From Brevirhabdus pacifica (GTDB taxonomy: Bacteria > Pseudomonadota > Alphaproteobacteria > Rhodobacterales > Rhodobacteraceae), in assembly GCF_002797755.1 (NCBI RefSeq), contig NZ_PGFI01000011.1, positions 186,001 to 250,000 of the forward strand: 64,000 nt of DNA. Reading direction: 5' to 3'. A program made the translations under genes and the position numbers. The stretch's first letter is position 1, and every line of letters starts with the position of its first letter. This document shows, in pieces, positions 1 to 64,000 of the stretch. Under the pieces are notes generated by a model that was not told where the DNA came from, did no database searches, and saw only the letters and a list, made by a program, of their open reading frames with translations.

Positions 1-7
1 GAGTCAA

Positions 8-32
8 GCGTCCCGGGGCAGTGCCGGGACGC
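8..32 (-). terminator. Possible terminator hairpin after azoR
   Basis: A perfect 9-bp stem (GCGTCCCGG at 8-16 with CCGGGACGC at 24-32) encloses a 7-base loop. It lies about 75 bases past the stop of the leftward azoreductase gene. Read on the minus strand only a weak TT follows the stem, so it may act as an mRNA 3' end stabiliser or a weak terminator rather than a classical intrinsic one. Confidence 0.4.
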
Positions 33-106
33 AGGGACGAAAGGGTGCCGACACGCGAACGCCGCCCCCGGAGGGACGGCGCGTAGCTGTTTGCAGTGGG
101 CTTGGA

Positions 107-694
107 TCAAGCGGCCAGCGCGGCCACTGCCTCGTTGGCCTTGCGCATGGAGCCCTCGGCGTCGATCGCCAGTTGGTCGGCGGCGACGAACTCGACCTCG
201 GTGATGCCGATGAAGGCCAGCATGTGCCGGATGTAGCGCCCGGCGAAGTCTATGTCCGAACCGATCTCGGTGCCGCCCGAGGCCAGCGCCACGACCGCAC
301 GCTTGCCGGTCAGCAGGCCCTGGGGGCCGGTTTCGGTGTAGGCGAAGGTCTCGCCGGCGCGGGCGACCAGATCGATCCAGGCCTTCAGCGCGGCGGGCAC
401 CGAGAAGTTGTAGACCGGCGCGCCCAGCACGATGACGTCGGCTGCGCGCAGCTCGGCCACCAGCTCGTCGGACAGGGCGAGGGTCTGGGCCTGCTCGGGG
501 GTGCGCTGCTCGGCGGGGGTGAAGTTGGCGGCGATCCAGTCGCCGTCGATCTGCGGCAGCGGGTTGGCCAGGTCGCGTACGGTAACCTCTGCCTGCCCGA
601 AGCGGGCGATGATGCTGTCGGTCAGGGCGCGGGTGATCGAACCGTCGGTACGGGCCGAGGCGTCGATGCGCAGGATGCGGGTGGCGTCGGTCAT
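107..694 (-). CDS. azoR: FMN-dependent NADH-azoreductase
   Basis: 195 residues, the usual length of AzoR (AcpD) flavodoxin-fold quinone/azo reductases, which pass two electrons from NADH through FMN to quinones or azo compounds in the cytoplasm. The N-terminal beta strand and phosphate-binding loop (LRIDASARTDGSITRAL, residues 8-24) and the APVYNFSVPAALKAWID stretch (residues 92-108) are typical of the family. The ATG at 694 follows an AAGGAA ribosome site. It is divergent from a LysR regulator, the usual arrangement for inducible quinone reductases of this family, so that neighbour probably controls it. Native substrate cannot be read from sequence. Confidence 0.9.
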   Translation of the reverse strand: MTDATRILRIDASARTDGSITRALTDSIIARFGQAEVTVRDLANPLPQIDGDWIAANFTPAEQRTPEQAQTLALSDELVAELRAADVIVLGAPVYNFSVPAALKAWIDLVARAGETFAYTETGPQGLLTGKRAVVALASGGTEIGSDIDFAGRYIRHMLAFIGITEVEFVAADQLAIDAEGSMRKANEAVAALAA

Positions 695-809
695 TGATGT
701 TTCCTTGCGGGTTGGGCCGTCGCGGGGACGGCACGAAGTGGCGGTTTCTCTCTTCCCTCATGTGGCCAGTGGCGGGCGCGGGGCAATCTTCGCGCCTCAA
801 CAGCGGCTG

Positions 810-823
810 TGCGCAGATGCGCA
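810..823. promoter_or_regulatory. Candidate operator between azoR and lysR
   Basis: Two copies of the self-complementary hexamer TGCGCA (810-815 and 818-823) are separated by GA, making a 14-base near-palindrome about 115 bases upstream of azoR and 140 upstream of the LysR gene. A LysR-type factor would be expected to bind such a dyad in the shared control region. No clear T-N11-A core was identified, so this is a suggestion only. Confidence 0.25.
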
Positions 824-963
824 GAACCCTAAACTGAGCTGTTCTGCGTGCGCCGGTGCAGGGCGCGAAGGGGGCGCCGCGATTGCCTTTGGCTGGCGAT
901 TGTGACCCTATCGATCGCAATGGCGGGTGCAGCCCCGCCCGCGGTCCGAGGGGATGCCTGCCG

Positions 964-1905
964 ATGCCGATCGACGATTGGGACGAGATCAGAACCGCCT
1001 ACCAGGTTGCGCGGCTGGGCACGGTCAGCGCCGCCGCCGAGGCGCTGGGCGTCCACCATGCCACCGTGATCCGCCATGTCGACGCGCTGGAGGCGCAGCT
1101 GGGCGCGCGCCTGTTTCAGCGCCACGCCCGCGGCTATACCCCGACCGAGGCCGGTCGCGACCTGCTGACCGTCGCCCGCGCCACGGACGAGAACTTCTCG
1201 CAGCTGGCCAATCGCATTCGCGGCCTTGCCGAGACTGTCAGCGGAGAGCTGGTCGTCACCTCGGTGCCGGGGCTGGCACCGTTCCTGTCGCGGGTCTTTG
1301 CCGCCTACCTGGCCGAGCATCCGCAGGTCGACCTGCGCTACCGCTCGGGCGCGCGGGTTTTCCGGCTGGAGTTCGGCGAAGCCCATGTCGCCATCCGCGC
1401 CGGCACCGCCCCGCAGGAGCCCGACAACGTGGTGCAGCCCTTCATGGACCTGCAATTCGGCCTCTTCGCGGCGCCCGCCTACGTCAAGGCCCACGGGCAG
1501 CCCACGGCCGAGACCCTGTCGCAGCATCGCTTCGTGGTCCAGGAAGAGGACAACCGCGCCCCCTTCGCCCAGTGGGTGGCGCAGATCGCGCCGGGCGCGC
1601 GGCAGGTCCTGCACACGACCGACGCCAACGACACGGCCGAGGCGGTGAAGGCGGGCGCGGGCTTGGGCTTCCTGGCGTTGCGGCCCGCGCCCGATCCCGG
1701 CGCCGGGCTGATCCACGTGCCCACGCCCGGGCATGAATTCGTGGCCCAGACCTGGTTGGTGACCCATGTCGACCTGCACCGGACGGTGAAAGTGCAATCC
1801 TTCCTGCGCGCGCTGAAGGCCGCCGCCGCAGAGATGGGGGCCGATGTGGGGGGCGAGCCTGGGGCAGAACCAGAGGCAGGGCCCGGCACCGAAGCCGCGT
1901 CCTGA
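964..1905 (+). CDS. LysR family transcriptional regulator
   Basis: 313 residues. The N-terminal winged helix-turn-helix (about residues 5-62) contains AAEALGVHHATVIRHVDALE, followed by a linker helix and a periplasmic-binding-protein-like effector domain beginning near ELVVTSVPG. The start at 964 is preferred over in-frame upstream codons because AGGGGA lies about 9 bases before it and the HTH begins immediately. Divergent from azoR, so it probably responds to a quinone, azo compound or other electrophile and controls that gene. The last 20 residues are a low-complexity Glu/Pro/Gly tail. The effector is unknown. Confidence 0.87.
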   Translation: MPIDDWDEIRTAYQVARLGTVSAAAEALGVHHATVIRHVDALEAQLGARLFQRHARGYTPTEAGRDLLTVARATDENFSQLANRIRGLAETVSGELVVTSVPGLAPFLSRVFAAYLAEHPQVDLRYRSGARVFRLEFGEAHVAIRAGTAPQEPDNVVQPFMDLQFGLFAAPAYVKAHGQPTAETLSQHRFVVQEEDNRAPFAQWVAQIAPGARQVLHTTDANDTAEAVKAGAGLGFLALRPAPDPGAGLIHVPTPGHEFVAQTWLVTHVDLHRTVKVQSFLRALKAAAAEMGADVGGEPGAEPEAGPGTEAAS

Positions 1906-2043
1906 GGCCCGCGATTATCCTGCGCGGTCCCCGGGGGCGCAGGCCCGTGGCCCTGCCGCCGATCCTTCCGCTATCTGTCTGATTTCCGGGAACCGTCCGG
2001 GGGCGACGGGGTTAGCATTTGACATAACGGAAGGACAGTACTC

Positions 2044-2112
2044 ATGCGCAGCATCATCTATATCGTCGGCCTGGTCGTCATCGTTCTGGCAATCGTCCAG
2101 TTCGTGCTCTGA
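2044..2112 (+). CDS. 22-residue single-pass membrane miniprotein
   Basis: A short open frame, ATG at 2044 to TGA at 2110-2112, encodes 22 residues beginning MRSIIYIVGLVVIV: an almost entirely hydrophobic helix with one Arg near the N-terminus, long enough to span the membrane once. A good ribosome site (CGGAAGGA, 2028-2035) sits 8 bases upstream. It lies alone between the LysR and ArsR genes. Similar very short hydrophobic proteins are annotated in other Rhodobacterales, as far as I recall. The function is unknown. The flanking intergenic DNA (1906-2043 and 2113-2232) shows nothing else clear. Confidence 0.6.
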   Translation: MRSIIYIVGLVVIVLAIVQFVL

Positions 2113-2232
2113 TCCCGTTTCACAAGCCGGGACGGAACAGGGCGGGCTCTGGCCGATGCCCGACCCGACCCTGACGTCCCGGCGTGAAACCATCTTTGGA
2201 ACAACACCTGGCCGCCGCGCCCCCGACAGGGC

Positions 2233-2586
2233 TCAACCGGCGTCAGGCGATCCCGCGGAAGGGTCGGTCCCGAATTCCGCTTCCAGAAATCTTTCGAACT
2301 GATCCAGGTTGACGGGCTCGAACTGTCCGAACCCCTGCATCCAGACCGATGCCGCACGCAGCGCGTCGGGCTCCAGCTTGCACCATTTCACCCGGCCCCG
2401 ACGCTCCTGCGAGATCAGGCCGGCGGCCGTCAGCACGCCCAGGTGCTTCGAGATGGCGGCAAGCGAGATCTCGAACGGCTCGGCCACGTCGGTGACGGCC
2501 ATGTCATCCTCAAGCAGCATCGCCAGGATCCGGCGGCGCGTCGCGTCGGCCAATGCCGAGAATACCCTGTCCAGGTCCTGTGTCAT
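2233..2586 (-). CDS. ArsR/SmtB family transcriptional repressor
   Basis: 117 residues from the ATG at 2586. A compact winged helix-turn-helix occupies nearly the whole protein: ALADATRRRILAMLLEDD, then the recognition helix AAISKHLGVLTAAGLI. No cysteine pair of the metal-sensing ELCV type is present, so it belongs with the ArsR repressors that sense something other than arsenite or zinc; many of these partner with SRPBCC/AHSA1 proteins, but no such gene is adjacent. The C-terminal part (QFERFLEAEF) matches that subgroup. An inverted repeat 33 bases upstream (2619-2634) is a likely autoregulatory operator. An in-frame ATG at 2616 is an alternative start. Confidence 0.85.
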   Translation of the reverse strand: MTQDLDRVFSALADATRRRILAMLLEDDMAVTDVAEPFEISLAAISKHLGVLTAAGLISQERRGRVKWCKLEPDALRAASVWMQGFGQFEPVNLDQFERFLEAEFGTDPSAGSPDAG

Positions 2587-2618
2587 GGGGCCGGTTATCC
2601 GCCCGCCCGTCGCCATGG

Positions 2619-2634
2619 TCAACCGTGGGGTTGA
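2619..2634. promoter_or_regulatory. Candidate ArsR operator
   Basis: A perfect inverted repeat, TCAACC-GTGG-GGTTGA, lies 33 bases upstream of the ArsR start codon. ArsR-family repressors commonly bind short dyads of this size in their own promoters. Assignment rests on position and symmetry. Confidence 0.45.
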
Positions 2635-2758
2635 ATAACGCGAAAGGCGCCAAAAGGGGCCCATGTGCCCAACAGGCGCAATGCCGCACCGCGGAACCAC
2701 TTTTCAAACCCCCTTAAAAACAATGGCTTACATGGAATTTCCGCGCCCTTATTCGCGC

Positions 2759-2787
2759 TTGACTCCGAGGGGGTGCGTTTCTAGGTT
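2759..2787 (+). promoter_or_regulatory. Candidate promoter of the F0 operon
   Basis: TTGACT at 2759-2764 and TAGGTT at 2782-2787 are separated by 17 bases, a plausible housekeeping-sigma promoter about 29 bases before atpI. The -35 element is strong and the -10 weak. Confidence 0.4.
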
Positions 2788-2815
2788 CCCGGCGACCTTC
2801 CGAATGGGGTTTGCG

Positions 2816-3142
2816 ATGGTAAGCGACGCGGACAAGGAGCGGCTGAAACAGCTCGATGCCCGCATCGCTGCGGCCAAGTCGGCGCGCAAGCCAAAGCCGC
2901 ATTCGGAGGAACATTATTCACAGGCGCATCTGGCCTGGCGGATGGTGATCGAACTTGTGGCCGGTCTCGGGATCGGTTTCGGCATCGGGTACGGTCTGGA
3001 TTACGTCCTTGAGACGCTTCCGATCTTCCTGGTGCTGTTCACGCTTCTGGGCTTTGCCGCAGGAGTGAAAACGATGATGCGGACGGCCAAGGAGGCCGGA
3101 TCGCTGGCGCAGGCCAAACAGGCCGAGGACGAGGGGAACTGA
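2816..3142 (+). CDS. atpI: ATP synthase accessory protein I
   Basis: 108 residues. A charged N-terminal third ([15 protein letters not shown]) is followed by two membrane helices: one around [15 protein letters not shown] and one around [15 protein letters not shown]. This matches AtpI, which precedes the F0 genes in most atp operons and is thought to help assemble the c-ring or supply magnesium. It starts the atpI-B-E-b'-b unit and its stop is one base from the GTG of atpB. The start could instead be the in-frame ATG at 2804; neither has a strong ribosome site. Confidence 0.88.
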
Positions 3143-3143
3143 C

Positions 3144-3899
3144 GTGGCTGTAGAGCAGGAAGCAGGCGGCGGGCTGGAAATTCACCCGATGGACCAGTTC
3201 ATCGTGAAGCCGCTTTTCGGCGGGGACGCGGTGCATTGGTATACCCCCACCAACGCCACGCTGTGGATGTTCGCGGCGCTGCTGGGCATCGTCCTGCTGC
3301 TGGTCGTCGGCACCCGTGGCCGTGCCATCATCCCCAGCCGCATCCAGTCTATCAGCGAACTGGCCTACGGCTTCGTCTACAAGATGGTCGAGGATGTCTC
3401 GGGCAAGGATGGCCTGAAGTACTTCCCCTACATCATGACGCTGTTCCTGTTCATCGTCTTCGCGAACTTCCTGGGCCTGCTGCCCATGGCCTTCACGCCG
3501 ACCAGCCACATCGCGGTCACCGCGACCCTGGCGCTGGCCGTGTTCATCGCCGTCACCGTGCTGGGCGTGGTCAAGAACGGCGTGTCCTTCCTGGGCCTCT
3601 TCTGGATCAGCTCCGCGCCGCTGGTGCTGCGTCCGATCCTGGCCCTGATCGAGGTGATTTCCTACTTCGTCCGCCCGGTCAGCCACTCGATCCGACTTGC
3701 CGGCAACATGATGGCCGGTCACGCCGTGATCAAGGTTTTCGCGGGCTTTGCCGGTGTTCTGGGGCTGGGCGCCATCGCGCCGATCCTCGCCATCACCGCG
3801 GTCTACGCGCTGGAGATGCTGGTGAGCTTCATTCAGGCCTACGTCTTCGCGATCCTGACCTGCGTGTATCTGCGCGACGCCCTTCACCCCGCCCACTAA
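3144..3899 (+). CDS. atpB: F0F1 ATP synthase subunit a
   Basis: 251 residues with a GTG start at 3144, preceded by GAGGGGA inside the atpI stop region. Subunit a forms the proton half-channels against the c-ring in the inner membrane. Family landmarks are visible: the N-terminal PMDQF and LFGGD segment, the conserved [10 protein letters not shown] helix, the [20 protein letters not shown] region and [12 protein letters not shown], which holds the essential Arg of the stator, then the C-terminal [20 protein letters not shown] helix. Organisation matches Rhodobacterales operons, where F0 and F1 genes are in separate loci; no F1 gene is in this window. Confidence 0.97.
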
Positions 3900-4000
3900 C
3901 CGCTGGCACCACCCGGCCCCGGGCGGGCCCGAACGACCGAATACGACCGACAACACGATCAAACGAACTTTTAGCCAATTCCAACGTAAGGAGACATCTC

Positions 4001-4237
4001 ATGGAAGGCGATATCGTACAAATGGGTGCATACCTCGGTGCTGGCCTGGCCTGTATCGGCATGGGCGGCGCCGCCGTCGGTGTGGGCAACGTGGTTGCCA
4101 GCTTCATCACCGGCGCCCTGCGCAACCCTTCGGCCGCTGCTTCGCAGACCGCCACCATGTTCATCGGTATCGCATTTGCCGAAGCGCTGGGGATCTTCTC
4201 GTTCCTCGTCGCGCTGCTGCTGATGTTCGCCGTCTAA
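4001..4237 (+). CDS. atpE: F0F1 ATP synthase subunit c
   Basis: 78 residues, two membrane helices joined by the polar loop ALRNPSA. The first helix carries a glycine-rich [12 protein letters not shown] zipper and the second the proton-binding Glu in [10 protein letters not shown]. The context [10 protein letters not shown] uses Glu rather than Asp, as in most bacteria. The ATG is preceded by an excellent TAAGGAG site, fitting the need for about ten or more copies per complex. A 13-bp hairpin starts 22 bases after the stop and may stabilise this message or attenuate the downstream genes. Confidence 0.97.
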
Positions 4238-4259
4238 GCATCGCCTGAGCTATCCTTGC

Positions 4260-4299
4260 GACCGGGCGGGGCGGGCTGATTGCCCGTCCCGCCCAGGTC
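4260..4299 (+). promoter_or_regulatory. Strong intra-operon hairpin after atpE
   Basis: Positions 4264-4276 pair continuously with 4282-4294 (13 bp including one G-U, loop TGATT). GACC at 4260-4263 extends the stem by pairing with GGTC at 4296-4299 across a single bulged A. No U-run follows, so full termination is unlikely. Placed between the highly expressed c subunit and the stator b subunits, it probably sets transcript stoichiometry by 3' end protection or partial termination. Confidence 0.7.
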
Positions 4300-4324
4300 G
4301 AAACACCGGTTCCAGGAGACGACA

Positions 4325-4864
4325 ATGGCCACAAAAACAGCGCTGGCTACAGAGGCGGGGGAAACCGCCGCCACCGGCATGCCCCAGCTGGATTTCTCGA
4401 CCTTCCCCAACCAGATCTTCTGGCTGGTCATCACGCTGGTCGCGATCTATTTCGTGCTGTCGCGCATTGCGCTGCCGCGCATCGCATCCGTCCTGGCCGA
4501 ACGGCAGGGGACGATCACCAATGATATCGCTGCCGCCGAAGAACTGAAGCTGAAGGCCGCCGCGGCCGAGGATGCCTACAATCAGGCCCTTGCCGACGCG
4601 CGTGTCGAAGCACAGAACATCATCGCCGAGGCCCGCGCCGAGATCCAGAAGGACCTGGATACGGCCAATGCCCACGCGGACGCGGAGATTGCCGCCAAGA
4701 CCGCCGAGGCCGAAGCCCGCATCGAAGAGATGCGCGCATCCGCCATGGAAAGCGTCACCGAGGTTGCCCGCGCCACCGCACGCGAGGTCGTCTCGGCCAT
4801 CGCCCCGATGGACGTGGACGACGCCAGCGTCACCGCCGCCGTCGACCAGCAGCTGAAAGGTTGA
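4325..4864 (+). CDS. atpG: F0F1 ATP synthase subunit b'
   Basis: 179 residues. One membrane helix near the N-terminus ([20 protein letters not shown]) is followed by a long, alanine- and glutamate-rich helix that forms the peripheral stalk. This is the diverged b' copy found in photosynthetic and other alphaproteobacteria, which pairs with b as a heterodimer instead of a b2 homodimer. It has about 30 polar residues before the helix and no signal peptide. An AGGAGAC ribosome site precedes the ATG. It is also called atpX or atpF2. The next gene follows after 5 bases. Confidence 0.92.
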
Positions 4865-4869
4865 TCGAT

Positions 4870-5439
4870 ATGAAACACGCCTTCCTGTCGATCCCCGCCA
4901 CCCTTGCTGCCCTGGCCGCCGCGCCGGCACATGCCGCGTCGGGTCCCTTCTTCAGCCTCTACAACACCGACTTCGTCGTCCTGATCGCCTTCGTGCTGTT
5001 CCTGGCGGTGCTTTTCTACTTCAAGGTGCCCTCCAAGGTCGGCGCCATGCTGGACAAGCGCGCTGTCGAGATCCGTTCGGAGCTGGACGAGGCCAAGGCC
5101 CTGCGCGAAGAGGCCCAGACGCTGCTGGCCTCCTACGAGCGCAAGCAGAAAGAGGTTGAGGAGCAGTCCCGCCGCATCGTCGAGACCGCCCGCACCGAGG
5201 CTCAGGCCGCGGCCGAGCAGGCCAAGGAAGACATCCGCAACTCGATCGCCCGTCGCCTGAAGGGTGCCGAGGACCAGATCGCCTCGGCCGAGGCAAAGGT
5301 CATCCGCGACATGCGTGACCGCGCCGTCACCGTGGCCATCGCCGCCGCGACCGAGGTCATCTCCAAGAAGATGGGTGCCGCCGAGGGCAACGCGCTGATC
5401 GACCAGTCGGTCCGCACGGTCGAGGCCAAGCTGCACTGA
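4870..5439 (+). CDS. atpF: F0F1 ATP synthase subunit b
   Basis: 189 residues from the ATG at 4870. An N-terminal hydrophobic stretch ending in APAHAASG looks like a cleavable signal peptide, as known for some alphaproteobacterial b subunits. It precedes the membrane anchor (FVVLIAFVLFLAVLFYF) and the long stalk helix. An in-frame TTG at 4861 could add three residues but overlaps the previous stop. The protein ends the F0 operon; a strong intrinsic terminator follows 36 bases later. It works with b' as the stator linking subunit a to F1, whose genes are elsewhere. Confidence 0.95.
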   Translation: MKHAFLSIPATLAALAAAPAHAASGPFFSLYNTDFVVLIAFVLFLAVLFYFKVPSKVGAMLDKRAVEIRSELDEAKALREEAQTLLASYERKQKEVEEQSRRIVETARTEAQAAAEQAKEDIRNSIARRLKGAEDQIASAEAKVIRDMRDRAVTVAIAAATEVISKKMGAAEGNALIDQSVRTVEAKLH

Positions 5440-5475
5440 TCCCCTACCGCCCCCGGGCGGTGGTATCGGACAAAG

Positions 5476-5505
5476 AAAAACCCGGTCCTCGCGGCCGGGT
5501 TTTTT
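5476..5505 (+). terminator. Intrinsic terminator of the F0 operon
   Basis: A GC-rich stem (AACCCGG near 5479-5485 with CCGGGTT near 5495-5501) is preceded by an A-run and followed by a T-run ending at 5505. The A-tract to T-tract symmetry could let it work for both strands, but the leftward gene beyond it ends at 5544 and would also be served. Confidence 0.9.
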
Positions 5506-5543
5506 CGTGCTTGGGAGGTGCTTCCGGCAACGGGCCGGCGCCC

Positions 5544-6311
5544 TCACATCTCGCGCACGTGCTCGTAGCGCTGCTTGGCGATCATCTCGTTATGTTCGGC
5601 CTTCTGCTGCTCGATCAGGCACTTCTCGACATAGTCCAGATGCTCTTCGACCGCGCGCCGTGCGGCGGCCGGGTCGCGCTCCTGCAGGGCCGTGTTGATG
5701 GCGCTGTGCTGTTGCAGCAGGACGGCGCGGGTGGTGCGTTGGCGGAACATCACCTGCCGGTTGTAGAAGACCCCGGTGCGCAGCAGCCCGAACATCGAGC
5801 GCATCATGTGCAGCATGACGATGTTGTGGCTGGCCTCGACGATGGCCATGTGGAATTCGGCGTCCAGCCGGGCCTCGTCGTTCTGGTTGCGCTTGCTCTG
5901 GACGCCTTCCATCTTGCAGTAGATTGTGTTGATGACCTTCAGGTCCGTCTCGGATCCCCGCAACGCCGCGCGTTCGGCCGCCAGCCCTTCCAGGTCGCGG
6001 CGGAAGGCGATGTAGTCGAAGACCGCTTCCTGATGCTCGGAAAATAGCCGCGTCAGCGCCTCGGGGAAGGCGGCGGCCAGGCTGTCATCGACAAAGATGC
6101 CGGATCCGGCCCTCGATGTCAGAAGGCCGCTTTCCTGAAGACTTGCGATCGCCTCGCGCAGCGAAGGCCGCGAAACGCCCAGCTTTTCGGACAGCTCACG
6201 CTCGGACGGCAGGCGCTGGCCCGGGCGCAGCACGCCGCGCAGGATCAGCAGCTCGATCTGCCGCACAACGGCACAGGAAAGCTTTTCGGGGGTTATTGGG
6301 GTGAATGGCAT
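5544..6311 (-). CDS. FadR/GntR family regulator with FCD domain
   Basis: 255 residues. A GntR winged helix (about residues 10-75, with LPSERELSEKLGVSRPSLREA) is joined to an all-helical FCD effector domain (about 90-235) that usually binds a small carboxylate through a metal. The sequence resembles the PdhR/LldR/GlcC branch, whose ligands are pyruvate, lactate or glycolate. The ATG at 6311 is chosen because the conserved MPFTPITPEKL begins there. glcDEF, a typical target of a GlcC-type factor, lies 19 kb away in this window with a TTGGT/ACCAA dyad in its promoter, but the link is only inferred. A short palindrome lies in its own leader. Confidence 0.85.
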   Translation of the reverse strand: MPFTPITPEKLSCAVVRQIELLILRGVLRPGQRLPSERELSEKLGVSRPSLREAIASLQESGLLTSRAGSGIFVDDSLAAAFPEALTRLFSEHQEAVFDYIAFRRDLEGLAAERAALRGSETDLKVINTIYCKMEGVQSKRNQNDEARLDAEFHMAIVEASHNIVMLHMMRSMFGLLRTGVFYNRQVMFRQRTTRAVLLQQHSAINTALQERDPAAARRAVEEHLDYVEKCLIEQQKAEHNEMIAKQRYEHVREM

Positions 6312-6321
6312 TCTCGCTCCG

Positions 6322-6333
6322 TCGTCTGGACGA
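6322..6333. promoter_or_regulatory. Candidate FCD-regulator autoregulatory dyad
   Basis: TCGTC-TG-GACGA is a perfect 12-base palindrome, 11 bases upstream of the regulator's start codon. It resembles the short GT..AC dyads bound by FadR-subfamily regulators, though the spacing differs from the usual GT-N3-AC. Confidence 0.3.
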
Positions 6334-6370
6334 AGCATAGAAAGACCGTGCCATGCGGACAATCGGAAAT

Positions 6371-6397
6371 GCGTCCCGCCCGGTTGGGGCGGGACGC
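6371..6397 (-). terminator. Terminator-like hairpin after the OmpA lipoprotein gene
   Basis: A perfect 10-bp stem (GCGTCCCGCC at 6371-6380 with GGCGGGACGC at 6388-6397) has a 7-base loop, beginning 11 bases after the stop of the leftward OmpA gene. On the minus strand it is followed by ATTTCC, a weak U-stretch. Confidence 0.6.
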
Positions 6398-6407
6398 AAT
6401 CGTTTGA

Positions 6408-7070
6408 TCAGGTGTTCGGGCGGATGATGATCTCGACCCGGCGGTTCTGGGCACGACCCGACGCGTTCAGGTTGGACGCGATGGGCTCTTCCTCGCCGCG
6501 GCCGATGGCACGGATCCGGCTGGAGCGGACGCCCGAGTCGACCAGGATGCTGGACACCGCGCGTGCGCGACGGGTCGAGAGGTCCTGGTTGTAGGAGGCG
6601 GTCCCGGTGTTGTCGGTGTGGCCGATGATGGCCACGGTGCTGTCGGGATAATCCTGCAGGTTGCGTGCGAGGGCGCGCAGGTCCGAACGCAGGCCGTCAC
6701 GGACATAGGTGCTGTCCACGTCGAACAGGATGTCCTGGGGCATGGTCACGATCAGTTCGCGGCCAGTGTTGACGATGCGGACCTGGTCGTTGTTGATCGA
6801 GCCGCGCAGCGCCTCGGCCTGGCGGTCCAGGTTGTTGCCGATCGCGCCGCCGATGGCAGCGCCGATGCCGGCCCCGACCGCGCCCTTGAGCAGGCGGTCT
6901 TCCTTACTGTTGAGGCCCACCGCCGCGCCGAGAACACCGCCGATGGCGGCGCCGGTCTTGGCGTTCTGGTTGTTGTTCGGGCCGGGCTGGCCCTGGTAGG
7001 TGGGGTCGCAGGCTGCCAGGGCCATGGTGCCGGAAAGGGCCAGGGCCACTGTGATCTTGGTGCGGTTCAT
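6408..7070 (-). CDS. OmpA-family outer-membrane lipoprotein (YiaD-like)
   Basis: 220 residues. The signal peptide ends in the lipobox LAAC with acylated Cys21. A glycine-zipper region (about residues 38-85, GAAIGGVLGAAVGL and GAGIGAAIGGAIG) follows, then an OmpA-like peptidoglycan-binding domain (about 105-216) with GHTDNTG and the C-terminal NRRVEIIIRP. It would be anchored in the outer membrane by lipid and hold the peptidoglycan non-covalently. It is transcribed alone from a promoter near 7117-7146 and followed by a hairpin terminator. It matches YiaD-type proteins in length and order of domains. Confidence 0.92.
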   Translation of the reverse strand: MNRTKITVALALSGTMALAACDPTYQGQPGPNNNQNAKTGAAIGGVLGAAVGLNSKEDRLLKGAVGAGIGAAIGGAIGNNLDRQAEALRGSINNDQVRIVNTGRELIVTMPQDILFDVDSTYVRDGLRSDLRALARNLQDYPDSTVAIIGHTDNTGTASYNQDLSTRRARAVSSILVDSGVRSSRIRAIGRGEEEPIASNLNASGRAQNRRVEIIIRPNT

Positions 7071-7116
7071 GATGGTCGAAACCTCTGCTCATTCGTGAAG
7101 ACGCTAGTTTATCGTG

Positions 7117-7146
7117 TAAATATGGCGCGCACAGGCTTTATGGCAA
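7117..7146 (-). promoter_or_regulatory. Candidate promoter of the OmpA lipoprotein gene
   Basis: On the minus strand TTGCCA (7146-7141) is followed after 18 bases by TATTTA (7122-7117), about 47 bases before the start codon. The region is conspicuously AT-rich for this genome. Confidence 0.35.
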
Positions 7147-7233
7147 GCTTCCTGACCATCGGCAAATAGCCGCTTTCGATCACAATGTCGCCGGTTGGCC
7201 GTGGGTAGGACCACGCGGAGGCCGGATCGAGGC

Positions 7234-8169
7234 TCAGGCGCGGTTCAGGGCGCGAGCGCTCAAAAGCCCGGGCTCGGCCTTTTGTGAGGCTTCCGCCGGC
7301 TGCATGGTCGCCCCGGGCGCAAGACCCGTGCCATCGACCTCGGCGCCCTCGGCGCGCGCGGCCTCGCGTGCCAGCATCGCCCGTTTGACCGGCAGCCCCC
7401 AGTGATAACCGCCCAGCCCGCCCGACTTGCGCACCGCCCGGTGACAGGGGATCAGCCAGCTGACGGGATTGCGCCCGACGGCCGTGCCGACGGCGCGCAC
7501 CGCTGACGGGCTGCCGACCCGCGCGGCGATCTCGGAATAGGTCGTGACCTGGCCCGAGGGGATGTTCATAAGCGCCTCCCAGACCTTGATCTGGAAGGGC
7601 CCGCCGATCAGATGCAGCCGCGCCCGCCCCTCGTCCAGTGCTGCGCGGACCAGCGGCTCCACCCCGGCGCGATCGTCGATCAGCTCGGCCTTTGGCCAAC
7701 GGGCGGCCATGTCGGCGAAGGCGGCCTCGCGCCCCATGTCGCCGGCGAAGGCAATGCCGCAAAGCCCGCGCTCGGTGCCCATGGCCAGCATGTCGCCGAA
7801 CGGGCTGTCGAACCAGCCGTGGCGGATGCGCAGGCCGGCGCCCCGGTCGGCATATTGCCCGGGCGTCATGGCCTCCCACCGGATGAACAGGTCGTGCAGG
7901 CGCGAATTGCCCGACAGGCCCACCGCCTCGGCGGTCTCGAGGGTGGTGAACCGCTCGCGCAGAAGCGCCCGGGCATGGCCCAGGGTCAGATACTGGTGAA
8001 AGCGCTTGGGACTGATGCCCACCCATTGGCTGAACAGCCGCTGGAAATGGGCAGGGCTCATGTGCATCCGCGCCGCCAGGTCCGACAGCGACAGCTCCTC
8101 GCCCTGATGGGTGTCGATGATCTCGATCGCGCGGCGGATCACCTGGAAATGGTAGCTTTCGTCTGGCAC
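7234..8169 (-). CDS. ada: Ada-like AraC regulator fused to O6-methylguanine-DNA methyltransferase
   Basis: 311 residues from a GTG start at 8169. An AraC-type helix-turn-helix (about residues 8-100, LSLSDLAARMHMSPAHFQRLF) is joined to an O6-alkylguanine transferase. The transferase active site is PCHRAVR, whose Cys takes the alkyl group irreversibly. The N-terminal zinc methyl-phosphotriester domain of E. coli Ada is absent, so this protein cannot use that switch and may be mainly a repair enzyme that binds DNA in a regulated way. It is divergent from nth, another DNA-repair gene, over a 118-base gap. The C-terminal 40 residues are not conserved-looking. Confidence 0.9.
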   Translation of the reverse strand: MPDESYHFQVIRRAIEIIDTHQGEELSLSDLAARMHMSPAHFQRLFSQWVGISPKRFHQYLTLGHARALLRERFTTLETAEAVGLSGNSRLHDLFIRWEAMTPGQYADRGAGLRIRHGWFDSPFGDMLAMGTERGLCGIAFAGDMGREAAFADMAARWPKAELIDDRAGVEPLVRAALDEGRARLHLIGGPFQIKVWEALMNIPSGQVTTYSEIAARVGSPSAVRAVGTAVGRNPVSWLIPCHRAVRKSGGLGGYHWGLPVKRAMLAREAARAEGAEVDGTGLAPGATMQPAEASQKAEPGLLSARALNRA

Positions 8170-8287
8170 GCCGTCCCCTCCGTCTGATGTTCCGAGTTAA
8201 CCCCCCACATCCGCCGCAGTCGATCCGAATCTTGCGCAAGCGGCGCGATGCTTGCGGGGCGCGGCCAAGCACGGCATACACGCTGCG

Positions 8288-8932
8288 ATGCGCCAGCCCC
8301 TGCCATACGAGACCCAGGTCGAGATCTTCTCGCGCTTCCGCGCGCAGGAGCCCGAGCCGCGCGGCGAGCTTGAGCATGTCAACGCCTACACCCTGCTGGT
8401 CGCCGTGGCGCTTTCGGCCCAGGCGACCGACGCCGGGGTCAACCGGGCCACGAGGGCACTTTTCCAGGTCGCCGACACGCCGCGCAAGATGCTCGACCTT
8501 GGCGAGGAGGCCCTGGTCGAGCATATCCGCACAATCGGTCTTTTCCGCAACAAGGCGCGCAACGTCATCAAGCTGAGCCGCATCCTGGTCGAGGAGCACG
8601 AAGGCGAAGTCCCCTCGTCCCGCGCGGCGCTGCAGGCCCTTCCTGGCGTCGGGCGCAAGACCGCCAATGTGGTCCTGAACATGTGGTGGGGTCATCCCGC
8701 CCAGGCGGTCGACACCCACATCTTCCGCATCGGCAACCGCACCGGGATCTGTCCCGGGCGCGACGTGGTCGCGGTCGAACGCGCGATCGAGGATCACGTC
8801 CCGGTCGAGTTCCAGCGCCACGCACACCACTGGCTGATCCTGCACGGCCGATATATCTGCAAGGCGCGCAAGCCGCTTTGCGCCAATTGTCTCATTCGCG
8901 ATCTCTGCCCATTCGAGGAAAAAACCGTATGA
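8288..8932 (+). CDS. nth: Endonuclease III
   Basis: 214 residues, the normal size. This base-excision-repair DNA glycosylase/AP lyase removes oxidised pyrimidines. Visible landmarks are the helix-hairpin-helix LPGVGRKTANVV with the catalytic Lys, the catalytic Asp in AVDTHIFRI, and the 4Fe-4S ligands spaced Cys-x6-Cys-x2-Cys-x5-Cys near the C-terminus (CKARKPLCANC then LIRDLC). The start at 8288 gives the standard N-terminus MRQPLPYE; an in-frame ATG at 8252 is possible. The stop overlaps the next ATG (ATGA), so it is translationally coupled to the PfkB-family kinase. Confidence 0.96.
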   Translation: MRQPLPYETQVEIFSRFRAQEPEPRGELEHVNAYTLLVAVALSAQATDAGVNRATRALFQVADTPRKMLDLGEEALVEHIRTIGLFRNKARNVIKLSRILVEEHEGEVPSSRAALQALPGVGRKTANVVLNMWWGHPAQAVDTHIFRIGNRTGICPGRDVVAVERAIEDHVPVEFQRHAHHWLILHGRYICKARKPLCANCLIRDLCPFEEKTV

Positions 8933-9924
8933 AAAAGCTCCAGGTTGTCGGTATCGGCAACGCGCTGGTGGACGTTCTGACCACCGAGACCGAGGAATTC
9001 CTGTCCGAGAACGGGGTCGACAAGGGGATCATGCAGCTGATCGACCGGGACCGTGCGCGCACGCTCTACGACCGGGTCGGCCCCGCGACCGAAATCTCGG
9101 GCGGCTCGGCGGCCAACACCATCGCCGGCATCGCCCAGCTGGGCGGGCGCACGGCCTATGTCGGCAAGGTGCGCGACGACCAGCTGGGGGCGATCTTTGC
9201 CCATGACCTGCGGGCCCAGGGGGCGGGCTACGACACCCGGCCCGCGCCTGCCGACCACGCGCGCGAGACCGGGCGCTGCATCGTCATCGTGACACCGGAT
9301 GGCGAGCGGTCGATGAACACCTACCTCGGCGTCACCGAGGAGCTGGGCCCCGAGGATATCGACCCCGCCCTCATGGGCGATGCCGACTGGATCTACCTGG
9401 AAGGCTACCGCTTCGACGGTCCCGGCAGCCACGAGGCCTTCGCCAAGGCGCTCGAAGCCAGCCGCAAGGCCGGCGGCCGCGGCGCGCTGACCCTGTCCGA
9501 CCCTTTCTGCGTCGAGCGTCACCGCGACGCCTTCCGCCGGATGATCCGTGACGATATCGACCTGCTCTTCTGCAACCGCGCCGAGCTTCTGTCGATGTAC
9601 CAGACCGACGATTTCGATGCGGCCCTGGCAGAAGGTGCGGCCGATGTCGCCATCCTCGCCTGCACCGACAGCGCCAATGGCGCCCACGTCATGCACGAGG
9701 GCAACCACTGGCACGTCCCCGCGACCCCGGTTGCGAAGGTCGTGGACGCCACGGGCGCCGGCGATCTCTTTGCCTCGGGCTTTCTCTGGGCGGTGGCCGA
9801 GGGAATGGATCTTGAGACGGCCGGCCGGGCGGGCTGCATCGCGGCCGGAGAGGTCATCACCCACATTGGCGCCCGCGCCGAAACCGACCTGCGCAGCCTG
9901 TTGAAGAGCCACGGCATCGGCTGA
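8929..9924 (+). CDS. PfkB-family kinase, adenosine kinase-like
   Basis: 331 residues. The ribokinase fold is shown by the N-terminal GIGNALVDVL, the GGSAANTIAGIAQLGG segment that binds the sugar, and the C-terminal signature DATGAGDLFASGFL with the catalytic Asp and anion hole. Alphaproteobacterial relatives are usually called adenosine kinases (adenosine to AMP in purine salvage). The substrate could also be another nucleoside or sugar. It overlaps nth by 4 bases, so the two are co-transcribed although their roles differ. A GC-rich hairpin (9931-9962) follows the stop. Confidence 0.88.
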   Translation: MKKLQVVGIGNALVDVLTTETEEFLSENGVDKGIMQLIDRDRARTLYDRVGPATEISGGSAANTIAGIAQLGGRTAYVGKVRDDQLGAIFAHDLRAQGAGYDTRPAPADHARETGRCIVIVTPDGERSMNTYLGVTEELGPEDIDPALMGDADWIYLEGYRFDGPGSHEAFAKALEASRKAGGRGALTLSDPFCVERHRDAFRRMIRDDIDLLFCNRAELLSMYQTDDFDAALAEGAADVAILACTDSANGAHVMHEGNHWHVPATPVAKVVDATGAGDLFASGFLWAVAEGMDLETAGRAGCIAAGEVITHIGARAETDLRSLLKSHGIG

Positions 9925-10073
9925 CGGGACCCGGCGCGGCCGCCCCGAGTTGGCCGCGTCGGATTGCCCGGAACTATGCTCGTCCCTTGCGGATTCGGCG
10001 CCTTCGTCTGCGCCCCGATATCCAGCGGGCGGCGAATAGCCCCTGCGGTGCGCGGCCACCTCTCGTGCGGCAG

Positions 10074-10105
10074 CCTTCGGCGAGGATATTTTTACGACAC
10101 TGAAG
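10074..10105 (+). repeat. Dispersed intergenic repeat, copy 1
   Basis: Begins CCTTCGGCGAGGATAT and ends CGACACTGAAG. It is one of four copies in the window. Bases 10084-10105 are identical, in inverted orientation, to copy 2. The other copies are at 17731-17763 and 51621-51654. All lie between genes. I recall similar elements scattered through Rhodobacterales genomes but cannot name a family. Confidence 0.8.
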
Positions 10106-10106
10106 T

Positions 10107-10140
10107 GCGGGGCGCGCTTGTCCATGTGCACGCGCCCCGC
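10107..10140. repeat. Stem-loop between the inverted repeat pair
   Basis: GCGGGGCGCG (10107-10116) pairs perfectly with CGCGCCCCGC (10131-10140) around a 14-base loop. It directly abuts repeat copy 1. It has no U-run, so it is not a standard terminator. Confidence 0.65.
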
Positions 10141-10275
10141 GCCCGGGATCGTTCGGACCGTCGCCGAGGCTGTCCCGGTCGCGAGGCGCGCCTTCACTGT
10201 CGGCGGTCATCGGCATCCCTGCCTGTACCGCCCCGCGAGCCTGCGCCCACCCGGTTAAGCGCGCGTGAATCCCGG

Positions 10276-10297
10276 CTTCAGTGTCGTAAAAATATCC
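10276..10297 (-). repeat. Dispersed intergenic repeat, copy 2 (inverted)
   Basis: Reverse complement of the 3' 22 bases of copy 1 with no mismatch, running to within 25 bases of the sulfotransferase stop codon. The 5' CCTTCGGCGA half is replaced here by different sequence, so this copy is truncated or diverged. Confidence 0.75.
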
Positions 10298-10321
10298 AGG
10301 CGCGAGCCGGGGGCCGCCGCC

Positions 10322-11125
10322 TCAGCCGGAAAGCTTGGCGTGGACCTCGGCCAGGTCGATCTCTCCCACCGGCATCTTGTTGGCAGGGTTCTCGAAATCG
10401 TAGCGGAAGAGTTGAAAGTCGGGTTTGTACATCTCGTAGACGAGATGCATCGACAGGTCGTCGAAGTAGTCCTCGACCGGGTGGGCGCGCTTGGGGCCGT
10501 GGCCCTCGCTTTCGTTGAAGCGCGGGATCTTGTCCAAGTCCACGGGGCATCTCTGCTCGGTCGCATCCAGCACCGATTGCATGCCCTCGTTGAACTTCTC
10601 GGTGAAGAAGATGTTGTCGTAGGTTCCGCCGTTGGCAATGAAGGTCGACACGTGACCCGAGATCGCGGACCAGTGAATGTCGGGATCCATCGGTCGGCGC
10701 CAGCGGATGGTGTCGCGGGCAAAAAGCAGGAACCGGCGGAAGGAGGCGATCTGGTCGAAATCGCCCTCGACCTCGATTCCGTAGCGCTGAATCAGCAGTG
10801 GCACCAGGTTGCCGCGGTAGCGGCGCCCGTTGCGCTGGATGCCGCAGATCTTGTCGAAGAACGAGCTGAGGATCCGGGTGTAGGGGTTGCGCACGCAGGT
10901 GAAGGCGTAGGAGCGGTGGGCGGCGACATTGGCCTCGATCCGGGGCTGGCTGTCTTCCAGGGCCCACTTGTGCAACCCGTCGGTGGCATCGTGGATGTCG
11001 CCGTCGAAGAACTCCCCGTGATCGGAATAGTACATGATCTGGCCGATCGTCGAGCAGGCGCATTTGGGCACCACGCGATAGACCATGCTTTCGCTTTGCG
11101 TCATCCAGGTGCCGGGGAAACCCAT
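10322..11125 (-). CDS. PAPS-dependent sulfotransferase (family 2 type)
   Basis: 267 residues. PAPS-binding features of carbohydrate sulfotransferases are visible: the 5'-phosphosulfate loop PKCACSTIGQIM (residues 20-31) and the 3'-phosphate loop CVRNPYTRILSSF (about 77-89). The fold resembles heparan-sulfate 2-O and chondroitin sulfotransferases. It has no signal peptide or membrane helix, so it acts in the cytoplasm on an acceptor made there. It is divergent from a GT14/DUF5928 glycosyltransferase, suggesting that the acceptor is a glycan built by that enzyme. The acceptor and product are unknown. The ATG at 11125 follows an AAGGC ribosome site. Confidence 0.82.
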   Translation of the reverse strand: MGFPGTWMTQSESMVYRVVPKCACSTIGQIMYYSDHGEFFDGDIHDATDGLHKWALEDSQPRIEANVAAHRSYAFTCVRNPYTRILSSFFDKICGIQRNGRRYRGNLVPLLIQRYGIEVEGDFDQIASFRRFLLFARDTIRWRRPMDPDIHWSAISGHVSTFIANGGTYDNIFFTEKFNEGMQSVLDATEQRCPVDLDKIPRFNESEGHGPKRAHPVEDYFDDLSMHLVYEMYKPDFQLFRYDFENPANKMPVGEIDLAEVHAKLSG

Positions 11126-11341
11126 CGAGCCTTGCCTTCCGTTCGACGGCGCTGCCGGCGCCGTTTCTGAAGCTGCAAAAAACCAAATATCCGGCGGGTT
11201 ATCAATGACCCCGTGCCATCGATGGTGTAATCAGGTCGCGAAGCGCGGCGGGTTTGCACAGGCGCGGGGGCGGTGTATCCATGAGGCGCCCCCGATGCGA
11301 CCGCAGGTCGGGGGCACGGTCGAAAGGTAAGCGTTCGCGAC

Positions 11342-12919
11342 ATGGCAAAAATCGCCTTCATCCTGCTCTGTCACAAGGATCCGGACGCGATCATCCAGCA
11401 GGCCACCCAGCTTACGGCCGCGGGTGACTGCATGGCGATCCATTTCGACGGCTCGGCCAAGCGCGAGCATTACCAGAAGATCCGCATCGCCCTTGCCGAC
11501 AATCCCAACGTGACCTTCGCGCCGCGCCGCATCAAGTGCGGCTGGGGGGAGTGGTCACTGGTCGAGGCCACGCTGAGCGCGCTGGGCGCCGCGGTCGAGG
11601 CCTTCCCCCGCGCCACCCATTTCTACATGCTCTCGGGCGATTGCATGGCGATCAAGTCGGCCGACTTCGCCCACGAGTTCCTGGACGCGCGCGATGTCGA
11701 CTACATCGAGAGCTTCGATTATTTCGCGAGCGACTGGATCAAGACCGGCATGAAGGCCGAGCGGCTGATCTATCGCCACTTCTTCAACGAGCGCACCCAG
11801 AAGGCCCTGTTCTACGGCGCCTTCCGCCTGCAGCAGCGGCTGGGTCTGACCCGGCGGATCCCGGCGGACCTGCAGATGATGATCGGCAGCCAGTGGTGGT
11901 GTCTGCGCCGCCGCACGGCCGAGTGGGTTCTGGATTTCTGTCGTCAGCGCAAGGACGTGATGCGCTTCTTCCGCACGACCTGGATCCCGGACGAGACCTT
12001 CTTTCAGACCATCGTGCGCCACCTGATTCCCGACAACGAGATCGACAGCCGGACGCTGACCTTCCTGATCTTCTCGGATTACGGAATGCCGGTCACCTTC
12101 TTCAACGATCACTACGACCTGCTGCTCAGCCAGGATTTCCTGTTCGCCCGCAAGATCTCGCCCGATGCGATGGAGTTGAAGGCGCGGCTGGCTGCGCTTT
12201 GGGCCGGGGGGCGGCGGGATTTCCAGATCTCGAACGAGGGGCGGCGCCTGCACAAGTTCCTCACGGGGCGCGGCCGCATCGGTCGTCGCTATGCCCCGCG
12301 TTTCTGGGAGCGCGAAAGCACCCTGGGCCGCGAGCGCGAGCTGCTGATCCTGAGCTGCAAGAAATGGCACGTGGCCAAACGGCTGGTCGACCGTATCCAG
12401 AAGAAGGCCGGCATCCCGGGCATCGAATATCTTTTTGACGAGGAAAGCACGCCGCTGCCCGACCTTGGGGGCATCCAGCGCACGCTGGACAAGCGCATGC
12501 GTCATCGCCGCTCGCTGATGCGCATGGTCTTCGATTATCACAAGACCGACCGCATGGTGATCTGCCTCGATCCCAAGAACCTGGAAATGCTCGAGGATTT
12601 CTTCTCGGACCGGTCGATCACGCGGCTGCTGGAAATCGAGTGCGAGTTCTCGGACGAATACCTTCTGGGCCATGCCCGGCGGGTCGGGCTTGCCAGCGAC
12701 CAGACCCCCGACGAGACGGTGGCGCAGATGCTGCCGACGATCCGCTATGACGTGGTCTACGAAAGCGACCGGATCCGGGATGCCAACTTCCCCCGGCTCT
12801 ACCGCATCTCGGAGAGTGCGTCGGTCGAGGAGAACGCGGCCGTGCTGGCGACCTTCCTCAGCGCCGAGGTGGAGACGGCCCGCGACATCATCGAATCGGA
12901 TCACCTGTTTTCAGACTGA
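11342..12919 (+). CDS. GT14-like beta-glycosyltransferase with DUF5928 domain
   Basis: 525 residues. The N-terminal half (about 1-270) looks like a core-2/I-branching N-acetylglucosaminyltransferase (GT14): it starts FILLCHKDP, contains HFYMLSGDCMAIKS and GSQWWCLRRRTAEW, and the TWIPDETFFQTIV motif that holds the catalytic acidic residue. The C-terminal half (about 330-525) matches what is called DUF5928 in Rhodobacterales and has no known role. It has no membrane helix, so it is cytoplasmic. It is divergent from the sulfotransferase, with 216 bases between the starts. Together they probably make a sulfated surface or secreted glycan. Donor and acceptor are not known. Confidence 0.8.
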   Translation: MAKIAFILLCHKDPDAIIQQATQLTAAGDCMAIHFDGSAKREHYQKIRIALADNPNVTFAPRRIKCGWGEWSLVEATLSALGAAVEAFPRATHFYMLSGDCMAIKSADFAHEFLDARDVDYIESFDYFASDWIKTGMKAERLIYRHFFNERTQKALFYGAFRLQQRLGLTRRIPADLQMMIGSQWWCLRRRTAEWVLDFCRQRKDVMRFFRTTWIPDETFFQTIVRHLIPDNEIDSRTLTFLIFSDYGMPVTFFNDHYDLLLSQDFLFARKISPDAMELKARLAALWAGGRRDFQISNEGRRLHKFLTGRGRIGRRYAPRFWERESTLGRERELLILSCKKWHVAKRLVDRIQKKAGIPGIEYLFDEESTPLPDLGGIQRTLDKRMRHRRSLMRMVFDYHKTDRMVICLDPKNLEMLEDFFSDRSITRLLEIECEFSDEYLLGHARRVGLASDQTPDETVAQMLPTIRYDVVYESDRIRDANFPRLYRISESASVEENAAVLATFLSAEVETARDIIESDHLFSD

Positions 12920-12994
12920 CACAAGGGGCCTGGCCCCGACAGACAGCGGCCGGCGGCCCGCCGGCCCACCGCATAACATCACCGAGGGACACGC

Positions 12995-13372
12995 ATGTCT
13001 TACCAATACGACGACCAGAACATTTTCGCCAAGATCCTGCGGGGCGAGATCCCCAACTCGACCGTCCGCGAGACCGAGCACAGCCTGGCCTTTCACGACA
13101 TCGCGCCCCGGGCGCCGGTGCATATCCTGGTGATCCCGAAGGGGGCCTATGTCACCTTCGACCATTTCGCGCGTGAGGCATCCGAGGCCGAGATCGTCGA
13201 CTACATTCGCCTGGTCGGGGATGTGGCCCACGAGGCCGGAGTCACCCCCGACGCGGGCGATGGCTATCGCCTGCTGGCGAACTCGGGCCCGAACGGGGTG
13301 CAGGACGTGCCTCACCTGCATGTGCATATCGTCGGCGGCCGGCGGCTGGGCAAGATGCTGACCCCCGCCTGA
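12995..13372 (+). CDS. HIT-family nucleotide-binding protein
   Basis: 125 residues, a single histidine-triad domain of the Hint/HinT branch, which hydrolyses nucleoside phosphoramidates. The triad HLHVHIVGG lies near the C-terminus (about residue 108). The N-terminal NIFAKILRGEIP and the central HILVIPKGAYV are typical. A clear GAGGGA site precedes the ATG. It follows the glycosyltransferase by 75 bases and converges on the ABC ATPase gene. Physiological substrate unknown. Confidence 0.93.
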   Translation: MSYQYDDQNIFAKILRGEIPNSTVRETEHSLAFHDIAPRAPVHILVIPKGAYVTFDHFAREASEAEIVDYIRLVGDVAHEAGVTPDAGDGYRLLANSGPNGVQDVPHLHVHIVGGRRLGKMLTPA

Positions 13373-13433
13373 GGCATCGGGCCGGGGCGGTCAGCCCCGC
13401 CCACCGGGGGCGACAGGCGCGGCTCTTCGGGCC

Positions 13434-14381
13434 TCAGCCCTCGCGATGCGCGGTCAGGTCCAGGAACACGTCCTCCAGGTCGGGTTCCTGGGTGGCGATG
13501 TCGCGGATGGTGATCCCGGCTTCCTGCACGGCGGCCAGGATGCCGGCGACGGTAATCTGGCCCCGGCGATAGGCGAAAGCCAGGGCGCCGTCGGCGCGGC
13601 GGCTCATCTCGACCCCGTCGGGCACGCGGATCGCGGGCGCATCCTCTGCCCCGCCCTCGGGGGTGATGATCAGGGTCTTGGCGTCCAGCCGTCCCACCAG
13701 CGAGGCGGTGTCCTGCTGGACGATCTTGCGGCCCCGGTCGATGATCGCGATCTCGTCGCACATCTCCTGGGCCTCCTCGAGGTAGTGGGTGGTCAGGATC
13801 ACGGTCAGCCCCTCCTCGCGGTTGAGGCGGCGCACGTTCTGCCACAGCATCTGGCGCAGCTCGATGTCGACCCCGGCGGTGGGCTCGTCCAGCACCAGGA
13901 CCTGGGGCTGGTGAACCAGCGCCTTGCCCAGCAGAAGCCGGCGGCGCATCCCCCCCGAAAGCGACCGCGCATAGGCGTCGGCCTTGTCCTCCAGGCCGAT
14001 GACCCGCAGGATCTCGTCGGTGCGCCGCTGCGAGGCGGGCACGCCGTAAAGACCGGCCTGCACCTCCAGCGCGGCGCGCGGGGTGAAGAACGGGTCCATG
14101 TTCAACTCCTGCGGCATGACCCCGATCGAGGCCCGCGACTGGCGCGGGTTCACGTCCTGGTCGAACCCCCAGATCCGCACGCTGCCGGCCGACTTGCGCA
14201 CCAGCCCGGCCAGAATGTTGATCAGCGTCGACTTCCCGGCGCCGTTTGGTCCCAGCAGGCCGAAGATCGTGCCCGCGGGGATCGTCAGGTCGACCCCGTC
14301 GAGCGCCAGTTTCGGTTCCTGGTTGCCGCTGCCAGCGTAGGTCTTGCGCAGGCCGGTGATCTCGATCGCGTTCTGTGTCAC
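13434..14381 (-). CDS. ABC-2 type transporter ATP-binding protein
   Basis: 315 residues from a GTG at 14381, where the similarity to other family members begins. Walker A GPNGAGKST, signature LSGGMRR, Walker B VLVLDEPTAG and H-loop TTHYLEEA are all intact, so it should hydrolyse ATP. The C-terminal 90 residues form the accessory domain seen in DrrA/YadG-type exporters. These work with an ABC-2 permease (YadH-like), but none is encoded on either side: HIT lies downstream and a zinc-finger gene upstream in the opposite direction. The permease must be elsewhere, or the ATPase serves a different partner. Confidence 0.88.
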   Translation of the reverse strand: MTQNAIEITGLRKTYAGSGNQEPKLALDGVDLTIPAGTIFGLLGPNGAGKSTLINILAGLVRKSAGSVRIWGFDQDVNPRQSRASIGVMPQELNMDPFFTPRAALEVQAGLYGVPASQRRTDEILRVIGLEDKADAYARSLSGGMRRRLLLGKALVHQPQVLVLDEPTAGVDIELRQMLWQNVRRLNREEGLTVILTTHYLEEAQEMCDEIAIIDRGRKIVQQDTASLVGRLDAKTLIITPEGGAEDAPAIRVPDGVEMSRRADGALAFAYRRGQITVAGILAAVQEAGITIRDIATQEPDLEDVFLDLTAHREG

Positions 14382-14514
14382 TGAGGGTCCTCTCCTCTTG
14401 CCCGCGCGGCGCGCTGCGTTATGATCCGCCAGGATTGCACCCCGCATCGCGCCGGGTGCCCAGGCCGACCACTTAGACCGGCCGGACCGAGCCGACAACA
14501 CCGGAGCCGCAGGA

Positions 14515-14700
14515 ATGACCATCGACGCCCCCGAGACCGAGATCACCGAAGCCTGGCGCGTGGCCTGCGATGGAGGCGAGGGGCCGCTTGGCCATCCCCG
14601 CGTCTGGCTGTCGCTCTCGCACGAGAGTGGCGAGGTCGAATGCGGCTATTGCGACAAGCGGTTCATCCACGTCAGCCGGGTGCCGCCCAAGAAGGGCTAG
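14515..14700 (+). CDS. CHCC-type zinc-finger protein (NDUFS6-like)
   Basis: 61 residues. The C-terminal part carries a zinc-binding set, His in LSHESGE and the pair CGYCDKRF, matching the zf-CHCC domain of the NDUFS6 accessory subunit of complex I and its bacterial homologues. A first Cys lies in the N-terminal VACDGGEG. It is a small soluble protein, standing alone and divergent from the ABC gene, with polA 170 bases downstream. In alphaproteobacteria such proteins may help assemble or regulate complex I. That role is inferred from the mitochondrial relative. Confidence 0.85.
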
Positions 14701-14870
14701 GCCCGGGCGGGCAGGGGGCGCGTCAGCCGGGCCGGGGTCCGGCAGGCATCGCCCGATCCGCGCCTTTGCTTGACCTTCACCGCGACAGCCCGCAGATGAA
14801 GGGCACCGGGCCCGGCTGTGCCCGGGCGCGCGCGGATGCGCAGACATTCACCAGTCCGGGGGACACAGGC

Positions 14871-17687
14871 ATGAATTTCGGCAAGGGCCACCATCTTCAC
14901 CTGATCGACGGCTCGGCCTTCATCTTCCGTGCCTACCACGCGCTGCCGCCGTTGACGCGCAAGTCCGACGGGTTGCCGGTGGGTGCGGTCTCGGGCTTCG
15001 TGAACATGCTGTTCAAGTATGTCCAGGACAACAGTGGCCCCGACGCCGCCACCCATGTCGCGGTGATCTTCGACAAGGGCAGCCAGACTTTCCGCAACGA
15101 GATGTACGACCTCTACAAGGCCAACCGCGAGGCCATGCCCGAGGAGCTGCGCCCCCAGATCCCGCTGACCCGCCGCGCGACCGAGGCCTTCAACATCGCC
15201 TGCAAGGAGGTCGAGGGGTTCGAGGCCGATGACATCATCGCCACCCTCTCCTGTCAGGCCCGCGACCTCGGCGGCCGTGTCACCATCGTCTCGTCGGACA
15301 AGGACTTGATGCAGCTTGTCGGCGACGGGGTCGAGATGCTGGATCCCATGAAGAACCGCCGCATCGACCGCGACGGCGTTCAGGAAAAATTCGGTGTCCC
15401 GCCTGAGCGGGTGGTCGACGTTCAGGCCCTGGCCGGCGACAGCGTCGACAACATCCCCGGCGCCCCCGGCATCGGCGTCAAGACCGCAGCACTTCTCATC
15501 AACGAATACGGCGATCTGGAAAGCCTTCTCGAGCGGGCCGAGGAGATCAAGCAGCCCAAGCGCCGCCAGACCCTGGTCGAATTCGCCGAGCAGATCCGCC
15601 TCTCGCGCCGCCTGGTGCAGCTTGACTGCTCCATGACGCTCGACTTCACCCTCGACGACCTCGAGGTCTGCGACCCGGTGCCCGATACGCTGCTGGAATT
15701 CCTCAACGAGATGGAGTTCCGCACCGTCACCCGCCGCGTCGCCGAGACCCTGGGCGTCGAGGCCCCGCCGGCGCCCGAAATCGCCGCCCCGTCCCGGGAC
15801 GCGGGCGACGCGGCGCACCCCGGGGCCGCCGTGGCCCAGCTTCCATTCGATGCCTCTGCCTATGAATGCGTGCGCGATCTGGCCGCGCTTCAGGTCTGGA
15901 TCGACCGCATCCGCGCCGCCGGCCACGTTGCCGTGGACACCGAGACCACATCGCTCAACGACATGCGCGCCGAGCTGGTGGGCATCTCCCTCTGCGTGGA
16001 GCCGGGGCAGGCCTGCTACATCCCGCTGACCCATCGCGCGGCGGCGGCGGACGATCTTTTCGGCTCGGACGCCCTGGCCGAGGGCCAGATCCCCATGGCC
16101 GAGGCGCTGGGCGCCCTGCGCCCCGTGCTCGAGGATGACGGCATCCTCAAGATCGGCCAGAACATGAAATACGACGCCAAGATCCTTGGCCGGAACGGCA
16201 TCGACGTGGCGCCGATCGACGACACGATGCTGATGAGCTACGCGCTTCATGCGGGCCTGCACGGCCACGGCATGGACACGCTCTGCGATCGATACCTCGG
16301 CCACACGCCGATCCCGATCAAACCCCTGCTGGGCAGTGGCAAATCGGCCATCACCTTCGACCGGGTGCCGATCGACAAGGCCACCGCCTACGCCGCCGAG
16401 GATGCCGACGTGACCCTGCGCCTCTGGCGCCACTTCAAGCCGCTGCTCCACCGCTCCTCGGTCACCACCGTCTACGAGACGCTGGAACGCCCGCTGGTGC
16501 CGGTCCTCGCCGGGATGGAACGCGCCGGTATCCTGGTCAACCGCGACGTGCTGAGCCGCATGTCCAACGCCTTCTCGCAGAAGATGGCCGCGCTCGAGGC
16601 CGAGGTCCACGAGATGGCGGGCATGCCCTTCAAGCTGGGCTCTCCCAAGCAATTGGGCGAGGTGCTCTTCGACCATCTCTCCCTGCCGGGCGGCAAACGC
16701 GGCAAGTCAGGCGCCTATGCCACCGGCGCCGACATCCTGGAAGATCTGGCGACGGAACACGAGCTTCCCCGCCGCCTGCTCGACTGGCGCCAGCTCGACA
16801 AGCTGAAATCCACCTACACCGACGCGCTGCAAACCCATATCCACCCGGAAACGGGCCGGGTGCACACCTGCTATTCCATTGCCGGGGCCTCGACCGGGCG
16901 GCTGGCCTCGACCGATCCGAACCTGCAGAACATCCCCGTCCGCTCCGAAGAGGGCCGCCGCATCCGCGAAGCCTTCGTCGCCGCCCCCGGCAAGCGGCTC
17001 GTCTCGCTCGACTACAGCCAGATCGAGCTGCGCATCCTCGCCCATGTCGCCGACATCCCGGCGCTGAAAGAGGCGTTCCGCGACGGGCTCGACATCCACG
17101 CCATGACCGCCTCCGAGATGTTCGGCGTGCCGCTCGAAGGCATGGACCCGATGATCCGCCGCCAGGCCAAGGCGATCAACTTCGGCGTCATCTACGGCAT
17201 CTCGGGCTTCGGCCTTGCCCGCAACCTGCGCATCCCCCGCGAAGAGGCTCAGGGCTTCATCGACCGCTATTTCGAACGCTTCCCCGGAATCCGCACATAC
17301 ATGGACGACACCGTCGCCTTCGCCAAGGAACACGGGTATGTGCGCACCCTCTTCGGCCGCCGCATCCACACGCCCGAGATCGGCGCCAAGGGTCCGCGCG
17401 CGGGATTTGCCAAACGCGCCGCGATCAACGCACCCATTCAGGGCACTGCCGCCGACGTGATCCGCCGCGCCATGACCCGCATGCCCGCCGCGATCGAAGG
17501 GCTGCCCGCCACCATGCTGCTGCAAGTGCACGACGAACTGGTCTTCGAGGTGGATGAAGGCGCCGTCGACACCCTGATCGACCGGGCCCGCCAGGTGATG
17601 GAAAACGCCCACGCGCCGGTCGTCGACCTTTCCGTGCCGCTGATCGTCGACGCGGGCCAGGGCGCCAACTGGGCCGAAGCGCACTGA
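14871..17687 (+). CDS. polA: DNA polymerase I
   Basis: 938 residues with all three activities apparently intact. The N-terminal 5'-3' exonuclease (about 1-300) contains GFEADDIIATL and an HhH region GAPGIGVKTAA. The 3'-5' proofreading domain (about 320-520) keeps DTETTS, the NMKYD Asp and YAAEDADVT, so unlike some bacterial Pol I it should proofread. The polymerase domain shows motif A LDYSQIELR, motif B RRQAKAINFGVIYG and motif C QVHDELVFEV. It processes Okazaki primers and fills repair gaps. Start at 14871 gives the usual N-terminus. Nothing notable was seen in the 170 bases before it. Confidence 0.98.
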   Translation: MNFGKGHHLHLIDGSAFIFRAYHALPPLTRKSDGLPVGAVSGFVNMLFKYVQDNSGPDAATHVAVIFDKGSQTFRNEMYDLYKANREAMPEELRPQIPLTRRATEAFNIACKEVEGFEADDIIATLSCQARDLGGRVTIVSSDKDLMQLVGDGVEMLDPMKNRRIDRDGVQEKFGVPPERVVDVQALAGDSVDNIPGAPGIGVKTAALLINEYGDLESLLERAEEIKQPKRRQTLVEFAEQIRLSRRLVQLDCSMTLDFTLDDLEVCDPVPDTLLEFLNEMEFRTVTRRVAETLGVEAPPAPEIAAPSRDAGDAAHPGAAVAQLPFDASAYECVRDLAALQVWIDRIRAAGHVAVDTETTSLNDMRAELVGISLCVEPGQACYIPLTHRAAAADDLFGSDALAEGQIPMAEALGALRPVLEDDGILKIGQNMKYDAKILGRNGIDVAPIDDTMLMSYALHAGLHGHGMDTLCDRYLGHTPIPIKPLLGSGKSAITFDRVPIDKATAYAAEDADVTLRLWRHFKPLLHRSSVTTVYETLERPLVPVLAGMERAGILVNRDVLSRMSNAFSQKMAALEAEVHEMAGMPFKLGSPKQLGEVLFDHLSLPGGKRGKSGAYATGADILEDLATEHELPRRLLDWRQLDKLKSTYTDALQTHIHPETGRVHTCYSIAGASTGRLASTDPNLQNIPVRSEEGRRIREAFVAAPGKRLVSLDYSQIELRILAHVADIPALKEAFRDGLDIHAMTASEMFGVPLEGMDPMIRRQAKAINFGVIYGISGFGLARNLRIPREEAQGFIDRYFERFPGIRTYMDDTVAFAKEHGYVRTLFGRRIHTPEIGAKGPRAGFAKRAAINAPIQGTAADVIRRAMTRMPAAIEGLPATMLLQVHDELVFEVDEGAVDTLIDRARQVMENAHAPVVDLSVPLIVDAGQGANWAEAH

Positions 17688-17730
17688 GAGGCGCCGAAGA
17701 ACGCTCCCCGGCCTGCGCCCGCTCCCCGGG

Positions 17731-17763
17731 CTTCATTGTCGTGAAAATATCCTCGCCGAAGGC
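17731..17763 (-). repeat. Dispersed intergenic repeat, copy 3
   Basis: The minus strand reads GCCTTCGGCGAGGATATTTT then CACGACAATGAAG. It lies between the converging ends of polA and the DUF1285 gene. It keeps the full CCTTCGGCGA half that copy 2 lacks. Confidence 0.8.
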
Positions 17764-17775
17764 GGCGGCGCGCCC

Positions 17776-18375
17776 CTAGACCCGCTCCGACGGCAGGATC
17801 GGAAAGAACCCCCCGCCCGAGCGTAGGCCGAACCACGACCGGCCCTCATGCTCGGCATGCTCGCCGATCTCGACCAGCCGGTAGAAGCTCTTGCGGTCGA
17901 TCAGCGCCTCCAGTCGGTCACGGACCAGCACATAGGGCGCGGGCTCGCCGCTTTCGGGGTCGTGGGCAACGCGGATCGGGTGGGCCGGTCCGGCCGCGCA
18001 GCGGTCGCCAACGTTGGTCTGGAAGGTCAGGACCGGCCCATCGGGCCCCTCCTCGCGGGTGAAATCCACCGCCACGAAAGGCGCGTCATCGACGGTGATG
18101 CCCACCTTTTCCACCGGGGTGATCAGGAAATAATCCTCGCCATCCCGTCGCAGGATGGTCGAGAACAGGCGCACCAGTTCGGGCCGTCCGATGGGCGTGC
18201 CCTGGTAGAACCAGGTGCCGTCACGGGCGATGCGCATGTCCAGGTCGCCGCAGAAGGGCGGGTTCCACTGGTGCACGGGCGGAAGCCGGTCATGCTTGGC
18301 CGCCGCGCGGGCGGCGCGGGCCAGGCCTTCGGCCGAGGGTGTAACGATGTTTTGTCCGCTCATGGATTTTGCCAT
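17776..18375 (-). CDS. DUF1285 domain protein
   Basis: 199 residues of a conserved proteobacterial family (DUF1285) without assigned function. No signal peptide, membrane helix or recognisable catalytic motif is seen. The N-terminal half has an FCGDLDMRIARDGTWFYQGT stretch and the centre a DDAPFVAVDF stretch that look like the family core. An alternative ATG at 18363 would remove four residues. It is divergent from the MoxR operon, so the pair may share a control region. The family is soluble and likely cytoplasmic. Confidence 0.82.
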   Translation of the reverse strand: MAKSMSGQNIVTPSAEGLARAARAAAKHDRLPPVHQWNPPFCGDLDMRIARDGTWFYQGTPIGRPELVRLFSTILRRDGEDYFLITPVEKVGITVDDAPFVAVDFTREEGPDGPVLTFQTNVGDRCAAGPAHPIRVAHDPESGEPAPYVLVRDRLEALIDRKSFYRLVEIGEHAEHEGRSWFGLRSGGGFFPILPSERV

Positions 18376-18404
18376 TTGTCAGCACCGCCATATCTGGCTC
18401 TAAT
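18376..18404 (+). promoter_or_regulatory. Candidate promoter of the MoxR operon
   Basis: TTGTCA (18376-18381) and TCTAAT (18399-18404) are separated by 17 bases, each matching the housekeeping consensus at five of six positions. The -10 element lies 30 bases upstream of the MoxR ATG. Confidence 0.6.
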
Positions 18405-18434
18405 GGACAATATAACCCGCACAGGAGCGTTGTC

Positions 18435-19438
<1,004 letters not shown>

Positions 19439-19442
<4 letters not shown>

Positions 19443-20368
19443 CCCCCGACCTCCCCCCCGAGACTTCCACCGGCTCCGCGCCCGCAGGGACGGTGTCCCA
19501 CAAGGGGCTGCGCTCGGACGCGGAGGCCGCGGCCGGCGCCTTTCCCGCCCTGCTTGCCGATGCGAGGCAACTGGCGGCGACGGTCATCCTGGGCGCCCAC
19601 GGACGCCGCCGCGCCGGGGCGGGGGACGAGTTCTGGCAATACCGCCCGGCCAATGTCTCCGACGGCGCCCGCCAGATCGACTGGCGCCGGTCGGCCCGCT
19701 CCGAGGGGCAGGCCTTCGTCCGCCAGACCGAGTGGCAGGCGGCGCAAAGCGTCATGCTGTGGGTCGATGACGGGCGTTCGATGGATTTCAGCGGCGATCC
19801 CGACCGCCCCGCCAAGTCCGACCGCGCGCGGCTGCTGGCGCTGGCCGCCGCCATCCTGCTGATCCGGGGAGGCGAACGGGTAGGCCTGCTGGGCATGGCC
19901 GAGCGGCCCCGCACCGGCGAGACGCAGCTTCTGCGCCTGGCCCGGGCGCTTGTCGCCGACAGCCCGCCGGGCGATCACGCCACCCCTGCCGCCCGGGCCA
20001 TCCCCACCGGCAGCCGCGCCCTTTTCGTGTCGGATTTCCTGGGCGATCCCGAACGGCTGCGCCAGGTGGTCGGCCAGGCCGCGGACCGGGGCGTGTCGGG
20101 CGTGCTGCTCCAGGTGCTCGACCCCGTCGAGGAGGCGTTTCCCTTCCAGGGCCGCACCATATTCGAAAGCATGTCCGGCCAGCTTCGGCACGAGACACTC
20201 AAGGCCTCGGGCCTGCGCGGGCGCTATCTGGAGCGGCTGGCCGAGCGCAAGGCGCTCCTGGCGGACCTGGCCCACGATACCGGCTGGCGCTACCGGCTCC
20301 ATCACACGGGTGACAGCGCCCAGGCGGCGCTTCTGTGGCTTTACGGCGCGCTGGAACGGGTGCGCTGA
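19439..20368 (+). CDS. DUF58 domain protein
   Basis: 309 residues with a TTG start overlapping the MoxR stop (TTGA). The DUF58 hallmark is the tract YRPANVSDGARQIDWRRSAR (residues 63-82), followed by a von Willebrand-like strand with VDDGRSMDF. There the usual DxSxS metal-site motif reads D-D-G-R-S, so metal binding is uncertain. There is no membrane helix. DUF58 proteins are regular partners of MoxR ATPases and may carry the client to the chaperone. The TTG start suggests coupled translation from moxR. Confidence 0.9.
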
Positions 20369-23223
20369 TGGGGGCGATCGGCGCCATCGGTTTCGCGTCG
20401 CCCTGGCTGCTGCTGGGGCTGCTGGCCCTGCCGGTGCTGTGGCTGGTGTTGCGCGCGGTGCCGCCGGCGCCGATCCGGCGGCGCTTTCCCGGCATCGCCC
20501 TGCTGTTGGGCCTGCGCGACGACGAAAGCCAGTCGGATCGTACCCCGTGGTGGCTGCTGCTGCTGCGCAGCCTTGCGGTGGCGGCGCTGATCGTGGGCTT
20601 TGCTGGCCCGGTTCTGAACCCTCAGGCCCAGCGGACGGGGCAGGGGCCGCTTTTGATCCTGGCCGACGGAAGCTGGGCCGATGCCGCCGACTGGAACCGC
20701 CGGCTGGACCGGATCGAAGGGCTTCTGACCGAGGCCGGCCGCGCCGGGCGCCCGGTGGCAATGGCCCTGCTGACAGACCTGCCCGTGGGCGGGCCCGAGT
20801 TCCAGTCGGCCGAAGCCTGGCGCAAGCGCCTGGCGGGGCTGGTGCCGAACCCGTGGCTGCCCGGAGACGACAGCGGCGATGCGCTGGCCCAGTGGCTTGA
20901 CCCCGCCGCCGGCGAGGACGGGCGCGGCGCCGCACCCCTCAGGTTCGAGACGTTCTGGCTGTCGGACGGCCTGGCCCGCGACGGCCGGCGCGCCGCGCTT
21001 TCGGCCCTGTCGGCCCGGGGGACGGTGACGGTCTTTGAGTCGGGGCGCAACGTTCAGGTTCTGGACCCGCCGGAATTCGACGCGGGCGCGATCCGGCTGA
21101 CCGTCCGTCGGCTGCATCCGACCGAGGCGGCCGAGGTCGGGGTGACGGGCTTCGGCCTTGATCCCGGCGGGGTCGAACGGCCGCTCGCCACCGGCATCGC
21201 CGCCTTCGAGGCCGGGCAGGACCGGGCCGGCGTGACCCTGGCGCTGCCCCCCGAGCTGCGCAACCGCATCACCCGCTTCCAGCTGGACGGGCAGCGTTCG
21301 GCCGGGGCGGTCAGCCTGACTGACGACGCCCTCAAGCGCCGCGAAGTGGGGATGCTGGCCGGTGGTGACGCGCGCGAGGCGCTGCAACTGCTGGCGCCGC
21401 TTCATTACCTGCGCCAGGCGCTGGAACCCACCGCCGACCTGATCGACGGCACTCTGGGCGACATGCTGCTGGCCAATCCCGATGTCATCATCCTGGCCGA
21501 TGTCGCCCGCATCCCCGAGGGGGACGCCCCCGCCCTTCAGGAATGGATCGAGGCGGGCGGCCTGCTTCTGCGCTTTGCCGGGCCGCGGCTGGCCGCCTCG
21601 GACGTGGCGCGCGATGCCGAGGATCCGTTCCTGCCCGTGCGCCTTCGGGTCGGCGGGCGCACCGTCGGCGGCGCCATGAGCTGGGGCAAACCCAAGACCC
21701 TGAGCGCCTTCGACCGCGAAAGCCCCTTCTTCGGACTGGAGATCCCCGAGGAGGTGCGCGTCAACGCGCAGGTGATGGCCCAGCCGGATCCCGACCTTCC
21801 CCGCCGCGTCATCGCCGCGCTGGAGGATGGCACGCCCCTGGTCACCCGCAAGCCGGTGGGGCAGGGCCAGGTGGTGTTGGTCCATGTCACGGCCAACGCC
21901 GAGTGGTCGACCCTGCCGCTGTCGGGCCTTTTCGTGCAGATGCTGGAGCGGCTGGCGGTCTCGACCCGGCCCAGCCAACCCGATGCGTCCGAGCTTGAGG
22001 GCACCACCTGGAGCCCCGAGATCCTGCTGGACGGTTTCGGCGAGAAGCGCGACGGCGGCGATGCGGCCGGTGTCGAGGGCGCGCGCATCGCCGGGGGCAT
22101 CACCGGCCCGGACATGCCCCCTGGCCTTTACGCGGGCGGGGACCGGCGCATCGCCGTCAACGCCGTGCGCGCCGAGACGCCGCTTGCCCCCGTGGCATGG
22201 CCCGCCGGCGTCCGCGTCGAAGGGCTGGGCGGCGGGGCGGAGCGGGACCTGAAGGCCCCCTTCCTGCTGGCGGCGCTGTTGTTGCTGCTGGCCGATGTCC
22301 TGGCCTCGCTCTGGATCGGGGGGCGGCTTGGCGGGGCGGGCGGCGCCGGTCTGGGGCGCGGGATCGGCCGCACGGGCGCGCTTTTGATCGCCCTGGTGGC
22401 GGGCCTGGGTGGCGAGCCTGCGATGCTTCGTGCCCAAGCCACGCCGGATCGGGAGGTCGCAACCGACGATAGCCGCGCCATCCTCGCCACCTCCGAGGTG
22501 GTGCTGGCCCATGTGCTGACCGGCGACACCCGCGTGGACGAGGTGGCCAGGGCGGGGCTGAGCGGCCTTTCCCAGACCCTGTTTCAGCGCACTTCCATTG
22601 AGCCTGCGGACCCCATCGCCGTGGACGTCGAGCGGGACGAGCTTGCGTTCTTTCCCTTCCTCTACTGGCCCGTTACAGCGCGTCAGCCCCTGCCCAGCCC
22701 GGCGGCCTACGGGCGGCTGAACCGCTACCTGCGGTCGGGGGGCATGATCCTGTTCGACACGCGTGATGCCGATATCGGCGGCTTCGGCTCCGCCACGCCC
22801 GAGGGGCGCCGCCTGCAGCAGATCGCGGCCCCCCTCGACGTGCCCCCGCTGGAGCCGCTGCCCCGCGATCACGTGCTGACCCGCACCTTCTACCTGCTTC
22901 AGGACTTTCCCGGCCGGCACGCCGGCGGCCCGGTCTGGGTCGAGGCCGCGCCCCCCGATGCCGAACAGGCCGAGGGCATGCCCTTCCGCAACCTCAACGA
23001 CGGGGTGACGCCGGTGGTGATCGGCGGCAACGACTGGGCTGCGGCCTGGGCAATCGACGCCGGCGGCAACCGGATGTTCCGCGTCGGCTCGGGCTTTGCC
23101 GGGGAGCGTCAGCGCGAGATGGCGCTTCGCTTCGGGGTGAACTTGCTGATGCATGTGCTGACCGGGAACTACAAATCCGACCAGGTACACGTGCCGGCCC
23201 TGCTGGACAGGTTGGGCCAATGA
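20368..23223 (+). CDS. Large membrane protein with BatA-type N-terminus and DUF4159 domain
   Basis: 951 residues, start overlapping the previous stop (TGATG). Two N-terminal membrane helices (SPWLLLGLLALPVLWLVL and a second near residue 65-80) match the BatA/aerotolerance domain. A vWA-like strand LLILADGSWAD lacks the second Ser of DxSxS. A glutamine-amidotransferase-like segment follows, then a further membrane helix near residue 640 (APFLLAALLLLLADVL). The C-terminal 230 residues are DUF4159, with GGMILFDTRDAD. Most of the chain is probably periplasmic. It is part of the MoxR cluster, likely a membrane client or scaffold. No enzyme activity can be assigned. Confidence 0.85.
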   Translation: MGAIGAIGFASPWLLLGLLALPVLWLVLRAVPPAPIRRRFPGIALLLGLRDDESQSDRTPWWLLLLRSLAVAALIVGFAGPVLNPQAQRTGQGPLLILADGSWADAADWNRRLDRIEGLLTEAGRAGRPVAMALLTDLPVGGPEFQSAEAWRKRLAGLVPNPWLPGDDSGDALAQWLDPAAGEDGRGAAPLRFETFWLSDGLARDGRRAALSALSARGTVTVFESGRNVQVLDPPEFDAGAIRLTVRRLHPTEAAEVGVTGFGLDPGGVERPLATGIAAFEAGQDRAGVTLALPPELRNRITRFQLDGQRSAGAVSLTDDALKRREVGMLAGGDAREALQLLAPLHYLRQALEPTADLIDGTLGDMLLANPDVIILADVARIPEGDAPALQEWIEAGGLLLRFAGPRLAASDVARDAEDPFLPVRLRVGGRTVGGAMSWGKPKTLSAFDRESPFFGLEIPEEVRVNAQVMAQPDPDLPRRVIAALEDGTPLVTRKPVGQGQVVLVHVTANAEWSTLPLSGLFVQMLERLAVSTRPSQPDASELEGTTWSPEILLDGFGEKRDGGDAAGVEGARIAGGITGPDMPPGLYAGGDRRIAVNAVRAETPLAPVAWPAGVRVEGLGGGAERDLKAPFLLAALLLLLADVLASLWIGGRLGGAGGAGLGRGIGRTGALLIALVAGLGGEPAMLRAQATPDREVATDDSRAILATSEVVLAHVLTGDTRVDEVARAGLSGLSQTLFQRTSIEPADPIAVDVERDELAFFPFLYWPVTARQPLPSPAAYGRLNRYLRSGGMILFDTRDADIGGFGSATPEGRRLQQIAAPLDVPPLEPLPRDHVLTRTFYLLQDFPGRHAGGPVWVEAAPPDAEQAEGMPFRNLNDGVTPVVIGGNDWAAAWAIDAGGNRMFRVGSGFAGERQREMALRFGVNLLMHVLTGNYKSDQVHVPALLDRLGQ

Positions 23224-25322
23224 CCCAGACGATCCTGTTCTCTCCGCTGGTGCCCTGGGCGCTGCTGGCCGGCGCGGGTCTGTTGTCGGCGCTGATGGTC
23301 GGGCTGGCGCTGTGGCGCGGGTTGCCGGGCTGGTGGCTGCGGGGGCTGGGCCTGTCGCTGCTGCTGGTGGCGCTGGCCAACCCTTCGCTGCAAAGCGAGA
23401 ACCGCGCGCCGCTTTCCGACATCGTGCTGATGGTGGTGGACGAAACCGCCTCGCAAGGGCTGTCGGATCGCCCCGACCAGACCGCCGCCGCCGCCGAGGA
23501 GCTGGCCCGCCGCGTTGCCGCCCTGCCCAATACCGAGCTGCGCCGCACCACCCTGCGCGACGGGGCGGGGGACGCGGGCACGCGCCTGATGGCCGCCCTG
23601 GCCGAGGCCCGCGCGAACGAGCCTCAGGGCCGGATCGCCGGCGCGCTTCTGATCACCGACGGCCAGGTCCACGATACCGAGGCCACCCCCGACATGCCCG
23701 CCCCCGTCCACGCGGTGTTGACCGGGCGAAGCCGCGACTGGGACCGGCGGCTTGAGATCCGCAACGCCCCGGCTTTCGCCATCCTGGGGGAACAGGTCGT
23801 GCTGACCCTGCGGATCGAGGATCAGGGCGCCGTCCCTGCCACCGAGGGCAGCGGCGGGCGGGTGCAGGTCAACGTTTCCATCGACGGGGGCGAGCCGCTG
23901 GCCTTCCAGGTCCCAACCGGCCGCGACATCGAACTTCCCGTGACCCTGCCGCACGCGGGCCTGAACGTGCTGCGCTTCGAGTTGCCGGCGGCCGAGGGCG
24001 AGCTGACCGACCGCAACAACGCTGCCGTGGTCCAGATCAACGGGGTGCGCGACCGGCTGCGGGTGCTGCTGGTGTCCGGCGAGCCCCACGCCGGAGAGCG
24101 CACGTGGCGCAACCTTCTGAAATCCGACGCGGCGGTGGACCTGGTGCATTTCACCATCCTCCGCCCGCCCGAGAAGCAGGACGGCGTGCCCATCGACGAG
24201 CTGTCGCTGATCTCCTTTCCCACGCGGGAGCTGTTTCTCGACAAGATCGACGAGTTCGATCTGATCATCTTCGATCGCTACAAGCGGCGCGGGATCCTGC
24301 CGCCCTTCTATCTGGAGAACGTGGTCGATTACGTTCGCAAGGGCGGCGCGGTGCTGGTCGCGACGGGGCCCGATTTCGCGACCGCCGACAGCCTCTATCG
24401 CTCGCCCCTGGCGGCGGCCCTGCCGGCCAGCCCCACCAGCCGCGTCATAGAGCGCGGCTTCACGCCCCGCATCTCGGACGTCGGGCAGCGGCATCCCGTG
24501 ACGGCAGGGCTGGACGCGGCAGGCGCGGCGGATGTCGCCGAGAGCCGCGCGCCCGACACCGGCGACGATCCCCCGCCCTGGGGCCGCTGGTTCCGCCAGG
24601 TCGAGCTTGACCAGACTTCGGGGCATGCGGTGATGCGCGGCCTCGACGACCGGCCGCTGCTGGTTCTGGACCGGGTCGAGGAGGGGCGCGTCGCGCTGCT
24701 GGCCTCGGATCAGGCCTGGCTGTGGGATCGCGGCTTCGAGGGGGGCGGCCCGCAGCTGGAGCTGCTGCGCCGCCTGGCCCACTGGATGATGAAGGAGCCC
24801 GAGCTTGAGGAAGACGCCCTGATGCTCAGCGCCGAGGGCCAGCGCATCCACATCGCGCGCCGTATGCTCGAGGGGGCGCCGGGTCCCGCCACCGTGACCG
24901 CGCCCGACGGCAGCACCCGCCAGGTCGACCTGTCCGAGACCGAGCCCGGCCTGCACACGGCCACGGTCGAAGGCGGACAGATGGGCCTTTACCGGGTGAC
25001 CGAGGGCCTGCGCGAGGCCGTGATCGCCCTGGGCCCCGCCGCCCCGCGCGAATTCGAGGAGACGATCGCCGTCGCCGGCCCCCTGCAGCCGCTGACCCAG
25101 GCCCGCCGCGGCGGCATCCGCCGGATCGAGGAAGGGATTCCCACCCTGCGCCAGGTGCGCGAGGGACGCGCGGCGGCCGGCCGCAACTGGCTGGGGATCA
25201 CCCCGCGCGGGGCCTATGTGACGACGGACGTGCGCCTTCTGCCACTGGTCTCGGGCTGGCTCTTCCTGCTCCTGGCGGTGGGGCTGATGCTTGGCGCATG
25301 GCTGCGCGAGGGGCGCCGCTGA
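23220..25322 (+). CDS. Membrane protein with vWA- and amidotransferase-like segments
   Basis: 700 residues, start overlapping the previous stop by 4 bases (ATGA). Two N-terminal membrane helices are followed by a strand IVLMVVDETAS that keeps a DxTxS metal-site pattern, a beta-sandwich-like middle, and a class I amidotransferase-like fold (RVLLVSGEPHAGERTWRNLL, then LIIFDRYKRRG and GGAVLVATGPDFA) with no visible catalytic Cys. A last membrane helix lies near the C-terminus (LVSGWLFLLLAVGLMLGAWL). So the domain is held between membrane anchors in the periplasm. It ends the MoxR cluster. Confidence 0.83.
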   Translation: MTQTILFSPLVPWALLAGAGLLSALMVGLALWRGLPGWWLRGLGLSLLLVALANPSLQSENRAPLSDIVLMVVDETASQGLSDRPDQTAAAAEELARRVAALPNTELRRTTLRDGAGDAGTRLMAALAEARANEPQGRIAGALLITDGQVHDTEATPDMPAPVHAVLTGRSRDWDRRLEIRNAPAFAILGEQVVLTLRIEDQGAVPATEGSGGRVQVNVSIDGGEPLAFQVPTGRDIELPVTLPHAGLNVLRFELPAAEGELTDRNNAAVVQINGVRDRLRVLLVSGEPHAGERTWRNLLKSDAAVDLVHFTILRPPEKQDGVPIDELSLISFPTRELFLDKIDEFDLIIFDRYKRRGILPPFYLENVVDYVRKGGAVLVATGPDFATADSLYRSPLAAALPASPTSRVIERGFTPRISDVGQRHPVTAGLDAAGAADVAESRAPDTGDDPPPWGRWFRQVELDQTSGHAVMRGLDDRPLLVLDRVEEGRVALLASDQAWLWDRGFEGGGPQLELLRRLAHWMMKEPELEEDALMLSAEGQRIHIARRMLEGAPGPATVTAPDGSTRQVDLSETEPGLHTATVEGGQMGLYRVTEGLREAVIALGPAAPREFEETIAVAGPLQPLTQARRGGIRRIEEGIPTLRQVREGRAAAGRNWLGITPRGAYVTTDVRLLPLVSGWLFLLLAVGLMLGAWLREGRR

Positions 25323-25431
25323 TCCCGGCTGCCCCCTGACTGGTCCCGTCCCGGCGCCGAAGGAGGCATGAGAACGCTTTGGATTTGGCGTCCAGGGGGT
25401 AGGATGGCCTGCGTTTTGATCCCGTGACTGC

Positions 25432-25469
25432 TTGCCAAAAAATGAAATTGGTTATAATTCCTTACCAAT
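25432..25469 (+). promoter_or_regulatory. glcD promoter with inverted-repeat operator
   Basis: A perfect -10 element TATAAT (25453-25458) follows TTGCCA (25432-25437) at a short 15-base spacing. The -10 is bracketed by ATTGGT (25447-25452) and ACCAAT (25464-25469), perfect inverted arms 11 bases apart. TTGGT/ACCAA arms are characteristic of FCD-type GntR operators (PdhR, LldR, GlcC), though those usually have only 3 bases between arms. A repressor here would block RNA polymerase directly. Confidence 0.5.
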
Positions 25470-25501
25470 ACCGCAAAGTGATGTCCTCCCGGAGCCGCCC
25501 C

Positions 25502-26947
25502 ATGGAAATGCCGTCCCCAGATCCCCGGATCATTGCCAAGAAATCTCGGCTGGTGTCGCTGCTTCAGGGTGTGTTGCCGGACGAGGCCGTTATCCATGAA
25601 CCCCATGAGACGCGCGCCTACGAATGTGACGCGCTGACCGCCTACAAGTGTCCGCCCCTCTGCGTGGTTCTGCCCGGCTCGACCGAGGAGGTGGCGGCGG
25701 TCATGCGCATCTGCCACGCCGAAGGCGTGCCCGTGGTGCCCCGCGGCGCGGGCACCTCGCTGGCAGGCGGCTCGCTTCCGACGGCCGACAGCGTCGTGCT
25801 GGGCGTCTCGCGCCTGACCGACGTGCTGGAGGCCGATTACCGCAACCGGGTGATCCGGGTGCAGACGGGCCGCACGAACCTGTCGGTAACCGGCGCCGTC
25901 GAGGAGAATGATTTCTTCTACGCGCCTGACCCCTCTAGCCAGCTTGCCTGCGCCATCGCGGGCAATATCGGCATGAACTCGGGCGGGGCGCATTGCCTGA
26001 AATACGGGGTGACGACCAACAACCTGCTGGGCGTCACCATGGTTCTGGCCGACGGCACCGTGACCCAGGTGGGCGGCGCCTACATGGATGCGCCGGGGCT
26101 GGACCTTCTGGGCGTGATCTGCGGTTCGGAGGGCCAGCTGGGCATCGTCACCGAGGCGACGCTGCGGATCCTGCACAAGCCCGAGGGCGCGCGCCCCGTG
26201 CTGATGGGCTTCGACAGCGACGAGGTTGCCGGTGAATGCGTCTCGGACATCATCAAGGCCGGGGTGCTTCCGGTCGCGATCGAGTTCATGGACCGCCCCT
26301 GCATCGAGGCGACCGAGGATTTCGCCAAGGCCGGCTATCCCATGTGCGAGGCGCTGCTGATCGTCGAAGTCGAGGGATCGCCCGCCGAGATCGACGAACA
26401 GCTTGCCGTGATCCTGGAGATCGCCCGCCGGCATGACCCGGTGGAGCTGCGCGAAAGCAAGTCGCCCGAGGAATCTGCCGCGATCTGGCTGGGCCGCAAG
26501 GCCGCCTTCGGCGCCATGGGTCAGATCAACGACTACATGTGCCTAGATGGGACGATCCCCGTCTCGGCCCTGCCGCTGGTCCTCAAGCGCATCAACGAGC
26601 TGTCGCGTCACTACGGGCTGGACGTGGCCAACGTCTTCCATGCGGGCGACGGCAACATGCACCCGCTGATCCTGTTCGATGCCAACAAGCCCGGCGACCT
26701 GGAACTGTGCGAGGCCTTCGGCGCGGACATCCTGAAATTGTGCGTCGAGGTCGGCGGTTGCCTGACCGGCGAGCATGGCGTCGGCATCGAAAAGCGCGAC
26801 CTGATGCTGGACCAGTATGATCCCGCCGACCTCGAGGCGCAGATGTGGGTCAAGGACGTGTTCGATCCGAACTGGCTTCTGAACCCCGCCAAGGTGTTCC
26901 CGCTGCGCGTCAGCGCCGGTCGCCGAGAAGCCTCCCGCGCCGCCTGA
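25502..26947 (+). CDS. glcD: Glycolate oxidase subunit GlcD, FAD-linked
   Basis: 481 residues, an FAD-linked oxidase of the PCMH/VAO fold. The FAD-binding part (about 50-230) includes VVPRGAGTSLAGGSLP and the glycine-rich stretch IAGNIGMNSGGAHCLKYG. The C-terminal part contains NVFHAGDGNMHPLI and LTGEHGVGIEKRDLM, typical of GlcD and D-lactate dehydrogenases. GlcD carries the catalytic site that oxidises glycolate to glyoxylate at the membrane. First of glcDEF; the start is the first of two ATGs (25502, 25508), with GGAG 8 bases before. The promoter carries a clear dyad. Confidence 0.95.
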   Translation: MEMPSPDPRIIAKKSRLVSLLQGVLPDEAVIHEPHETRAYECDALTAYKCPPLCVVLPGSTEEVAAVMRICHAEGVPVVPRGAGTSLAGGSLPTADSVVLGVSRLTDVLEADYRNRVIRVQTGRTNLSVTGAVEENDFFYAPDPSSQLACAIAGNIGMNSGGAHCLKYGVTTNNLLGVTMVLADGTVTQVGGAYMDAPGLDLLGVICGSEGQLGIVTEATLRILHKPEGARPVLMGFDSDEVAGECVSDIIKAGVLPVAIEFMDRPCIEATEDFAKAGYPMCEALLIVEVEGSPAEIDEQLAVILEIARRHDPVELRESKSPEESAAIWLGRKAAFGAMGQINDYMCLDGTIPVSALPLVLKRINELSRHYGLDVANVFHAGDGNMHPLILFDANKPGDLELCEAFGADILKLCVEVGGCLTGEHGVGIEKRDLMLDQYDPADLEAQMWVKDVFDPNWLLNPAKVFPLRVSAGRREASRAA

Positions 26948-27024
26948 CCCTCCGTTTCCGGCCGCCCCCGGGCGCTGGCCGGGCCGCCCCTCCGACCTGT
27001 TTCGTGCCGAAAGAAGATGCCGCC

Positions 27025-28164
27025 ATGATGACCCCCGCGACCGAAGCCGAGCTTGCCGAAGCTGTCCGTTCCGCGACCGCGCCCCTGTGGATCCGCGGCG
27101 GCGGCACGCGCCCCGTGGGCAACACCGCAGCCGAGGGCGCGGGCACCGTCCTCAGCACTGCCGGCCTGAGCGGGGTAGAGCTTTACGAGCCGGGGGCGCT
27201 GACACTCGTGGTCGCCGCCGGCACCCCCCTGGCCGAGGTCGAGCGGACACTGGCCGCCGAGAACCAGCGCCTGCCGTTCGAGCCGATGGACCACCGCGCC
27301 CTGCTGGGCACAACGGGCGAGCCCACGATCGGAGGCGTCGCGGCCGCCAACGTCTCGGGCCCGCGCCGGATCCAGGCCGGCGCCTGCCGCGACAGCATGA
27401 TTGGCCTGCGGTTCGTCGATGGTCAGGGCCAGGTTCTGCGCAACGGTGGCCGGGTGATGAAGAACGTCACCGGCTATGACCTCGTGAAGCTGCTGGCCGG
27501 CAGCCGGGGCACTCTGGGCGTGCTGACGCAGGTGGCCTTCAAGGTGCTGCCCGCCACCGCCGCACAGGCCACCGTGATGATCGAGGGGCTGTCGGATGCA
27601 TCCGCGGTCGACGCCATGTGCCGCGCGCTGGCCTCGCCCTTCGAGGTGTCGGGCGCGGCCCACATGCCCCAGGGCCCCGATGGCACCCCGCTGACCCTGC
27701 TGCGGGTCGAGGGGTTCGAGAATTCGGTCAAATACCGCGCCGGGCGCCTGCATGAGATGCTGGGCGCGCTGGGCCCCATGCGCGACGAGGCCGATCCCGA
27801 AGCCTCCGCCGCCTTGTGGAAATCGGTGCGCGACGCCGAAGCCTTCGCGGGCACTCCCGGCGATGTCTGGCGCCTGTCGGTGGTCCCGACCGAGGCCGCC
27901 GCCATCGCCACCCGCCTTGGCGCCGGGCGGTTGCTCTATGACTGGGGCGGCGGGCTGATCTGGGCCGAACTCGCCCCCGGCACCGATCTGCGCGCAAGGC
28001 TGGGCCCCTTCGAAGGGCACGCCACCCTGGTTCGCGCCAGCGCCGAGACCCGCAAGACGCTGCCGGTGTTCCAGCCGGAGCCTGCGCCCCTGGACCGGAT
28101 CGCTGCCGGCCTGCGCCAGCGGTTCGATCCGCGCAACCTGCTGAACCCCGGCCTGATGGCCTGA
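27025..28164 (+). CDS. glcE: Glycolate oxidase subunit GlcE
   Basis: 379 residues, a second FAD-binding subunit lacking the large C-terminal catalytic part of GlcD. It keeps the N-terminal PCMH features (WIRGGGTRPVG and VLRNGGRVMKNVTGYDLVK) and ends with RFDPRNLLNPGLM. It sits between glcD and glcF with 77- and 69-base gaps. It forms the GlcDEF complex that passes electrons from glycolate to the quinone pool. ATG at 27025 is followed directly by another at 27028; either may be used. Confidence 0.93.
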   Translation: MMTPATEAELAEAVRSATAPLWIRGGGTRPVGNTAAEGAGTVLSTAGLSGVELYEPGALTLVVAAGTPLAEVERTLAAENQRLPFEPMDHRALLGTTGEPTIGGVAAANVSGPRRIQAGACRDSMIGLRFVDGQGQVLRNGGRVMKNVTGYDLVKLLAGSRGTLGVLTQVAFKVLPATAAQATVMIEGLSDASAVDAMCRALASPFEVSGAAHMPQGPDGTPLTLLRVEGFENSVKYRAGRLHEMLGALGPMRDEADPEASAALWKSVRDAEAFAGTPGDVWRLSVVPTEAAAIATRLGAGRLLYDWGGGLIWAELAPGTDLRARLGPFEGHATLVRASAETRKTLPVFQPEPAPLDRIAAGLRQRFDPRNLLNPGLMA

Positions 28165-28233
28165 CCGGCCATTCCCGCCACCGCGCCGCGCCATTCCGCG
28201 CAGCCCACCGCCTGACCGCCCGAAGGACGCCCG

Positions 28234-29688
28234 ATGCAGACCCATTTCACCCCCGAGCAGCTGGCCGATCCGGCGATCGCCACCTCCAACAAGATCCTGC
28301 GCACCTGTGTGCATTGCGGGTTCTGCACCGCGACCTGCCCGACCTACCAGGTCCTGGGGGACGAGTTGGACAGCCCGCGCGGGCGCATCTACCTGATCAA
28401 GGACATGCTGGAAAACCAGCGCCCGGCGGATGAGAAGACGGTCAAGCACATCGACCGCTGCCTGAGCTGTCTGGCCTGCATGACCACCTGCCCGTCGGGG
28501 GTGCATTACATGCATCTGGTCGATCACGCCCGCGAGTATATCGAACAGACCTACAAGCGCCCCCTGACCGAGCGGATCCTGCGCAACGTGCTGGCCCATG
28601 TGCTGCCCTATCCGGGCCGGTTCCGGCTGGCGCTGCTGGGGGCCAAGATCGCGCGCCCCTTCCGCGGGCTGCTGCCCGACCCGCGCTTGCGGGCCATGCT
28701 GGACATGGCCCCGGCCACCATCCCGCCGGTCAGCCGCAACGACGATCCGCAGACCTTCGCCCCCGAGGCCGGCCCCGATACTGGGCCCGATACCGCACCC
28801 GAGGCCGCGCCGAAGATGCGGGTCGCGCTGATGACCGGCTGCGCGCAGCGGGCGCTGAACACCGACATCAACGATGCCACCATCCGCCTTCTGCGCCGTC
28901 TGGGCGCCGAGGTGGTGATCGCCGAGGGGCAGGGCTGTTGCGGGGCGCTGACCCATCACATGGGCAAGAGCGATCTGTCCCACGGATCGGCCGCGCGCAA
29001 CATCCGCGCCTGGAGCGCCGAGATCGACGGCAAGGGGCTGGACGCCATCGTCATCAACACTTCGGGCTGCGGCACGACGGTGAAGGATTACGGCCATATG
29101 TTCCGCAACGATCCGCTGGCCGAGGATGCGGCGCGGGTGGCGGGGCTGGCGATGGACGTCTCCGAGGTTCTGATGAAGCTGATGCCCGAGGGCACGCCCG
29201 CCCCCGCGACGGGCCGCGATGCCGCCCTGGACAATCTGGCGCGCGAGGGTGTGGCCGGCACCGACGGGGCCCATGCGCCGGGCGTGCGCAATGCCGACCC
29301 TGCCACCGCTGGCATTCCCCTGCACGCAGGCATTACCGTGGCCTATCACGCCGCCTGTTCGTTGCAGCACGGCCAGCAGATCAAGACCCACCCCAAGACC
29401 CTGCTGAAACGCGCGGGCTTTACCGTGGTCGAACCTGCGGACAGCCATCTGTGCTGCGGATCTGCCGGTACCTACAACCTGATGCAGCCCAAGATCTCGG
29501 GCCAGCTGAAGGAACGCAAGGTTCGGACGCTCGAGGCCAAGAACCCCGATGTGATCGCCGCCGGCAACATCGGCTGCATGATGCAGATCGGATCCGGCAC
29601 CGGCATTCCGGTCGTGCATACGGTCGAATTGCTGGACTGGGCGACGGGTGGGCCGGTGCCGCCGGCGTTGGACAAGATGCGGCCATAA
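28234..29688 (+). CDS. glcF: Glycolate oxidase iron-sulfur subunit GlcF
   Basis: 484 residues. Two 4Fe-4S motifs at the N-terminus (CVHCGFCTATCP and CLSCLACMTTCP) and the two CCG-type domains (QGCCGALTHHMG and HLCCGSAGTYN) are all present, matching electron-transfer GlcF. It is longer than E. coli GlcF because of two low-complexity insertions: an acidic Pro-rich one (about residues 170-192) and an alanine/glycine-rich one (about 314-350). Neither disturbs a Cys motif. A GAAGGA site precedes the ATG. It closes the operon. Confidence 0.94.
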   Translation: MQTHFTPEQLADPAIATSNKILRTCVHCGFCTATCPTYQVLGDELDSPRGRIYLIKDMLENQRPADEKTVKHIDRCLSCLACMTTCPSGVHYMHLVDHAREYIEQTYKRPLTERILRNVLAHVLPYPGRFRLALLGAKIARPFRGLLPDPRLRAMLDMAPATIPPVSRNDDPQTFAPEAGPDTGPDTAPEAAPKMRVALMTGCAQRALNTDINDATIRLLRRLGAEVVIAEGQGCCGALTHHMGKSDLSHGSAARNIRAWSAEIDGKGLDAIVINTSGCGTTVKDYGHMFRNDPLAEDAARVAGLAMDVSEVLMKLMPEGTPAPATGRDAALDNLAREGVAGTDGAHAPGVRNADPATAGIPLHAGITVAYHAACSLQHGQQIKTHPKTLLKRAGFTVVEPADSHLCCGSAGTYNLMQPKISGQLKERKVRTLEAKNPDVIAAGNIGCMMQIGSGTGIPVVHTVELLDWATGGPVPPALDKMRP

Positions 29689-29739
29689 TTCCGACAAGTC
29701 CGCCTGCCATCGGTGACGCGACATAGTGCAGGAAGCCCA

Positions 29740-30687
29740 ATGAAAGACCTCGCGATCATCCTGATCGGCCTGATGCTCGGCATGGCGATCGGCTCGGCCG
29801 GCGCCCAGGGCGCCGAGCGTTCGGCGGAACGTGGGGTCTTTGCCCGCCTGGCGGCTCCTACTAACGCGGAAGCAACGACCGGGCGCGCCGAGGATGCAGC
29901 GGCCGAGGCCGCCATCGCACGCATTGCGGCGGACGACACTCCACTCGCGGCGATGGAGACCGCCGACCAGAGCCGCGGCTACGAGGCCGTGGGCCGGCTG
30001 GACATCGGCGCCGGCACCTTCTGCACCGGGTCACTAATCTCGGAGACGGTGGTCCTGACGGCGGCCCATTGCCTTTATGACCAGGACACCGGCAAGCGCC
30101 TTGATGACCGCACGATCACCTTCCGCGCCGGCCTGCGCGGCGGCCGGGCCGAGGCCAGCCGCAGCGTCCGCCGAAGCGTCGTGCACCCGCAATACGACAC
30201 GGCACTGGCCAACACCTCGGCATCGGTTGCAAGCGACCTTGCCCTGATCGAACTGACGCAGCCGATCCGCAAGTCGGGCATCAGCCCATTTACCATTCAC
30301 GCGGGCGCCATGCGCGGTGACGAGGTGCGCGTCGTCTCCTACGCCATCGACCGGCAGGACGCCCCGTCGATGCAGGAAATGTGCCACGTGCTGGGCGATC
30401 TGGACGCGGCGCAGGTTCTGTCCTGCGACATCGATTTCGGCGCCTCGGGCGCGCCCATCTTCGCTGCCCCCGGCGGCGTGCCGCAGATCGTCTCGATCGT
30501 GGCAGCCAAGGCAAGGATGGGGGGCGCGCCCGTGGCGTTGGTCGCCCCTTTGGGCGACAACCTGGCACCCCTCCTGGCACAGCTTGAGGCCAGCGACGGC
30601 GTCTTCTCCCGGCCCCGTCCGGCGGTGCAGGTCCTGCCCCGTGACGAGGCGCGGCGCAAGGCCGGCGCCAAGTTCCTCCGCCCCTGA
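29740..30687 (+). CDS. Secreted trypsin-like serine protease
   Basis: 315 residues. A signal peptide (residues 1-23, ending SAGAQG) exports it. An S1-fold triad is visible: His110 in LTAAHC, Asp166 in SDLALIEL, and Ser236 in the GASGAP motif (in place of the usual GDSGGP). Ala in place of the Asp in that motif is seen in several bacterial trypsin-like proteins. About 60 Ala/Glu-rich residues separate the signal from the catalytic domain and may be a propeptide. Periplasmic or extracellular. It follows glcF by 51 bases; GGAAG precedes the ATG. Confidence 0.86.
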   Translation: MKDLAIILIGLMLGMAIGSAGAQGAERSAERGVFARLAAPTNAEATTGRAEDAAAEAAIARIAADDTPLAAMETADQSRGYEAVGRLDIGAGTFCTGSLISETVVLTAAHCLYDQDTGKRLDDRTITFRAGLRGGRAEASRSVRRSVVHPQYDTALANTSASVASDLALIELTQPIRKSGISPFTIHAGAMRGDEVRVVSYAIDRQDAPSMQEMCHVLGDLDAAQVLSCDIDFGASGAPIFAAPGGVPQIVSIVAAKARMGGAPVALVAPLGDNLAPLLAQLEASDGVFSRPRPAVQVLPRDEARRKAGAKFLRP

Positions 30688-30752
30688 GCGGGGGCCTGTT
30701 TCCGGTCACGATTACAGGTGCTTGACTGTCCGTGACGGGCCAGACCCATCCC

Positions 30753-30784
30753 CTTGAAACGCCGAAAATGCGATCCTATCTCAG
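30753..30784 (+). promoter_or_regulatory. Sigma-32 (RpoH) heat-shock promoter
   Basis: CTTG (30753-30756), 18 bases, then CCTATCTCAG (30775-30784). This matches the alphaproteobacterial RpoH consensus CTTG-N17/18-CYTATNTNNG at every defined position. Transcription should start about 30790, 85 bases before the small heat-shock gene. Confidence 0.85.
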
Positions 30785-30878
30785 GTCTGTCGGACGCCAC
30801 ACCAGGGTCCGACAGCACGAAATGGCCGGTCCCGAGGGACGGCCGTGATGAACATCGCTCAAAGAGGATGAAACCATG
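30785..30878 (+). promoter_or_regulatory. ROSE-type RNA thermometer in the hsp20 leader
   Basis: Just before the start codon, 30853-30856 (CAUC) and 30858-30859 (CU) pair with 30865-30870 (AGGAUG), closing a CAAAG loop and leaving G30857 bulged. This buries the AGGA ribosome site and reproduces the conserved UYGCU motif (UCGCU, 30855-30859) and bulged G opposite the SD that define ROSE elements. A second stem lies upstream (GGCC-G-GUCC at 30824-30832 with GGACGGCC at 30837-30844). A 9-bp inverted repeat (30787-30795 with 30807-30815) straddles the predicted transcription start. Confidence 0.75.
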
Positions 30879-31373
30879 CGTAATCTTGATTTTGCACCGC
30901 TTTACCGCGCGACCGTCGGCTTCGACCAGATCGCCGACCTGATGGACCGGGTCCTGACCAATGACGTGGCCCAGCCCAGCTATCCGCCCTACAACATCGA
31001 AAAGACCGCCGACGACGCCTATCGCATCTCGATCGCCGTCGCGGGCTTCAGCGACTCCGACCTGTCGGTCGAGGTTCGCGAGAACGCGCTGATCGTCTCG
31101 GCCCGCAAGTCCGAGACCGAGGAGGACGCCGGCCGCACCTACCTGCACCGTGGCATCGCCACCCGCGCGTTCGAGCGTCGTTTCCACCTGGCCGACCATG
31201 TCCGGGTCGAGGGTGCGACCCATGCCGACGGCATGCTGCACATCGACCTGGTCCGGGAAATCCCCGAGGCCCTGAAGCCACGCCAGATCCAGATCGCGCG
31301 CTCGGCCGATGTGGACGTGAAGGCCGTCACCGACGGCTCGGCCGCCAAAAAGGACGAGAAAACCGTCAACTGA
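30876..31373 (+). CDS. Small heat-shock protein, Hsp20/IbpA type
   Basis: 165 residues. An alpha-crystallin domain occupies about 38-130, from YNIEKTADDAYRISIAVAGF to the A-x-x-x-G-x-L-like ADGMLHIDLV. N-terminal MRNLDFAPLYRATVGFDQI matches IbpA of alphaproteobacteria. It is an ATP-independent holdase for unfolding proteins. Expression should be heat-induced twice over: transcription from the sigma-32 promoter and translation through the ROSE leader. It has its own terminator at 31427-31458. The Ala/Lys-rich tail after 140 is unusual in length. Confidence 0.95.
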   Translation: MRNLDFAPLYRATVGFDQIADLMDRVLTNDVAQPSYPPYNIEKTADDAYRISIAVAGFSDSDLSVEVRENALIVSARKSETEEDAGRTYLHRGIATRAFERRFHLADHVRVEGATHADGMLHIDLVREIPEALKPRQIQIARSADVDVKAVTDGSAAKKDEKTVN

Positions 31374-31426
31374 TCGCGCAGGGGCGCCCGGGCCTGGTCC
31401 GGGCGTCCTCTGTCGCAAGGTCCCGG

Positions 31427-31458
31427 GGCGCGGTGGCAACAGGCCACCGCGCCTTTTT
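31427..31458 (+). terminator. Intrinsic terminator of the hsp20 gene
   Basis: A perfect 10-bp GC-rich stem (GGCGCGGTGG at 31427-31436 with CCACCGCGCC at 31444-31453), a 7-base loop and a TTTTT run (31454-31458), 53 bases after the hsp20 stop. Confidence 0.9.
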
Positions 31459-31551
31459 GCTGTCCGGCCCCGCGCGCTTTCCCCCGTGGGGTCGGGCTGT
31501 TAGGCTTGCCGGAAAAGAGCAGACAGAAAACAAAGACCGGTCAGGACCCCA

Positions 31552-33063
31552 ATGCAGGCGGCAGTCAACCTGTGCGACGAAGCCGGGCGCGATTTCGGCA
31601 CGGTGTTTCGCCGTCAATTCGCCCTTACCCGCACCCAGCGCGGCCCCCAGGACGGCCAAGGGGGCTGGTCGCGGCGTTCGCTGGGCGGCTGGCACCTGCA
31701 CCATTGTCCCGAGCTGCGGGTCTGCGACGTGCTCGACGTGGCAGGGCAGGTGGCGGGGTTCTTCATCGGCATCGGTGTCACGGGCGAGGGGCGCGCCATC
31801 ACCGACGCGCTGCGCCTGGCCGCCACGATGGGGGAGGCCGGTTTCGCCGACAGTGCGGAGGCGCAGATCGCCCGTATCGCCGGACGCTATTGCGTGGTCA
31901 TGTTGGCCCCGGGTTGCCGCCGGGTCTATTTCGACCCGGTGCTGGACCTGTCGGTCGTCTGCAACCGCGACGACCGGATGATCGCAAGCTCGCTGCTGCT
32001 GGCGCTGGATCGCCCGCTGCGCGAGAACAACCGCTTCAACCACCGCATGGTGCTGCACCGGACCCACCGCTACGGGCTGGGCCATACCCGCGACGTGGGT
32101 GTGCGGCGGATGATCCCCAACCATTACCTCGACCTCGACAGCTTCGCGCTGCACCGGCACTGGCCCAAGGGGGACGAGAACCTCGACGCGACCTCGGAGG
32201 AGGCCGGCGATGGCATAGACGAGATCGTCGCGCGGCTGGGCCAGGTCTTTGGCGCGCTGGTGCGAACCCATGACTGCGCGGTGCCGGTCTCGGGCGGGAA
32301 TGACAGCCGCAACCTGATCGCCTGCGGCAAGGACCATCTGGGCCACGTGCGGGCCTTCTATTCGCACCGCATCAACAAGATGTCGGGGTTCGACTGCATG
32401 GTCGCCCGGATGCTGATGAAGAAGCTGCGTCAGCCGCATCAGACAATCGACGTGCGCGCCCCCGAGCACGAGGACCGGTTCGAGCCTGCCCGCCAGCGCG
32501 CCGCCCGCTGGGATTTCGCCTTTCGCACCGGCTACCAGGCGCTGGGCAGCGATCACCCGGTGCTGGTCGCCGCCGATCTGGCCCCCCGGGCAGAGGTCGT
32601 CCTGCGCGGCAATGTCATGGATATCCTGCGGGCCAACCAGTACAACAGCGACAATCTCGAGGCGCCTTTCGACCTGCGCTACGGGCTGTCGCGGCTGCGG
32701 ATGACGCCGGACACGGACGCGGTGCAACTGGCGGTATGGGGCCCGGAATACCAGAACTGGGCCGACACCCTGCCCGAGAACGCGCGCGGCCGGATCTATG
32801 ATTTCGCCTTCTGCGAGCAGCTTCTTCCCAACACCATGGGCGGCACGCTCTACGGCTTTGCCCAAAGCTTCTACATGAACCCATTCGCCGACCGGCGGAT
32901 GCTGGAGCTGGCCCTGCGGATCGCGCCGGCGAAACGCTATCGCGGCTGGGTCAACCGCGAGATCGTCAAGCGCGCCTCGAGCGACCTGAACATCTTTCCG
33001 CGCACGAACGAACTGCGCCGCCGCAGCGAGATGCACGAGGCGGTGGACCGCCGCTTCTTCTGA
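31552..33063 (+). CDS. Asparagine-synthetase-like protein
   Basis: 503 residues. The C-terminal part holds an ATP-pyrophosphatase loop, VPVSGGNDSR (about residues 244-253), which matches SGGxDS of the asparagine synthetase domain. The N-terminal 200 residues resemble a glutaminase-fold domain, but Cys does not follow the initiator Met, so it probably cannot release ammonia from glutamine. The enzyme would adenylate a carboxylate and couple it to another amine, as in beta-lactam or lasso-peptide synthetases, or tailor a glycan. It stands alone between an hsp20 and a leftward gabD. Its role is unknown. Confidence 0.72.
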   Translation: MQAAVNLCDEAGRDFGTVFRRQFALTRTQRGPQDGQGGWSRRSLGGWHLHHCPELRVCDVLDVAGQVAGFFIGIGVTGEGRAITDALRLAATMGEAGFADSAEAQIARIAGRYCVVMLAPGCRRVYFDPVLDLSVVCNRDDRMIASSLLLALDRPLRENNRFNHRMVLHRTHRYGLGHTRDVGVRRMIPNHYLDLDSFALHRHWPKGDENLDATSEEAGDGIDEIVARLGQVFGALVRTHDCAVPVSGGNDSRNLIACGKDHLGHVRAFYSHRINKMSGFDCMVARMLMKKLRQPHQTIDVRAPEHEDRFEPARQRAARWDFAFRTGYQALGSDHPVLVAADLAPRAEVVLRGNVMDILRANQYNSDNLEAPFDLRYGLSRLRMTPDTDAVQLAVWGPEYQNWADTLPENARGRIYDFAFCEQLLPNTMGGTLYGFAQSFYMNPFADRRMLELALRIAPAKRYRGWVNREIVKRASSDLNIFPRTNELRRRSEMHEAVDRRFF

Positions 33064-33067
33064 GGGA

Positions 33068-33107
33068 AACGCAAAGGCGCGCCGCCCGGGGGCTGCGCGC
33101 CTGCGTT
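33068..33107. terminator. Hairpin between convergent genes
   Basis: AACGCA-AA-GGCGCGC (33068-33082) pairs with GCGCGCC-TGCGTT (33095-33107), giving 13 base pairs with a 2-base bulge around a 12-base loop. It lies between the converging ends of the asparagine-synthetase-like and gabD genes. No T-run, so it may block read-through by structure alone. Confidence 0.6.
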
Positions 33108-33123
33108 CGTCATGTCCGGCGGA

Positions 33124-34602
33124 TCAGACCGACAGGCACATGTACTTCATCTCGGTATAGTCATCGATGCCGTGGCTCGAACCCTCGCGGCCAAGGCCCG
33201 ACTGCTTGACGCCGCCGAAGGGGGCCACCTCGGTCGAGATGATGCCGGTGTTGATGCCGACGATGCCGTATTCCAGTGCCTCGGCGACCTTGTGCACCCG
33301 GCTGATGTCGCGGGCATAGAAATAGCATGCCAGCCCGAAGATCGTGTCGTTGGCCATCTCGATGACCTCGTCCTCGTCCTCGAAGGCGAAAAGCGGGGCG
33401 AAGGGGCCGAAGGTCTCTTCATGGGCGACCTTCATGTCCTGGGTGACGCCCTTGACGATGGTCGGCTGGAAGAATGTGCCGCCCAGCTCGTGGCGCTTGC
33501 CGCCGGTCAGCAGCTCGGCCCCACGGTCCAGCGCGTCCTTCAGGTGATCCTCGACCTTGTCGACGGCGTCGGGCTCAATCAGCGGGCCAAGGTCGGTGCC
33601 GGTGGTCAGGCCGTCCCCGACGTTCAGCTTCTCGACCGCGACGCGCAGGCGCTTGGCGAACTCGTCATAGACACCCTTCTGCACGTAGATCCGGTTGGCG
33701 CAGACGCAGGTCTGGCCGTTGTTGCGGAACTTGCATGCGATGGCTCCCTCGACGGCGGCATCCAGATCGGCGTCGTCGAAGACGATGAAGGGCGCGTTGC
33801 CCCCCAGCTCCATCGAGCATTTCATCACCTGATCGGCGGCCTGACGCAGCAGGATGCGCCCCACTTCGGTCGAGCCGGTGAAGGTCAGCTTGCGCACGGT
33901 GGGGTTCTCGCAGAACTCCTTGCCGATCTCGGAGGAGCGCGACGAGGTCACGACCGAGAAGACCCCCGACGGCACGCCCGCGCGTTCGGCCAGAACCGCC
34001 ATCGCCAGCGCCGACAGCGGGGTCAGCGACGCGGGGCGGATCACGAAGGAACAGCCGGCGGCAAGGGCAGGTGCCACCTTGCGGGCGATCATCGCGTTGG
34101 GAAAGTTCCAGGGCGTGATGCCGGCGGCTACGCCGATGGGCTGGCGGATCACCGTGATGCGCTTGTCGCGCTGGTGGCCGGGGATGGTCTCGCCGTAGAT
34201 GCGCTTGGCCTCTTCGCCGAACCACTCGATGAACGAGCCGCCATAAGTCACCTCGGCGCGGGATTCAGACAGCGGCTTGCCCTGCTCGGCGGTCATGATG
34301 ATCGCGAGGTCCTCGGCGTTCTCGATCGTCAGCTCGTACCAGCGGCGCAGGATGGCGGCGCGCTCCTTGCCGGTCAGCTTGGCCCATTCCTTCTGGGCGA
34401 TGCGGGCGGCCTCGATGGCGCGGGCGGCGTCGGCGCGGCCAAGGTCGGCCACGCGAGCGATGACATCGCCACGGGCGGGGTTGGTCACCTCGAAGGTGGC
34501 ACCGTCGGATGCGCCGACCCATTCGCCGGCGATCAGGGCCGTCTCGCGAAGCAGGTCGGGATCGCTCAGCATCGATTTGAGGTCGGTGGTCTCGTCCAGC
34601 AT
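33124..34602 (-). CDS. gabD: NAD(P)-dependent succinate-semialdehyde dehydrogenase
   Basis: 492 residues. ALDH landmarks: PWNFPNAMIARKVAPALAAG, the catalytic Glu in ELGGNAPFIVF and the catalytic Cys in NNGQTCVCANRIYVQ, a sequence typical of GabD. C-terminal EVAPFGGVKQSGLGREGSS is also GabD-like. It oxidises succinate semialdehyde to succinate in GABA or polyamine breakdown. The ATG at 34602 follows AGAGGA with 9-base spacing; upstream in-frame ATGs lack ribosome sites. No gabT is adjacent. It shares a 95-base divergent control region with a hydrolase. Confidence 0.92.
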   Translation of the reverse strand: MLDETTDLKSMLSDPDLLRETALIAGEWVGASDGATFEVTNPARGDVIARVADLGRADAARAIEAARIAQKEWAKLTGKERAAILRRWYELTIENAEDLAIIMTAEQGKPLSESRAEVTYGGSFIEWFGEEAKRIYGETIPGHQRDKRITVIRQPIGVAAGITPWNFPNAMIARKVAPALAAGCSFVIRPASLTPLSALAMAVLAERAGVPSGVFSVVTSSRSSEIGKEFCENPTVRKLTFTGSTEVGRILLRQAADQVMKCSMELGGNAPFIVFDDADLDAAVEGAIACKFRNNGQTCVCANRIYVQKGVYDEFAKRLRVAVEKLNVGDGLTTGTDLGPLIEPDAVDKVEDHLKDALDRGAELLTGGKRHELGGTFFQPTIVKGVTQDMKVAHEETFGPFAPLFAFEDEDEVIEMANDTIFGLACYFYARDISRVHKVAEALEYGIVGINTGIISTEVAPFGGVKQSGLGREGSSHGIDDYTEMKYMCLSV

Positions 34603-34697
34603 CTGGCTTATCCTCTGGGCAGGTTGCATGGTGGCGCGGGACTGCGCGGCGCCGTTTGCGCGCATCATGCAGCGGCCCGAAGCGAAGGACAATGCCC

Positions 34698-35495
34698 ATG
34701 CGGAACGACGAAGCCTACGACAACCACGGCCACGTGCCCGAGGCCGACGCCATCATCGAAGGCTGGCAGGATGCCGCGCCCGAATGGCGCGGGATCGAGG
34801 CCGCGCTGGGCCGCGCGCGCCTCAACCAGCCCTATGGCACCCATGAACGCGAGCGCTTCGACCTGTTCCTGCCGGCCGGTCGAGCCGAGGGGTTGGTTGT
34901 CTTCGTCCACGGGGGCTACTGGCGGCGGTTCGACCGGGGATATTTCTCGCATCTGGCGGCGGGTCTGACGGCGCGGGGCTGGGCTGTGGCGATGCCTTCC
35001 TACGTGCTGGCACCCGAGGCCCGCATTACCGAGATCACCGGCCAGGTTGCCCGGGCGGTCGCGGCGGCGGCGGCGATGGTGCCCGGCGGACCGCTGATCC
35101 TGGTGGGTCACAGCGCGGGCGGCCACCTGGTTGCGCGCATGGAGTGCGCCGATCTGGACCTGGCGCCCGAGGTGGTCGCCCGGCTGCGCCGCATCGTGGC
35201 GATCTCCCCCGTCTCGGACCTGCGGCCCCTGCTGGAAACCACGATCAACGAGACCCTGCGTCTGGATGCTGACGAGGCGCTGAGGGAAAGCCCGGCCCTG
35301 CAACCGGCCAAGGGCACGCCCACCACCGTCTGGGTGGGAGCCGAGGAGCTGCCGGCCTTCGTCGATCAGGCCCGTTGGCTGGCCGAGGCCTGGCCGGCGG
35401 CACAGCTGCATATCGCGCCCGGCCGGCACCATTTCGACGTGATCGAGCCCTTGGCCGATCCCGACAGCGATCTGGTCGCCGCGATCCTGGCCTAG
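34698..35495 (+). CDS. Alpha/beta hydrolase, kynurenine formamidase-like
   Basis: 265 residues. The oxyanion motif HGGYWRRFDRGYFSH matches the HGGYW signature of arylformamidases (N-formylkynurenine to kynurenine). The nucleophile Ser lies in LVGHSAGGHL and the His in GRHHFDVIEPL. There is no signal peptide. The start at 34698 is preferred over 34692 because AGGA lies 8 bases before. No other kynurenine-pathway gene is nearby, so other small amide or ester substrates are possible. Divergent from gabD. Confidence 0.78.
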   Translation: MRNDEAYDNHGHVPEADAIIEGWQDAAPEWRGIEAALGRARLNQPYGTHERERFDLFLPAGRAEGLVVFVHGGYWRRFDRGYFSHLAAGLTARGWAVAMPSYVLAPEARITEITGQVARAVAAAAAMVPGGPLILVGHSAGGHLVARMECADLDLAPEVVARLRRIVAISPVSDLRPLLETTINETLRLDADEALRESPALQPAKGTPTTVWVGAEELPAFVDQARWLAEAWPAAQLHIAPGRHHFDVIEPLADPDSDLVAAILA

Positions 35496-35502
35496 CGCGC
35501 CA

Positions 35503-36525
35503 TCACCGGGCGCCGAACCTCTCGCACCAAGCGGGGGGCATCCCCTCGGGCGAGGGGTCGGCCTGGAAAACGGCGCGGGCGATGGCGCGCGACAGGACGC
35601 AGGCGGCCGCGTGGCCGATCGCAAGGGTCTCGGCAACCGGGTCGGTCAGTGGCCGCGCGCCGGTGGCCGCCGTAAAGACCAGGTCGCCGTCCAGCGGCGT
35701 ATGGGCGGGCACGATAGCCCGGGCCATGCCATCATGGGCGGCGACCGCAACGCGCTGGGCATGGGCCTGGTCGAGGTCGGCGTCGGTCGCGACAATGGCG
35801 ATGGTCGTCGCCTCGCCGGGGCGGACGCCCTTGATCCGGGGCGGGGCGGCGGGGTCGTGGCCGTGCCCGATCCCCAGCCCCCCGAACTCGGCCCCCATCT
35901 CGAAGGGGGCGGCCCAGAACTCGGGCCCGTCGCCCACTGTCACCTGCCCCAAGGCGTTGACCGCCACCAAAGCGGCGACCGTGACCCCGCTTTCCAGCAC
36001 GAGTGAGGCCGATCCAAGCCCGCCCCGCAGGTTGGCGGTGGTGGCCCCGGCGCCGGCCCCGACGCTGCCGGTGGCGAGGTCGGTCGACGCGGCCTCCAGC
36101 GCCTGCAGCCCCAGGTCGCGGTAGGGGTTGGCGGTCCAGTCCTTGTCGCCGCCGTTGCCCAGGTCGAAAAGGATCGCGGCCGGCACGATCGGCACAATCT
36201 GCGCGCCGACCCGGTAGCCGCGCCCGGCCCGCCTCAGCCCGTCCATCACGCCCGACGCCGCGTCCAGCCCGAAGGCAGAGCCGCCCGACAGCACCAGTGC
36301 ATCGACCTGGCGCACCAGCTTGTCTGGGGCCAGAAGGTCGGTCTCGCGCGTGCCGGGGGCGCCGCCGGCGATGTGAACGGCGGCGGTGAATCGATCCTGT
36401 CCCACGACAACAGTGGCGCCGCTGCGCAGCCGCGCGCAGCTTGCGTGGCCCACCATCAGCCCCGGCACATCGGTCAGAAGGTTGTGCGGTCCGGGCCGCA
36501 TCGCCGCCGGTCTGTCGGATTGCAT
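35503..36525 (-). CDS. P1-family N-terminal nucleophile peptidase
   Basis: 340 residues, of the DmpA/beta-aminopeptidase family. These enzymes cut themselves between Gly and Ser to expose a Ser nucleophile. That junction appears as RGGLG|SASL (Ser about residue 172). The LVLSGGSAFGLDAASGV stretch near residue 80 is a family signature. Substrates include D- or beta-aminoacyl peptides. It has no signal peptide, so the protein is cytoplasmic. It converges with the hydrolase gene (7-base gap) and is divergent from creatinase. Confidence 0.88.
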   Translation of the reverse strand: MQSDRPAAMRPGPHNLLTDVPGLMVGHASCARLRSGATVVVGQDRFTAAVHIAGGAPGTRETDLLAPDKLVRQVDALVLSGGSAFGLDAASGVMDGLRRAGRGYRVGAQIVPIVPAAILFDLGNGGDKDWTANPYRDLGLQALEAASTDLATGSVGAGAGATTANLRGGLGSASLVLESGVTVAALVAVNALGQVTVGDGPEFWAAPFEMGAEFGGLGIGHGHDPAAPPRIKGVRPGEATTIAIVATDADLDQAHAQRVAVAAHDGMARAIVPAHTPLDGDLVFTAATGARPLTDPVAETLAIGHAAACVLSRAIARAVFQADPSPEGMPPAWCERFGAR

Positions 36526-36772
36526 CGTCTGCCCTTTCGCTGGTGGCTGCGGCCCTGGCCCCGGATGCTGGCGCCCGCGGCCGGGCTTTGCAAGAAGAAG
36601 GAAGCGACGGCAGGCTTGCCAAAATGCCCCGGATGGGGTTCGATCCCGTCAACCGGGCGATGGCGTCGCCGGTCCCCCGCCCCATGCGGGGCTGTCTTTT
36701 CCGTCCTGAACGCCGGGATGTCACCGGCTTGCCGGGGATCTCCCCCGGTGGCCCTTGATGAAAGGCCACGCC

Positions 36773-38008
36773 ATGCAGGATGCCAAATCCCTGGCCGCCG
36801 CGACCGCGCGCCCCGACTTCTTCCGCTTTCACAACGGCACCAAGGCGCCGCTTCCCTTCGAGACCGGCGAATACAACGACAGGCTGGCGCATCTGCGCGC
36901 CCGCATGGATGAAAGGGGGGTGGGCGCGGTGCTGCTGACCTCGATGCAGGGGGTCGCCTATTACTCGGGCTTTCTCTACTGCGCCTTCGGTCGGCCTTAT
37001 GGCTGCGTCGTGACGGCCACCGAGTGCGTCACAATCTCGGCCGGGATCGACGCGGGCCAGCCCTGGCGCCGCAGCCACGGCGACAACATCACCTACACCG
37101 ACTGGCGGCGCGATAATTTCTGGCGTGCGGTTCTGTCGGTGACGGGACCGGGCGCCGCGCTTGGGATCGAGGGGGATCACATGACCCTTCAGGCCCGCGA
37201 CCTGCTGGAGGGAATGCTGAGCCCCGCCGCCGTGAGTGACATGGGCCCCGACCTGATGCGCCTGCGCTTGGTCAAAAGCCCGGCCGAACAGGCGCTGATC
37301 CGGGCCGGGGCCGCCGTGGCCGACGCCGGCGGCTATGCCATCCGCGATGCCGTCAGCACCGGCACCCGCGAGATCGATGTCGCCATGGCCGGGCGCGACG
37401 CGATGGAGCTTGAGATTGCTGCCCGTTTTCCCGACGCGGAATACCGCGACACCTGGGTCTGGTTCCAGTCGGGGCTGAACACCGACGGCGCCCACAATCC
37501 CGTCACGGCGCGCAGGTTGCAGGATGGCGATATCCTGTCGCTCAACACCTTCCCGATGATCTCGGGCTATTATACCGCGCTGGAGCGGACGCTGTTCCTG
37601 GGCCAGCCCGACACGGACTCTGCCCGGATCTGGGAGGCCAATGTCGGCGCCCATGATCTGGGGATCTCGCTGATCAGGCCGGGGATGAGCTGTGCGGCGA
37701 TCACGGGGGCGATCAACGAATATTTCGCCGCGCGCGACCTGCTGCAATACCGCAGCTTCGGCTATGGCCATTCCTTCGGCCTGCTCAGCCACTATTACGG
37801 GCGCGAGGCCGGGCTGGAACTGCGCGAGGACGTGGAGACAGTGCTGCGCCCGGGCATGGTCGTCTCGATGGAGCCGATGCTGACGATCCCCGAGGGCCAG
37901 CCGGGCGCCGGCGGCTACCGGGAGCATGATATCCTGATCGTCACCGAGGAGGGGGCCGAGAATATCACCGGCTATCCCTACGGGCCCGATTTCAACGTGA
38001 TCGGCTGA
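36773..38008 (+). CDS. Creatinase
   Basis: 411 residues, close to the 403 of Pseudomonas putida creatinase and similar along its whole length. The catalytic His, in GAHNPVT, is residue 241, corresponding to His232. The region LQYRSFGYGHSFG and the MVVSMEPMLTIPEG tract are almost those of the known enzyme. It folds as an M24 pita-bread domain but hydrolyses creatine to sarcosine and urea without metals. A GAAAGG site precedes the ATG at 36773. No sarcosine oxidase, creatininase or urease lies beside it. Divergent from the P1 peptidase across 247 bases that hold no gene. Confidence 0.88.
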   Translation: MQDAKSLAAATARPDFFRFHNGTKAPLPFETGEYNDRLAHLRARMDERGVGAVLLTSMQGVAYYSGFLYCAFGRPYGCVVTATECVTISAGIDAGQPWRRSHGDNITYTDWRRDNFWRAVLSVTGPGAALGIEGDHMTLQARDLLEGMLSPAAVSDMGPDLMRLRLVKSPAEQALIRAGAAVADAGGYAIRDAVSTGTREIDVAMAGRDAMELEIAARFPDAEYRDTWVWFQSGLNTDGAHNPVTARRLQDGDILSLNTFPMISGYYTALERTLFLGQPDTDSARIWEANVGAHDLGISLIRPGMSCAAITGAINEYFAARDLLQYRSFGYGHSFGLLSHYYGREAGLELREDVETVLRPGMVVSMEPMLTIPEGQPGAGGYREHDILIVTEEGAENITGYPYGPDFNVIG

Positions 38009-38023
38009 AGTTCGAGGGGCTTG

Positions 38024-38045
38024 GGGGACGGCGCGCGCCGTCCCC
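38024..38045. repeat. 22-bp perfect palindrome between convergent genes
   Basis: GGGGACGGCGC at 38024-38034 is followed directly by its reverse complement GCGCCGTCCCC (38035-38045). It lies in the 47-base gap between creatinase and the ALDH16 gene. A transcript from either strand could fold here, so it may terminate both, although no T-run follows. Confidence 0.7.
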
Positions 38046-38055
38046 GCGGGTCTGC

Positions 38056-40428
38056 CTATTCGCCGTAGGGGACCCAGACGGTCTTGACCTCGGTTGCCTG
38101 CTCGAGGAACGGCTTCAGCCCACCGGCGGGCGCGTGCCAGTCAAGGCCGCGCCCGTGGTTGACCCAGGTGCGTTTCAGATCGGCGGCCGAGGCGCGCTCG
38201 ATCCCTTCCGAAAGGTCCGAGGACGAGAAGCTCCAGACCGCCTGGACATCCATGTGCCCAGCCAGCGGCGCGGCCAGATCCTCGTGCCGGCCAGCGATGA
38301 TGTTGACCACCCCCGCGGGCACGTCCGAGGTCTCGATCACCTGCATCAGGTCCATCGCCGCCAGCGGCGCGGCCTCCGACGGGATCAGGACGGCGCGGCT
38401 GCCCGTGGCCAGAATCGCGCCCAGCACCGTGACGAAACCCAGCAGCGGCGCCTCGTCGGCGCAAAGCGCGCCGATGACGCCCACGGGTTCGCGCAGGGCA
38501 AGGGCCATCCCGCGCAGGGGCACGCCCGCCGCGCGGCCGTCGAACTTGTCGGCCCAGGCGGCGGCGGTGAAGAGCCTGTCGACACTCGCCGCAACCTCGG
38601 CGGCGGCGCCGTCGGCATCGACCTGGCCCAGGTCGCGCAGGCGCGTCGCGAATTCGGCCTCGCGGGCGGCGAGGTTCTCGGCCAGATAATAGAGGATCTG
38701 CGCCCTGCCGTGGCCCGTGCTGCGCGACCACGCGCCGGCGGTGCCGGCGGCCTCGACCGCGTTGCGGATGTCTTTGGCGTTGCCCTGTCCCACGTGGCCC
38801 AGCAGGCGCCCGTCGGGCGACCACACCGGGGTCGAATAGCCGCTGTCCGGGCGCGCCTGCTTGCCGCCGACAAGGTTCTTGGCGGTGCGGTCCAGCAACC
38901 CGTCGGAAGGGGCCGCACCCTTGGCGGGCGCCTCGACCGGCCGGAGGCGCGAGAGTTCAGTCGCCTCGGCGCGGGGCCGGGTATAGGCCGCCAGCCCCTC
39001 GGGCCCGCCCTCGCGGCCGAAGCCGCTTTCGCGCAGCCCGCCGAAGGGGGCGGCGGCGTCGAAGAGGTTGGTGGCATTGATCCAGACCACGCCGGCGGCC
39101 AGTTTCGGCGCCACGTCCAGCGCCAGGTTCAGGTTCTCGGACCAGACCGTCGCCGCCAGCCCGTAGCGGCTGTTGTTGGCCAGCGCCACGGCCTCGGCGG
39201 GAGTGCGGAAGGTGGTGCCGACCAGCACCGGGCCGAAGATTTCGTCCTGCATCAGGGGCGAGGCCGGGTGCAGGCCGGTGATCAGCGTCGGCGGATAGAA
39301 ACAGCCCCCGTCGGGCAGGGCAGCGCCGGTGCGGTGCACCTCGGCGCCCGGGTCGGCCTCAAGCCCTTCGCTGACCATGCGGCTGACGCGCTCCAACTGG
39401 GCGGGGTCGACCATGGCGCCCACGTCGATGCACTTGTCCAGCGGATCGCCCAGCCGCAGCCCGTCCATGCGCCGGCGCAGCTTGTCGTGGAACCGCTCGG
39501 CCACGCCCTCCTGCACCAGCAGGCGCGAGCCGGCACAGCAGACCTGCCCCTGGTTGAACCAGATCGCGTCGACCAGCCCCTCGACGGCCGAGTCGAGATC
39601 GGCGTCGTCGAAGACGATGTAGGGCGACTTGCCCCCCAGCTCGAGGGTCAGTGCCTTGCCGGTGCCGGCGGTGGCCTCGCGGATGCGGCGGCCGACCTCG
39701 GTCGAGCCGGTGAAGGCGATCTTGTCGATCCCCTCGTGCGCCACGATCATCTCGCCGACGCGGCCGTCGCCGGTGACGATGTTGACCACCCCGGGGGGCA
39801 CGCCCGCCTGGGTGCAGATCTCGGCCATGAAGAGCGCGGTGAGCGATGTGTCTTCCGCTGGTTTCAGGACCACCGTGTTGCCCGCCGCCAGGGCCGGCGC
39901 CACCTTCCACGCCAGCATCAGCAGCGGGAAGTTCCACGGGATGATCTGACCGCAGACGCCGTGGGGGCGCTGGGCGGGCATCTCGTCCTCCATCAGCCGG
40001 GCCAGGCCGGCATGGTAGTAGAAGTGGCGGGCCACCAGCGGGATGTCGATGTCGCGGCTTTCGCGGATCGGCTTGCCGTTCTCGAGCGTCTCGAGCACGG
40101 CCAGCAGGCGGGCGTGTTTCTGCACAAGCCGCGCCATTGCATAAAGCACACGCCCCCGGCGGGCGCCGTCCGCGGCCCAGTCTGCCTGTGCCTTGCGGGC
40201 GGCGGCGACGGCGGCGTCGATGGCGGCGGCATCGGCCTGGCTGAGGCTGGCCAGATGACTGCCATCGGCGGGGTTGCGGCTGTCGAGCCCGCCGGCGTGG
40301 GCGGTCATCTGCCCGCCGATGAAATGGCCGAAGGCGCGGCCGGACCGCTCTAGCCACTCCTGCGCCGCGGCGGCGCTTTCGGGGGCGGGGCCGTAGTCCA
40401 TCGTCTCGAAGATCTCCTGGACGGTCAT
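38056..40428 (-). CDS. ALDH16-type double aldehyde dehydrogenase
   Basis: 790 residues: two aldehyde dehydrogenase domains in tandem. The first (about 10-485) is complete, with PWNFPLLMLAWKVAPALAAG, the catalytic Glu in ELGGKSPYIVF and the catalytic Cys in QGQVCCAGSR. The second (about 510-785) keeps parts of the fold (EPVGVIGALCADEAPLLGF) but lacks a catalytic Cys/Glu pair, as in ALDH16. A Loktanella (Rhodobacterales) ALDH16 is known to be active. Linked to deoC, 64 bases upstream in the same direction, it could oxidise the acetaldehyde or glyceraldehyde phosphate products of deoxyribose breakdown. Confidence 0.88.
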   Translation of the reverse strand: MTVQEIFETMDYGPAPESAAAAQEWLERSGRAFGHFIGGQMTAHAGGLDSRNPADGSHLASLSQADAAAIDAAVAAARKAQADWAADGARRGRVLYAMARLVQKHARLLAVLETLENGKPIRESRDIDIPLVARHFYYHAGLARLMEDEMPAQRPHGVCGQIIPWNFPLLMLAWKVAPALAAGNTVVLKPAEDTSLTALFMAEICTQAGVPPGVVNIVTGDGRVGEMIVAHEGIDKIAFTGSTEVGRRIREATAGTGKALTLELGGKSPYIVFDDADLDSAVEGLVDAIWFNQGQVCCAGSRLLVQEGVAERFHDKLRRRMDGLRLGDPLDKCIDVGAMVDPAQLERVSRMVSEGLEADPGAEVHRTGAALPDGGCFYPPTLITGLHPASPLMQDEIFGPVLVGTTFRTPAEAVALANNSRYGLAATVWSENLNLALDVAPKLAAGVVWINATNLFDAAAPFGGLRESGFGREGGPEGLAAYTRPRAEATELSRLRPVEAPAKGAAPSDGLLDRTAKNLVGGKQARPDSGYSTPVWSPDGRLLGHVGQGNAKDIRNAVEAAGTAGAWSRSTGHGRAQILYYLAENLAAREAEFATRLRDLGQVDADGAAAEVAASVDRLFTAAAWADKFDGRAAGVPLRGMALALREPVGVIGALCADEAPLLGFVTVLGAILATGSRAVLIPSEAAPLAAMDLMQVIETSDVPAGVVNIIAGRHEDLAAPLAGHMDVQAVWSFSSSDLSEGIERASAADLKRTWVNHGRGLDWHAPAGGLKPFLEQATEVKTVWVPYGE

Positions 40429-40492
40429 GGGCGGGTCCTTCCTGTCTTGGCCGAGGGGAACGGCAGGGTTCCGGTCGGGCGGGTCCGGGGCA

Positions 40493-41509
40493 TCATCCCG
40501 CGGGGTGACGGTGCAGGGCCGAGTAGCGCCCGGTGACGTGATGCTCCAACTGGCGTTCGATGTCGCCCAGCAGCGACGAGGCGCCGAAGCGGAAAAGATC
40601 CGGTTGCAGCCAGCGGTCGCCCAGCTCGTCCTTCATCAGGGCGAGGTAGGTCAGCGCGTCCTTGGCCTTGGAGATGCCGCCCGCAGGCTTGTAGCCGACC
40701 TTGACCCCGGTTGCGTCCTGATAGTCGCGGATGGCCCGGATCATGGTCAGCGAGACGGGCAGCGTGGCGTTCACCGATTCCTTGCCGGTCGACGTCTTGA
40801 TGAAGTCCGCCCCCGCCATCATGCACACCAGACTGGCCCGGGCCACGTTGCGCAACGAGCCCAGCTCGCCCGTGGCAAGGATGGCCTTGACGTGGGCCTC
40901 GCCGCAGGCGTCGCGGAACTGGCGCATCTCGTCATAAAGGGCGGCCCAATCGCCGGTCAGCACATGCCGGCGCGAGATCACGATGTCGATCTCGCTTGCA
41001 CCGGCGGCCACGCTTTCGCGGATCTCCTCAAGCCGCAGGCGGAAGGGCGACAGGCCGGCGGGGAAGCCGGTCGAGACGGCGGCGACGGGAATGTCGGTGC
41101 CCTCCAGCGCGCGCACGGCGGTCGGGACCATTTCATGGTAGACGCAGACGGCGCCGGTGGTGATCGGGCCCATTCCCAGGGCCTCAAGCAGGTCGGGCCG
41201 CACGGGCTGGCGGGCCTTGGCGCACAGCCGGCGCACCCGACCCTCGGTGTCGTCGCCCGACAGGGTGGTCAGGTCGATCAGGGTGATCGCGCGCAAAAGC
41301 CACGCGGCCTGGTGCGCCTTCTTCAGCGACCGGCGGCCGGGCAGGGTGGCGGCGCGCCGCTCGATCGCCGAGGTGTTGGCCTGCACCCGGGCCACCCAGT
41401 CGGTATCCAGCGCCATCCCCGGGTTGCGGGGTTCGTGGAGCTGGGGCAGCTGGTGGCTTTCGGAACGAAGCGCGGCCGCCTCGGTCGGGTCTGTCACGGG
41501 GCGGGTCAT
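40493..41509 (-). CDS. deoC: Deoxyribose-phosphate aldolase
   Basis: 338 residues, longer than E. coli DeoC (259) because of about 70 extra N-terminal residues, as seen in other alphaproteobacteria. The Schiff-base Lys lies in ADFIKTSTGK, and a second conserved Lys in GYKPAGGI. It splits deoxyribose-5-phosphate into acetaldehyde and glyceraldehyde-3-phosphate. Start at 41509 gives MTRPVTDPTE. It is followed by the ALDH16 gene, likely in one operon. Two 14-base direct repeats lie about 240 bases upstream. Confidence 0.9.
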   Translation of the reverse strand: MTRPVTDPTEAAALRSESHQLPQLHEPRNPGMALDTDWVARVQANTSAIERRAATLPGRRSLKKAHQAAWLLRAITLIDLTTLSGDDTEGRVRRLCAKARQPVRPDLLEALGMGPITTGAVCVYHEMVPTAVRALEGTDIPVAAVSTGFPAGLSPFRLRLEEIRESVAAGASEIDIVISRRHVLTGDWAALYDEMRQFRDACGEAHVKAILATGELGSLRNVARASLVCMMAGADFIKTSTGKESVNATLPVSLTMIRAIRDYQDATGVKVGYKPAGGISKAKDALTYLALMKDELGDRWLQPDLFRFGASSLLGDIERQLEHHVTGRYSALHRHPAG

Positions 41510-41978
41510 TCTGCGTATCCGGTCATGGGGCCTCCAGCGGCAAAAATCGCATGACGCCGGGGGCGGCGCAAGGCGGATGACCCGACGTGAAGAGGCCGGG
41601 CGAGGGGTGGCCCCCAGCGGGCCCGGACCGGGGCGGGAAAGGTCCGCAGGCAGCTGTGGAGCATTTGCGGCGCGCGGTCGCGGCTTTCGCTTCCCCCATC
41701 CGCGGCGCGAGCCGGTGCAACGCGAGCCAACTCCGCCGCGGAAATCCGACGCGATCGCGGGATTTAAGAGGTGCCGTCGATCGCGGGATTTGGACAAGTA
41801 GTTGAAATATAAAGTGAATGCAGAGGCGATCAAGCATAAGGCGCGTACGTCAACTGCCCCGGCGAACGGCAAATCGCCTGTTTAACAGGCAGGCGCCAGG
41901 TCGGGCCGGACCGGCGCACAGGGTCGCATTGCCGCTGTGGACAATCCTGTGGGCAAGCCGCTTGAAGAAAGGGGGGAA
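41510..41978. other. Intergenic region upstream of deoC
   Basis: 469 bases without a convincing gene. It holds the direct and inverted repeats at 41742-41791, an unusually AT-rich stretch near 41792-41830, and nothing else recognisable. It probably contains the deoC promoter (leftward) and the 3' trailer of the leftward tRNA gene. Confidence 0.75.
41742..41791. repeat. Repeated CGATCGCGGGATTT boxes upstream of deoC
   Basis: CGATCGCGGGATTT occurs at 41752-41765 and again at 41778-41791, 26 bases apart, placing both on nearly the same face of the helix. AAATCC at 41742-41747 adds an inverted half-site to GGATTT. These are plausible operators for a deoxyribose or nucleoside regulator. Confidence 0.45.
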
Positions 41979-42054
<76 letters not shown>

Positions 42055-42144
42055 TTCCGGGTGCGGATCCTGTCCGCGCCCGCTGTTTATGTAAGGGCAG
42101 AGAGGCATGCAAGCGAAAAAATTCGGTATCTGCAAACCTGCCCC

Positions 42145-42167
42145 AAAATCGCGGGCACGGGTGCCCG
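42145..42167 (-). terminator. Possible terminator after the FYDLN gene
   Basis: CGGGCAC (42152-42158) and GTGCCCG (42161-42167) form a tight stem, and on the minus strand GATTTT follows. It lies 20 bases past the stop of the leftward TIGR02300 gene and upstream of the tRNA. Confidence 0.4.
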
Positions 42168-42186
42168 GCGACCCGGAAAACCCGGC

Positions 42187-42507
42187 TTAGTCGTCGTCGT
42201 TCGCGGCGACGTCGGTCAGGTCGTCAAGGGCGACCGTCTCGTCATCGTCGTCGTCTTCAAGAACGTCATCGTCCAGATCGACATCATTGTCGTCGTCGTC
42301 GACCAGCAGATCGTCGTCCTCGGTTTCGGTTTCCTTGACCGTCTTCGGATCGGCCTTGTCCGCCAGCATCGTGCGGGACTTGCTGCCGGTATCGATCACG
42401 ACCACCTCACCCGTGTAGGGGCTGACGATCGGGTTCTTGTTGAGATCGTAGAATCGCTTGCCGGTCGTCGGGCAGACACGTTTGACGCCCCATTCCTCTT
42501 TGGGCAT
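42187..42507 (-). CDS. TIGR02300 FYDLN-acid protein
   Basis: 106 residues. The N-terminal third carries the family signature, VCPTTGKRFYDLNKNPIVSPYTGE (given in part as KRFYDLNKNP). The C-terminal half is almost only Asp and Glu (residues 61-106), a strongly acidic, probably disordered tail. The family is restricted to alphaproteobacteria and its function is unknown. The single Cys in VCPTTG could be part of a partial zinc-binding motif. Next to tRNA-Ala. Confidence 0.9.
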   Translation of the reverse strand: MPKEEWGVKRVCPTTGKRFYDLNKNPIVSPYTGEVVVIDTGSKSRTMLADKADPKTVKETETEDDDLLVDDDDNDVDLDDDVLEDDDDDETVALDDLTDVAANDDD

Positions 42508-42617
42508 GAAACACCCCCTTTTACGAGTTCGAGCTTTTTGAAGTCGGCGTCACCTGCCATAACCCTATGGCCGTGTCAAAGGCTTTCGCCGGACAAGTAT
42601 CAGGAGGCCGCAGCAGA

Positions 42618-43343
42618 ATGGGAGACACGATCGAACTGCCGGGCGACGGCGACGGCCTCGCGCCGGTCAGCGTCACCCTGCGCCGGTCGGGGCGCGCGCG
42701 GCGTCTTTCCCTTCGTGTCTCGCAGCTGGACGGGCGTGCCACCCTGTCGATGCCCACCCATGCGCCCCGCCGTGCGGCCGAGCGATTCGTGGCCGAAAAG
42801 GCCCAGTGGCTGCGCCGGATGATCGCCCAGAGTGCGCCGGCGCGGGACCTGGTTCCGGGCGCCGAGTTCCCGGTCGAGGGACGGCCGCACCGGCTGTTGC
42901 CCGGGTCCGGGGCACGGGTGCGTCTTGGCGACGGCGTGATCGAGATGCCGGCGAGTGGCGAAGAATTTACCGACAACGCGGGACCGGCACTGGCGGGCAA
43001 GCTGAAGGCGCTGGCGCGCGACCGGCTGGTCGCGGCCTCGGACCACCATGCGGGGGCGCTGGGCCGGGACTATGGCCGCATCACCCTTCGCGACACGCGC
43101 TCGCGCTGGGGGTCCTGTTCGTCCGAGGGGAACCTGATGTATTCCTGGCGGCTGATCCTCGCGCCCGCGCAGGTTTTGGATTATGTCGCCGCCCATGAGG
43201 TGGCGCATCTTGAGCAGATGAATCACTCGCCCGCCTTCTGGGCGGTGGTCGAGTCGCTTTGCCCGGGCTACCGGGAGCCGCGGGCCTGGCTGCGCCGTCA
43301 TGGCACCAGCCTGCACGCCTGGCGGTTCGAGTTGACGCCGTAA
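42618..43343 (+). CDS. YgjP-like M48-type metallopeptidase
   Basis: 241 residues from the ATG at 42618. The zinc site HEVAHLEQMNHSPAFW (HExxH at about 191-195, plus the later His) and DTRSRWGSCSSEGNLMYSWRL are the hallmark of the DUF45/YgjP (M48-like) family. There is no signal peptide or membrane helix, so it is cytoplasmic. The natural substrate of these proteins is poorly known. An AGGAGG site lies 10 bases upstream. It precedes a GntR regulator by 29 bases, possibly in one transcript. Confidence 0.9.
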   Translation: MGDTIELPGDGDGLAPVSVTLRRSGRARRLSLRVSQLDGRATLSMPTHAPRRAAERFVAEKAQWLRRMIAQSAPARDLVPGAEFPVEGRPHRLLPGSGARVRLGDGVIEMPASGEEFTDNAGPALAGKLKALARDRLVAASDHHAGALGRDYGRITLRDTRSRWGSCSSEGNLMYSWRLILAPAQVLDYVAAHEVAHLEQMNHSPAFWAVVESLCPGYREPRAWLRRHGTSLHAWRFELTP

Positions 43344-43372
43344 GCGCCCCGGCGCAGCATGGATGAATGTTG

Positions 43373-44017
43373 ATGCAGACACGCCAAAGCGATGCGACCC
43401 CGCCGATCCACGATCGGCTTTACCGCGCCTTGCGGCTTCAGATCATGCATGGCGAGATCGAGCCGGGCCGCGCCCTGACTCTGCGCGGTCTGGCGCGGGA
43501 TTTCGACGTGTCGATGACCCCCGCCCGCGAGGCGGTGCGCCGGCTGGTGGCCGAGGGGGCGCTGACGCTGTCGTCGTCGGGGCGGATCTCGACGCCCGAG
43601 CTGTCGAACGACCGGATCGAGGAGCTGGCCGCCCTGCGCGCCCTGATCGAGCCCGAGCTGGCCGCCCGTGCCCTGCCACGCGCCCACCTGGCCCTGATCG
43701 ACCGGATGCAGACGGTGCAGAGCGCCATTGCCGAGACCATCGTCAAGCAGGATGCCGTGGGCTACATCCGCACCAATCTGGAGTTTCACCGCAGCCTTTA
43801 TTTGCGCGCGCAGGCGCCGGCGATGCTGGCGATGGCCGAACAGGTCTGGCTGCAACTGGGGCCGACCATGCGCAAGCTTTACGGCCGTCTGCGCCGGGCC
43901 GAAGCGCCGCGCAATCACCGGCTGATATTGGCAACCCTGCGGGCGGGGGATGAACCCGGCCTGCGTCTGGCCGTGCGGGCCGATGTGACCCAGGGCCTGA
44001 AACTGCTGCGCAGCTGA
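43373..44017 (+). CDS. GntR family regulator with FCD domain
   Basis: 214 residues. GntR helix-turn-helix (about 10-70, LRGLARDFDVSMTPAREAV) followed by an FCD domain (about 80-205) that keeps Asp/His residues expected for metal-bound carboxylate sensing. In-frame ATGs at 43367 and 43373 are both possible; 43373 is used here. It follows the YgjP gene by 29 bases. No metabolic operon is adjacent, so its target and ligand are unknown. Confidence 0.88.
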   Translation: MQTRQSDATPPIHDRLYRALRLQIMHGEIEPGRALTLRGLARDFDVSMTPAREAVRRLVAEGALTLSSSGRISTPELSNDRIEELAALRALIEPELAARALPRAHLALIDRMQTVQSAIAETIVKQDAVGYIRTNLEFHRSLYLRAQAPAMLAMAEQVWLQLGPTMRKLYGRLRRAEAPRNHRLILATLRAGDEPGLRLAVRADVTQGLKLLRS

Positions 44018-44085
44018 GCCGCGGGCGTCTGCCGGCGGCAGTCAGCAGTCGGCGGGCAGCAGTCAGCGGGCAGGGCCGGGAAGGC

Positions 44086-44415
44086 TCAGCCCGCGTTTTT
44101 CACATGCTCGATATAGGCGCGCAGCTCCTCGGCCTCTTCGCGGGCGTCGCGCAACCCGTCCATGGCAGCCCGCAGTTCGGCTTCGGTCTGGGCCAACTGA
44201 TTGGTCAGCTCGCCTTCGCGCTGCTGCATGTAGGCGATGGCCTGATCGCGGGTTTCCTCGGCCTCGTGCAGCGACTTGGCCATCTGCTCAAGCTCGCTCA
44301 TGTCGGCCTGCGTGACCCGCGAAAGCCGGGTCATGATCCACGAGGCGAACCAGCCCAGGATGAATGAGGCGAACAGGATGATCGCGATGACGATGATGAA
44401 TTCGCTGCGGTTCAT
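44086..44415 (-). CDS. Membrane-anchored coiled-coil protein
   Basis: 109 residues. One N-terminal membrane helix (FIIVIAIILFASFILGWF) is followed by a continuous heptad-rich helix (about 40-105) of Glu, Ala, Gln and Arg. Its ATG overlaps the stop of the OmpA/BON gene (ATGA), so the two are coupled. The pair probably forms an inner-membrane to cell-wall linked structure. No known domain is present. Confidence 0.82.
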   Translation of the reverse strand: MNRSEFIIVIAIILFASFILGWFASWIMTRLSRVTQADMSELEQMAKSLHEAEETRDQAIAYMQQREGELTNQLAQTEAELRAAMDGLRDAREEAEELRAYIEHVKNAG

Positions 44416-46439
44416 CGGGCTTCTCCGTTGGTTGTCCCGGTCGCCCCGGTGGCGCTGGACGGGTCTTCGGCATCACTGTCGGCGGGGGCTGCCCCCTCGG
44501 TCGGTTCGTCCGCGCCCGGGCCGCCCTCTTCGCCGGCCCCGTCGGGGGCGGTCGCGGCGGCCTGCTTGTCGGCGGCCTCACCCTCGGCCTTGGCTTTCGC
44601 CTTGGCCCGATCGGTGGCGGCGGCCAGCAGGCGGAACTCGATCCGGCGGTTGGCCTCGCGGCCATCCTCGGTGTCGTTGTCGGCGATGGGGTCGCTCTCG
44701 CCATAGCCTTTGGCCGTCAAATTGCCGGTCAGCACCTGCCGCGCCATCAGGGCGTTCAGCACCGAGTCGGCCCGCGCCTGGCTGAGGTTCAGATTCATCT
44801 CCTCGCGGCCCTGGCTGTCGGTGTGACCGCCGATCTCGAAACGCACGTCGGTGCATTCGTCGAGGATGCGGGCAATGGCGTCCACCGTCGGCAGCGACTC
44901 GGGGTCGATCTCCAGCGAGCCGGGGGCGAAGGTGATCTTGCGCTTGGCAATCTCGGCCTGGATGCTGTCGGCGCATTCGCGCGGCGTCGGCAGGGCCGCC
45001 GAGGGGTCCAGCGCCTCGATGTAGCGCACGTCCAGCTCGTAGTTCTTGTCCTGCTTTCCCAGCCGCTCGGACAGGATCCGGGCCATCTGCTGGCGCGCGT
45101 CTGCACTGCCGGTCTCACCCTCGATACGGATGAGGTCGGGGCGGACCACGAGGGCGCCGGTCTCAAGCTCGGACATGGCGGCAAGCCCGGCCAGCACACG
45201 CACCGGCCAGCCGTCGGGCAGGGTGTCGTCAAGCCGAGTGGCGTTGTAGACCCGGTCGGCCCCGAACTTGGCCTGGGCGAAGGCGGTGACCGCATCCTGC
45301 ATCATCTCGTCGCGCAGGCGGCCGCGCATCTGCAAGGCACCCTCTTCGTCGCGGCGGGCGGTGAACTCGGGGATGACGGGGGCCTTGTCGCCCCCTTCCT
45401 CGGCCGGGGGATCGGGCAGGATCGCCTTGACCGAGAAGACCTCGGGCAGGTCGGCCTTCAGCTCGCCGACGACGCGGTCGAAATCCGCCTGCTCGACGGT
45501 CTCCAGCGCGACCAAGGTCACGTCGGCATCCGAGAAGGTGATGTTGCCGCCCTCAAGCTGGTCCAGCTTGGCGATCGCGGTCTCGACGGCGGCGGCCCAG
45601 TTGGGGCTGGGCACGCCCAGGCCGATGGTGCAGTCGATTTCGCCGGTGACGCCGGCCCGCGCAGCGGCTTCCAGGATGCGGTCGCGGGCTTCGGGCGTGT
45701 CGGCCGAGCAGGCGTCGAAGCGCGGGCCCTCGGCTTCCTTGACGAAACGCAGGGTGAAGGGGGTGATGACCGGGCGCGGCGCCGTCAGGTCGGTGGTGAC
45801 CAGCAGCCCCTCGGGCGCCAGCAGAGCCAGCTCTTCCTCCAGCCGCTGCTTTTCCTCGGCAGAGCCGGTGATGGCGGTGATCGCGACCATGTCCGCCGCG
45901 ACCGAAATTTTCGAACGGGGCAGCAGGCCCAGCGCCTCGATTGCGAAATCCAGTGCCTCGGGCCAGCCTTCGGGGACGGGATACTCGCCCTCGTCCAGCA
46001 TGTCAGCGACGCGGGCATTGCGCGTCAGCTCCTCGATGCGGTCGACGATGATGCGGCTTTCGCTTTCGGCCGGGATCAGGCCGATCAACGAGATGCCGCG
46101 ATCGTTGCGCAGGATCTCGATGGAGAACTTGGGCGGCGGCATGTTCGAGGTGTCGACCACCTCCATCGCGTCGATCACCCGCTCGGAATCGACGACGCTG
46201 CCGACGATCGACAGGGCCTCGAAACGGCGGGCCTCGTCGGGCGCGGTGCCGATCAGGCGGATGCGCAGCCCGTCGGCGGTGGCATCCACCCAGTCGATGC
46301 CGCGGAAGGCGATGACGCGGTCGACGGCGGCGAGGGTGCGTTCCTCGATCCACTGGACCGCAACGCGGGAGGTCACCACGCTGAGACCTGCCGCAACCAC
46401 GAAGATGAGAGCGATGATGATCTTTTGACCGAGACGCAT
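44412..46439 (-). CDS. OmpA-domain protein with BON-like repeats
   Basis: 675 residues. An N-terminal membrane anchor (IIIALIFVVAAGLSVVTS) precedes a long periplasmic part. BON-like units recur, each with an I-x-G-x-x-x-x-x-x-x-x-x-x-x-E pattern (RLIGTAPDEARRFEAL near residue 65 and ITGSAEEKQRLEEEL near 190). An OmpA peptidoglycan-binding domain follows (about 500-620, with IGGHTDSQG and ANRRIEFRLL). The last 60 residues are disordered Ala/Glu/Gly. It would tie the inner membrane to the cell wall, like ArfA-type porin-associated proteins. Coupled to the downstream coiled-coil protein by a 4-base overlap. Confidence 0.87.
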   Translation of the reverse strand: MRLGQKIIIALIFVVAAGLSVVTSRVAVQWIEERTLAAVDRVIAFRGIDWVDATADGLRIRLIGTAPDEARRFEALSIVGSVVDSERVIDAMEVVDTSNMPPPKFSIEILRNDRGISLIGLIPAESESRIIVDRIEELTRNARVADMLDEGEYPVPEGWPEALDFAIEALGLLPRSKISVAADMVAITAITGSAEEKQRLEEELALLAPEGLLVTTDLTAPRPVITPFTLRFVKEAEGPRFDACSADTPEARDRILEAAARAGVTGEIDCTIGLGVPSPNWAAAVETAIAKLDQLEGGNITFSDADVTLVALETVEQADFDRVVGELKADLPEVFSVKAILPDPPAEEGGDKAPVIPEFTARRDEEGALQMRGRLRDEMMQDAVTAFAQAKFGADRVYNATRLDDTLPDGWPVRVLAGLAAMSELETGALVVRPDLIRIEGETGSADARQQMARILSERLGKQDKNYELDVRYIEALDPSAALPTPRECADSIQAEIAKRKITFAPGSLEIDPESLPTVDAIARILDECTDVRFEIGGHTDSQGREEMNLNLSQARADSVLNALMARQVLTGNLTAKGYGESDPIADNDTEDGREANRRIEFRLLAAATDRAKAKAKAEGEAADKQAAATAPDGAGEEGGPGADEPTEGAAPADSDAEDPSSATGATGTTNGEAR

Positions 46440-46481
46440 GGTGCCGCCGTGGTTGGGAACGTGTGGCGCGTGTCTAGCCCG

Positions 46482-47507
46482 TCACCCGCCGGCGTTCAAT
46501 CGTATGAGGACCGCGACGGCGAGAAACAGCACGGGGATCAGCCCCGCGTTCCGGTTGGAACGGAACAGCCGCAGGCAGCAATCGGTGTCGTCGATGTTCA
46601 GCCGACCCAGTTGCCAGGCCAGGTGCCAACCGAACCCCCAGGCCCCGCCAAGCGCCAGCGCAAGGGCCAGCGGGTTGGCGCCGGGCCCCGCCGCGATCAT
46701 CACCGACAGCATCATCAGCACGACCGAGATCACCAGGAATCCGCGCAGCCACAGCGGCGTCCGCTCGGCGAAAAGGCGGGCCGTGGAATGGACCCCGATC
46801 AGCGCGTCGTCCTCCTTGTCCTGATGGGCGTAGATGGTGTCGTAGAACAGGGTCCAGGCGATTCCGGCCAAGTAAAGAAGGACCGCGGGCCAACCCAGGC
46901 TGCCGGTGTGGGCCGTCCAGGCCAGCAGCGCGCCCCAGTTGAAGGCCAGGCCCAGGAAGACCTGAGGCCACCAGGTGAAGCGCTTGGCAAAGGGGTAGAT
47001 CGCGACCAGTCCCAGAGACGCCACGCCCAGTCCCACCGCCGCCCAGTTGAAGGTCAGAAGGATCGCCAGACCGACCAGGCATTGCGCCGCCATCCACACC
47101 AGCGCGCCGCGCGTGCTGACCTGTCCCGACGGCAGCGGACGCGAGCGGGTGCGCGCGACCTTGTCGTCGATGTTGCGGTCGGTGATGTCGTTCCAGGTGC
47201 ATCCCGCACCCCGCATCACGATTGCGCCAACTCCGCAGGCCGCGAGGATCCAGAGGTCGTGGAATCCGAACCGCCCCGTCGAGAACGCGGCCAGCAGCAG
47301 CCCCCACCAGCAGGGCAGCAGCAACAGCCACGTCCCGATCGGCCGGTCCAGCCGGCTGAGCCGCAGGTAGGGGCGCCAGGCGGCGGGGGCCCGGGTGTCG
47401 ACCCAGTTCCGGCGCACCGCGTCGGCCACCTGCACGTCGGTGCCGGGGCCTGCCTGTCCGGGGCGGGAAGGGTGCCCGGCCTCTGGCGCTTCGGTTTGGT
47501 CGGTCAT
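46482..47507 (-). CDS. ubiA: 4-hydroxybenzoate polyprenyltransferase
   Basis: 341 residues with about eight membrane helices. The first Asp-rich motif is NDITDRNIDDKVARTRSRPL and the second YDTIYAHQDKEDD, both needed for magnesium and diphosphate binding. It attaches a polyprenyl tail to 4-hydroxybenzoate in ubiquinone synthesis. The first 40 residues are polar and not conserved. Divergent from rsmE across 12 bases. No other ubiquinone gene is in the window. Confidence 0.95.
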   Translation of the reverse strand: MTDQTEAPEAGHPSRPGQAGPGTDVQVADAVRRNWVDTRAPAAWRPYLRLSRLDRPIGTWLLLLPCWWGLLLAAFSTGRFGFHDLWILAACGVGAIVMRGAGCTWNDITDRNIDDKVARTRSRPLPSGQVSTRGALVWMAAQCLVGLAILLTFNWAAVGLGVASLGLVAIYPFAKRFTWWPQVFLGLAFNWGALLAWTAHTGSLGWPAVLLYLAGIAWTLFYDTIYAHQDKEDDALIGVHSTARLFAERTPLWLRGFLVISVVLMMLSVMIAAGPGANPLALALALGGAWGFGWHLAWQLGRLNIDDTDCCLRLFRSNRNAGLIPVLFLAVAVLIRLNAGG

Positions 47508-47519
47508 ATGGTCCGGTCC

Positions 47520-48317
47520 ATGAGTTCCAAGGTTCGCCTTTATGTAGATCACCCGCTCGGGGCGGGGCAAACGGTTCCTCTGGACCGGGACCAGGCGCAT
47601 TACCTCTTCGGGGTGATGCGGATGGGCGCCGGAGACGGGCTGAGCCTGTTCAACGGGCGCGACGGCGAATGGCACGCCGAGGTTGCCGAGGCCGGCAAGC
47701 GCGGCGGCAGCCTGCGCGCGGTCGCGCAGACCCGCCCCCTTGCCCTGCCGCCCGACCTCTGGCTGCTTTTCGCGCCGATCAAGAAGGCGCGCACCGATTT
47801 CATCGTCGAGAAGGCGGCCGAGATGGGGGCGCGACGGATCTGCCCGGTGCAGACCGATTTCACCAATTCGGACCGGATCCGGCAGGACCGGCTCCAGGCC
47901 CACGCGGTCGAGGCTGCCGAGCAATGCGGCGGCACTTTCGTCCCCTCGGTCGAAGGGCTGGAGAAGCTGGGCGCGCTGCTGGATCGCTGGCCGGCCGAGC
48001 GGCGTCTGATGTTCTGTGACGAGGCGCGGGTGGGCCAGGCCGTGCCCGACGTGGCCGGACCGTCCGGGGCGCAGGGCGGCGCGGGCGACGGGCCCTGGGC
48101 GATCCTGATCGGCCCCGAGGGCGGGTTCAGCCCGGCAGAGCGCGAGCGGCTGCATGCCCTTCCCCAGGCCAAGGTTGTCTCGCTCGGACCGCGCATTCTG
48201 CGGGCGGACACGGCGGCGGTCGCGGCGATGACCCTGTGGCAGCTTCGCCATGGCGATTGGCAGGCAGACGGAGAGCCTTCCGGCCAGGGGCCGACCGCGC
48301 CCGGGGGGCGGCCATGA
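47520..48317 (+). CDS. rsmE: 16S rRNA (uracil-1498-N3)-methyltransferase
   Basis: 265 residues, a SPOUT (alpha/beta-knot) methyltransferase. A PUA-like N-terminal domain (1-70) is followed by the knot, with the S-adenosylmethionine-binding motifs LIGPEGGFSPAE and SLGPRILRADTAA. It methylates U1498 in the ribosomal decoding region. The start at 47520 has an in-frame alternative at 47508. It overlaps the next gene by 4 bases. The ubiA start lies 12 bases away on the other strand. Confidence 0.94.
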   Translation: MSSKVRLYVDHPLGAGQTVPLDRDQAHYLFGVMRMGAGDGLSLFNGRDGEWHAEVAEAGKRGGSLRAVAQTRPLALPPDLWLLFAPIKKARTDFIVEKAAEMGARRICPVQTDFTNSDRIRQDRLQAHAVEAAEQCGGTFVPSVEGLEKLGALLDRWPAERRLMFCDEARVGQAVPDVAGPSGAQGGAGDGPWAILIGPEGGFSPAERERLHALPQAKVVSLGPRILRADTAAVAAMTLWQLRHGDWQADGEPSGQGPTAPGGRP

Positions 48318-48916
48318 ACCCCGTCCGCCCCGAACTGCGCCGCGCCATCCTGCACTGGCGGGAGGCGATCGCGGCGGCGGGCGTTGTCCTTGCCGGGATC
48401 TGGATGATCTCTCTGGGCGGGCTGCTCTTGCAGGGGCTGGGCCTTGCGGTGGTGGTGATCGGCTCGGCCTATCTGTGGGTGGCGGTGCGGCGGGGGCGCT
48501 TCCGCTCGGGCCGTGGCGGGCCGGGGGTGGTGCAGCTGGACGAGGGACAGATCCGCTATTTCGGGCCCTTCCACGGCGGCTCGGTCGCGCTGGTGGCGCT
48601 GCACTCGATCCGCCTGGTGACCGAGGCGGGGGGCCGCGCCCGCTGGCAGCTAATCGATGACGAGGGACGCTCGCTTCTGATCCCGGCTGATGCCGAAGGC
48701 TCGCGCCTTCTCTTCGATGCCTTCGCGGCGCTGGAGGGGATGGACGCGGCGCGGCTCGTCGCCCTCAGCCGCCAGACCGGGCCCGGCACGCGCGAGATTT
48801 GGCAGCGCCCCGAGGGGCGGCTCCGCCCCGGCACCGGAACGGGGAGTGTTACGGGTGGCGTTGCGGGGGGCGGGAACGCCGGGCGAAACGGTGGTCGCGT
48901 CACGCGTCTGCACTAG
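48314..48916 (+). CDS. Small membrane protein of unknown function
   Basis: 200 residues. Two close membrane helices near the N-terminus (about 20-55) are followed by a domain of about 90 residues with a beta-rich look (VVQLDEGQIRYFGPFHGG), probably cytoplasmic, and a Gly/Arg-rich tail of 30 residues. It is translationally coupled to rsmE (ATGA) and upstream of gshA, an order seen in other Rhodobacterales. No domain name or function can be assigned. Confidence 0.75.
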   Translation: MNPVRPELRRAILHWREAIAAAGVVLAGIWMISLGGLLLQGLGLAVVVIGSAYLWVAVRRGRFRSGRGGPGVVQLDEGQIRYFGPFHGGSVALVALHSIRLVTEAGGRARWQLIDDEGRSLLIPADAEGSRLLFDAFAALEGMDAARLVALSRQTGPGTREIWQRPEGRLRPGTGTGSVTGGVAGGGNAGRNGGRVTRLH

Positions 48917-49051
48917 GTCCACGGGGCGGATCGGTCGATGGTCCCCGACGGGCGCGGGCCTTGACACCCCCGCCACAACGTCGCACCCCTGTCGGCCTGA
49001 CGAAACCCACCGGTTGTCCTGACGGACAACGCCTCAGATCGGAGCCAAGCC

Positions 49052-50422
49052 ATGTCCATTCCCCAGTCCGGCGGCGGTCCGATCGAGCGGCACGAGCAGC
49101 TGGCCGAATACCTGGCCGAAGGCTGCAAGCCCCGCGACCAGTGGCGCATTGGCACCGAGCACGAGAAATTCGGCTACAACCGCGAAACGTTGCTGCCGCT
49201 GCCCTACGAGGGCGACTGCTCGGTCCGCGCCATCCTCGAGGGTCTGCGCGACCGCTTCGGCTGGGCCCCGGTCGAGGAGGGCGGCAAGATCATCGGCCTG
49301 CTCAAGGACGGGGCCAATGTCAGCCTGGAGCCGGGCGGCCAGCTGGAACTTTCGGGCGCCCCGCTGGAGACCATCCACGAGACCTGTGACGAGGTGAACG
49401 TTCACCTGCGCGAGGTCCAGAGCGTCGCCGACGACATCGGCGCGGGTTTCATCGGCCTGGGGGCCGCGCCCGAATGGACCCACGACCAGATGGAGATGAT
49501 GCCCAAGGGTCGCTACCGCCTGATGACCGATTACATGGACCGGGTCGGCAGCATGGGGAAGGTGATGATGTACCGCACCTGCACCGTGCAGGTGAACCTG
49601 GACTTCGAATCCGAGGCCGACATGGTCCGCAAGCTGCGCGTGGCGCTGGCCCTGCAGCCGGTTGCGACCGCACTTTTCGCGAACTCGCCCTTCTTCGAGG
49701 GCAAGCCCAACGGTCACAAATCCTGGCGTTCGCGGGTCTGGCGCGACCTTGATCCGGCGCGGACGGGCATGCTGCCCTTCGTCTTCGACGAGGGGTTCGG
49801 CTTCGAGGCCTGGGTGGACTATGCCCTCGATGTGCCGATGTATTTCGTCTACCGCGACGGCACGTACATCGACGCGCTGGGCCAGTCGTTCCGCGACTTC
49901 ATGAGGGGCGAGCTTCCGGCGCTGCCGGGCGAGACGCCCAGCCTGTCGGACTGGGCCGATCACCTGACGACCATCTTCCCCGAAGCGCGGCTGAAGAAAT
50001 TCATCGAGATGCGTGGCGCCGACGGCGGGCCCTGGCGCCGGCTTTGCGCGCTGCCGGCCTTCTGGGCGGGCCTGACCTATGACCAGGGGGCGCTGGACGC
50101 GGCCTGGGACCTGGTGCGGGGCTGGAGCGCGGAGCAGCGCGAGGCGCTGCGCGTCGCGGCCTCGGTCGACGGACTTCAGGCGGAGGCGGGCGGCATCCGC
50201 ATGCATGACCTGGCCCGCGAAGTGCTTGGCATCGCCGAGCAAGGGCTGAAATCCCGCGCCCGTCCCGGCGCCGGCGGCCTTGTCCCCGACGAGACCCATT
50301 TCCTGAATGCGCTGCGCGAAAGCGTCGAGTCGGGGACGGTCCCGGCCGACGAGCTTCTGGCGAAGTACCACGGCGAATGGGATGGCGACCTGAGCCGGAT
50401 CTACGCCGAATATTCCTACTGA
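49052..50422 (+). CDS. gshA: Glutamate-cysteine ligase, plant-like class
   Basis: 456 residues, matching the alphaproteobacterial/plant GCL class, not the E. coli type. Family features are GTEHEKFGYN near residue 34 (ATP and metal), MMYRTCTVQVNLDFES and the C-terminal YAEYSY. It makes gamma-glutamylcysteine, the first step of glutathione synthesis. It follows the rsmE pair by 135 bases, so may have its own promoter. It converges with the DUF805 gene (7-base gap). The disulfide Cys residues of plant enzymes are not all conserved. Confidence 0.93.
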   Translation: MSIPQSGGGPIERHEQLAEYLAEGCKPRDQWRIGTEHEKFGYNRETLLPLPYEGDCSVRAILEGLRDRFGWAPVEEGGKIIGLLKDGANVSLEPGGQLELSGAPLETIHETCDEVNVHLREVQSVADDIGAGFIGLGAAPEWTHDQMEMMPKGRYRLMTDYMDRVGSMGKVMMYRTCTVQVNLDFESEADMVRKLRVALALQPVATALFANSPFFEGKPNGHKSWRSRVWRDLDPARTGMLPFVFDEGFGFEAWVDYALDVPMYFVYRDGTYIDALGQSFRDFMRGELPALPGETPSLSDWADHLTTIFPEARLKKFIEMRGADGGPWRRLCALPAFWAGLTYDQGALDAAWDLVRGWSAEQREALRVAASVDGLQAEAGGIRMHDLAREVLGIAEQGLKSRARPGAGGLVPDETHFLNALRESVESGTVPADELLAKYHGEWDGDLSRIYAEYSY

Positions 50423-50429
50423 CCGCGCG

Positions 50430-50921
50430 TCAGGGCGCGTTGTCGCCCCGTCCCGCCCGGGGCACGGGCGGAATGCGCGTCCGGGCGACGGGCGTGCCCG
50501 CGTCGTCCGTCCAGTCCTCGTCCGCCCAGTCCTCGTCCGCGTAGGGGTCCGGCGCGCCGTGCCCCGGCGGCGGGCCGAAGCGGTTGCGCCCCGCGCTGCC
50601 CCTGATCAGGGCAAAGACCAGCAGCACCAGCATCCCCACCGCCGGCAGCAGCATCAGCAGCACCCACCAGCCGGTGCGGTCGATGTCATGGAGCCGGCGC
50701 ACCAGCAAGGAGATCGAGGGCAGGAGCAGCGCCAGCGACCAGAGGGCCGAAATCCAGCCACCTGAACTGGCGTGGCCCGAGACCGCCCCGTCGAGGACGG
50801 CCGCCGCCATCGTGCCCAGGAAGTAGAAGAGCTGGAACCACCAGAATTCCGCCCGCGAGGCGCGGCCCGAAAAGACGGCGTAGTTGCGCAGGCTGTGGCG
50901 GACTGAGGGGACAAAACCCAT
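50430..50921 (-). CDS. DUF805 membrane protein
   Basis: 163 residues. Three or four membrane helices in the first 110 residues carry the DUF805 features NYAVFSGRASRAEFWWF and RRLHDIDRTGWW. An acidic, Asp/Trp-rich tail of 50 residues (about 112-163) follows. Uncharacterised. It lies 35 bases after plsY in the same direction, at the end of the pyrB-pyrC'-plsY group. Confidence 0.88.
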   Translation of the reverse strand: MGFVPSVRHSLRNYAVFSGRASRAEFWWFQLFYFLGTMAAAVLDGAVSGHASSGGWISALWSLALLLPSISLLVRRLHDIDRTGWWVLLMLLPAVGMLVLLVFALIRGSAGRNRFGPPPGHGAPDPYADEDWADEDWTDDAGTPVARTRIPPVPRAGRGDNAP

Positions 50922-50956
50922 GGCTGGCCTTCCGGGGGTAGGGTGGGCGGCGACGC

Positions 50957-51562
50957 CTATTTCTGGCCGATCCGGGGTTCGGTCCCCGTCACCAGCCGGG
51001 CGATGTTGGCCCGGTGGCGCAGAAAGATCAACGCCGCCAGCGCCGCGCCGAAGAGAACCGCCTGGGGCATGCCGAGCAGGTAGAGCAGCAGCGGTGCCGC
51101 CGCCGCCGCCACCAGCGCCGCCAGCGAGGAGATCCGGAAGATCGCCGCCATCACCAGCCAGACGCCGCAGGCCGCAAGCCCCGCCGGCCAGTAGAGCGCC
51201 AGCAGCGTGCCGAGGAAGGTAGCAACGCCCTTGCCGCCCTTGAACCCCAGTGTCGCCGGGTAGCAATGGCCAAGAAAAGCGAAGAAGCCGGCGATCTGTG
51301 CGGCGTCCTCCCCCAGCAGGGCGCGGGCCAGCAGCACGGCGATGGCCCCCTTGCCTGCGTCGAGCACAAGGGTGAGGAAAGCCGCGGTCTTGTTCCCGGT
51401 GCGCAGCACGTTGGTCGCGCCGATATTGCCCGACCCGATCCGGCGCAGGTCCCCCAGCCCGAAGAGCCGGGTCATCACCAGTCCGAAGGGCACCGAGCCC
51501 AGCAAGTAGCCGAGCAGGGCCGTCAGCAGCAGGGCGGCGATCGGGGTGTCGAAGACGGGCAT
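50957..51562 (-). CDS. plsY: Glycerol-3-phosphate acyltransferase PlsY
   Basis: 201 residues with five or more membrane helices. Conserved loops are SVPFGLV, RIGSGNIGATNVLR and GFKGGKGVATFLG, which bind acyl-phosphate and glycerol-3-phosphate. It adds the first fatty acyl chain in phospholipid synthesis. The start at 51562 is chosen because the conserved N-terminus begins there. A dispersed repeat (51621-51654) separates it from pyrC'. Confidence 0.95.
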   Translation of the reverse strand: MPVFDTPIAALLLTALLGYLLGSVPFGLVMTRLFGLGDLRRIGSGNIGATNVLRTGNKTAAFLTLVLDAGKGAIAVLLARALLGEDAAQIAGFFAFLGHCYPATLGFKGGKGVATFLGTLLALYWPAGLAACGVWLVMAAIFRISSLAALVAAAAAPLLLYLLGMPQAVLFGAALAALIFLRHRANIARLVTGTEPRIGQK

Positions 51563-51620
51563 GATGCGGGCTCCAGGGGTGGTGCCTGCGCCGGGTGGCG
51601 CGCGGCCGGGCAGGGCCCGA

Positions 51621-51654
51621 GGCCTTCGGCGAGGATATTTTCGCGACAATGAAG
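51621..51654 (+). repeat. Dispersed intergenic repeat, copy 4
   Basis: Reads GGCCTTCGGCGAGGATATTT then TCGCGACAATGAAG, matching copies 1 and 3 closely. It lies between plsY and pyrC', 54 bases before the end of pyrC' in the direction of transcription. Confidence 0.8.
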
Positions 51655-51707
51655 CAGGCGGGCCGCGGGTTCAATGGCCCGTGGCAGGGGCGCGATGTCG
51701 CCGGGGC

Positions 51708-52991
51708 CTAACCTTCGAAGACGCGGGTGCCGCCGACCCAGGTGCCCAGGACCCGGCCCTGCATCCGCTGCCCGTCGAAGGGGGTGTTCTTGGATTTCGA
51801 CTGCAACGTGGCGCGGTCCAGCACGAAGGGGCGGTCGGGGTCGAAGAGCATCAGGTCGGCGGGGGCGCCGGCGGCGAGGCGCCCGGCCTCGAGCCCCAGC
51901 CGGCGGGCCGGGTTGAGGGTCATGGCGCGCAGCAACACCGGCAGGTCGATGTCGCCCGCGTGCACCAGGCGCAGGGCGGCCGGCAGCAGGGTTTCGAGGG
52001 CGACGGCGCCAGAGGCGGCCTCTTCGAAGGGCAGGCGCTTGCTTTCCTCGTCCTGGGGGGTGTGCATCGACGAGATGATGTCGATCAGGCCACCGGCCAC
52101 GGCCTCGACCATGGCGCGGCGGTCCTCCTCGGCGCGGAGGGGCGGCTTGATCTTGAAGAAGGTGCGGTAGTCGCCGATGTCGAGCTCGTTCAGCGTCAGG
52201 TGATGGATGTTGACGCCGGCGGTGACGTCGAGGCCGGCGGCCTTCGCGCGTTCCAGCGCGGGCAGGGCGGCGGCGCTGGAGAGATTGTCGGCGTGGTAGC
52301 GGGCGCGCGTCATCTCGACCAGCGCGAGGTCACGCTCGAGGCCCATCCGCTCGGCCATGGGGGAGACGGCGGGCAGGCCGCGCAGCGAGGCGAACTTGCC
52401 CGAGGTCGCGGCGGCCCCGGCCGACAGCCCCTGGTCCTGGGGATGGGCGATGACCAGCGCGCCCAGCGCCCGTGCGTAGGTCAGGCAGCGCGAAAAAACC
52501 TTGGGCGACTGGATCACCTGGTCGCAGTCGGTGAAGGCGACGGCGCCGGCATCGAGGAGGAAACCGATCTCGACCATCTCGCGGCCCTGGCGTCCCCGTG
52601 TCAGGGCGGCCATGGGCAGGATGCGCACGGGCGAGGCCTCGGTCGCGCGGCGGGTGACGAATTCCAGCGTCTCGGGGCTGTCGATGGCGGGGGCGGTGTC
52701 GGGGCGGGTCACCATGGTGGTGATGCCGCCGGCCGCCGCCGCCAGGCCGGCGGTGCGGAAGCTTTCCTTGTGCCGCTCGCCCGGCTCGCAGATCTTGACG
52801 CCGATGTCGACGATGCCGGGGGCGAGGCAGGCGCCCTGGCAGTCGACCACCTCGGTCCCCTCGCCCGCCGCAGGGGCCGGTTCGGCCCCGATGTCGAGGA
52901 TGCGCCCGTCGCGGATGCGCAGGCTGCCGAGGCTGTCGGTGCCGGCCTCGGGGTCGATCAGGCGGGCGTTGATGAAAAGGGTGGTGCTCAT
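51708..52991 (-). CDS. pyrC': Dihydroorotase-like protein lacking zinc ligands (PyrC')
   Basis: 427 residues of the dihydroorotase family. It lacks essential catalytic residues: the metal-binding D-x-H-x-H-x-R motif (residues 62-68) reads D-I-G-V-K-I-C, and the late SDHAPH-type motif reads SSMHTPQ, losing the catalytic Asp. Such a protein should not hydrolyse dihydroorotate. In Pseudomonas an inactive PyrC' is a structural partner of aspartate transcarbamoylase. Here its start overlaps the pyrB stop by 4 bases, supporting the same role. A working dihydroorotase must be encoded elsewhere. Confidence 0.88.
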
Positions 52992-53932
52992 GCCTGGTCC
53001 TCGCCTTCGCGGCCGTGGCGCGACAGCAGGTCCATCGCCGCCATGCGCACGGCGACCCCCATCTCGACCTGTTCCTGGATGACCGAGCGGTTGATGTCGT
53101 CGGCCAGCGTGCCGTCGATCTCGACCCCGCGGTTCATCGGGCCGGGATGCATGACGATGGCGTCGGGCTTGGCGTGGGCCAGCTTTTCCTCGTCGAGGCC
53201 GAAGCGGTGGTAATACTCACGCTCGGACGGGATGAAGCCGCCGTCCATCCGTTCCTTCTGAAGCCGCAGCATCATCACCACGTCCACGTCGCGCAGCCCC
53301 TCGCGCATGTCGTCGAAGACCTCGACGCCGAATTCCTCGATACGGGAGGGCATCAGGGTGGGCGGGCCGATCAGGCGCACGCGGTTCTCCATCTTGCCCA
53401 GCAGCAGCAGGTTCGAGCGCGCAACCCGGCTGTGGGCGATGTCGCCGCAGATGGCGATCGACAGGCGGTGCAGCCGACCCTTGGCGCGGCGGATCGTCAG
53501 CGCGTCCAGCAGCGCCTGGGTGGGGTGTTCGTGGCGCCCGTCGCCGGCGTTCAGCACGGCGCAGTTGACCTTGTCGGCCAGCAGGTTGACGGCCCCCGAA
53601 TGCGGATGGCGCACCACCAGCAGATCGGGGTGCATGGCGTTCAGGGTCAGCGCCGTGTCGATCAGCGTCTCGCCCTTCTTGAGCGAGCTGGCCTGCATGG
53701 CCATGTTCATCACGTCCGCGCCCAGCCGCTTGCCGGCCAGTTCGAAACTGGCCTGGGTGCGGGTCGAATTCTCGAAGAACATGTTGATCTGGGTCAGACC
53801 GCTCAGCACGTCCAGGTGCTTCTTGCTCTGGCGGTTGAGGTCCACGTAGCGTTCGGAAAGATCGAGGATCGTGCGGATATCTTCCTGATGCAGCGGTTCG
53901 ATGCCAAGAAGATGTCTGTGGCGGAATGTCAT
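52988..53932 (-). CDS. pyrB: Aspartate transcarbamoylase catalytic subunit
   Basis: 314 residues. The carbamoyl-phosphate site FFENSTRTQ, the [12 protein letters not shown] helix and the HPGPMNRG loop are intact. It condenses aspartate and carbamoyl phosphate in the second step of pyrimidine synthesis. The ATG at 53932 gives the standard [10 protein letters not shown]. It overlaps pyrC' by 4 bases; no regulatory pyrI is present, so the partner is likely PyrC' (class A ATCase). Divergent from the uracil-DNA glycosylase gene. Confidence 0.96.
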
Positions 53933-54046
53933 GCTGCCCCCTTCGCGACCGGAGGCCTTATAGGTCCGCGCGGGGCATCCGGCAAGCCTCGGCGCGCGGA
54001 CGATGGGGCATTTACCTTGCGGGCGGGCAGGCATAACTTGCCGGGC

Positions 54047-54904
54047 ATGGACGCCAGCCTTGCCGAAACCCTCGATCATCAGACCGCCCGCGCGCTGCTG
54101 GAATGGCAGATCGAGCTGGGCGCGACCGAGGCCATCGCCGAGGAGCCCATCGACCGGTTCGAGGCGGTCGACCAGCCGCCCGCGCGCGATGCGGCGCAGC
54201 CCGGCCGGAGCGGAACCGGCGCGCCGGCCTCCGCAGGCGCCGCCGCCCCCACCGGCCCCACTGGCCATGTCCCCATGCCCGAGGTAGATCCGGTGGCCGA
54301 GGCCACGGCGGCGGCGATGGGGGCGGGCGATCTGGAGGCGCTGGCCCGCGCACAGGCCGCGTTCGAGCATTGCGAGCTGAAGAAGGGCGCGCGCAACTTC
54401 GTCTTTTCCGACGGGCTGGCGGGCGCCAGGGTGATGATCCTGGGCGAGGCGCCGGGCCGCGACGAGGATATCGAGGGTCGCCCCTTCGTCGGCAAGGCAG
54501 GGCAGCTTCTGGACCGAATGCTTGACGCCATCGGCCTTGCGCGCGGCGCCGAGGATCCGGGCCGCGCGGTCTATATCGCCAACATCCTGCCCTGGCGCCC
54601 GCCCGGCAACCGCGATCCCCAGCCCGACGAGGTGGCGATGATGATGCCCTTCGTCGAGAAGCACGTCGCCCTGGCGGCGCCCGACGTGCTGGTGCTGATG
54701 GGCAACGTCAGCTGCCACGCCTGCCTGGGGCAGAAGGGAATCACCCGCCTGCGCGGCAACTGGACCGAGGCGCTGGGCCGCCCGGTCCTGCCGATGCTGC
54801 ACCCGGCTTACCTGTTGCGGACGCCCGACGCCAAGCGGCTGGCATGGGCGGACCTGCTGTCGCTGCGCGCGCGGCTGGAGCGAGCCGAAGGCGACGCGGG
54901 CTGA
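54047..54904 (+). CDS. Family 4-like uracil-DNA glycosylase
   Basis: 285 residues. The catalytic motif GEAPGRDED (about 128-136) and motif HPAYLLR (about 248-254) belong to the family 4 group that removes uracil from DNA. The N-terminal 100 residues are a low-complexity Ala/Pro/Gly linker. The four Cys ligands of the 4Fe-4S cluster are not evident: one Cys lies in EHCELKKG and two later in SCHAC, so the cluster may be missing or altered. The stop overlaps the next start (TGATG). Divergent from pyrB. Confidence 0.85.
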
Positions 54905-55575
54905 TGGGGGGCGCGCTTTGGCCCGTCGACGCGGTCACGCTGCTTACCTTCGTACCGGCGGCGCTGGCGCTGAACCTGACCCCCGGGGCGGACATGCTGT
55001 TTTGCGCGGGCCAGGGGCTGCGGTCCGGGTCGGTGGCGGCGGTGGCGGCCAGCGCGGGGGTCGCGCTGGGCGGGGTGGTGCACGTGGCGCTGGCGGGGCT
55101 GGGCCTGGGCGCCGTCATCGCCACCATGCCCTGGACCTTCGAGGTGATCCGCTGGCTGGGCGTGGCCTACCTGCTGTGGTTGGCGTGGCAGACGCTGCGC
55201 CGCTCGGGGCTCTCGGCGCGCGCGCAGGAGGTGGGCGAGGTCGCGGCCGGGCCGGCCGGTCGCGGTGCCTGGGCCAGCCTGCGTCAGGGCATGGTCGTGA
55301 ACCTCACCAATCCCAAGGTCATCCTGTTCGTGCTGGCCTTCATCCCGCAGTTTGTCGATCCCGCGCGCGGCTCGGTCCTTGTGCAGTTCCTGGTGCTGGG
55401 CGCGATCGTGTCGCTGGGCGGGTTCGTCATCAACGCGCTGGCCGGGATCTTCGCGCATCGGCTGGGCCGCCGCCTGGGTGGCGGCGAGGGCCGGGCCGGG
55501 CGCTGGATGGGCCGGATCTCGGCCGGAATTTTCGCCGGGCTGGCCCTGCGCCTGGCATTTCTTGAGAAAGGTTGA
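54904..55575 (+). CDS. LysE/RhtB family exporter
   Basis: 223 residues with about six membrane helices. The hallmark NLTPGADM appears near residue 24, and [14 protein letters not shown] near residue 138. These exporters move amino acids such as lysine, threonine or homoserine lactones out of the cell. The start overlaps the previous stop; moaB follows 3 bases after its end. The transported compound cannot be read from sequence. Confidence 0.9.
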
Positions 55576-55578
55576 GCC

Positions 55579-56121
55579 ATGAGCCGTATCGACGAAAACG
55601 CACAGTTCGTGCCCGTGCGCATCGCCGTGCTGACGGTCAGCGACACGCGCTCGATTGAGGAGGACCGGTCGGGCCAGACCCTGGTCGACCGGATCGAGGA
55701 GGCGGGCCACCAACTGGCCGACCGTCGCATCCTGCCCGACGAACGCGCGCAGATCGCGGCGCAGTTGCGCGACTGGTGCGCCGATCCGGCCATCGATGTG
55801 GTCATCTCGACGGGCGGCACCGGCCTGACCGGGCGCGATGTCACGGTCGAGGCCCACCGCGATGTCTACGAGAAAGAGATCGAGGCTTTCGCGACGGTCT
55901 TCACCATCGTCTCGATGAAGAAGATCGGCACCTCGGCGGTGCAGTCGCGCGCCACCGGCGGCGTGGCGCAGGGCACCTATCTTTTTGCCCTTCCCGGCAG
56001 CCCGGGGGCCTGCAAGGACGCCTGGGACGAGATCCTGAAGCTGCAACTCGACCTGCGCCACCGGCCCTGCAATTTCGTCGAGATCATGCCCCGCCTCGAC
56101 GAGCATCTGCGCCGGAAATAG
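55579..56121 (+). CDS. moaB: Molybdopterin adenylyltransferase-like MoaB
   Basis: 180 residues of the MoaB/Mog fold. STGGTGLTGRDVT (about residues 75-87) is the molybdopterin-binding loop, and LPGSPGACKDAWDEIL the C-terminal loop. The role is adenylation of molybdopterin before molybdate insertion. It is 3 bases from the LysE-family gene. No other molybdenum-cofactor gene is nearby. Confidence 0.93.
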   Translation: MSRIDENAQFVPVRIAVLTVSDTRSIEEDRSGQTLVDRIEEAGHQLADRRILPDERAQIAAQLRDWCADPAIDVVISTGGTGLTGRDVTVEAHRDVYEKEIEAFATVFTIVSMKKIGTSAVQSRATGGVAQGTYLFALPGSPGACKDAWDEILKLQLDLRHRPCNFVEIMPRLDEHLRRK

Positions 56122-56217
56122 GCACGCGGGGCGTCACGCCACTGTGGCTTGGTTCCGGAGGCGGGGCACGCTATCGTGAAACGCCCATGTCTTCGGGGCG
56201 CAAACGGGGTCTATTGC

Positions 56218-57726
56218 ATGCGATTTCTGCGCCGCTCCCTCGTGGGGCTGTTCCTTCTTGCCGTGACCCTGGGCCTTCTGGGCCTGGGCGCGCAGACGCT
56301 TTACGGCGCGCTTCAGGAACGTTGGGCCCGTGACACGCCCCAGCGGCCCGCCCGCGAAAGGGTGGTGGCCGTCAACGTCCTGACCGCCGAGGCCATCGAC
56401 CTGCACCCCGAACTGACGACCTTCGGCGAAGTCCGTTCGCGCCGGACGCTGGAATTGCGCGCCCCCTCGGCCGGCACCATCGTCGAGCTGGCGCGCGAAT
56501 TCGTCGATGGCGGCGTGGTCAAGGCCGGACAGGTGTTGTTGCGGATCGACCCGCGGGAGGCCCAGTCGGCGCTGGAGGTTGCGCGCTCGGACCTGGAGGA
56601 GGCCGAGGCAGAGCAGCGCGATGCCGAGCGGGCGCTGGAGCTTGCCCGCGCCGAGCTGGCGGCTGCCCAGGCGCAGGCCGACCTGAGGGCGCAGGCGCTG
56701 AAACGTCAGCGCGACCTTTCGGGGCGCGGTGTCGGCACCGCCGCCCAGGTCGAGACCGCCGAGCTGGCCGCAGCCCAGGCCGACCAATCGGTCGTCTCGC
56801 GCCGGCAGGCCCTGGCCCAGGGCGAGACCCGCATCGACTTGGCGCGCACCCGGCTGGGACGGGCCCGCATAAACCTTCGCGATGCCGAGCGGCGGCTTGA
56901 GGACACGGTCCTGCGCGCGGAATTCGCCGGCACCCTCTCTGAGGTGGGCGTCGTGCAGGGCGGGTTGGTGACGGGCAACGAGCGCCTGGCGCGGCTGATC
57001 GACCCCGACGCGCTGGAGGTCCAGTTTCGCATTTCCGTCGGCCAATACGCGCGCCTGGCCGGCGACGGTGGCGACCTGCCCCATGCCGAGGTGACGGCGC
57101 TGCTGGACCTGTCGGGGATCGAACTGACCGCCGGTGGCCGCATCTCGCGGGTCAGCGCGGCGGTGGGCGAGGGGCAGACCGGCCGTCTTCTCTTTGCCCA
57201 ACTGGACCGCGCCCCCGGCTTTCGCCCGGGGGATTTCGTCACCGTCCGCGTCACCGAACCGTTGCTGGAGGGGGTGGCGCGGCTGCCGGCCTCGGCGCTC
57301 GATGCGCGCGGCACGGTGCTGGTGCTGGCCGAGGGGAACCGGCTTGAGACGCTTTCCGTCGAGCTTCTGCGCCGCCAGGGCGACGACGTGTTGGTCCGCG
57401 CCGAGGGTCTTTACGGGCGCGAGGTGGTGGCCGAACGCTCGCCGCTGCTGGGAGCGGGCATCCGGGTCAAGCCGCTACGCCCCGCCGAAACGGACGAGAT
57501 CGTGGACGGCAAGACCGACAACGCCTCCGCCCGTGCCCAGCCCCGGGCCGAGGACGAGGCCGAGATGGTCGAGCTGACGGATGAGCGGCGCCAGAAGCTG
57601 ATCGCCTTTATCGAGGGCAACAAGCGCATGCCGCCCGAAGTCAAGGAACGGCTGTTGGCGCAACTGGCACAGCCCTCGGTCCCCGCGCGTGTCCTTGACC
57701 GGCTTGAAGGCCGGATGGGGGGCTGA
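56218..57726 (+). CDS. RND efflux periplasmic adaptor
   Basis: 502 residues. An N-terminal membrane anchor (LVGLFLLAVTLGLLGLGAQ) is followed by a biotinyl-lipoyl-like hairpin with long coiled coil (about 110-230), a beta barrel and a membrane-proximal domain. It joins an inner-membrane RND pump to an outer-membrane channel. The last 80 residues, an acidic linker and a helical segment (TDERRQKLIAFIEGNKRMP), are unusual for the family. The start of the pump gene lies 2 bases after its stop. No outer-membrane factor is present. Confidence 0.9.
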   Translation: MRFLRRSLVGLFLLAVTLGLLGLGAQTLYGALQERWARDTPQRPARERVVAVNVLTAEAIDLHPELTTFGEVRSRRTLELRAPSAGTIVELAREFVDGGVVKAGQVLLRIDPREAQSALEVARSDLEEAEAEQRDAERALELARAELAAAQAQADLRAQALKRQRDLSGRGVGTAAQVETAELAAAQADQSVVSRRQALAQGETRIDLARTRLGRARINLRDAERRLEDTVLRAEFAGTLSEVGVVQGGLVTGNERLARLIDPDALEVQFRISVGQYARLAGDGGDLPHAEVTALLDLSGIELTAGGRISRVSAAVGEGQTGRLLFAQLDRAPGFRPGDFVTVRVTEPLLEGVARLPASALDARGTVLVLAEGNRLETLSVELLRRQGDDVLVRAEGLYGREVVAERSPLLGAGIRVKPLRPAETDEIVDGKTDNASARAQPRAEDEAEMVELTDERRQKLIAFIEGNKRMPPEVKERLLAQLAQPSVPARVLDRLEGRMGG

Positions 57727-57728
57727 GC

Positions 57729-60700
57729 ATGGCTGGCCAAGATCAGGGCCAGGGCCAGGACCGGGGCCAAGGGCAGGGCACCGGCACCGACCGCGCCCAG
57801 CCGGCGCGCCGTCAGCAGGTCGCCTCGGCCATCGGGGGGATCCTTTCGTATTTCACCCGCCATCGCACTGCCGCCAATCTGGTGCTGGTGCTGATGATTG
57901 CCGCAGGGGTCGTCGCCATCCCAAGGATGCGGGCACAGTTCTTTCCCGATGTCATCATCGACAGCGTCTCGGTCTCGGTCCGCTGGGACGGGGCGGGGGC
58001 CGAGGATGTGGACGCCGGCATCGTCGAGCTGCTGGAGCCGGTGCTGCTGGCGGTCGAGGGGGTCGAATCCTCAAGCTCGACCTCGCGCGAGGGCAGCGCC
58101 TCGATCGGGCTGGAGTTCGAACCGGGTTGGGACATGGCGCGTGCCGCCGACGACGTGCAGGCGGCGGTCGACGCGGTCTCGAACCTGCCCGAAGAGGCCG
58201 AGAAACCCGAAGTCAGGCGCGGCGCCTGGCGCGACCGGGTGACAGACCTCGTGGTCACGGGCCCCGTGGGGGTGGACCAACTTGGCCGTCTGGCTGACGA
58301 GCTGGTGGCGCGGCTTTTCGCCCGGGGGGTGACGCGCACCACGATCCGTGGCGTCGCCGCCCCCGAAACCATCGTCGAGGTGCCGACCGCCGCCCTCATC
58401 CGCCATGACGTGACCATGCGCGCCATCGCCGAGGCCATCGCCGAGGAGGCACGGGCGGACCCGGCGGGCGATGTCTCGGGCGCCAACGCCCGGGTTCGCA
58501 CCGGCGTGGCCAAGCGCAGCCCCGACCAGATCGAGGCCATCGCCCTGCGCTCCAACCCCGATGGATCCAAGCTGCTGATCGGGGATCTGGCCCGGGTCAC
58601 GCAGGAAGGAATCGACCGGCAACGGGCCTATTTCGTCGGACCCGATCCCGCGATCTCCGTCAGGGTGGACCGTACTGAGCGGGGCGACGCCATCGGTATC
58701 CAGAAGACGGTCGAGGAGGTCGTGGCCGAGATGCGCGCAAGCCTGCCCCGGGGGGTGGATATCAGCCTGATCCGCACCCGGGCCGAGGCGATCACCGGGC
58801 GGCTGGACCTGCTTCTCGACAACGGGCTGCTGGGGCTGGGCCTGGTGGTGGGGCTTCTGTTTCTTTTCCTCAACGCGCGCATTGCCCTTTGGGTCGCGGC
58901 CGGCATCCCGGTGGCGATGGCCGCCGCCATCGCGCTGATGTATGCCGCCGGCCTGACCATCAACATGGTCTCGCTATTCGCGCTCATCATTACGCTGGGC
59001 ATCGTGGTCGACGATGCCATCGTCGTGGGCGAACACGCCGATTTTCGCGCCCGACGCCTGGGAGAGCCGCCCGTCGTCGCCGCCGAGAACGCGGCCCGGC
59101 GCATGGCGCTGCCGGTCTTCTCGGCCACGATCACCACGGTTATCGCCTTCTTCGCGCTGGTGGTGGTAGGCGGGCGTTTCGGCGATCTGATCAAGGACAT
59201 TCCGTTCACGGTGATCGTGGTGCTTCTGGCCTCGCTTGTGGAATGTTTCGTGATCCTGCCCAACCACCTCAGTCATGCGCTGGCCCACACCGCCAAGGAA
59301 CATTGGTATGACCTGCCCAGCCGGCTGGTGAACCGGGGCTTCCGGCGGTTTCGCGACGGGATCTTCCGCCGCCTGATGCGGGCGGTGGTCTGGGCGCGCT
59401 ACCCGGTGATCGCGGCGGTCTTCGCGCTGCTGGCGTCACAGCTGGCCCTGTTCGTGACCGGCGATGTCACCTGGCGCTTCTTCAACGCGCCCGAGCGGGG
59501 GTCGGTCTCGGGCAATTTCGCGATGGTCAATGGCGCCAGCCGCGCCGACACCGTCGAGATGATGCGCGAGATGCAGCGCGCGACCGAGGAGCTGGCCGCG
59601 AAATACGAGGCCGAGCACGGGACCAACCCGCTGGCATTCGTGCTGGCCGAGATCGGCGGCTCGACCGGGCGGGGCCTGGCGGGTGCCGACAACAAGGACA
59701 GCGACCTGCTGGGCTCCATCGCGATCGAGCTGATCGATCCGGACCTGCGCCCCTATTCCAGTTTCAAGTTCGTGGGCGAGTTGCAGGACAGCGTTCGCCG
59801 CCACCCGATGCTGGAAACCGTCAGCTTCCGCGGCTGGCGCTCGGGACCGGGGGGCGATGCGCTGGACGTGCAGCTTTTCAACGCCCCGACCGAGACCCTG
59901 AAGGCCGCCGCCGAGGAGCTGAAGACCACGCTGGCCCGCTTTGGCGAGGTTTCGGCGCTGGAGGACACGCTGGCCTATGACAAGGAAGAGCTGATCCTGG
60001 AGCTGACCGCCCAGGGCCAGGCGCTGGGCTTCACCATCGACGGGCTGGGCCGGGTCCTGCGCGACCGGCTGGGCGGGATCGAGGCCGCGACCTATCCCGA
60101 CGGCCCCCGCTCGGCCACCATTCGGGTCGAACTGCCGGAGGGCGAGCTGACGGCGGATTTCCTGGACCGCACCCAGATGCGCACGCCCGGCGGCCGCTAT
60201 GTGCCGCTGGCCGACATCGTGCAGGTCACCCGGCGCAGCGGCTTTTCCACCATCCAGCGCGAGAACGGGGTGCGGCTGGTTTCGGTCACGGGCGATATAT
60301 CAGAGGATGACGCCGCTCGGGCAACCGAGATCATGACCGAGCTGGAGGACGTGATCCTGCCCGCGATCGAGGAGCGGCACGGCGTTTCCTGGCGGCTGTC
60401 GGGCCTGGCCGAGCAGGAGGGGGATTTCCTGTCCGACGCGCTGTTGGGCTTCATGCTGTGCCTGGTCGGCATCTACCTGACGCTGGCTTGGGTCTTCTCG
60501 TCCTGGACGCGGCCGCTGGTGGTGATGTCGGTCATCCCCTTCGGTCTGGTGGGCACGATCTACGGGCATTGGTCCTGGGACGTGCCGCTGTCGATGTTCA
60601 CGGTGGTGGGGCTGATCGGCATGACCGGCATCATCATCAACGATTCGATCGTGCTGGTGACGACGGTGGACGAGTATTCCGAGGATCGGGGCCTTTTCCC

Positions 60701-61271
60701 TGCGATCGTGGACGCGGCCTCGGACCGGTTGCGACCGGTGCTTCTGACGACGCTGACGACCGTGCTGGGTCTGGCGCCGCTGCTTTACGAAAGCTCGGCC
60801 CAGGCGCAGTTCCTCAAGCCTACGGTCATCACCCTTTGCTACGGGCTGGCCTTCGGAATGGTGCTGGTTCTGCTGATGGTGCCGGCCCTGCTGGCGGTGC
60901 AGATGGACCTGCGGCGGCAATTCGTGGGGCTGCGCCGGGCGCTGGGCCTTGCGTTGGGTCCGGCGCTGGGGTCGCGCCATGCCGGCGGGCGCGGTGTGGG
61001 GGCGGTAGCGGCCTTGGCCGCGCTGGTCGTCGCCGGGCTTTTCGCGGCGACCGTGGGGCATTCGGCCCTGCGCGGCGGTATCTGGCCCGGTCCCGCCGGG
61101 CTTCTGTCACCGACGCTTGCGGACCGGCTGGCGCAGGCTGGGCCGGCCCCCGCCCTGGCGGCATTCGTCGCGGCAAGCGCGATCGTGGTGCTTCTGGCCT
61201 ATGTGCTGGGGGCGCTTGCGCTGAGCTGGCGCGCCCGCCGGGCGCGCGGGACGGATCCTGTCCGGGGCTGA
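57729..61271 (+). CDS. RND family efflux permease
   Basis: 1180 residues, longer than most AcrB-like pumps. Twelve membrane helices and two periplasmic loops are recognisable; the proton-relay pair appears as IVVDDAIVVGEHAD in helix 4. The N-terminus is a Gln/Gly-rich tract of about 25 residues (GQDQGQGQDRGQGQGTG) before the first helix. After helix 12 an extra stretch of about 120 residues contains two more hydrophobic segments. Substrates are unknown. Cotranscribed with the adaptor. The gene ends beside a convergent DsbD-like gene. Confidence 0.92.
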   Translation: MAGQDQGQGQDRGQGQGTGTDRAQPARRQQVASAIGGILSYFTRHRTAANLVLVLMIAAGVVAIPRMRAQFFPDVIIDSVSVSVRWDGAGAEDVDAGIVELLEPVLLAVEGVESSSSTSREGSASIGLEFEPGWDMARAADDVQAAVDAVSNLPEEAEKPEVRRGAWRDRVTDLVVTGPVGVDQLGRLADELVARLFARGVTRTTIRGVAAPETIVEVPTAALIRHDVTMRAIAEAIAEEARADPAGDVSGANARVRTGVAKRSPDQIEAIALRSNPDGSKLLIGDLARVTQEGIDRQRAYFVGPDPAISVRVDRTERGDAIGIQKTVEEVVAEMRASLPRGVDISLIRTRAEAITGRLDLLLDNGLLGLGLVVGLLFLFLNARIALWVAAGIPVAMAAAIALMYAAGLTINMVSLFALIITLGIVVDDAIVVGEHADFRARRLGEPPVVAAENAARRMALPVFSATITTVIAFFALVVVGGRFGDLIKDIPFTVIVVLLASLVECFVILPNHLSHALAHTAKEHWYDLPSRLVNRGFRRFRDGIFRRLMRAVVWARYPVIAAVFALLASQLALFVTGDVTWRFFNAPERGSVSGNFAMVNGASRADTVEMMREMQRATEELAAKYEAEHGTNPLAFVLAEIGGSTGRGLAGADNKDSDLLGSIAIELIDPDLRPYSSFKFVGELQDSVRRHPMLETVSFRGWRSGPGGDALDVQLFNAPTETLKAAAEELKTTLARFGEVSALEDTLAYDKEELILELTAQGQALGFTIDGLGRVLRDRLGGIEAATYPDGPRSATIRVELPEGELTADFLDRTQMRTPGGRYVPLADIVQVTRRSGFSTIQRENGVRLVSVTGDISEDDAARATEIMTELEDVILPAIEERHGVSWRLSGLAEQEGDFLSDALLGFMLCLVGIYLTLAWVFSSWTRPLVVMSVIPFGLVGTIYGHWSWDVPLSMFTVVGLIGMTGIIINDSIVLVTTVDEYSEDRGLFPAIVDAASDRLRPVLLTTLTTVLGLAPLLYESSAQAQFLKPTVITLCYGLAFGMVLVLLMVPALLAVQMDLRRQFVGLRRALGLALGPALGSRHAGGRGVGAVAALAALVVAGLFAATVGHSALRGGIWPGPAGLLSPTLADRLAQAGPAPALAAFVAASAIVVLLAYVLGALALSWRARRARGTDPVRG

Positions 61272-61298
61272 TCGTTGGGGGGCGCGCCCCGGAGGGGC

Positions 61299-62360
61299 CT
61301 ACTCGCTGCGCAGGATCGTCGACAGGCTGCGCGCCTCAGGACAACCGTTGAGGTCGATGGCCCGGTCCTTGCCCAAGATTGTCAGGCGCAGGCGCGACAG
61401 GTCCACATGCGCTGGCTCTGGCTTGGGTCCCAATGCGGTCCCGGTCTCGTCGCCCGAGCCGGGCTGCACCATGAATGTGCTGACGGCCGTCAGCTCGCGC
61501 CCCTTGCGGATCACGCTGGCGCTGGCGATCCAAAGGTCGGGATCGTCGTATTCGAAGACGACCACCTCATCCGAGGGACCGCGCGGCAGTTGCATGCGCG
61601 CCTCGACCACCAGGCCGTCCTCGGACGGGTGGGTGCGGCAGCGCAGGTTCTTCACCCCGGCGGCGGCGCCGCTGACGGGACGGTAGCGCATGGCGGCCTC
61701 GATCAGCGGGACCGGCTCGGCCGTCTCGCCGGTCAGCTCCCCCGAAAGCTGGAACTGCATCGGCACGCAAACCGTGCCGCAGATGCCGGCCTGCAACATG
61801 CCTTCAAGCCGCACGGGCTTGCCGGCGTCCTTGGGCGCGATGACGATCGGCAGGACAACGCTGTCGCGATACCCGATGGAGCGGCGGCCGTTCGAGAAGA
61901 TGACCGAAGGGGTCGGCCACAGGATACGGGTGGCCTCCAGATTGTCCGAGCCGGTCCAGTCAAGCTGTGGCGGGATCCCGGCCTCGCCCGGGGCGCGCCA
62001 GTAGGTTTTCCAGCCCGGCTTCATCTCAAGCCTCAGCGCGGCCATCAGCGTGCCGTCAGCCTGGCGCCAGCCGGGCAGGATCTCGGCCTGGGCGACCGGA
62101 TCCTTGAGCGAAACCACGACCCCGGCAGCGTCCGGGCCGTCGGCCTGATCCATGGTGCCGCCATGACCCGACGCCCCCTCGGCCGCCCCGCCCTGAACCA
62201 GAGGAGGCCCGGCCGGAGCCGGCGTGGCAACGGCCAGCGCGGCCAGACCCAGCACCCCCGCCAGACAGCCGCGCAGCCGCCCGGACCGGTGGGGCCGGGG
62301 GGCGGTGCGAACAGAGGTCGCGACGCGGGAAGTCTCAAGAGGGATCAGGGTTTTGGTCAT
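61299..62360 (-). CDS. DsbD alpha-domain-like periplasmic protein
   Basis: 353 residues. An N-terminal signal region (residues 28-51, ending PAPAG) exports it. Two immunoglobulin-like parts follow, the first holding GICGTVCVPM, a Cys-x3-Cys pair as in ScsB/DsbD alpha domains that pass electrons in the periplasm. The membrane part and thioredoxin domain of DsbD are missing, so it would need a partner such as CcdA. Divergent from yqgE. Suggested role: thiol relay for disulfide correction. Confidence 0.84.
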   Translation of the reverse strand: MTKTLIPLETSRVATSVRTAPRPHRSGRLRGCLAGVLGLAALAVATPAPAGPPLVQGGAAEGASGHGGTMDQADGPDAAGVVVSLKDPVAQAEILPGWRQADGTLMAALRLEMKPGWKTYWRAPGEAGIPPQLDWTGSDNLEATRILWPTPSVIFSNGRRSIGYRDSVVLPIVIAPKDAGKPVRLEGMLQAGICGTVCVPMQFQLSGELTGETAEPVPLIEAAMRYRPVSGAAAGVKNLRCRTHPSEDGLVVEARMQLPRGPSDEVVVFEYDDPDLWIASASVIRKGRELTAVSTFMVQPGSGDETGTALGPKPEPAHVDLSRLRLTILGKDRAIDLNGCPEARSLSTILRSE

Positions 62361-62537
62361 GCGGGACAGGATAGGCGAACGGCGTGCGGGGAACAGTCAC
62401 TTGTTGGAGAGAGGGCGTGAGCGTGGCACGGCTGCAAAAGCGCCGCCCCCTGGCTCCGCGCCTTGGGACAGGCGATTGCACGAATTAGCGCTCACCGCCT
62501 CTTGCGCCGCGCCGCCCGCGACCTCATCCTAGAATCC

Positions 62538-63110
62538 ATGAACGAGATTTCCGAAAGCCCCCTTTGCGGCAAGCTGCTGATCGCGATGCCCGGAATGGGC
62601 GATCCGCGTTTCGACCGAAGCGTGATCTTCGTCTGCGCCCATTCGGACGAGGGGGCGCTGGGCCTGATCGTCAACAAGCCGACGCCGGACCTGTCGGCCC
62701 GCGACCTGCTTGAACAGCTTGGGATCACCCCGGCGGGCGACCTGCCCCCCATCAACGTGCATTTCGGCGGGCCGGTGGAGCATGGGCGCGGCTTCGTGCT
62801 GCATTCGGCCGACTATTGCTCGGACAATTCGACCATGCAGGTCAGCACCAGCTTCGGCATGACCGCCACGTTGGACATTCTCGAGGATATCGCGCGCGGC
62901 GACGGGCCCCGTCAAAGCCTTCTGGCGCTTGGTTATTCCGGCTGGGGGCCGGGGCAGCTTGAGGATGAGCTTCAGCGCAACGGCTGGCTGACCGGCGATG
63001 CCACGCCCGAGATCGTCTTCGGCTCGGACGCGCGGGGCAAGTGGGAAGAGGCGCTGAAATCCATCGGGATCGACCCGCTGATGCTGTCGTCCGAGGGCGG
63101 GCGCGCCTGA
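62538..63110 (+). CDS. YqgE/AlgH family protein
   Basis: 190 residues, a single-domain family (DUF179). Family features are LLIAMPGMGDPRFDRSVI, GLIVNKPTP and the FGGPVE turn. The role is unknown, though Pseudomonas AlgH is linked to alginate expression. It is divergent from the DsbD-like gene and followed by an intrinsic terminator. The ATG at 62538 gives the usual N-terminus. Confidence 0.93.
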   Translation: MNEISESPLCGKLLIAMPGMGDPRFDRSVIFVCAHSDEGALGLIVNKPTPDLSARDLLEQLGITPAGDLPPINVHFGGPVEHGRGFVLHSADYCSDNSTMQVSTSFGMTATLDILEDIARGDGPRQSLLALGYSGWGPGQLEDELQRNGWLTGDATPEIVFGSDARGKWEEALKSIGIDPLMLSSEGGRA

Positions 63111-63112
63111 GC

Positions 63113-63132
63113 GGGCGGTTGCCGCCCCTTTT
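63113..63132 (+). terminator. Intrinsic terminator after yqgE
   Basis: GGGCGG (63113-63118), loop TTG, CCGCCC (63122-63127), then a TTTT run (63129-63132), right after the yqgE stop and between convergent genes. Confidence 0.65.
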
Positions 63133-63141
63133 CACCTGAAA

Positions 63142-64000
63142 TCAGGCGTCGCGCGGGGCGGCGGCGCGGCGCAGCCGGTCGTTGATCGCCTTGCCCAGCC
63201 CATGCTCGGGCACTGGTGCGACCGCGATCCGGCTCAGCCCCGCCTGACGGGCTTGCGCATCGACCCGCCGCAGCATGTCGAAGAGGTTCGCCGCCGCCTC
63301 GTGCAGATCGCCGCTGGGCGACAGGTTCAGCGCGGCCGTCCGATCCTTGTCCGCACCAAAGCCCAGCAGGACCTCGTCCGGCCCCACCTCCGACGCATTC
63401 AGCCGCACCCGCGCCTCTGGGGCGTAATGCGAGGCCAGCTGCCCGGGGGCGCTGGGCGCATTCTCGGCCACGGGGGCCTCGGGCTCCAGCGGGGCGCCGA
63501 GGGCGGCCTCGATCGCCTCGGCGGGGATGCCGCCGGGGCGCAGCAATCGGGCGGGCGCGCCCGCCGTGCCGGGCCGCAGGATGGTCGATTCGACGCCGAC
63601 ATCGCAGGGGCCGCCGTCCAGGACAGCCTCGATCCGTCCGCCAAGGCCGCCGTCCCCGGTGCCGAGGACATGGGCGGCACTCGTGGGGCTGATCCGGCCC
63701 GAGGCATTGGCCGAGGGGGCGGCCAGCGGGCGGCCGACGCGTTCCAGCAATTCGTGGGCAAGCGGATGGGCGGGCATGCGGATCGCCACCGTCTCCAGGC
63801 CCGCCGTGACCAGCCGCGACAGCGGCGCTTCGGGGCGCAGCGGCAGCACCAGCGTCAGCGCGCCGGGCCAGAAGGCGGCCGCCAGGCGCTCTGCCTCGGG
63901 GGAAAACTCGGCATAGCGGCGTGCCTGATCGACCGATGAGACGTGGACGATCAGCGGATTGAAGCTGGGCCGGCCCTTGGCCTCGAAGATGCGTGCCACC
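63142..64000 (-). CDS. L-threonylcarbamoyladenylate synthase (Sua5/TsaC), 5' end outside window
   Basis: The frame is open to the right-hand edge, so the N-terminal part (start codon and about 30 residues) lies beyond the window. The visible part begins ARIFEAKGRPSFNPLIVHV, with the KGRP..NPL nucleotide-binding motif, then the SANASGRISPT loop. The C-terminal 110 residues form the Sua5 domain, so this is the longer Sua5 type. It makes threonylcarbamoyl-AMP for the t6A tRNA modification. Convergent with yqgE. Confidence 0.94.
   Translation of the reverse strand, partial: VARIFEAKGRPSFNPLIVHVSSVDQARRYAEFSPEAERLAAAFWPGALTLVLPLRPEAPLSRLVTAGLETVAIRMPAHPLAHELLERVGRPLAAPSANASGRISPTSAAHVLGTGDGGLGGRIEAVLDGGPCDVGVESTILRPGTAGAPARLLRPGGIPAEAIEAALGAPLEPEAPVAENAPSAPGQLASHYAPEARVRLNASEVGPDEVLLGFGADKDRTAALNLSPSGDLHEAAANLFDMLRRVDAQARQAGLSRIAVAPVPEHGLGKAINDRLRRAAAPRDA

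Follow-up and report, generated by a model that had tools for sequence, protein, structure and literature searches.

The hsp20 leader of Brevirhabdus pacifica as a very probable three-hairpin ROSE-type RNA thermometer with a bulged G in each hairpin

The hsp20 locus and its leader

We analysed a stretch of 64,000 nt from contig NZ_PGFI01000011.1 of Brevirhabdus pacifica (the window), in which a structured leader precedes an hsp20 gene for an IbpA-like small heat-shock protein (Table 1). The Pfam HSP20 domain was found directly 3' of the leader, where the first-pass annotation had placed the gene. The 5' limit of the untranslated region depends on a putative transcription start near 30787, just before the first hairpin (SL-I), as suggested by the promoter pattern. 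RpoH (sigma-32) promoters have the consensus CTTGAAA, a spacer of about 15 nt and a CCCAT-type -10 element. The sigma-32-type promoter that had been proposed for the gene was recovered as a sequence pattern, in that the strict form CTTGNAN-N10..17-CYNANNT matched 67 of the 81 related leaders described below and was absent from 14; in the matching leaders its -10 part ended 89-111 nt 5' of the start codon. A consensus scan of 30600-31600 found no sigma-70-like promoter. The proposed two-level heat switch would rest on this conserved RpoH-like pattern and its predicted start.

Around the gene, a 503-aa ORF downstream of hsp20 (31552-33063, plus strand) had no Pfam match at E ≤ 0.001. A 1037-aa ATG ORF on the minus strand (26611-29724) is probably an artefact of high G+C content; it lies antisense to two Pfam-supported genes on the plus strand, encoding a FAD_binding_4 protein (26845-28164) and a CCG/Fer4 protein (28234-29688).

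Table 1. Positions of the promoter elements, leader hairpins, gene and terminator in the window
Feature	Position	Strand	Description or basis
-35-like element CTTGAAA, RpoH (sigma-32)-type promoter	30753..30759	+	Conserved pattern
-10-like element CCTATCT, same RpoH-type promoter	30775..30781	+	15 nt after the -35-like element
SL-I	30787..30815	+	11 bp, single bulged G30796; MFE fold and hairpin finder
SL-II	30824..30844	+	8 bp (10 in MFE fold), single bulged G30829; MFE fold and hairpin finder
SL-III, presumed thermosensing hairpin	30853..30870	+	7 bp, AAA loop, bulged G30857
UCGCU motif opposite the Shine-Dalgarno sequence	30855-30859	+	Window sequence
Shine-Dalgarno core GAGGA, sequestered within SL-III	30864..30868	+	(G/A)AGGA in 81/81 leaders
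hsp20, IbpA-like small heat-shock protein, 165 aa	30876..31373	+	Pfam HSP20 PF00011, 65.9 bits
Probable intrinsic terminator of the hsp20 transcript	31425..31455	+	13-pair stem then T-run; consensus scan only

The hairpin nearest the gene, SL-III, was read from the plus strand of the window as CAUCGCUCAAAGAGGAUG (30853-30870). The first-pass annotation had paired 30853-30856 and 30858-30859 with 30865-30870 around a bulged G30857, and the MFE fold at 30 °C gave the identical helix (C30853-G30870, A30854-U30869, U30855-A30868, C30856-G30867, C30858-G30866 and U30859-A30865) with the same G bulged; this base is G in 80/80 rows of the alignment described below. A seventh pair, C30860-G30864, was absent from that annotation and leaves a loop of 3 nt. 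The helix stops short of the hsp20 ATG at 30876. The UYGCU motif facing the Shine-Dalgarno sequence (SD), with an unpaired G, is thus present as UCGCU, and U(C/U)GCU is kept in 81/81 leaders. When G30857 was deleted in silico, SL-III became a perfect helix and the SD was fully closed. SL-III is a genuine hairpin, and it buries the ribosome-binding site of this IbpA-like gene.

The SD hairpin had been identified correctly, but the element proved larger, with two further hairpins upstream (SL-I and SL-II) that had been missed. In the literature, ROSE-like elements are placed in the 5' UTR of small heat-shock genes, where heating exposes the SD and increases translation; they comprise two to four stem-loops over 60 to >100 nt and a U(U/C)GCU motif imperfectly paired with the SD, with a bulged G inside the motif. 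The leader has three hairpins across about 90 nt and this same motif arrangement. The computed stability at 37 °C was lowest for SL-III (-4.2 kcal/mol), compared with -18.0 for SL-I and -13.0 for SL-II, and the SL-III of E. coli ibpA was computed to be equally stable (-4.1 kcal/mol). Folding at 30 and 42 °C had been suggested as a check. The helix formed at 30 °C as expected, but the SD stayed closed at 42 °C: its unpaired probability, calculated with ViennaRNA parameters that omit the non-canonical pairs reported for ROSE, was 0.12 at 42 °C, 0.17 at 50 °C and 0.51 at 70 °C. The E. coli ibpA leader was more responsive by the same method, rising from 0.11 at 30 °C to 0.20 at 42 °C. Since the SD did not open at 42 °C in the window and opened only slightly in the E. 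coli control, in-silico melting neither supports nor refutes a thermometer.

Conservation and distribution of the leader

Relatives were selected by protein similarity, so that the choice of leaders was independent of leader sequence; the best 80 of 581 protein relatives from named genomes, together with the window, gave 81 leaders. All 81 contained U(C/U)GCU and, between it and the ATG, (G/A)AGGA; the first motif was UCGCU in 78 and UUGCU in 3. We aligned 80 of these leaders with MAFFT without structure fitting (alignment A1; L041, whose locus numbering differs, was omitted). Across the three helices, 88.5% of pairs were standard, and none of 500 shuffles, whose mean was 0.163, attained the covariation score of 0.243. 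Four of five covariation measures exceeded all 500 shuffles, and the fifth was reached by 2/500. Standard pairing dropped to 37-66% when partners were slid by 1-3 columns. Both sides had changed in 6/8 modelled pairs of SL-I, 5/7 of SL-II and 3/7 of SL-III, where three pairs were invariant. RNAalifold run on the MAFFT alignment recovered SL-III and part of SL-I and missed SL-II.

A covariance model, R1, was built from 80 protein-selected leaders, and 65 rows chosen by R1, including the window and E. coli, made up a class-wide alignment. Its covariation score was 0.574 versus 0.225 for shuffled alignments, in a set both selected by and fitted to R1, and both-side changes were seen in 7/8 pairs of SL-I, 7/7 of SL-II and 5/7 of SL-III.

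The Rfam models gave a different picture. At gathering cut-offs, no ROSE match was found anywhere in the window. In the Infernal search suggested by the first-pass annotation, RF00435 matched at 24.7 bits, below its cut-off of 45, and ROSE_2 gave nothing at E ≤ 10. Under permissive settings the RF00435 match ran over the full model (1-94) with E 0.06 for the 221 nt of 30700-30920; taken alone, it is a lead and falls short of proof. A search of the window's whole genome with RF00435 returned an unrelated place at 16.7 bits and did not return this match. Among relatives, nothing was found at gathering cut-offs in 20/20; in another 20, searched to E 0.5, the best ROSE score was 36.8 bits and the best ROSE_2 score 30.4 bits, both below the cut-offs of 45 and 65. 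Rfam likewise found none in 19 loci of other alphaproteobacterial genomes picked among R1 hits, while the E. coli ibpA control scored 100.4 bits with ROSE_2 (RF01832) in the same search. Because the scores lie below the cut-offs of 45 and 65 bits, we rejected strict-sense membership of RF00435 or RF01832. Matches of snoR1, CRISPR-DR36 and Sphinx_2 in the leader were also rejected as chance level (E 3.3 to 4.8).

R1 performed differently from the Rfam models. In a sample of 196 genomes from the order, of which the listed ones belong to the window's family, it matched 193 at E ≤ 0.01. Two of the misses, G011 and G113, were regained before hsp20 with laxer filters (2.8e-8 and 1.5e-7). The third, G085, was the sole genome of the 196 with no convincing match even then; its only match, at 0.027, lies at a locus with no hsp20 relative. 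The best-scoring 30 loci from the order all precede hsp20. In the class, R1 matched 79/289 genomes, 75 of the matching genomes being outside the window's family; of 79 out-of-family hits, the 66 better-scoring were examined and 65 adjoined an hsp20 relative. In the phylum, 38/199 genomes matched, 8 of them outside the class, from which L318 and L332 were inspected. The order, class and phylum samples overlap. The E. coli ibpA leader was found by R1 at 27.9 bits.

The distribution across hsp20 types was surveyed with 100 distinct ORFs from 46 genomes (102 before two duplicate proteins were removed), grouped by E-value and a loose pattern. At E ≤ 0.1, R1 matched before 34/37 IbpA-like genes, 19/41 of a second IbpA-related group and 2/2 others; the class-B-like hsp20 leaders, a negative control, gave 0/20 at the same threshold. 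L298, cut by a contig end and with little or no leader, was still scored as a miss, and L308 and L309, the weakest Pfam places, yielded no ORF with an hsp20 profile.

The window genome has a second hsp20 gene (C1:670061) with a short ROSE-like leader (L002:1311-1383, that is, 669871-669943 of contig C1 of G000). It scored 22.4 bits with R1 and has UCGCUU opposite AAGGA, and its MFE fold at 25 and 37 °C contains an SL-I with a bulged G. Its protein retains R93 and Y34 and has T at site 98. Separately, R1 hits in the order with no hsp20 relative (L122-L126, L128-L130, L132-L139) were taken as noise. The least clear of these was L129 of relative G010, where UCGCUCGACAGGGAGGAUUAUCCAUG lies on the minus strand at about 1501-1526 before a 332-aa ORF (R1 E 0.007 per genome). 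This ORF resembles an ABC sugar-binding protein, and the motif upstream of it may be a matter of chance.

We considered whether the structure might be a chance fold beside an ordinary ribosome-binding site, devoid of any regulatory role. The weak Rfam score, viewed in isolation, and folding models that do not melt at 42 °C would agree with this, but conservation in 81/81 leaders, covariation above both the shuffled and the slid controls, and occurrence in 193/196 genomes speak against it; the idea is scarcely credible, and a chance hairpin was rejected on the conservation and the covariation. Given the sub-threshold Rfam score, it is the conservation of the leader that decides for a ROSE-type reading. 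The first-pass annotation had staked its reading on an Rfam hit or on conservation of the pairing in related leaders, and the pairing is conserved. Its interpretation as a ROSE-like thermometer is supported, the defining features of sequence and structure being present and conserved on the expected type of gene.

We therefore regard the 5' leader of this ibpA-type hsp20 mRNA, behind its RpoH-like promoter, as very probably a three-hairpin ROSE-type RNA thermometer. The gene, the helices, their conservation and covariation, and the relative stabilities are the computed parts of this model. Transcription would begin at the RpoH-type promoter immediately before SL-I. At ordinary temperature, SL-III would pair UCGCU with the SD around the bulged G and so block ribosome binding. 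By analogy with characterised ROSE elements, heat would melt SL-III, the weakest hairpin, while SL-I and SL-II remain folded, allowing translation, and the conserved promoter would contribute a transcriptional level of control. Since 40/40 tested relatives were missed at the cut-offs, annotation that relies on Rfam will overlook this thermometer. An RNA thermometer in 193/196 sampled genomes of the order that current Rfam models overlook would be an annotation gap useful to know.

Bulged Gs of the three hairpins and a possible role of IbpA

A bulged G is conserved in every hairpin of the leader and not in SL-III alone, a pattern shared with E. coli ibpA. In alignment A1 the bulge column was G in 80/80 rows for SL-I (G30796), 75/80 for SL-II (G30829) and 80/80 for SL-III (G30857). 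By eye, the SL-II bulge of L023, L034, L060, L063, L064 and L081 is also G, shifted by one pair. The class-wide alignment gave 65/65 for SL-I, 57/61 rows with a letter for SL-II and 65/65 for SL-III. Of the 81 protein-chosen leaders, 53 had three bulged-G hairpins in the MFE fold and 25 had two; 2 had a single one and 1 had none. A hairpin finder applied to the same leaders reported a G bulge for SL-I in 69, SL-II in 74, SL-III in 80 and all three in 67; it fixes the SL-III bulge at the G of U(C/U)GCU and tests only the stem there. Several of its misses arose because a competing hairpin was chosen.

A larger set was compared with controls. From loci L004-L208, 23 were excluded (17 with no hsp20 hit, including L196, and 6 failing the strict motif pattern); dropping L115 and collapsing duplicates reduced the resulting 183 leaders to 175. 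Single-base bulges of the 5' arm at 30 °C were G in 423/475 cases in these 175 distinct leaders, versus 40/288 in 525 dinucleotide shuffles; the leaders had passed a filter for the SL-III motif, and part of them came from R1, a model that already contains the Gs. At least three such bulged Gs occurred in 92/175 leaders versus 0/525 shuffles. Coding windows from these loci served as a further control: of 474, 115 contained no such hairpin, and the bulged base of the best one was C in 148, U in 91, G in 73 and A in 47. The base 5' of the bulged G was a pyrimidine in 141/145, 154/158 and 171/171 G-bulged hairpins of SL-I, SL-II and SL-III. The bases facing the bulge were GG in SL-I and SL-III and mostly AA or AG in SL-II. 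The E. coli K-12 ibpA leader has the same three bulged-G hairpins, as does L332, which lies outside the class and encodes a protein close to E. coli IbpA; L318 has two in its MFE fold, and L319 and L322 have no SL-I bulge. A conserved bulged G in hairpins that are not expected to melt offers a handle on the role of the 5' hairpins and on recognition by IbpA.

One explanation is that SL-I and SL-II act only as folding scaffolds or stabilisers of the mRNA 5' end, the bulged Gs reflecting a constraint internal to the RNA, such as a folding path, a tertiary contact or avoidance of nucleases. This is plausible, if not quite probable. Both upstream hairpins are far more stable than SL-III, and the available text of PMC3669281 suggests that 5' hairpins assist folding or stabilise the mRNA; it reports derepression of Pseudomonas ibpA when hairpin I is disrupted, and it cites B. 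japonicum ROSE1, which responds less when its first three hairpins are missing. A scaffold leaves the near-constant G unexplained, however, given 423/475 bulges in real leaders against 40/288 in shuffled sequences and 73/359 hairpins of coding windows.

Another explanation, which we consider rather unlikely, is that IbpA oligomers prevent translation by docking on all three bulged-G hairpins, and that heat titrates IbpA onto aggregates, instead of or besides melting. According to the portions of PMC10474464 that we drew on, IbpA binds to the 5' UTR of its own mRNA in E. coli, C. neteri and V. harveyi, with repression of translation, and its ligands seem to be structured RNAs, thermometers among them. 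In E. coli, the same paper finds R93 irreplaceable, and positive charge at R97/K98 and an aromatic residue at 34 are both required. The window protein, aligned with E. coli IbpA, has these key residues as Y34, R93, R97 and R98. Among 182 proteins behind the leaders, R was kept at site 93 in 180, Y at site 34 in 180, R at site 97 in 173, and K or R at site 98 in 167. Docking would also fit the pyrimidine next to the bulged G in nearly all hairpins and the retention of that G in SL-I and SL-II (80/80 and 75/80), hairpins not expected to melt, while their stem pairs change on both sides. Since IbpA represses itself through R93, which is conserved here, the hairpins may be proposed as its docks.

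Several observations argue against docking. Conservation of the repression in alphaproteobacteria goes no further than a suggestion in the same portions of PMC10474464. The co-occurrence of R93 and ROSE is confounded by descent, because R93 follows membership of the IbpA clade itself. Moreover, L288 (S at site 93), L238 (G) and L265 (A, weak) lack R93 yet have an R1 hit, as does L142 with Q at this site. The bulge of SL-II is faced by other bases than those of SL-I and SL-III, and the SD hairpin of Pseudomonas thermoregulates by itself in the account of PMC3669281. The MFE folds of the four leaders without R93 held two bulged-G hairpins in L238 and L142 and one in L288 and L265, numbers too few to decide. 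L238, L288 and L265 offer a natural test of whether R93 and the bulged Gs are linked.

A more general form of the docking idea is a speculative one in our estimate. It would make the ROSE leaders of alpha- and gammaproteobacterial ibpA genes a triplicated recognition unit, kept in evolution by the docking of oligomeric IbpA via the R93 loop. The candidate unit, proposed with as much reserve, would consist of a trio of hairpins; in each, a single G would bulge from the 5' arm beside a pyrimidine, with two to five pairs between it and the loop. If so, one RNA would serve both as a thermometer, through the melting of SL-III, and as a sensor of chaperone occupancy, with aggregates titrating IbpA off SL-I to SL-III; the non-melting 5' hairpins would then gain a function that PMC3669281, in the text available, leaves open.

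Comparison with known systems

The two Rfam families each resemble a part of the leader, RF00435 at SL-I and RF01832 at SL-II. RF00435, the rhizobial hspA type with B. japonicum hspA as founding member, is likewise an sHSP leader; it shares the bulged G of SL-I before CC/GG and a UUGCU-type motif paired with the SD in the 3' hairpin. Its consensus has no bulged G in SL-II, whereas the window has one, and, again unlike that consensus, the SD hairpin of the window is short, with the SD paired and the AUG unpaired. ROSE_2 (RF01832) shares a CCUGUCC/GGAAGG-like SL-II with a bulged G, UCGCU opposite the SD and the AUGCGUA start of the ibpA gene, as seen in relative L064; it differs in that the window gave no match at E ≤ 10 and the best of 20 relatives reached 30.4 bits against 65. 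In Rfam, the bulge already appears in the consensus lines, for RF00435 at SL-I and for RF01832 at SL-II. A description of the triple bulged G was not found in the open-licence literature; the core ROSE papers lie outside that scope and may describe it.

The short ROSE-like leader of Pseudomonas ibpA, as presented in the available text of PMC3669281, shares a short U(U/C)GCU SD hairpin, an unpaired AUG and a stable upstream hairpin, but has two hairpins where the window has three. In that system, hairpin II, which carries U(U/C)GCU, melts, and hairpin I stays closed up to 50 °C; deletion of the bulged G alone raised fold induction in P. putida and lowered it to 1.4-fold in P. aeruginosa. The same text treats ROSE elements of three to four hairpins as classical, with a 5' hairpin role that is not fully understood, and counts E. 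coli ibpA as a characterised thermometer. IbpA autorepression, as covered in the portions of PMC10474464 used above, concerns the same kind of leader, and the window protein shares Y34, R93, R97 and a basic residue at 98; its demonstration there is in gammaproteobacteria only.

Closest in lineage is Nautella sp. R11, of the roseobacter clade, for which the relevant part of PMC3230580 reports typical ROSE-like motifs upstream of ibpA and hspD, genes of the type studied here; the report differs in being one sentence long, with no structure in that part. The hspD motif of Nautella sp. R11 in that part is comparable to the short leader of the second hsp20 gene of the window genome. More widely, an excerpt of PMC4166951 credits Waldminghaus 2005 with >40 ROSE-type elements in alpha- and gammaproteobacteria, and excerpts of PMC11342760 and PMC12857270 describe ROSE-like and ROSE-G motifs at ABC transporter genes as well. 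The motif at L129 is comparable to the ROSE-like motifs upstream of ABC transporter genes in PMC11342760. Because ROSE-type elements have been reported before, including in a roseobacter, the element in the window belongs to an already known and well-studied class. Its existence is unsurprising as a class member; what goes further is the gap in Rfam and one testable oddity, the repeated bulged G.
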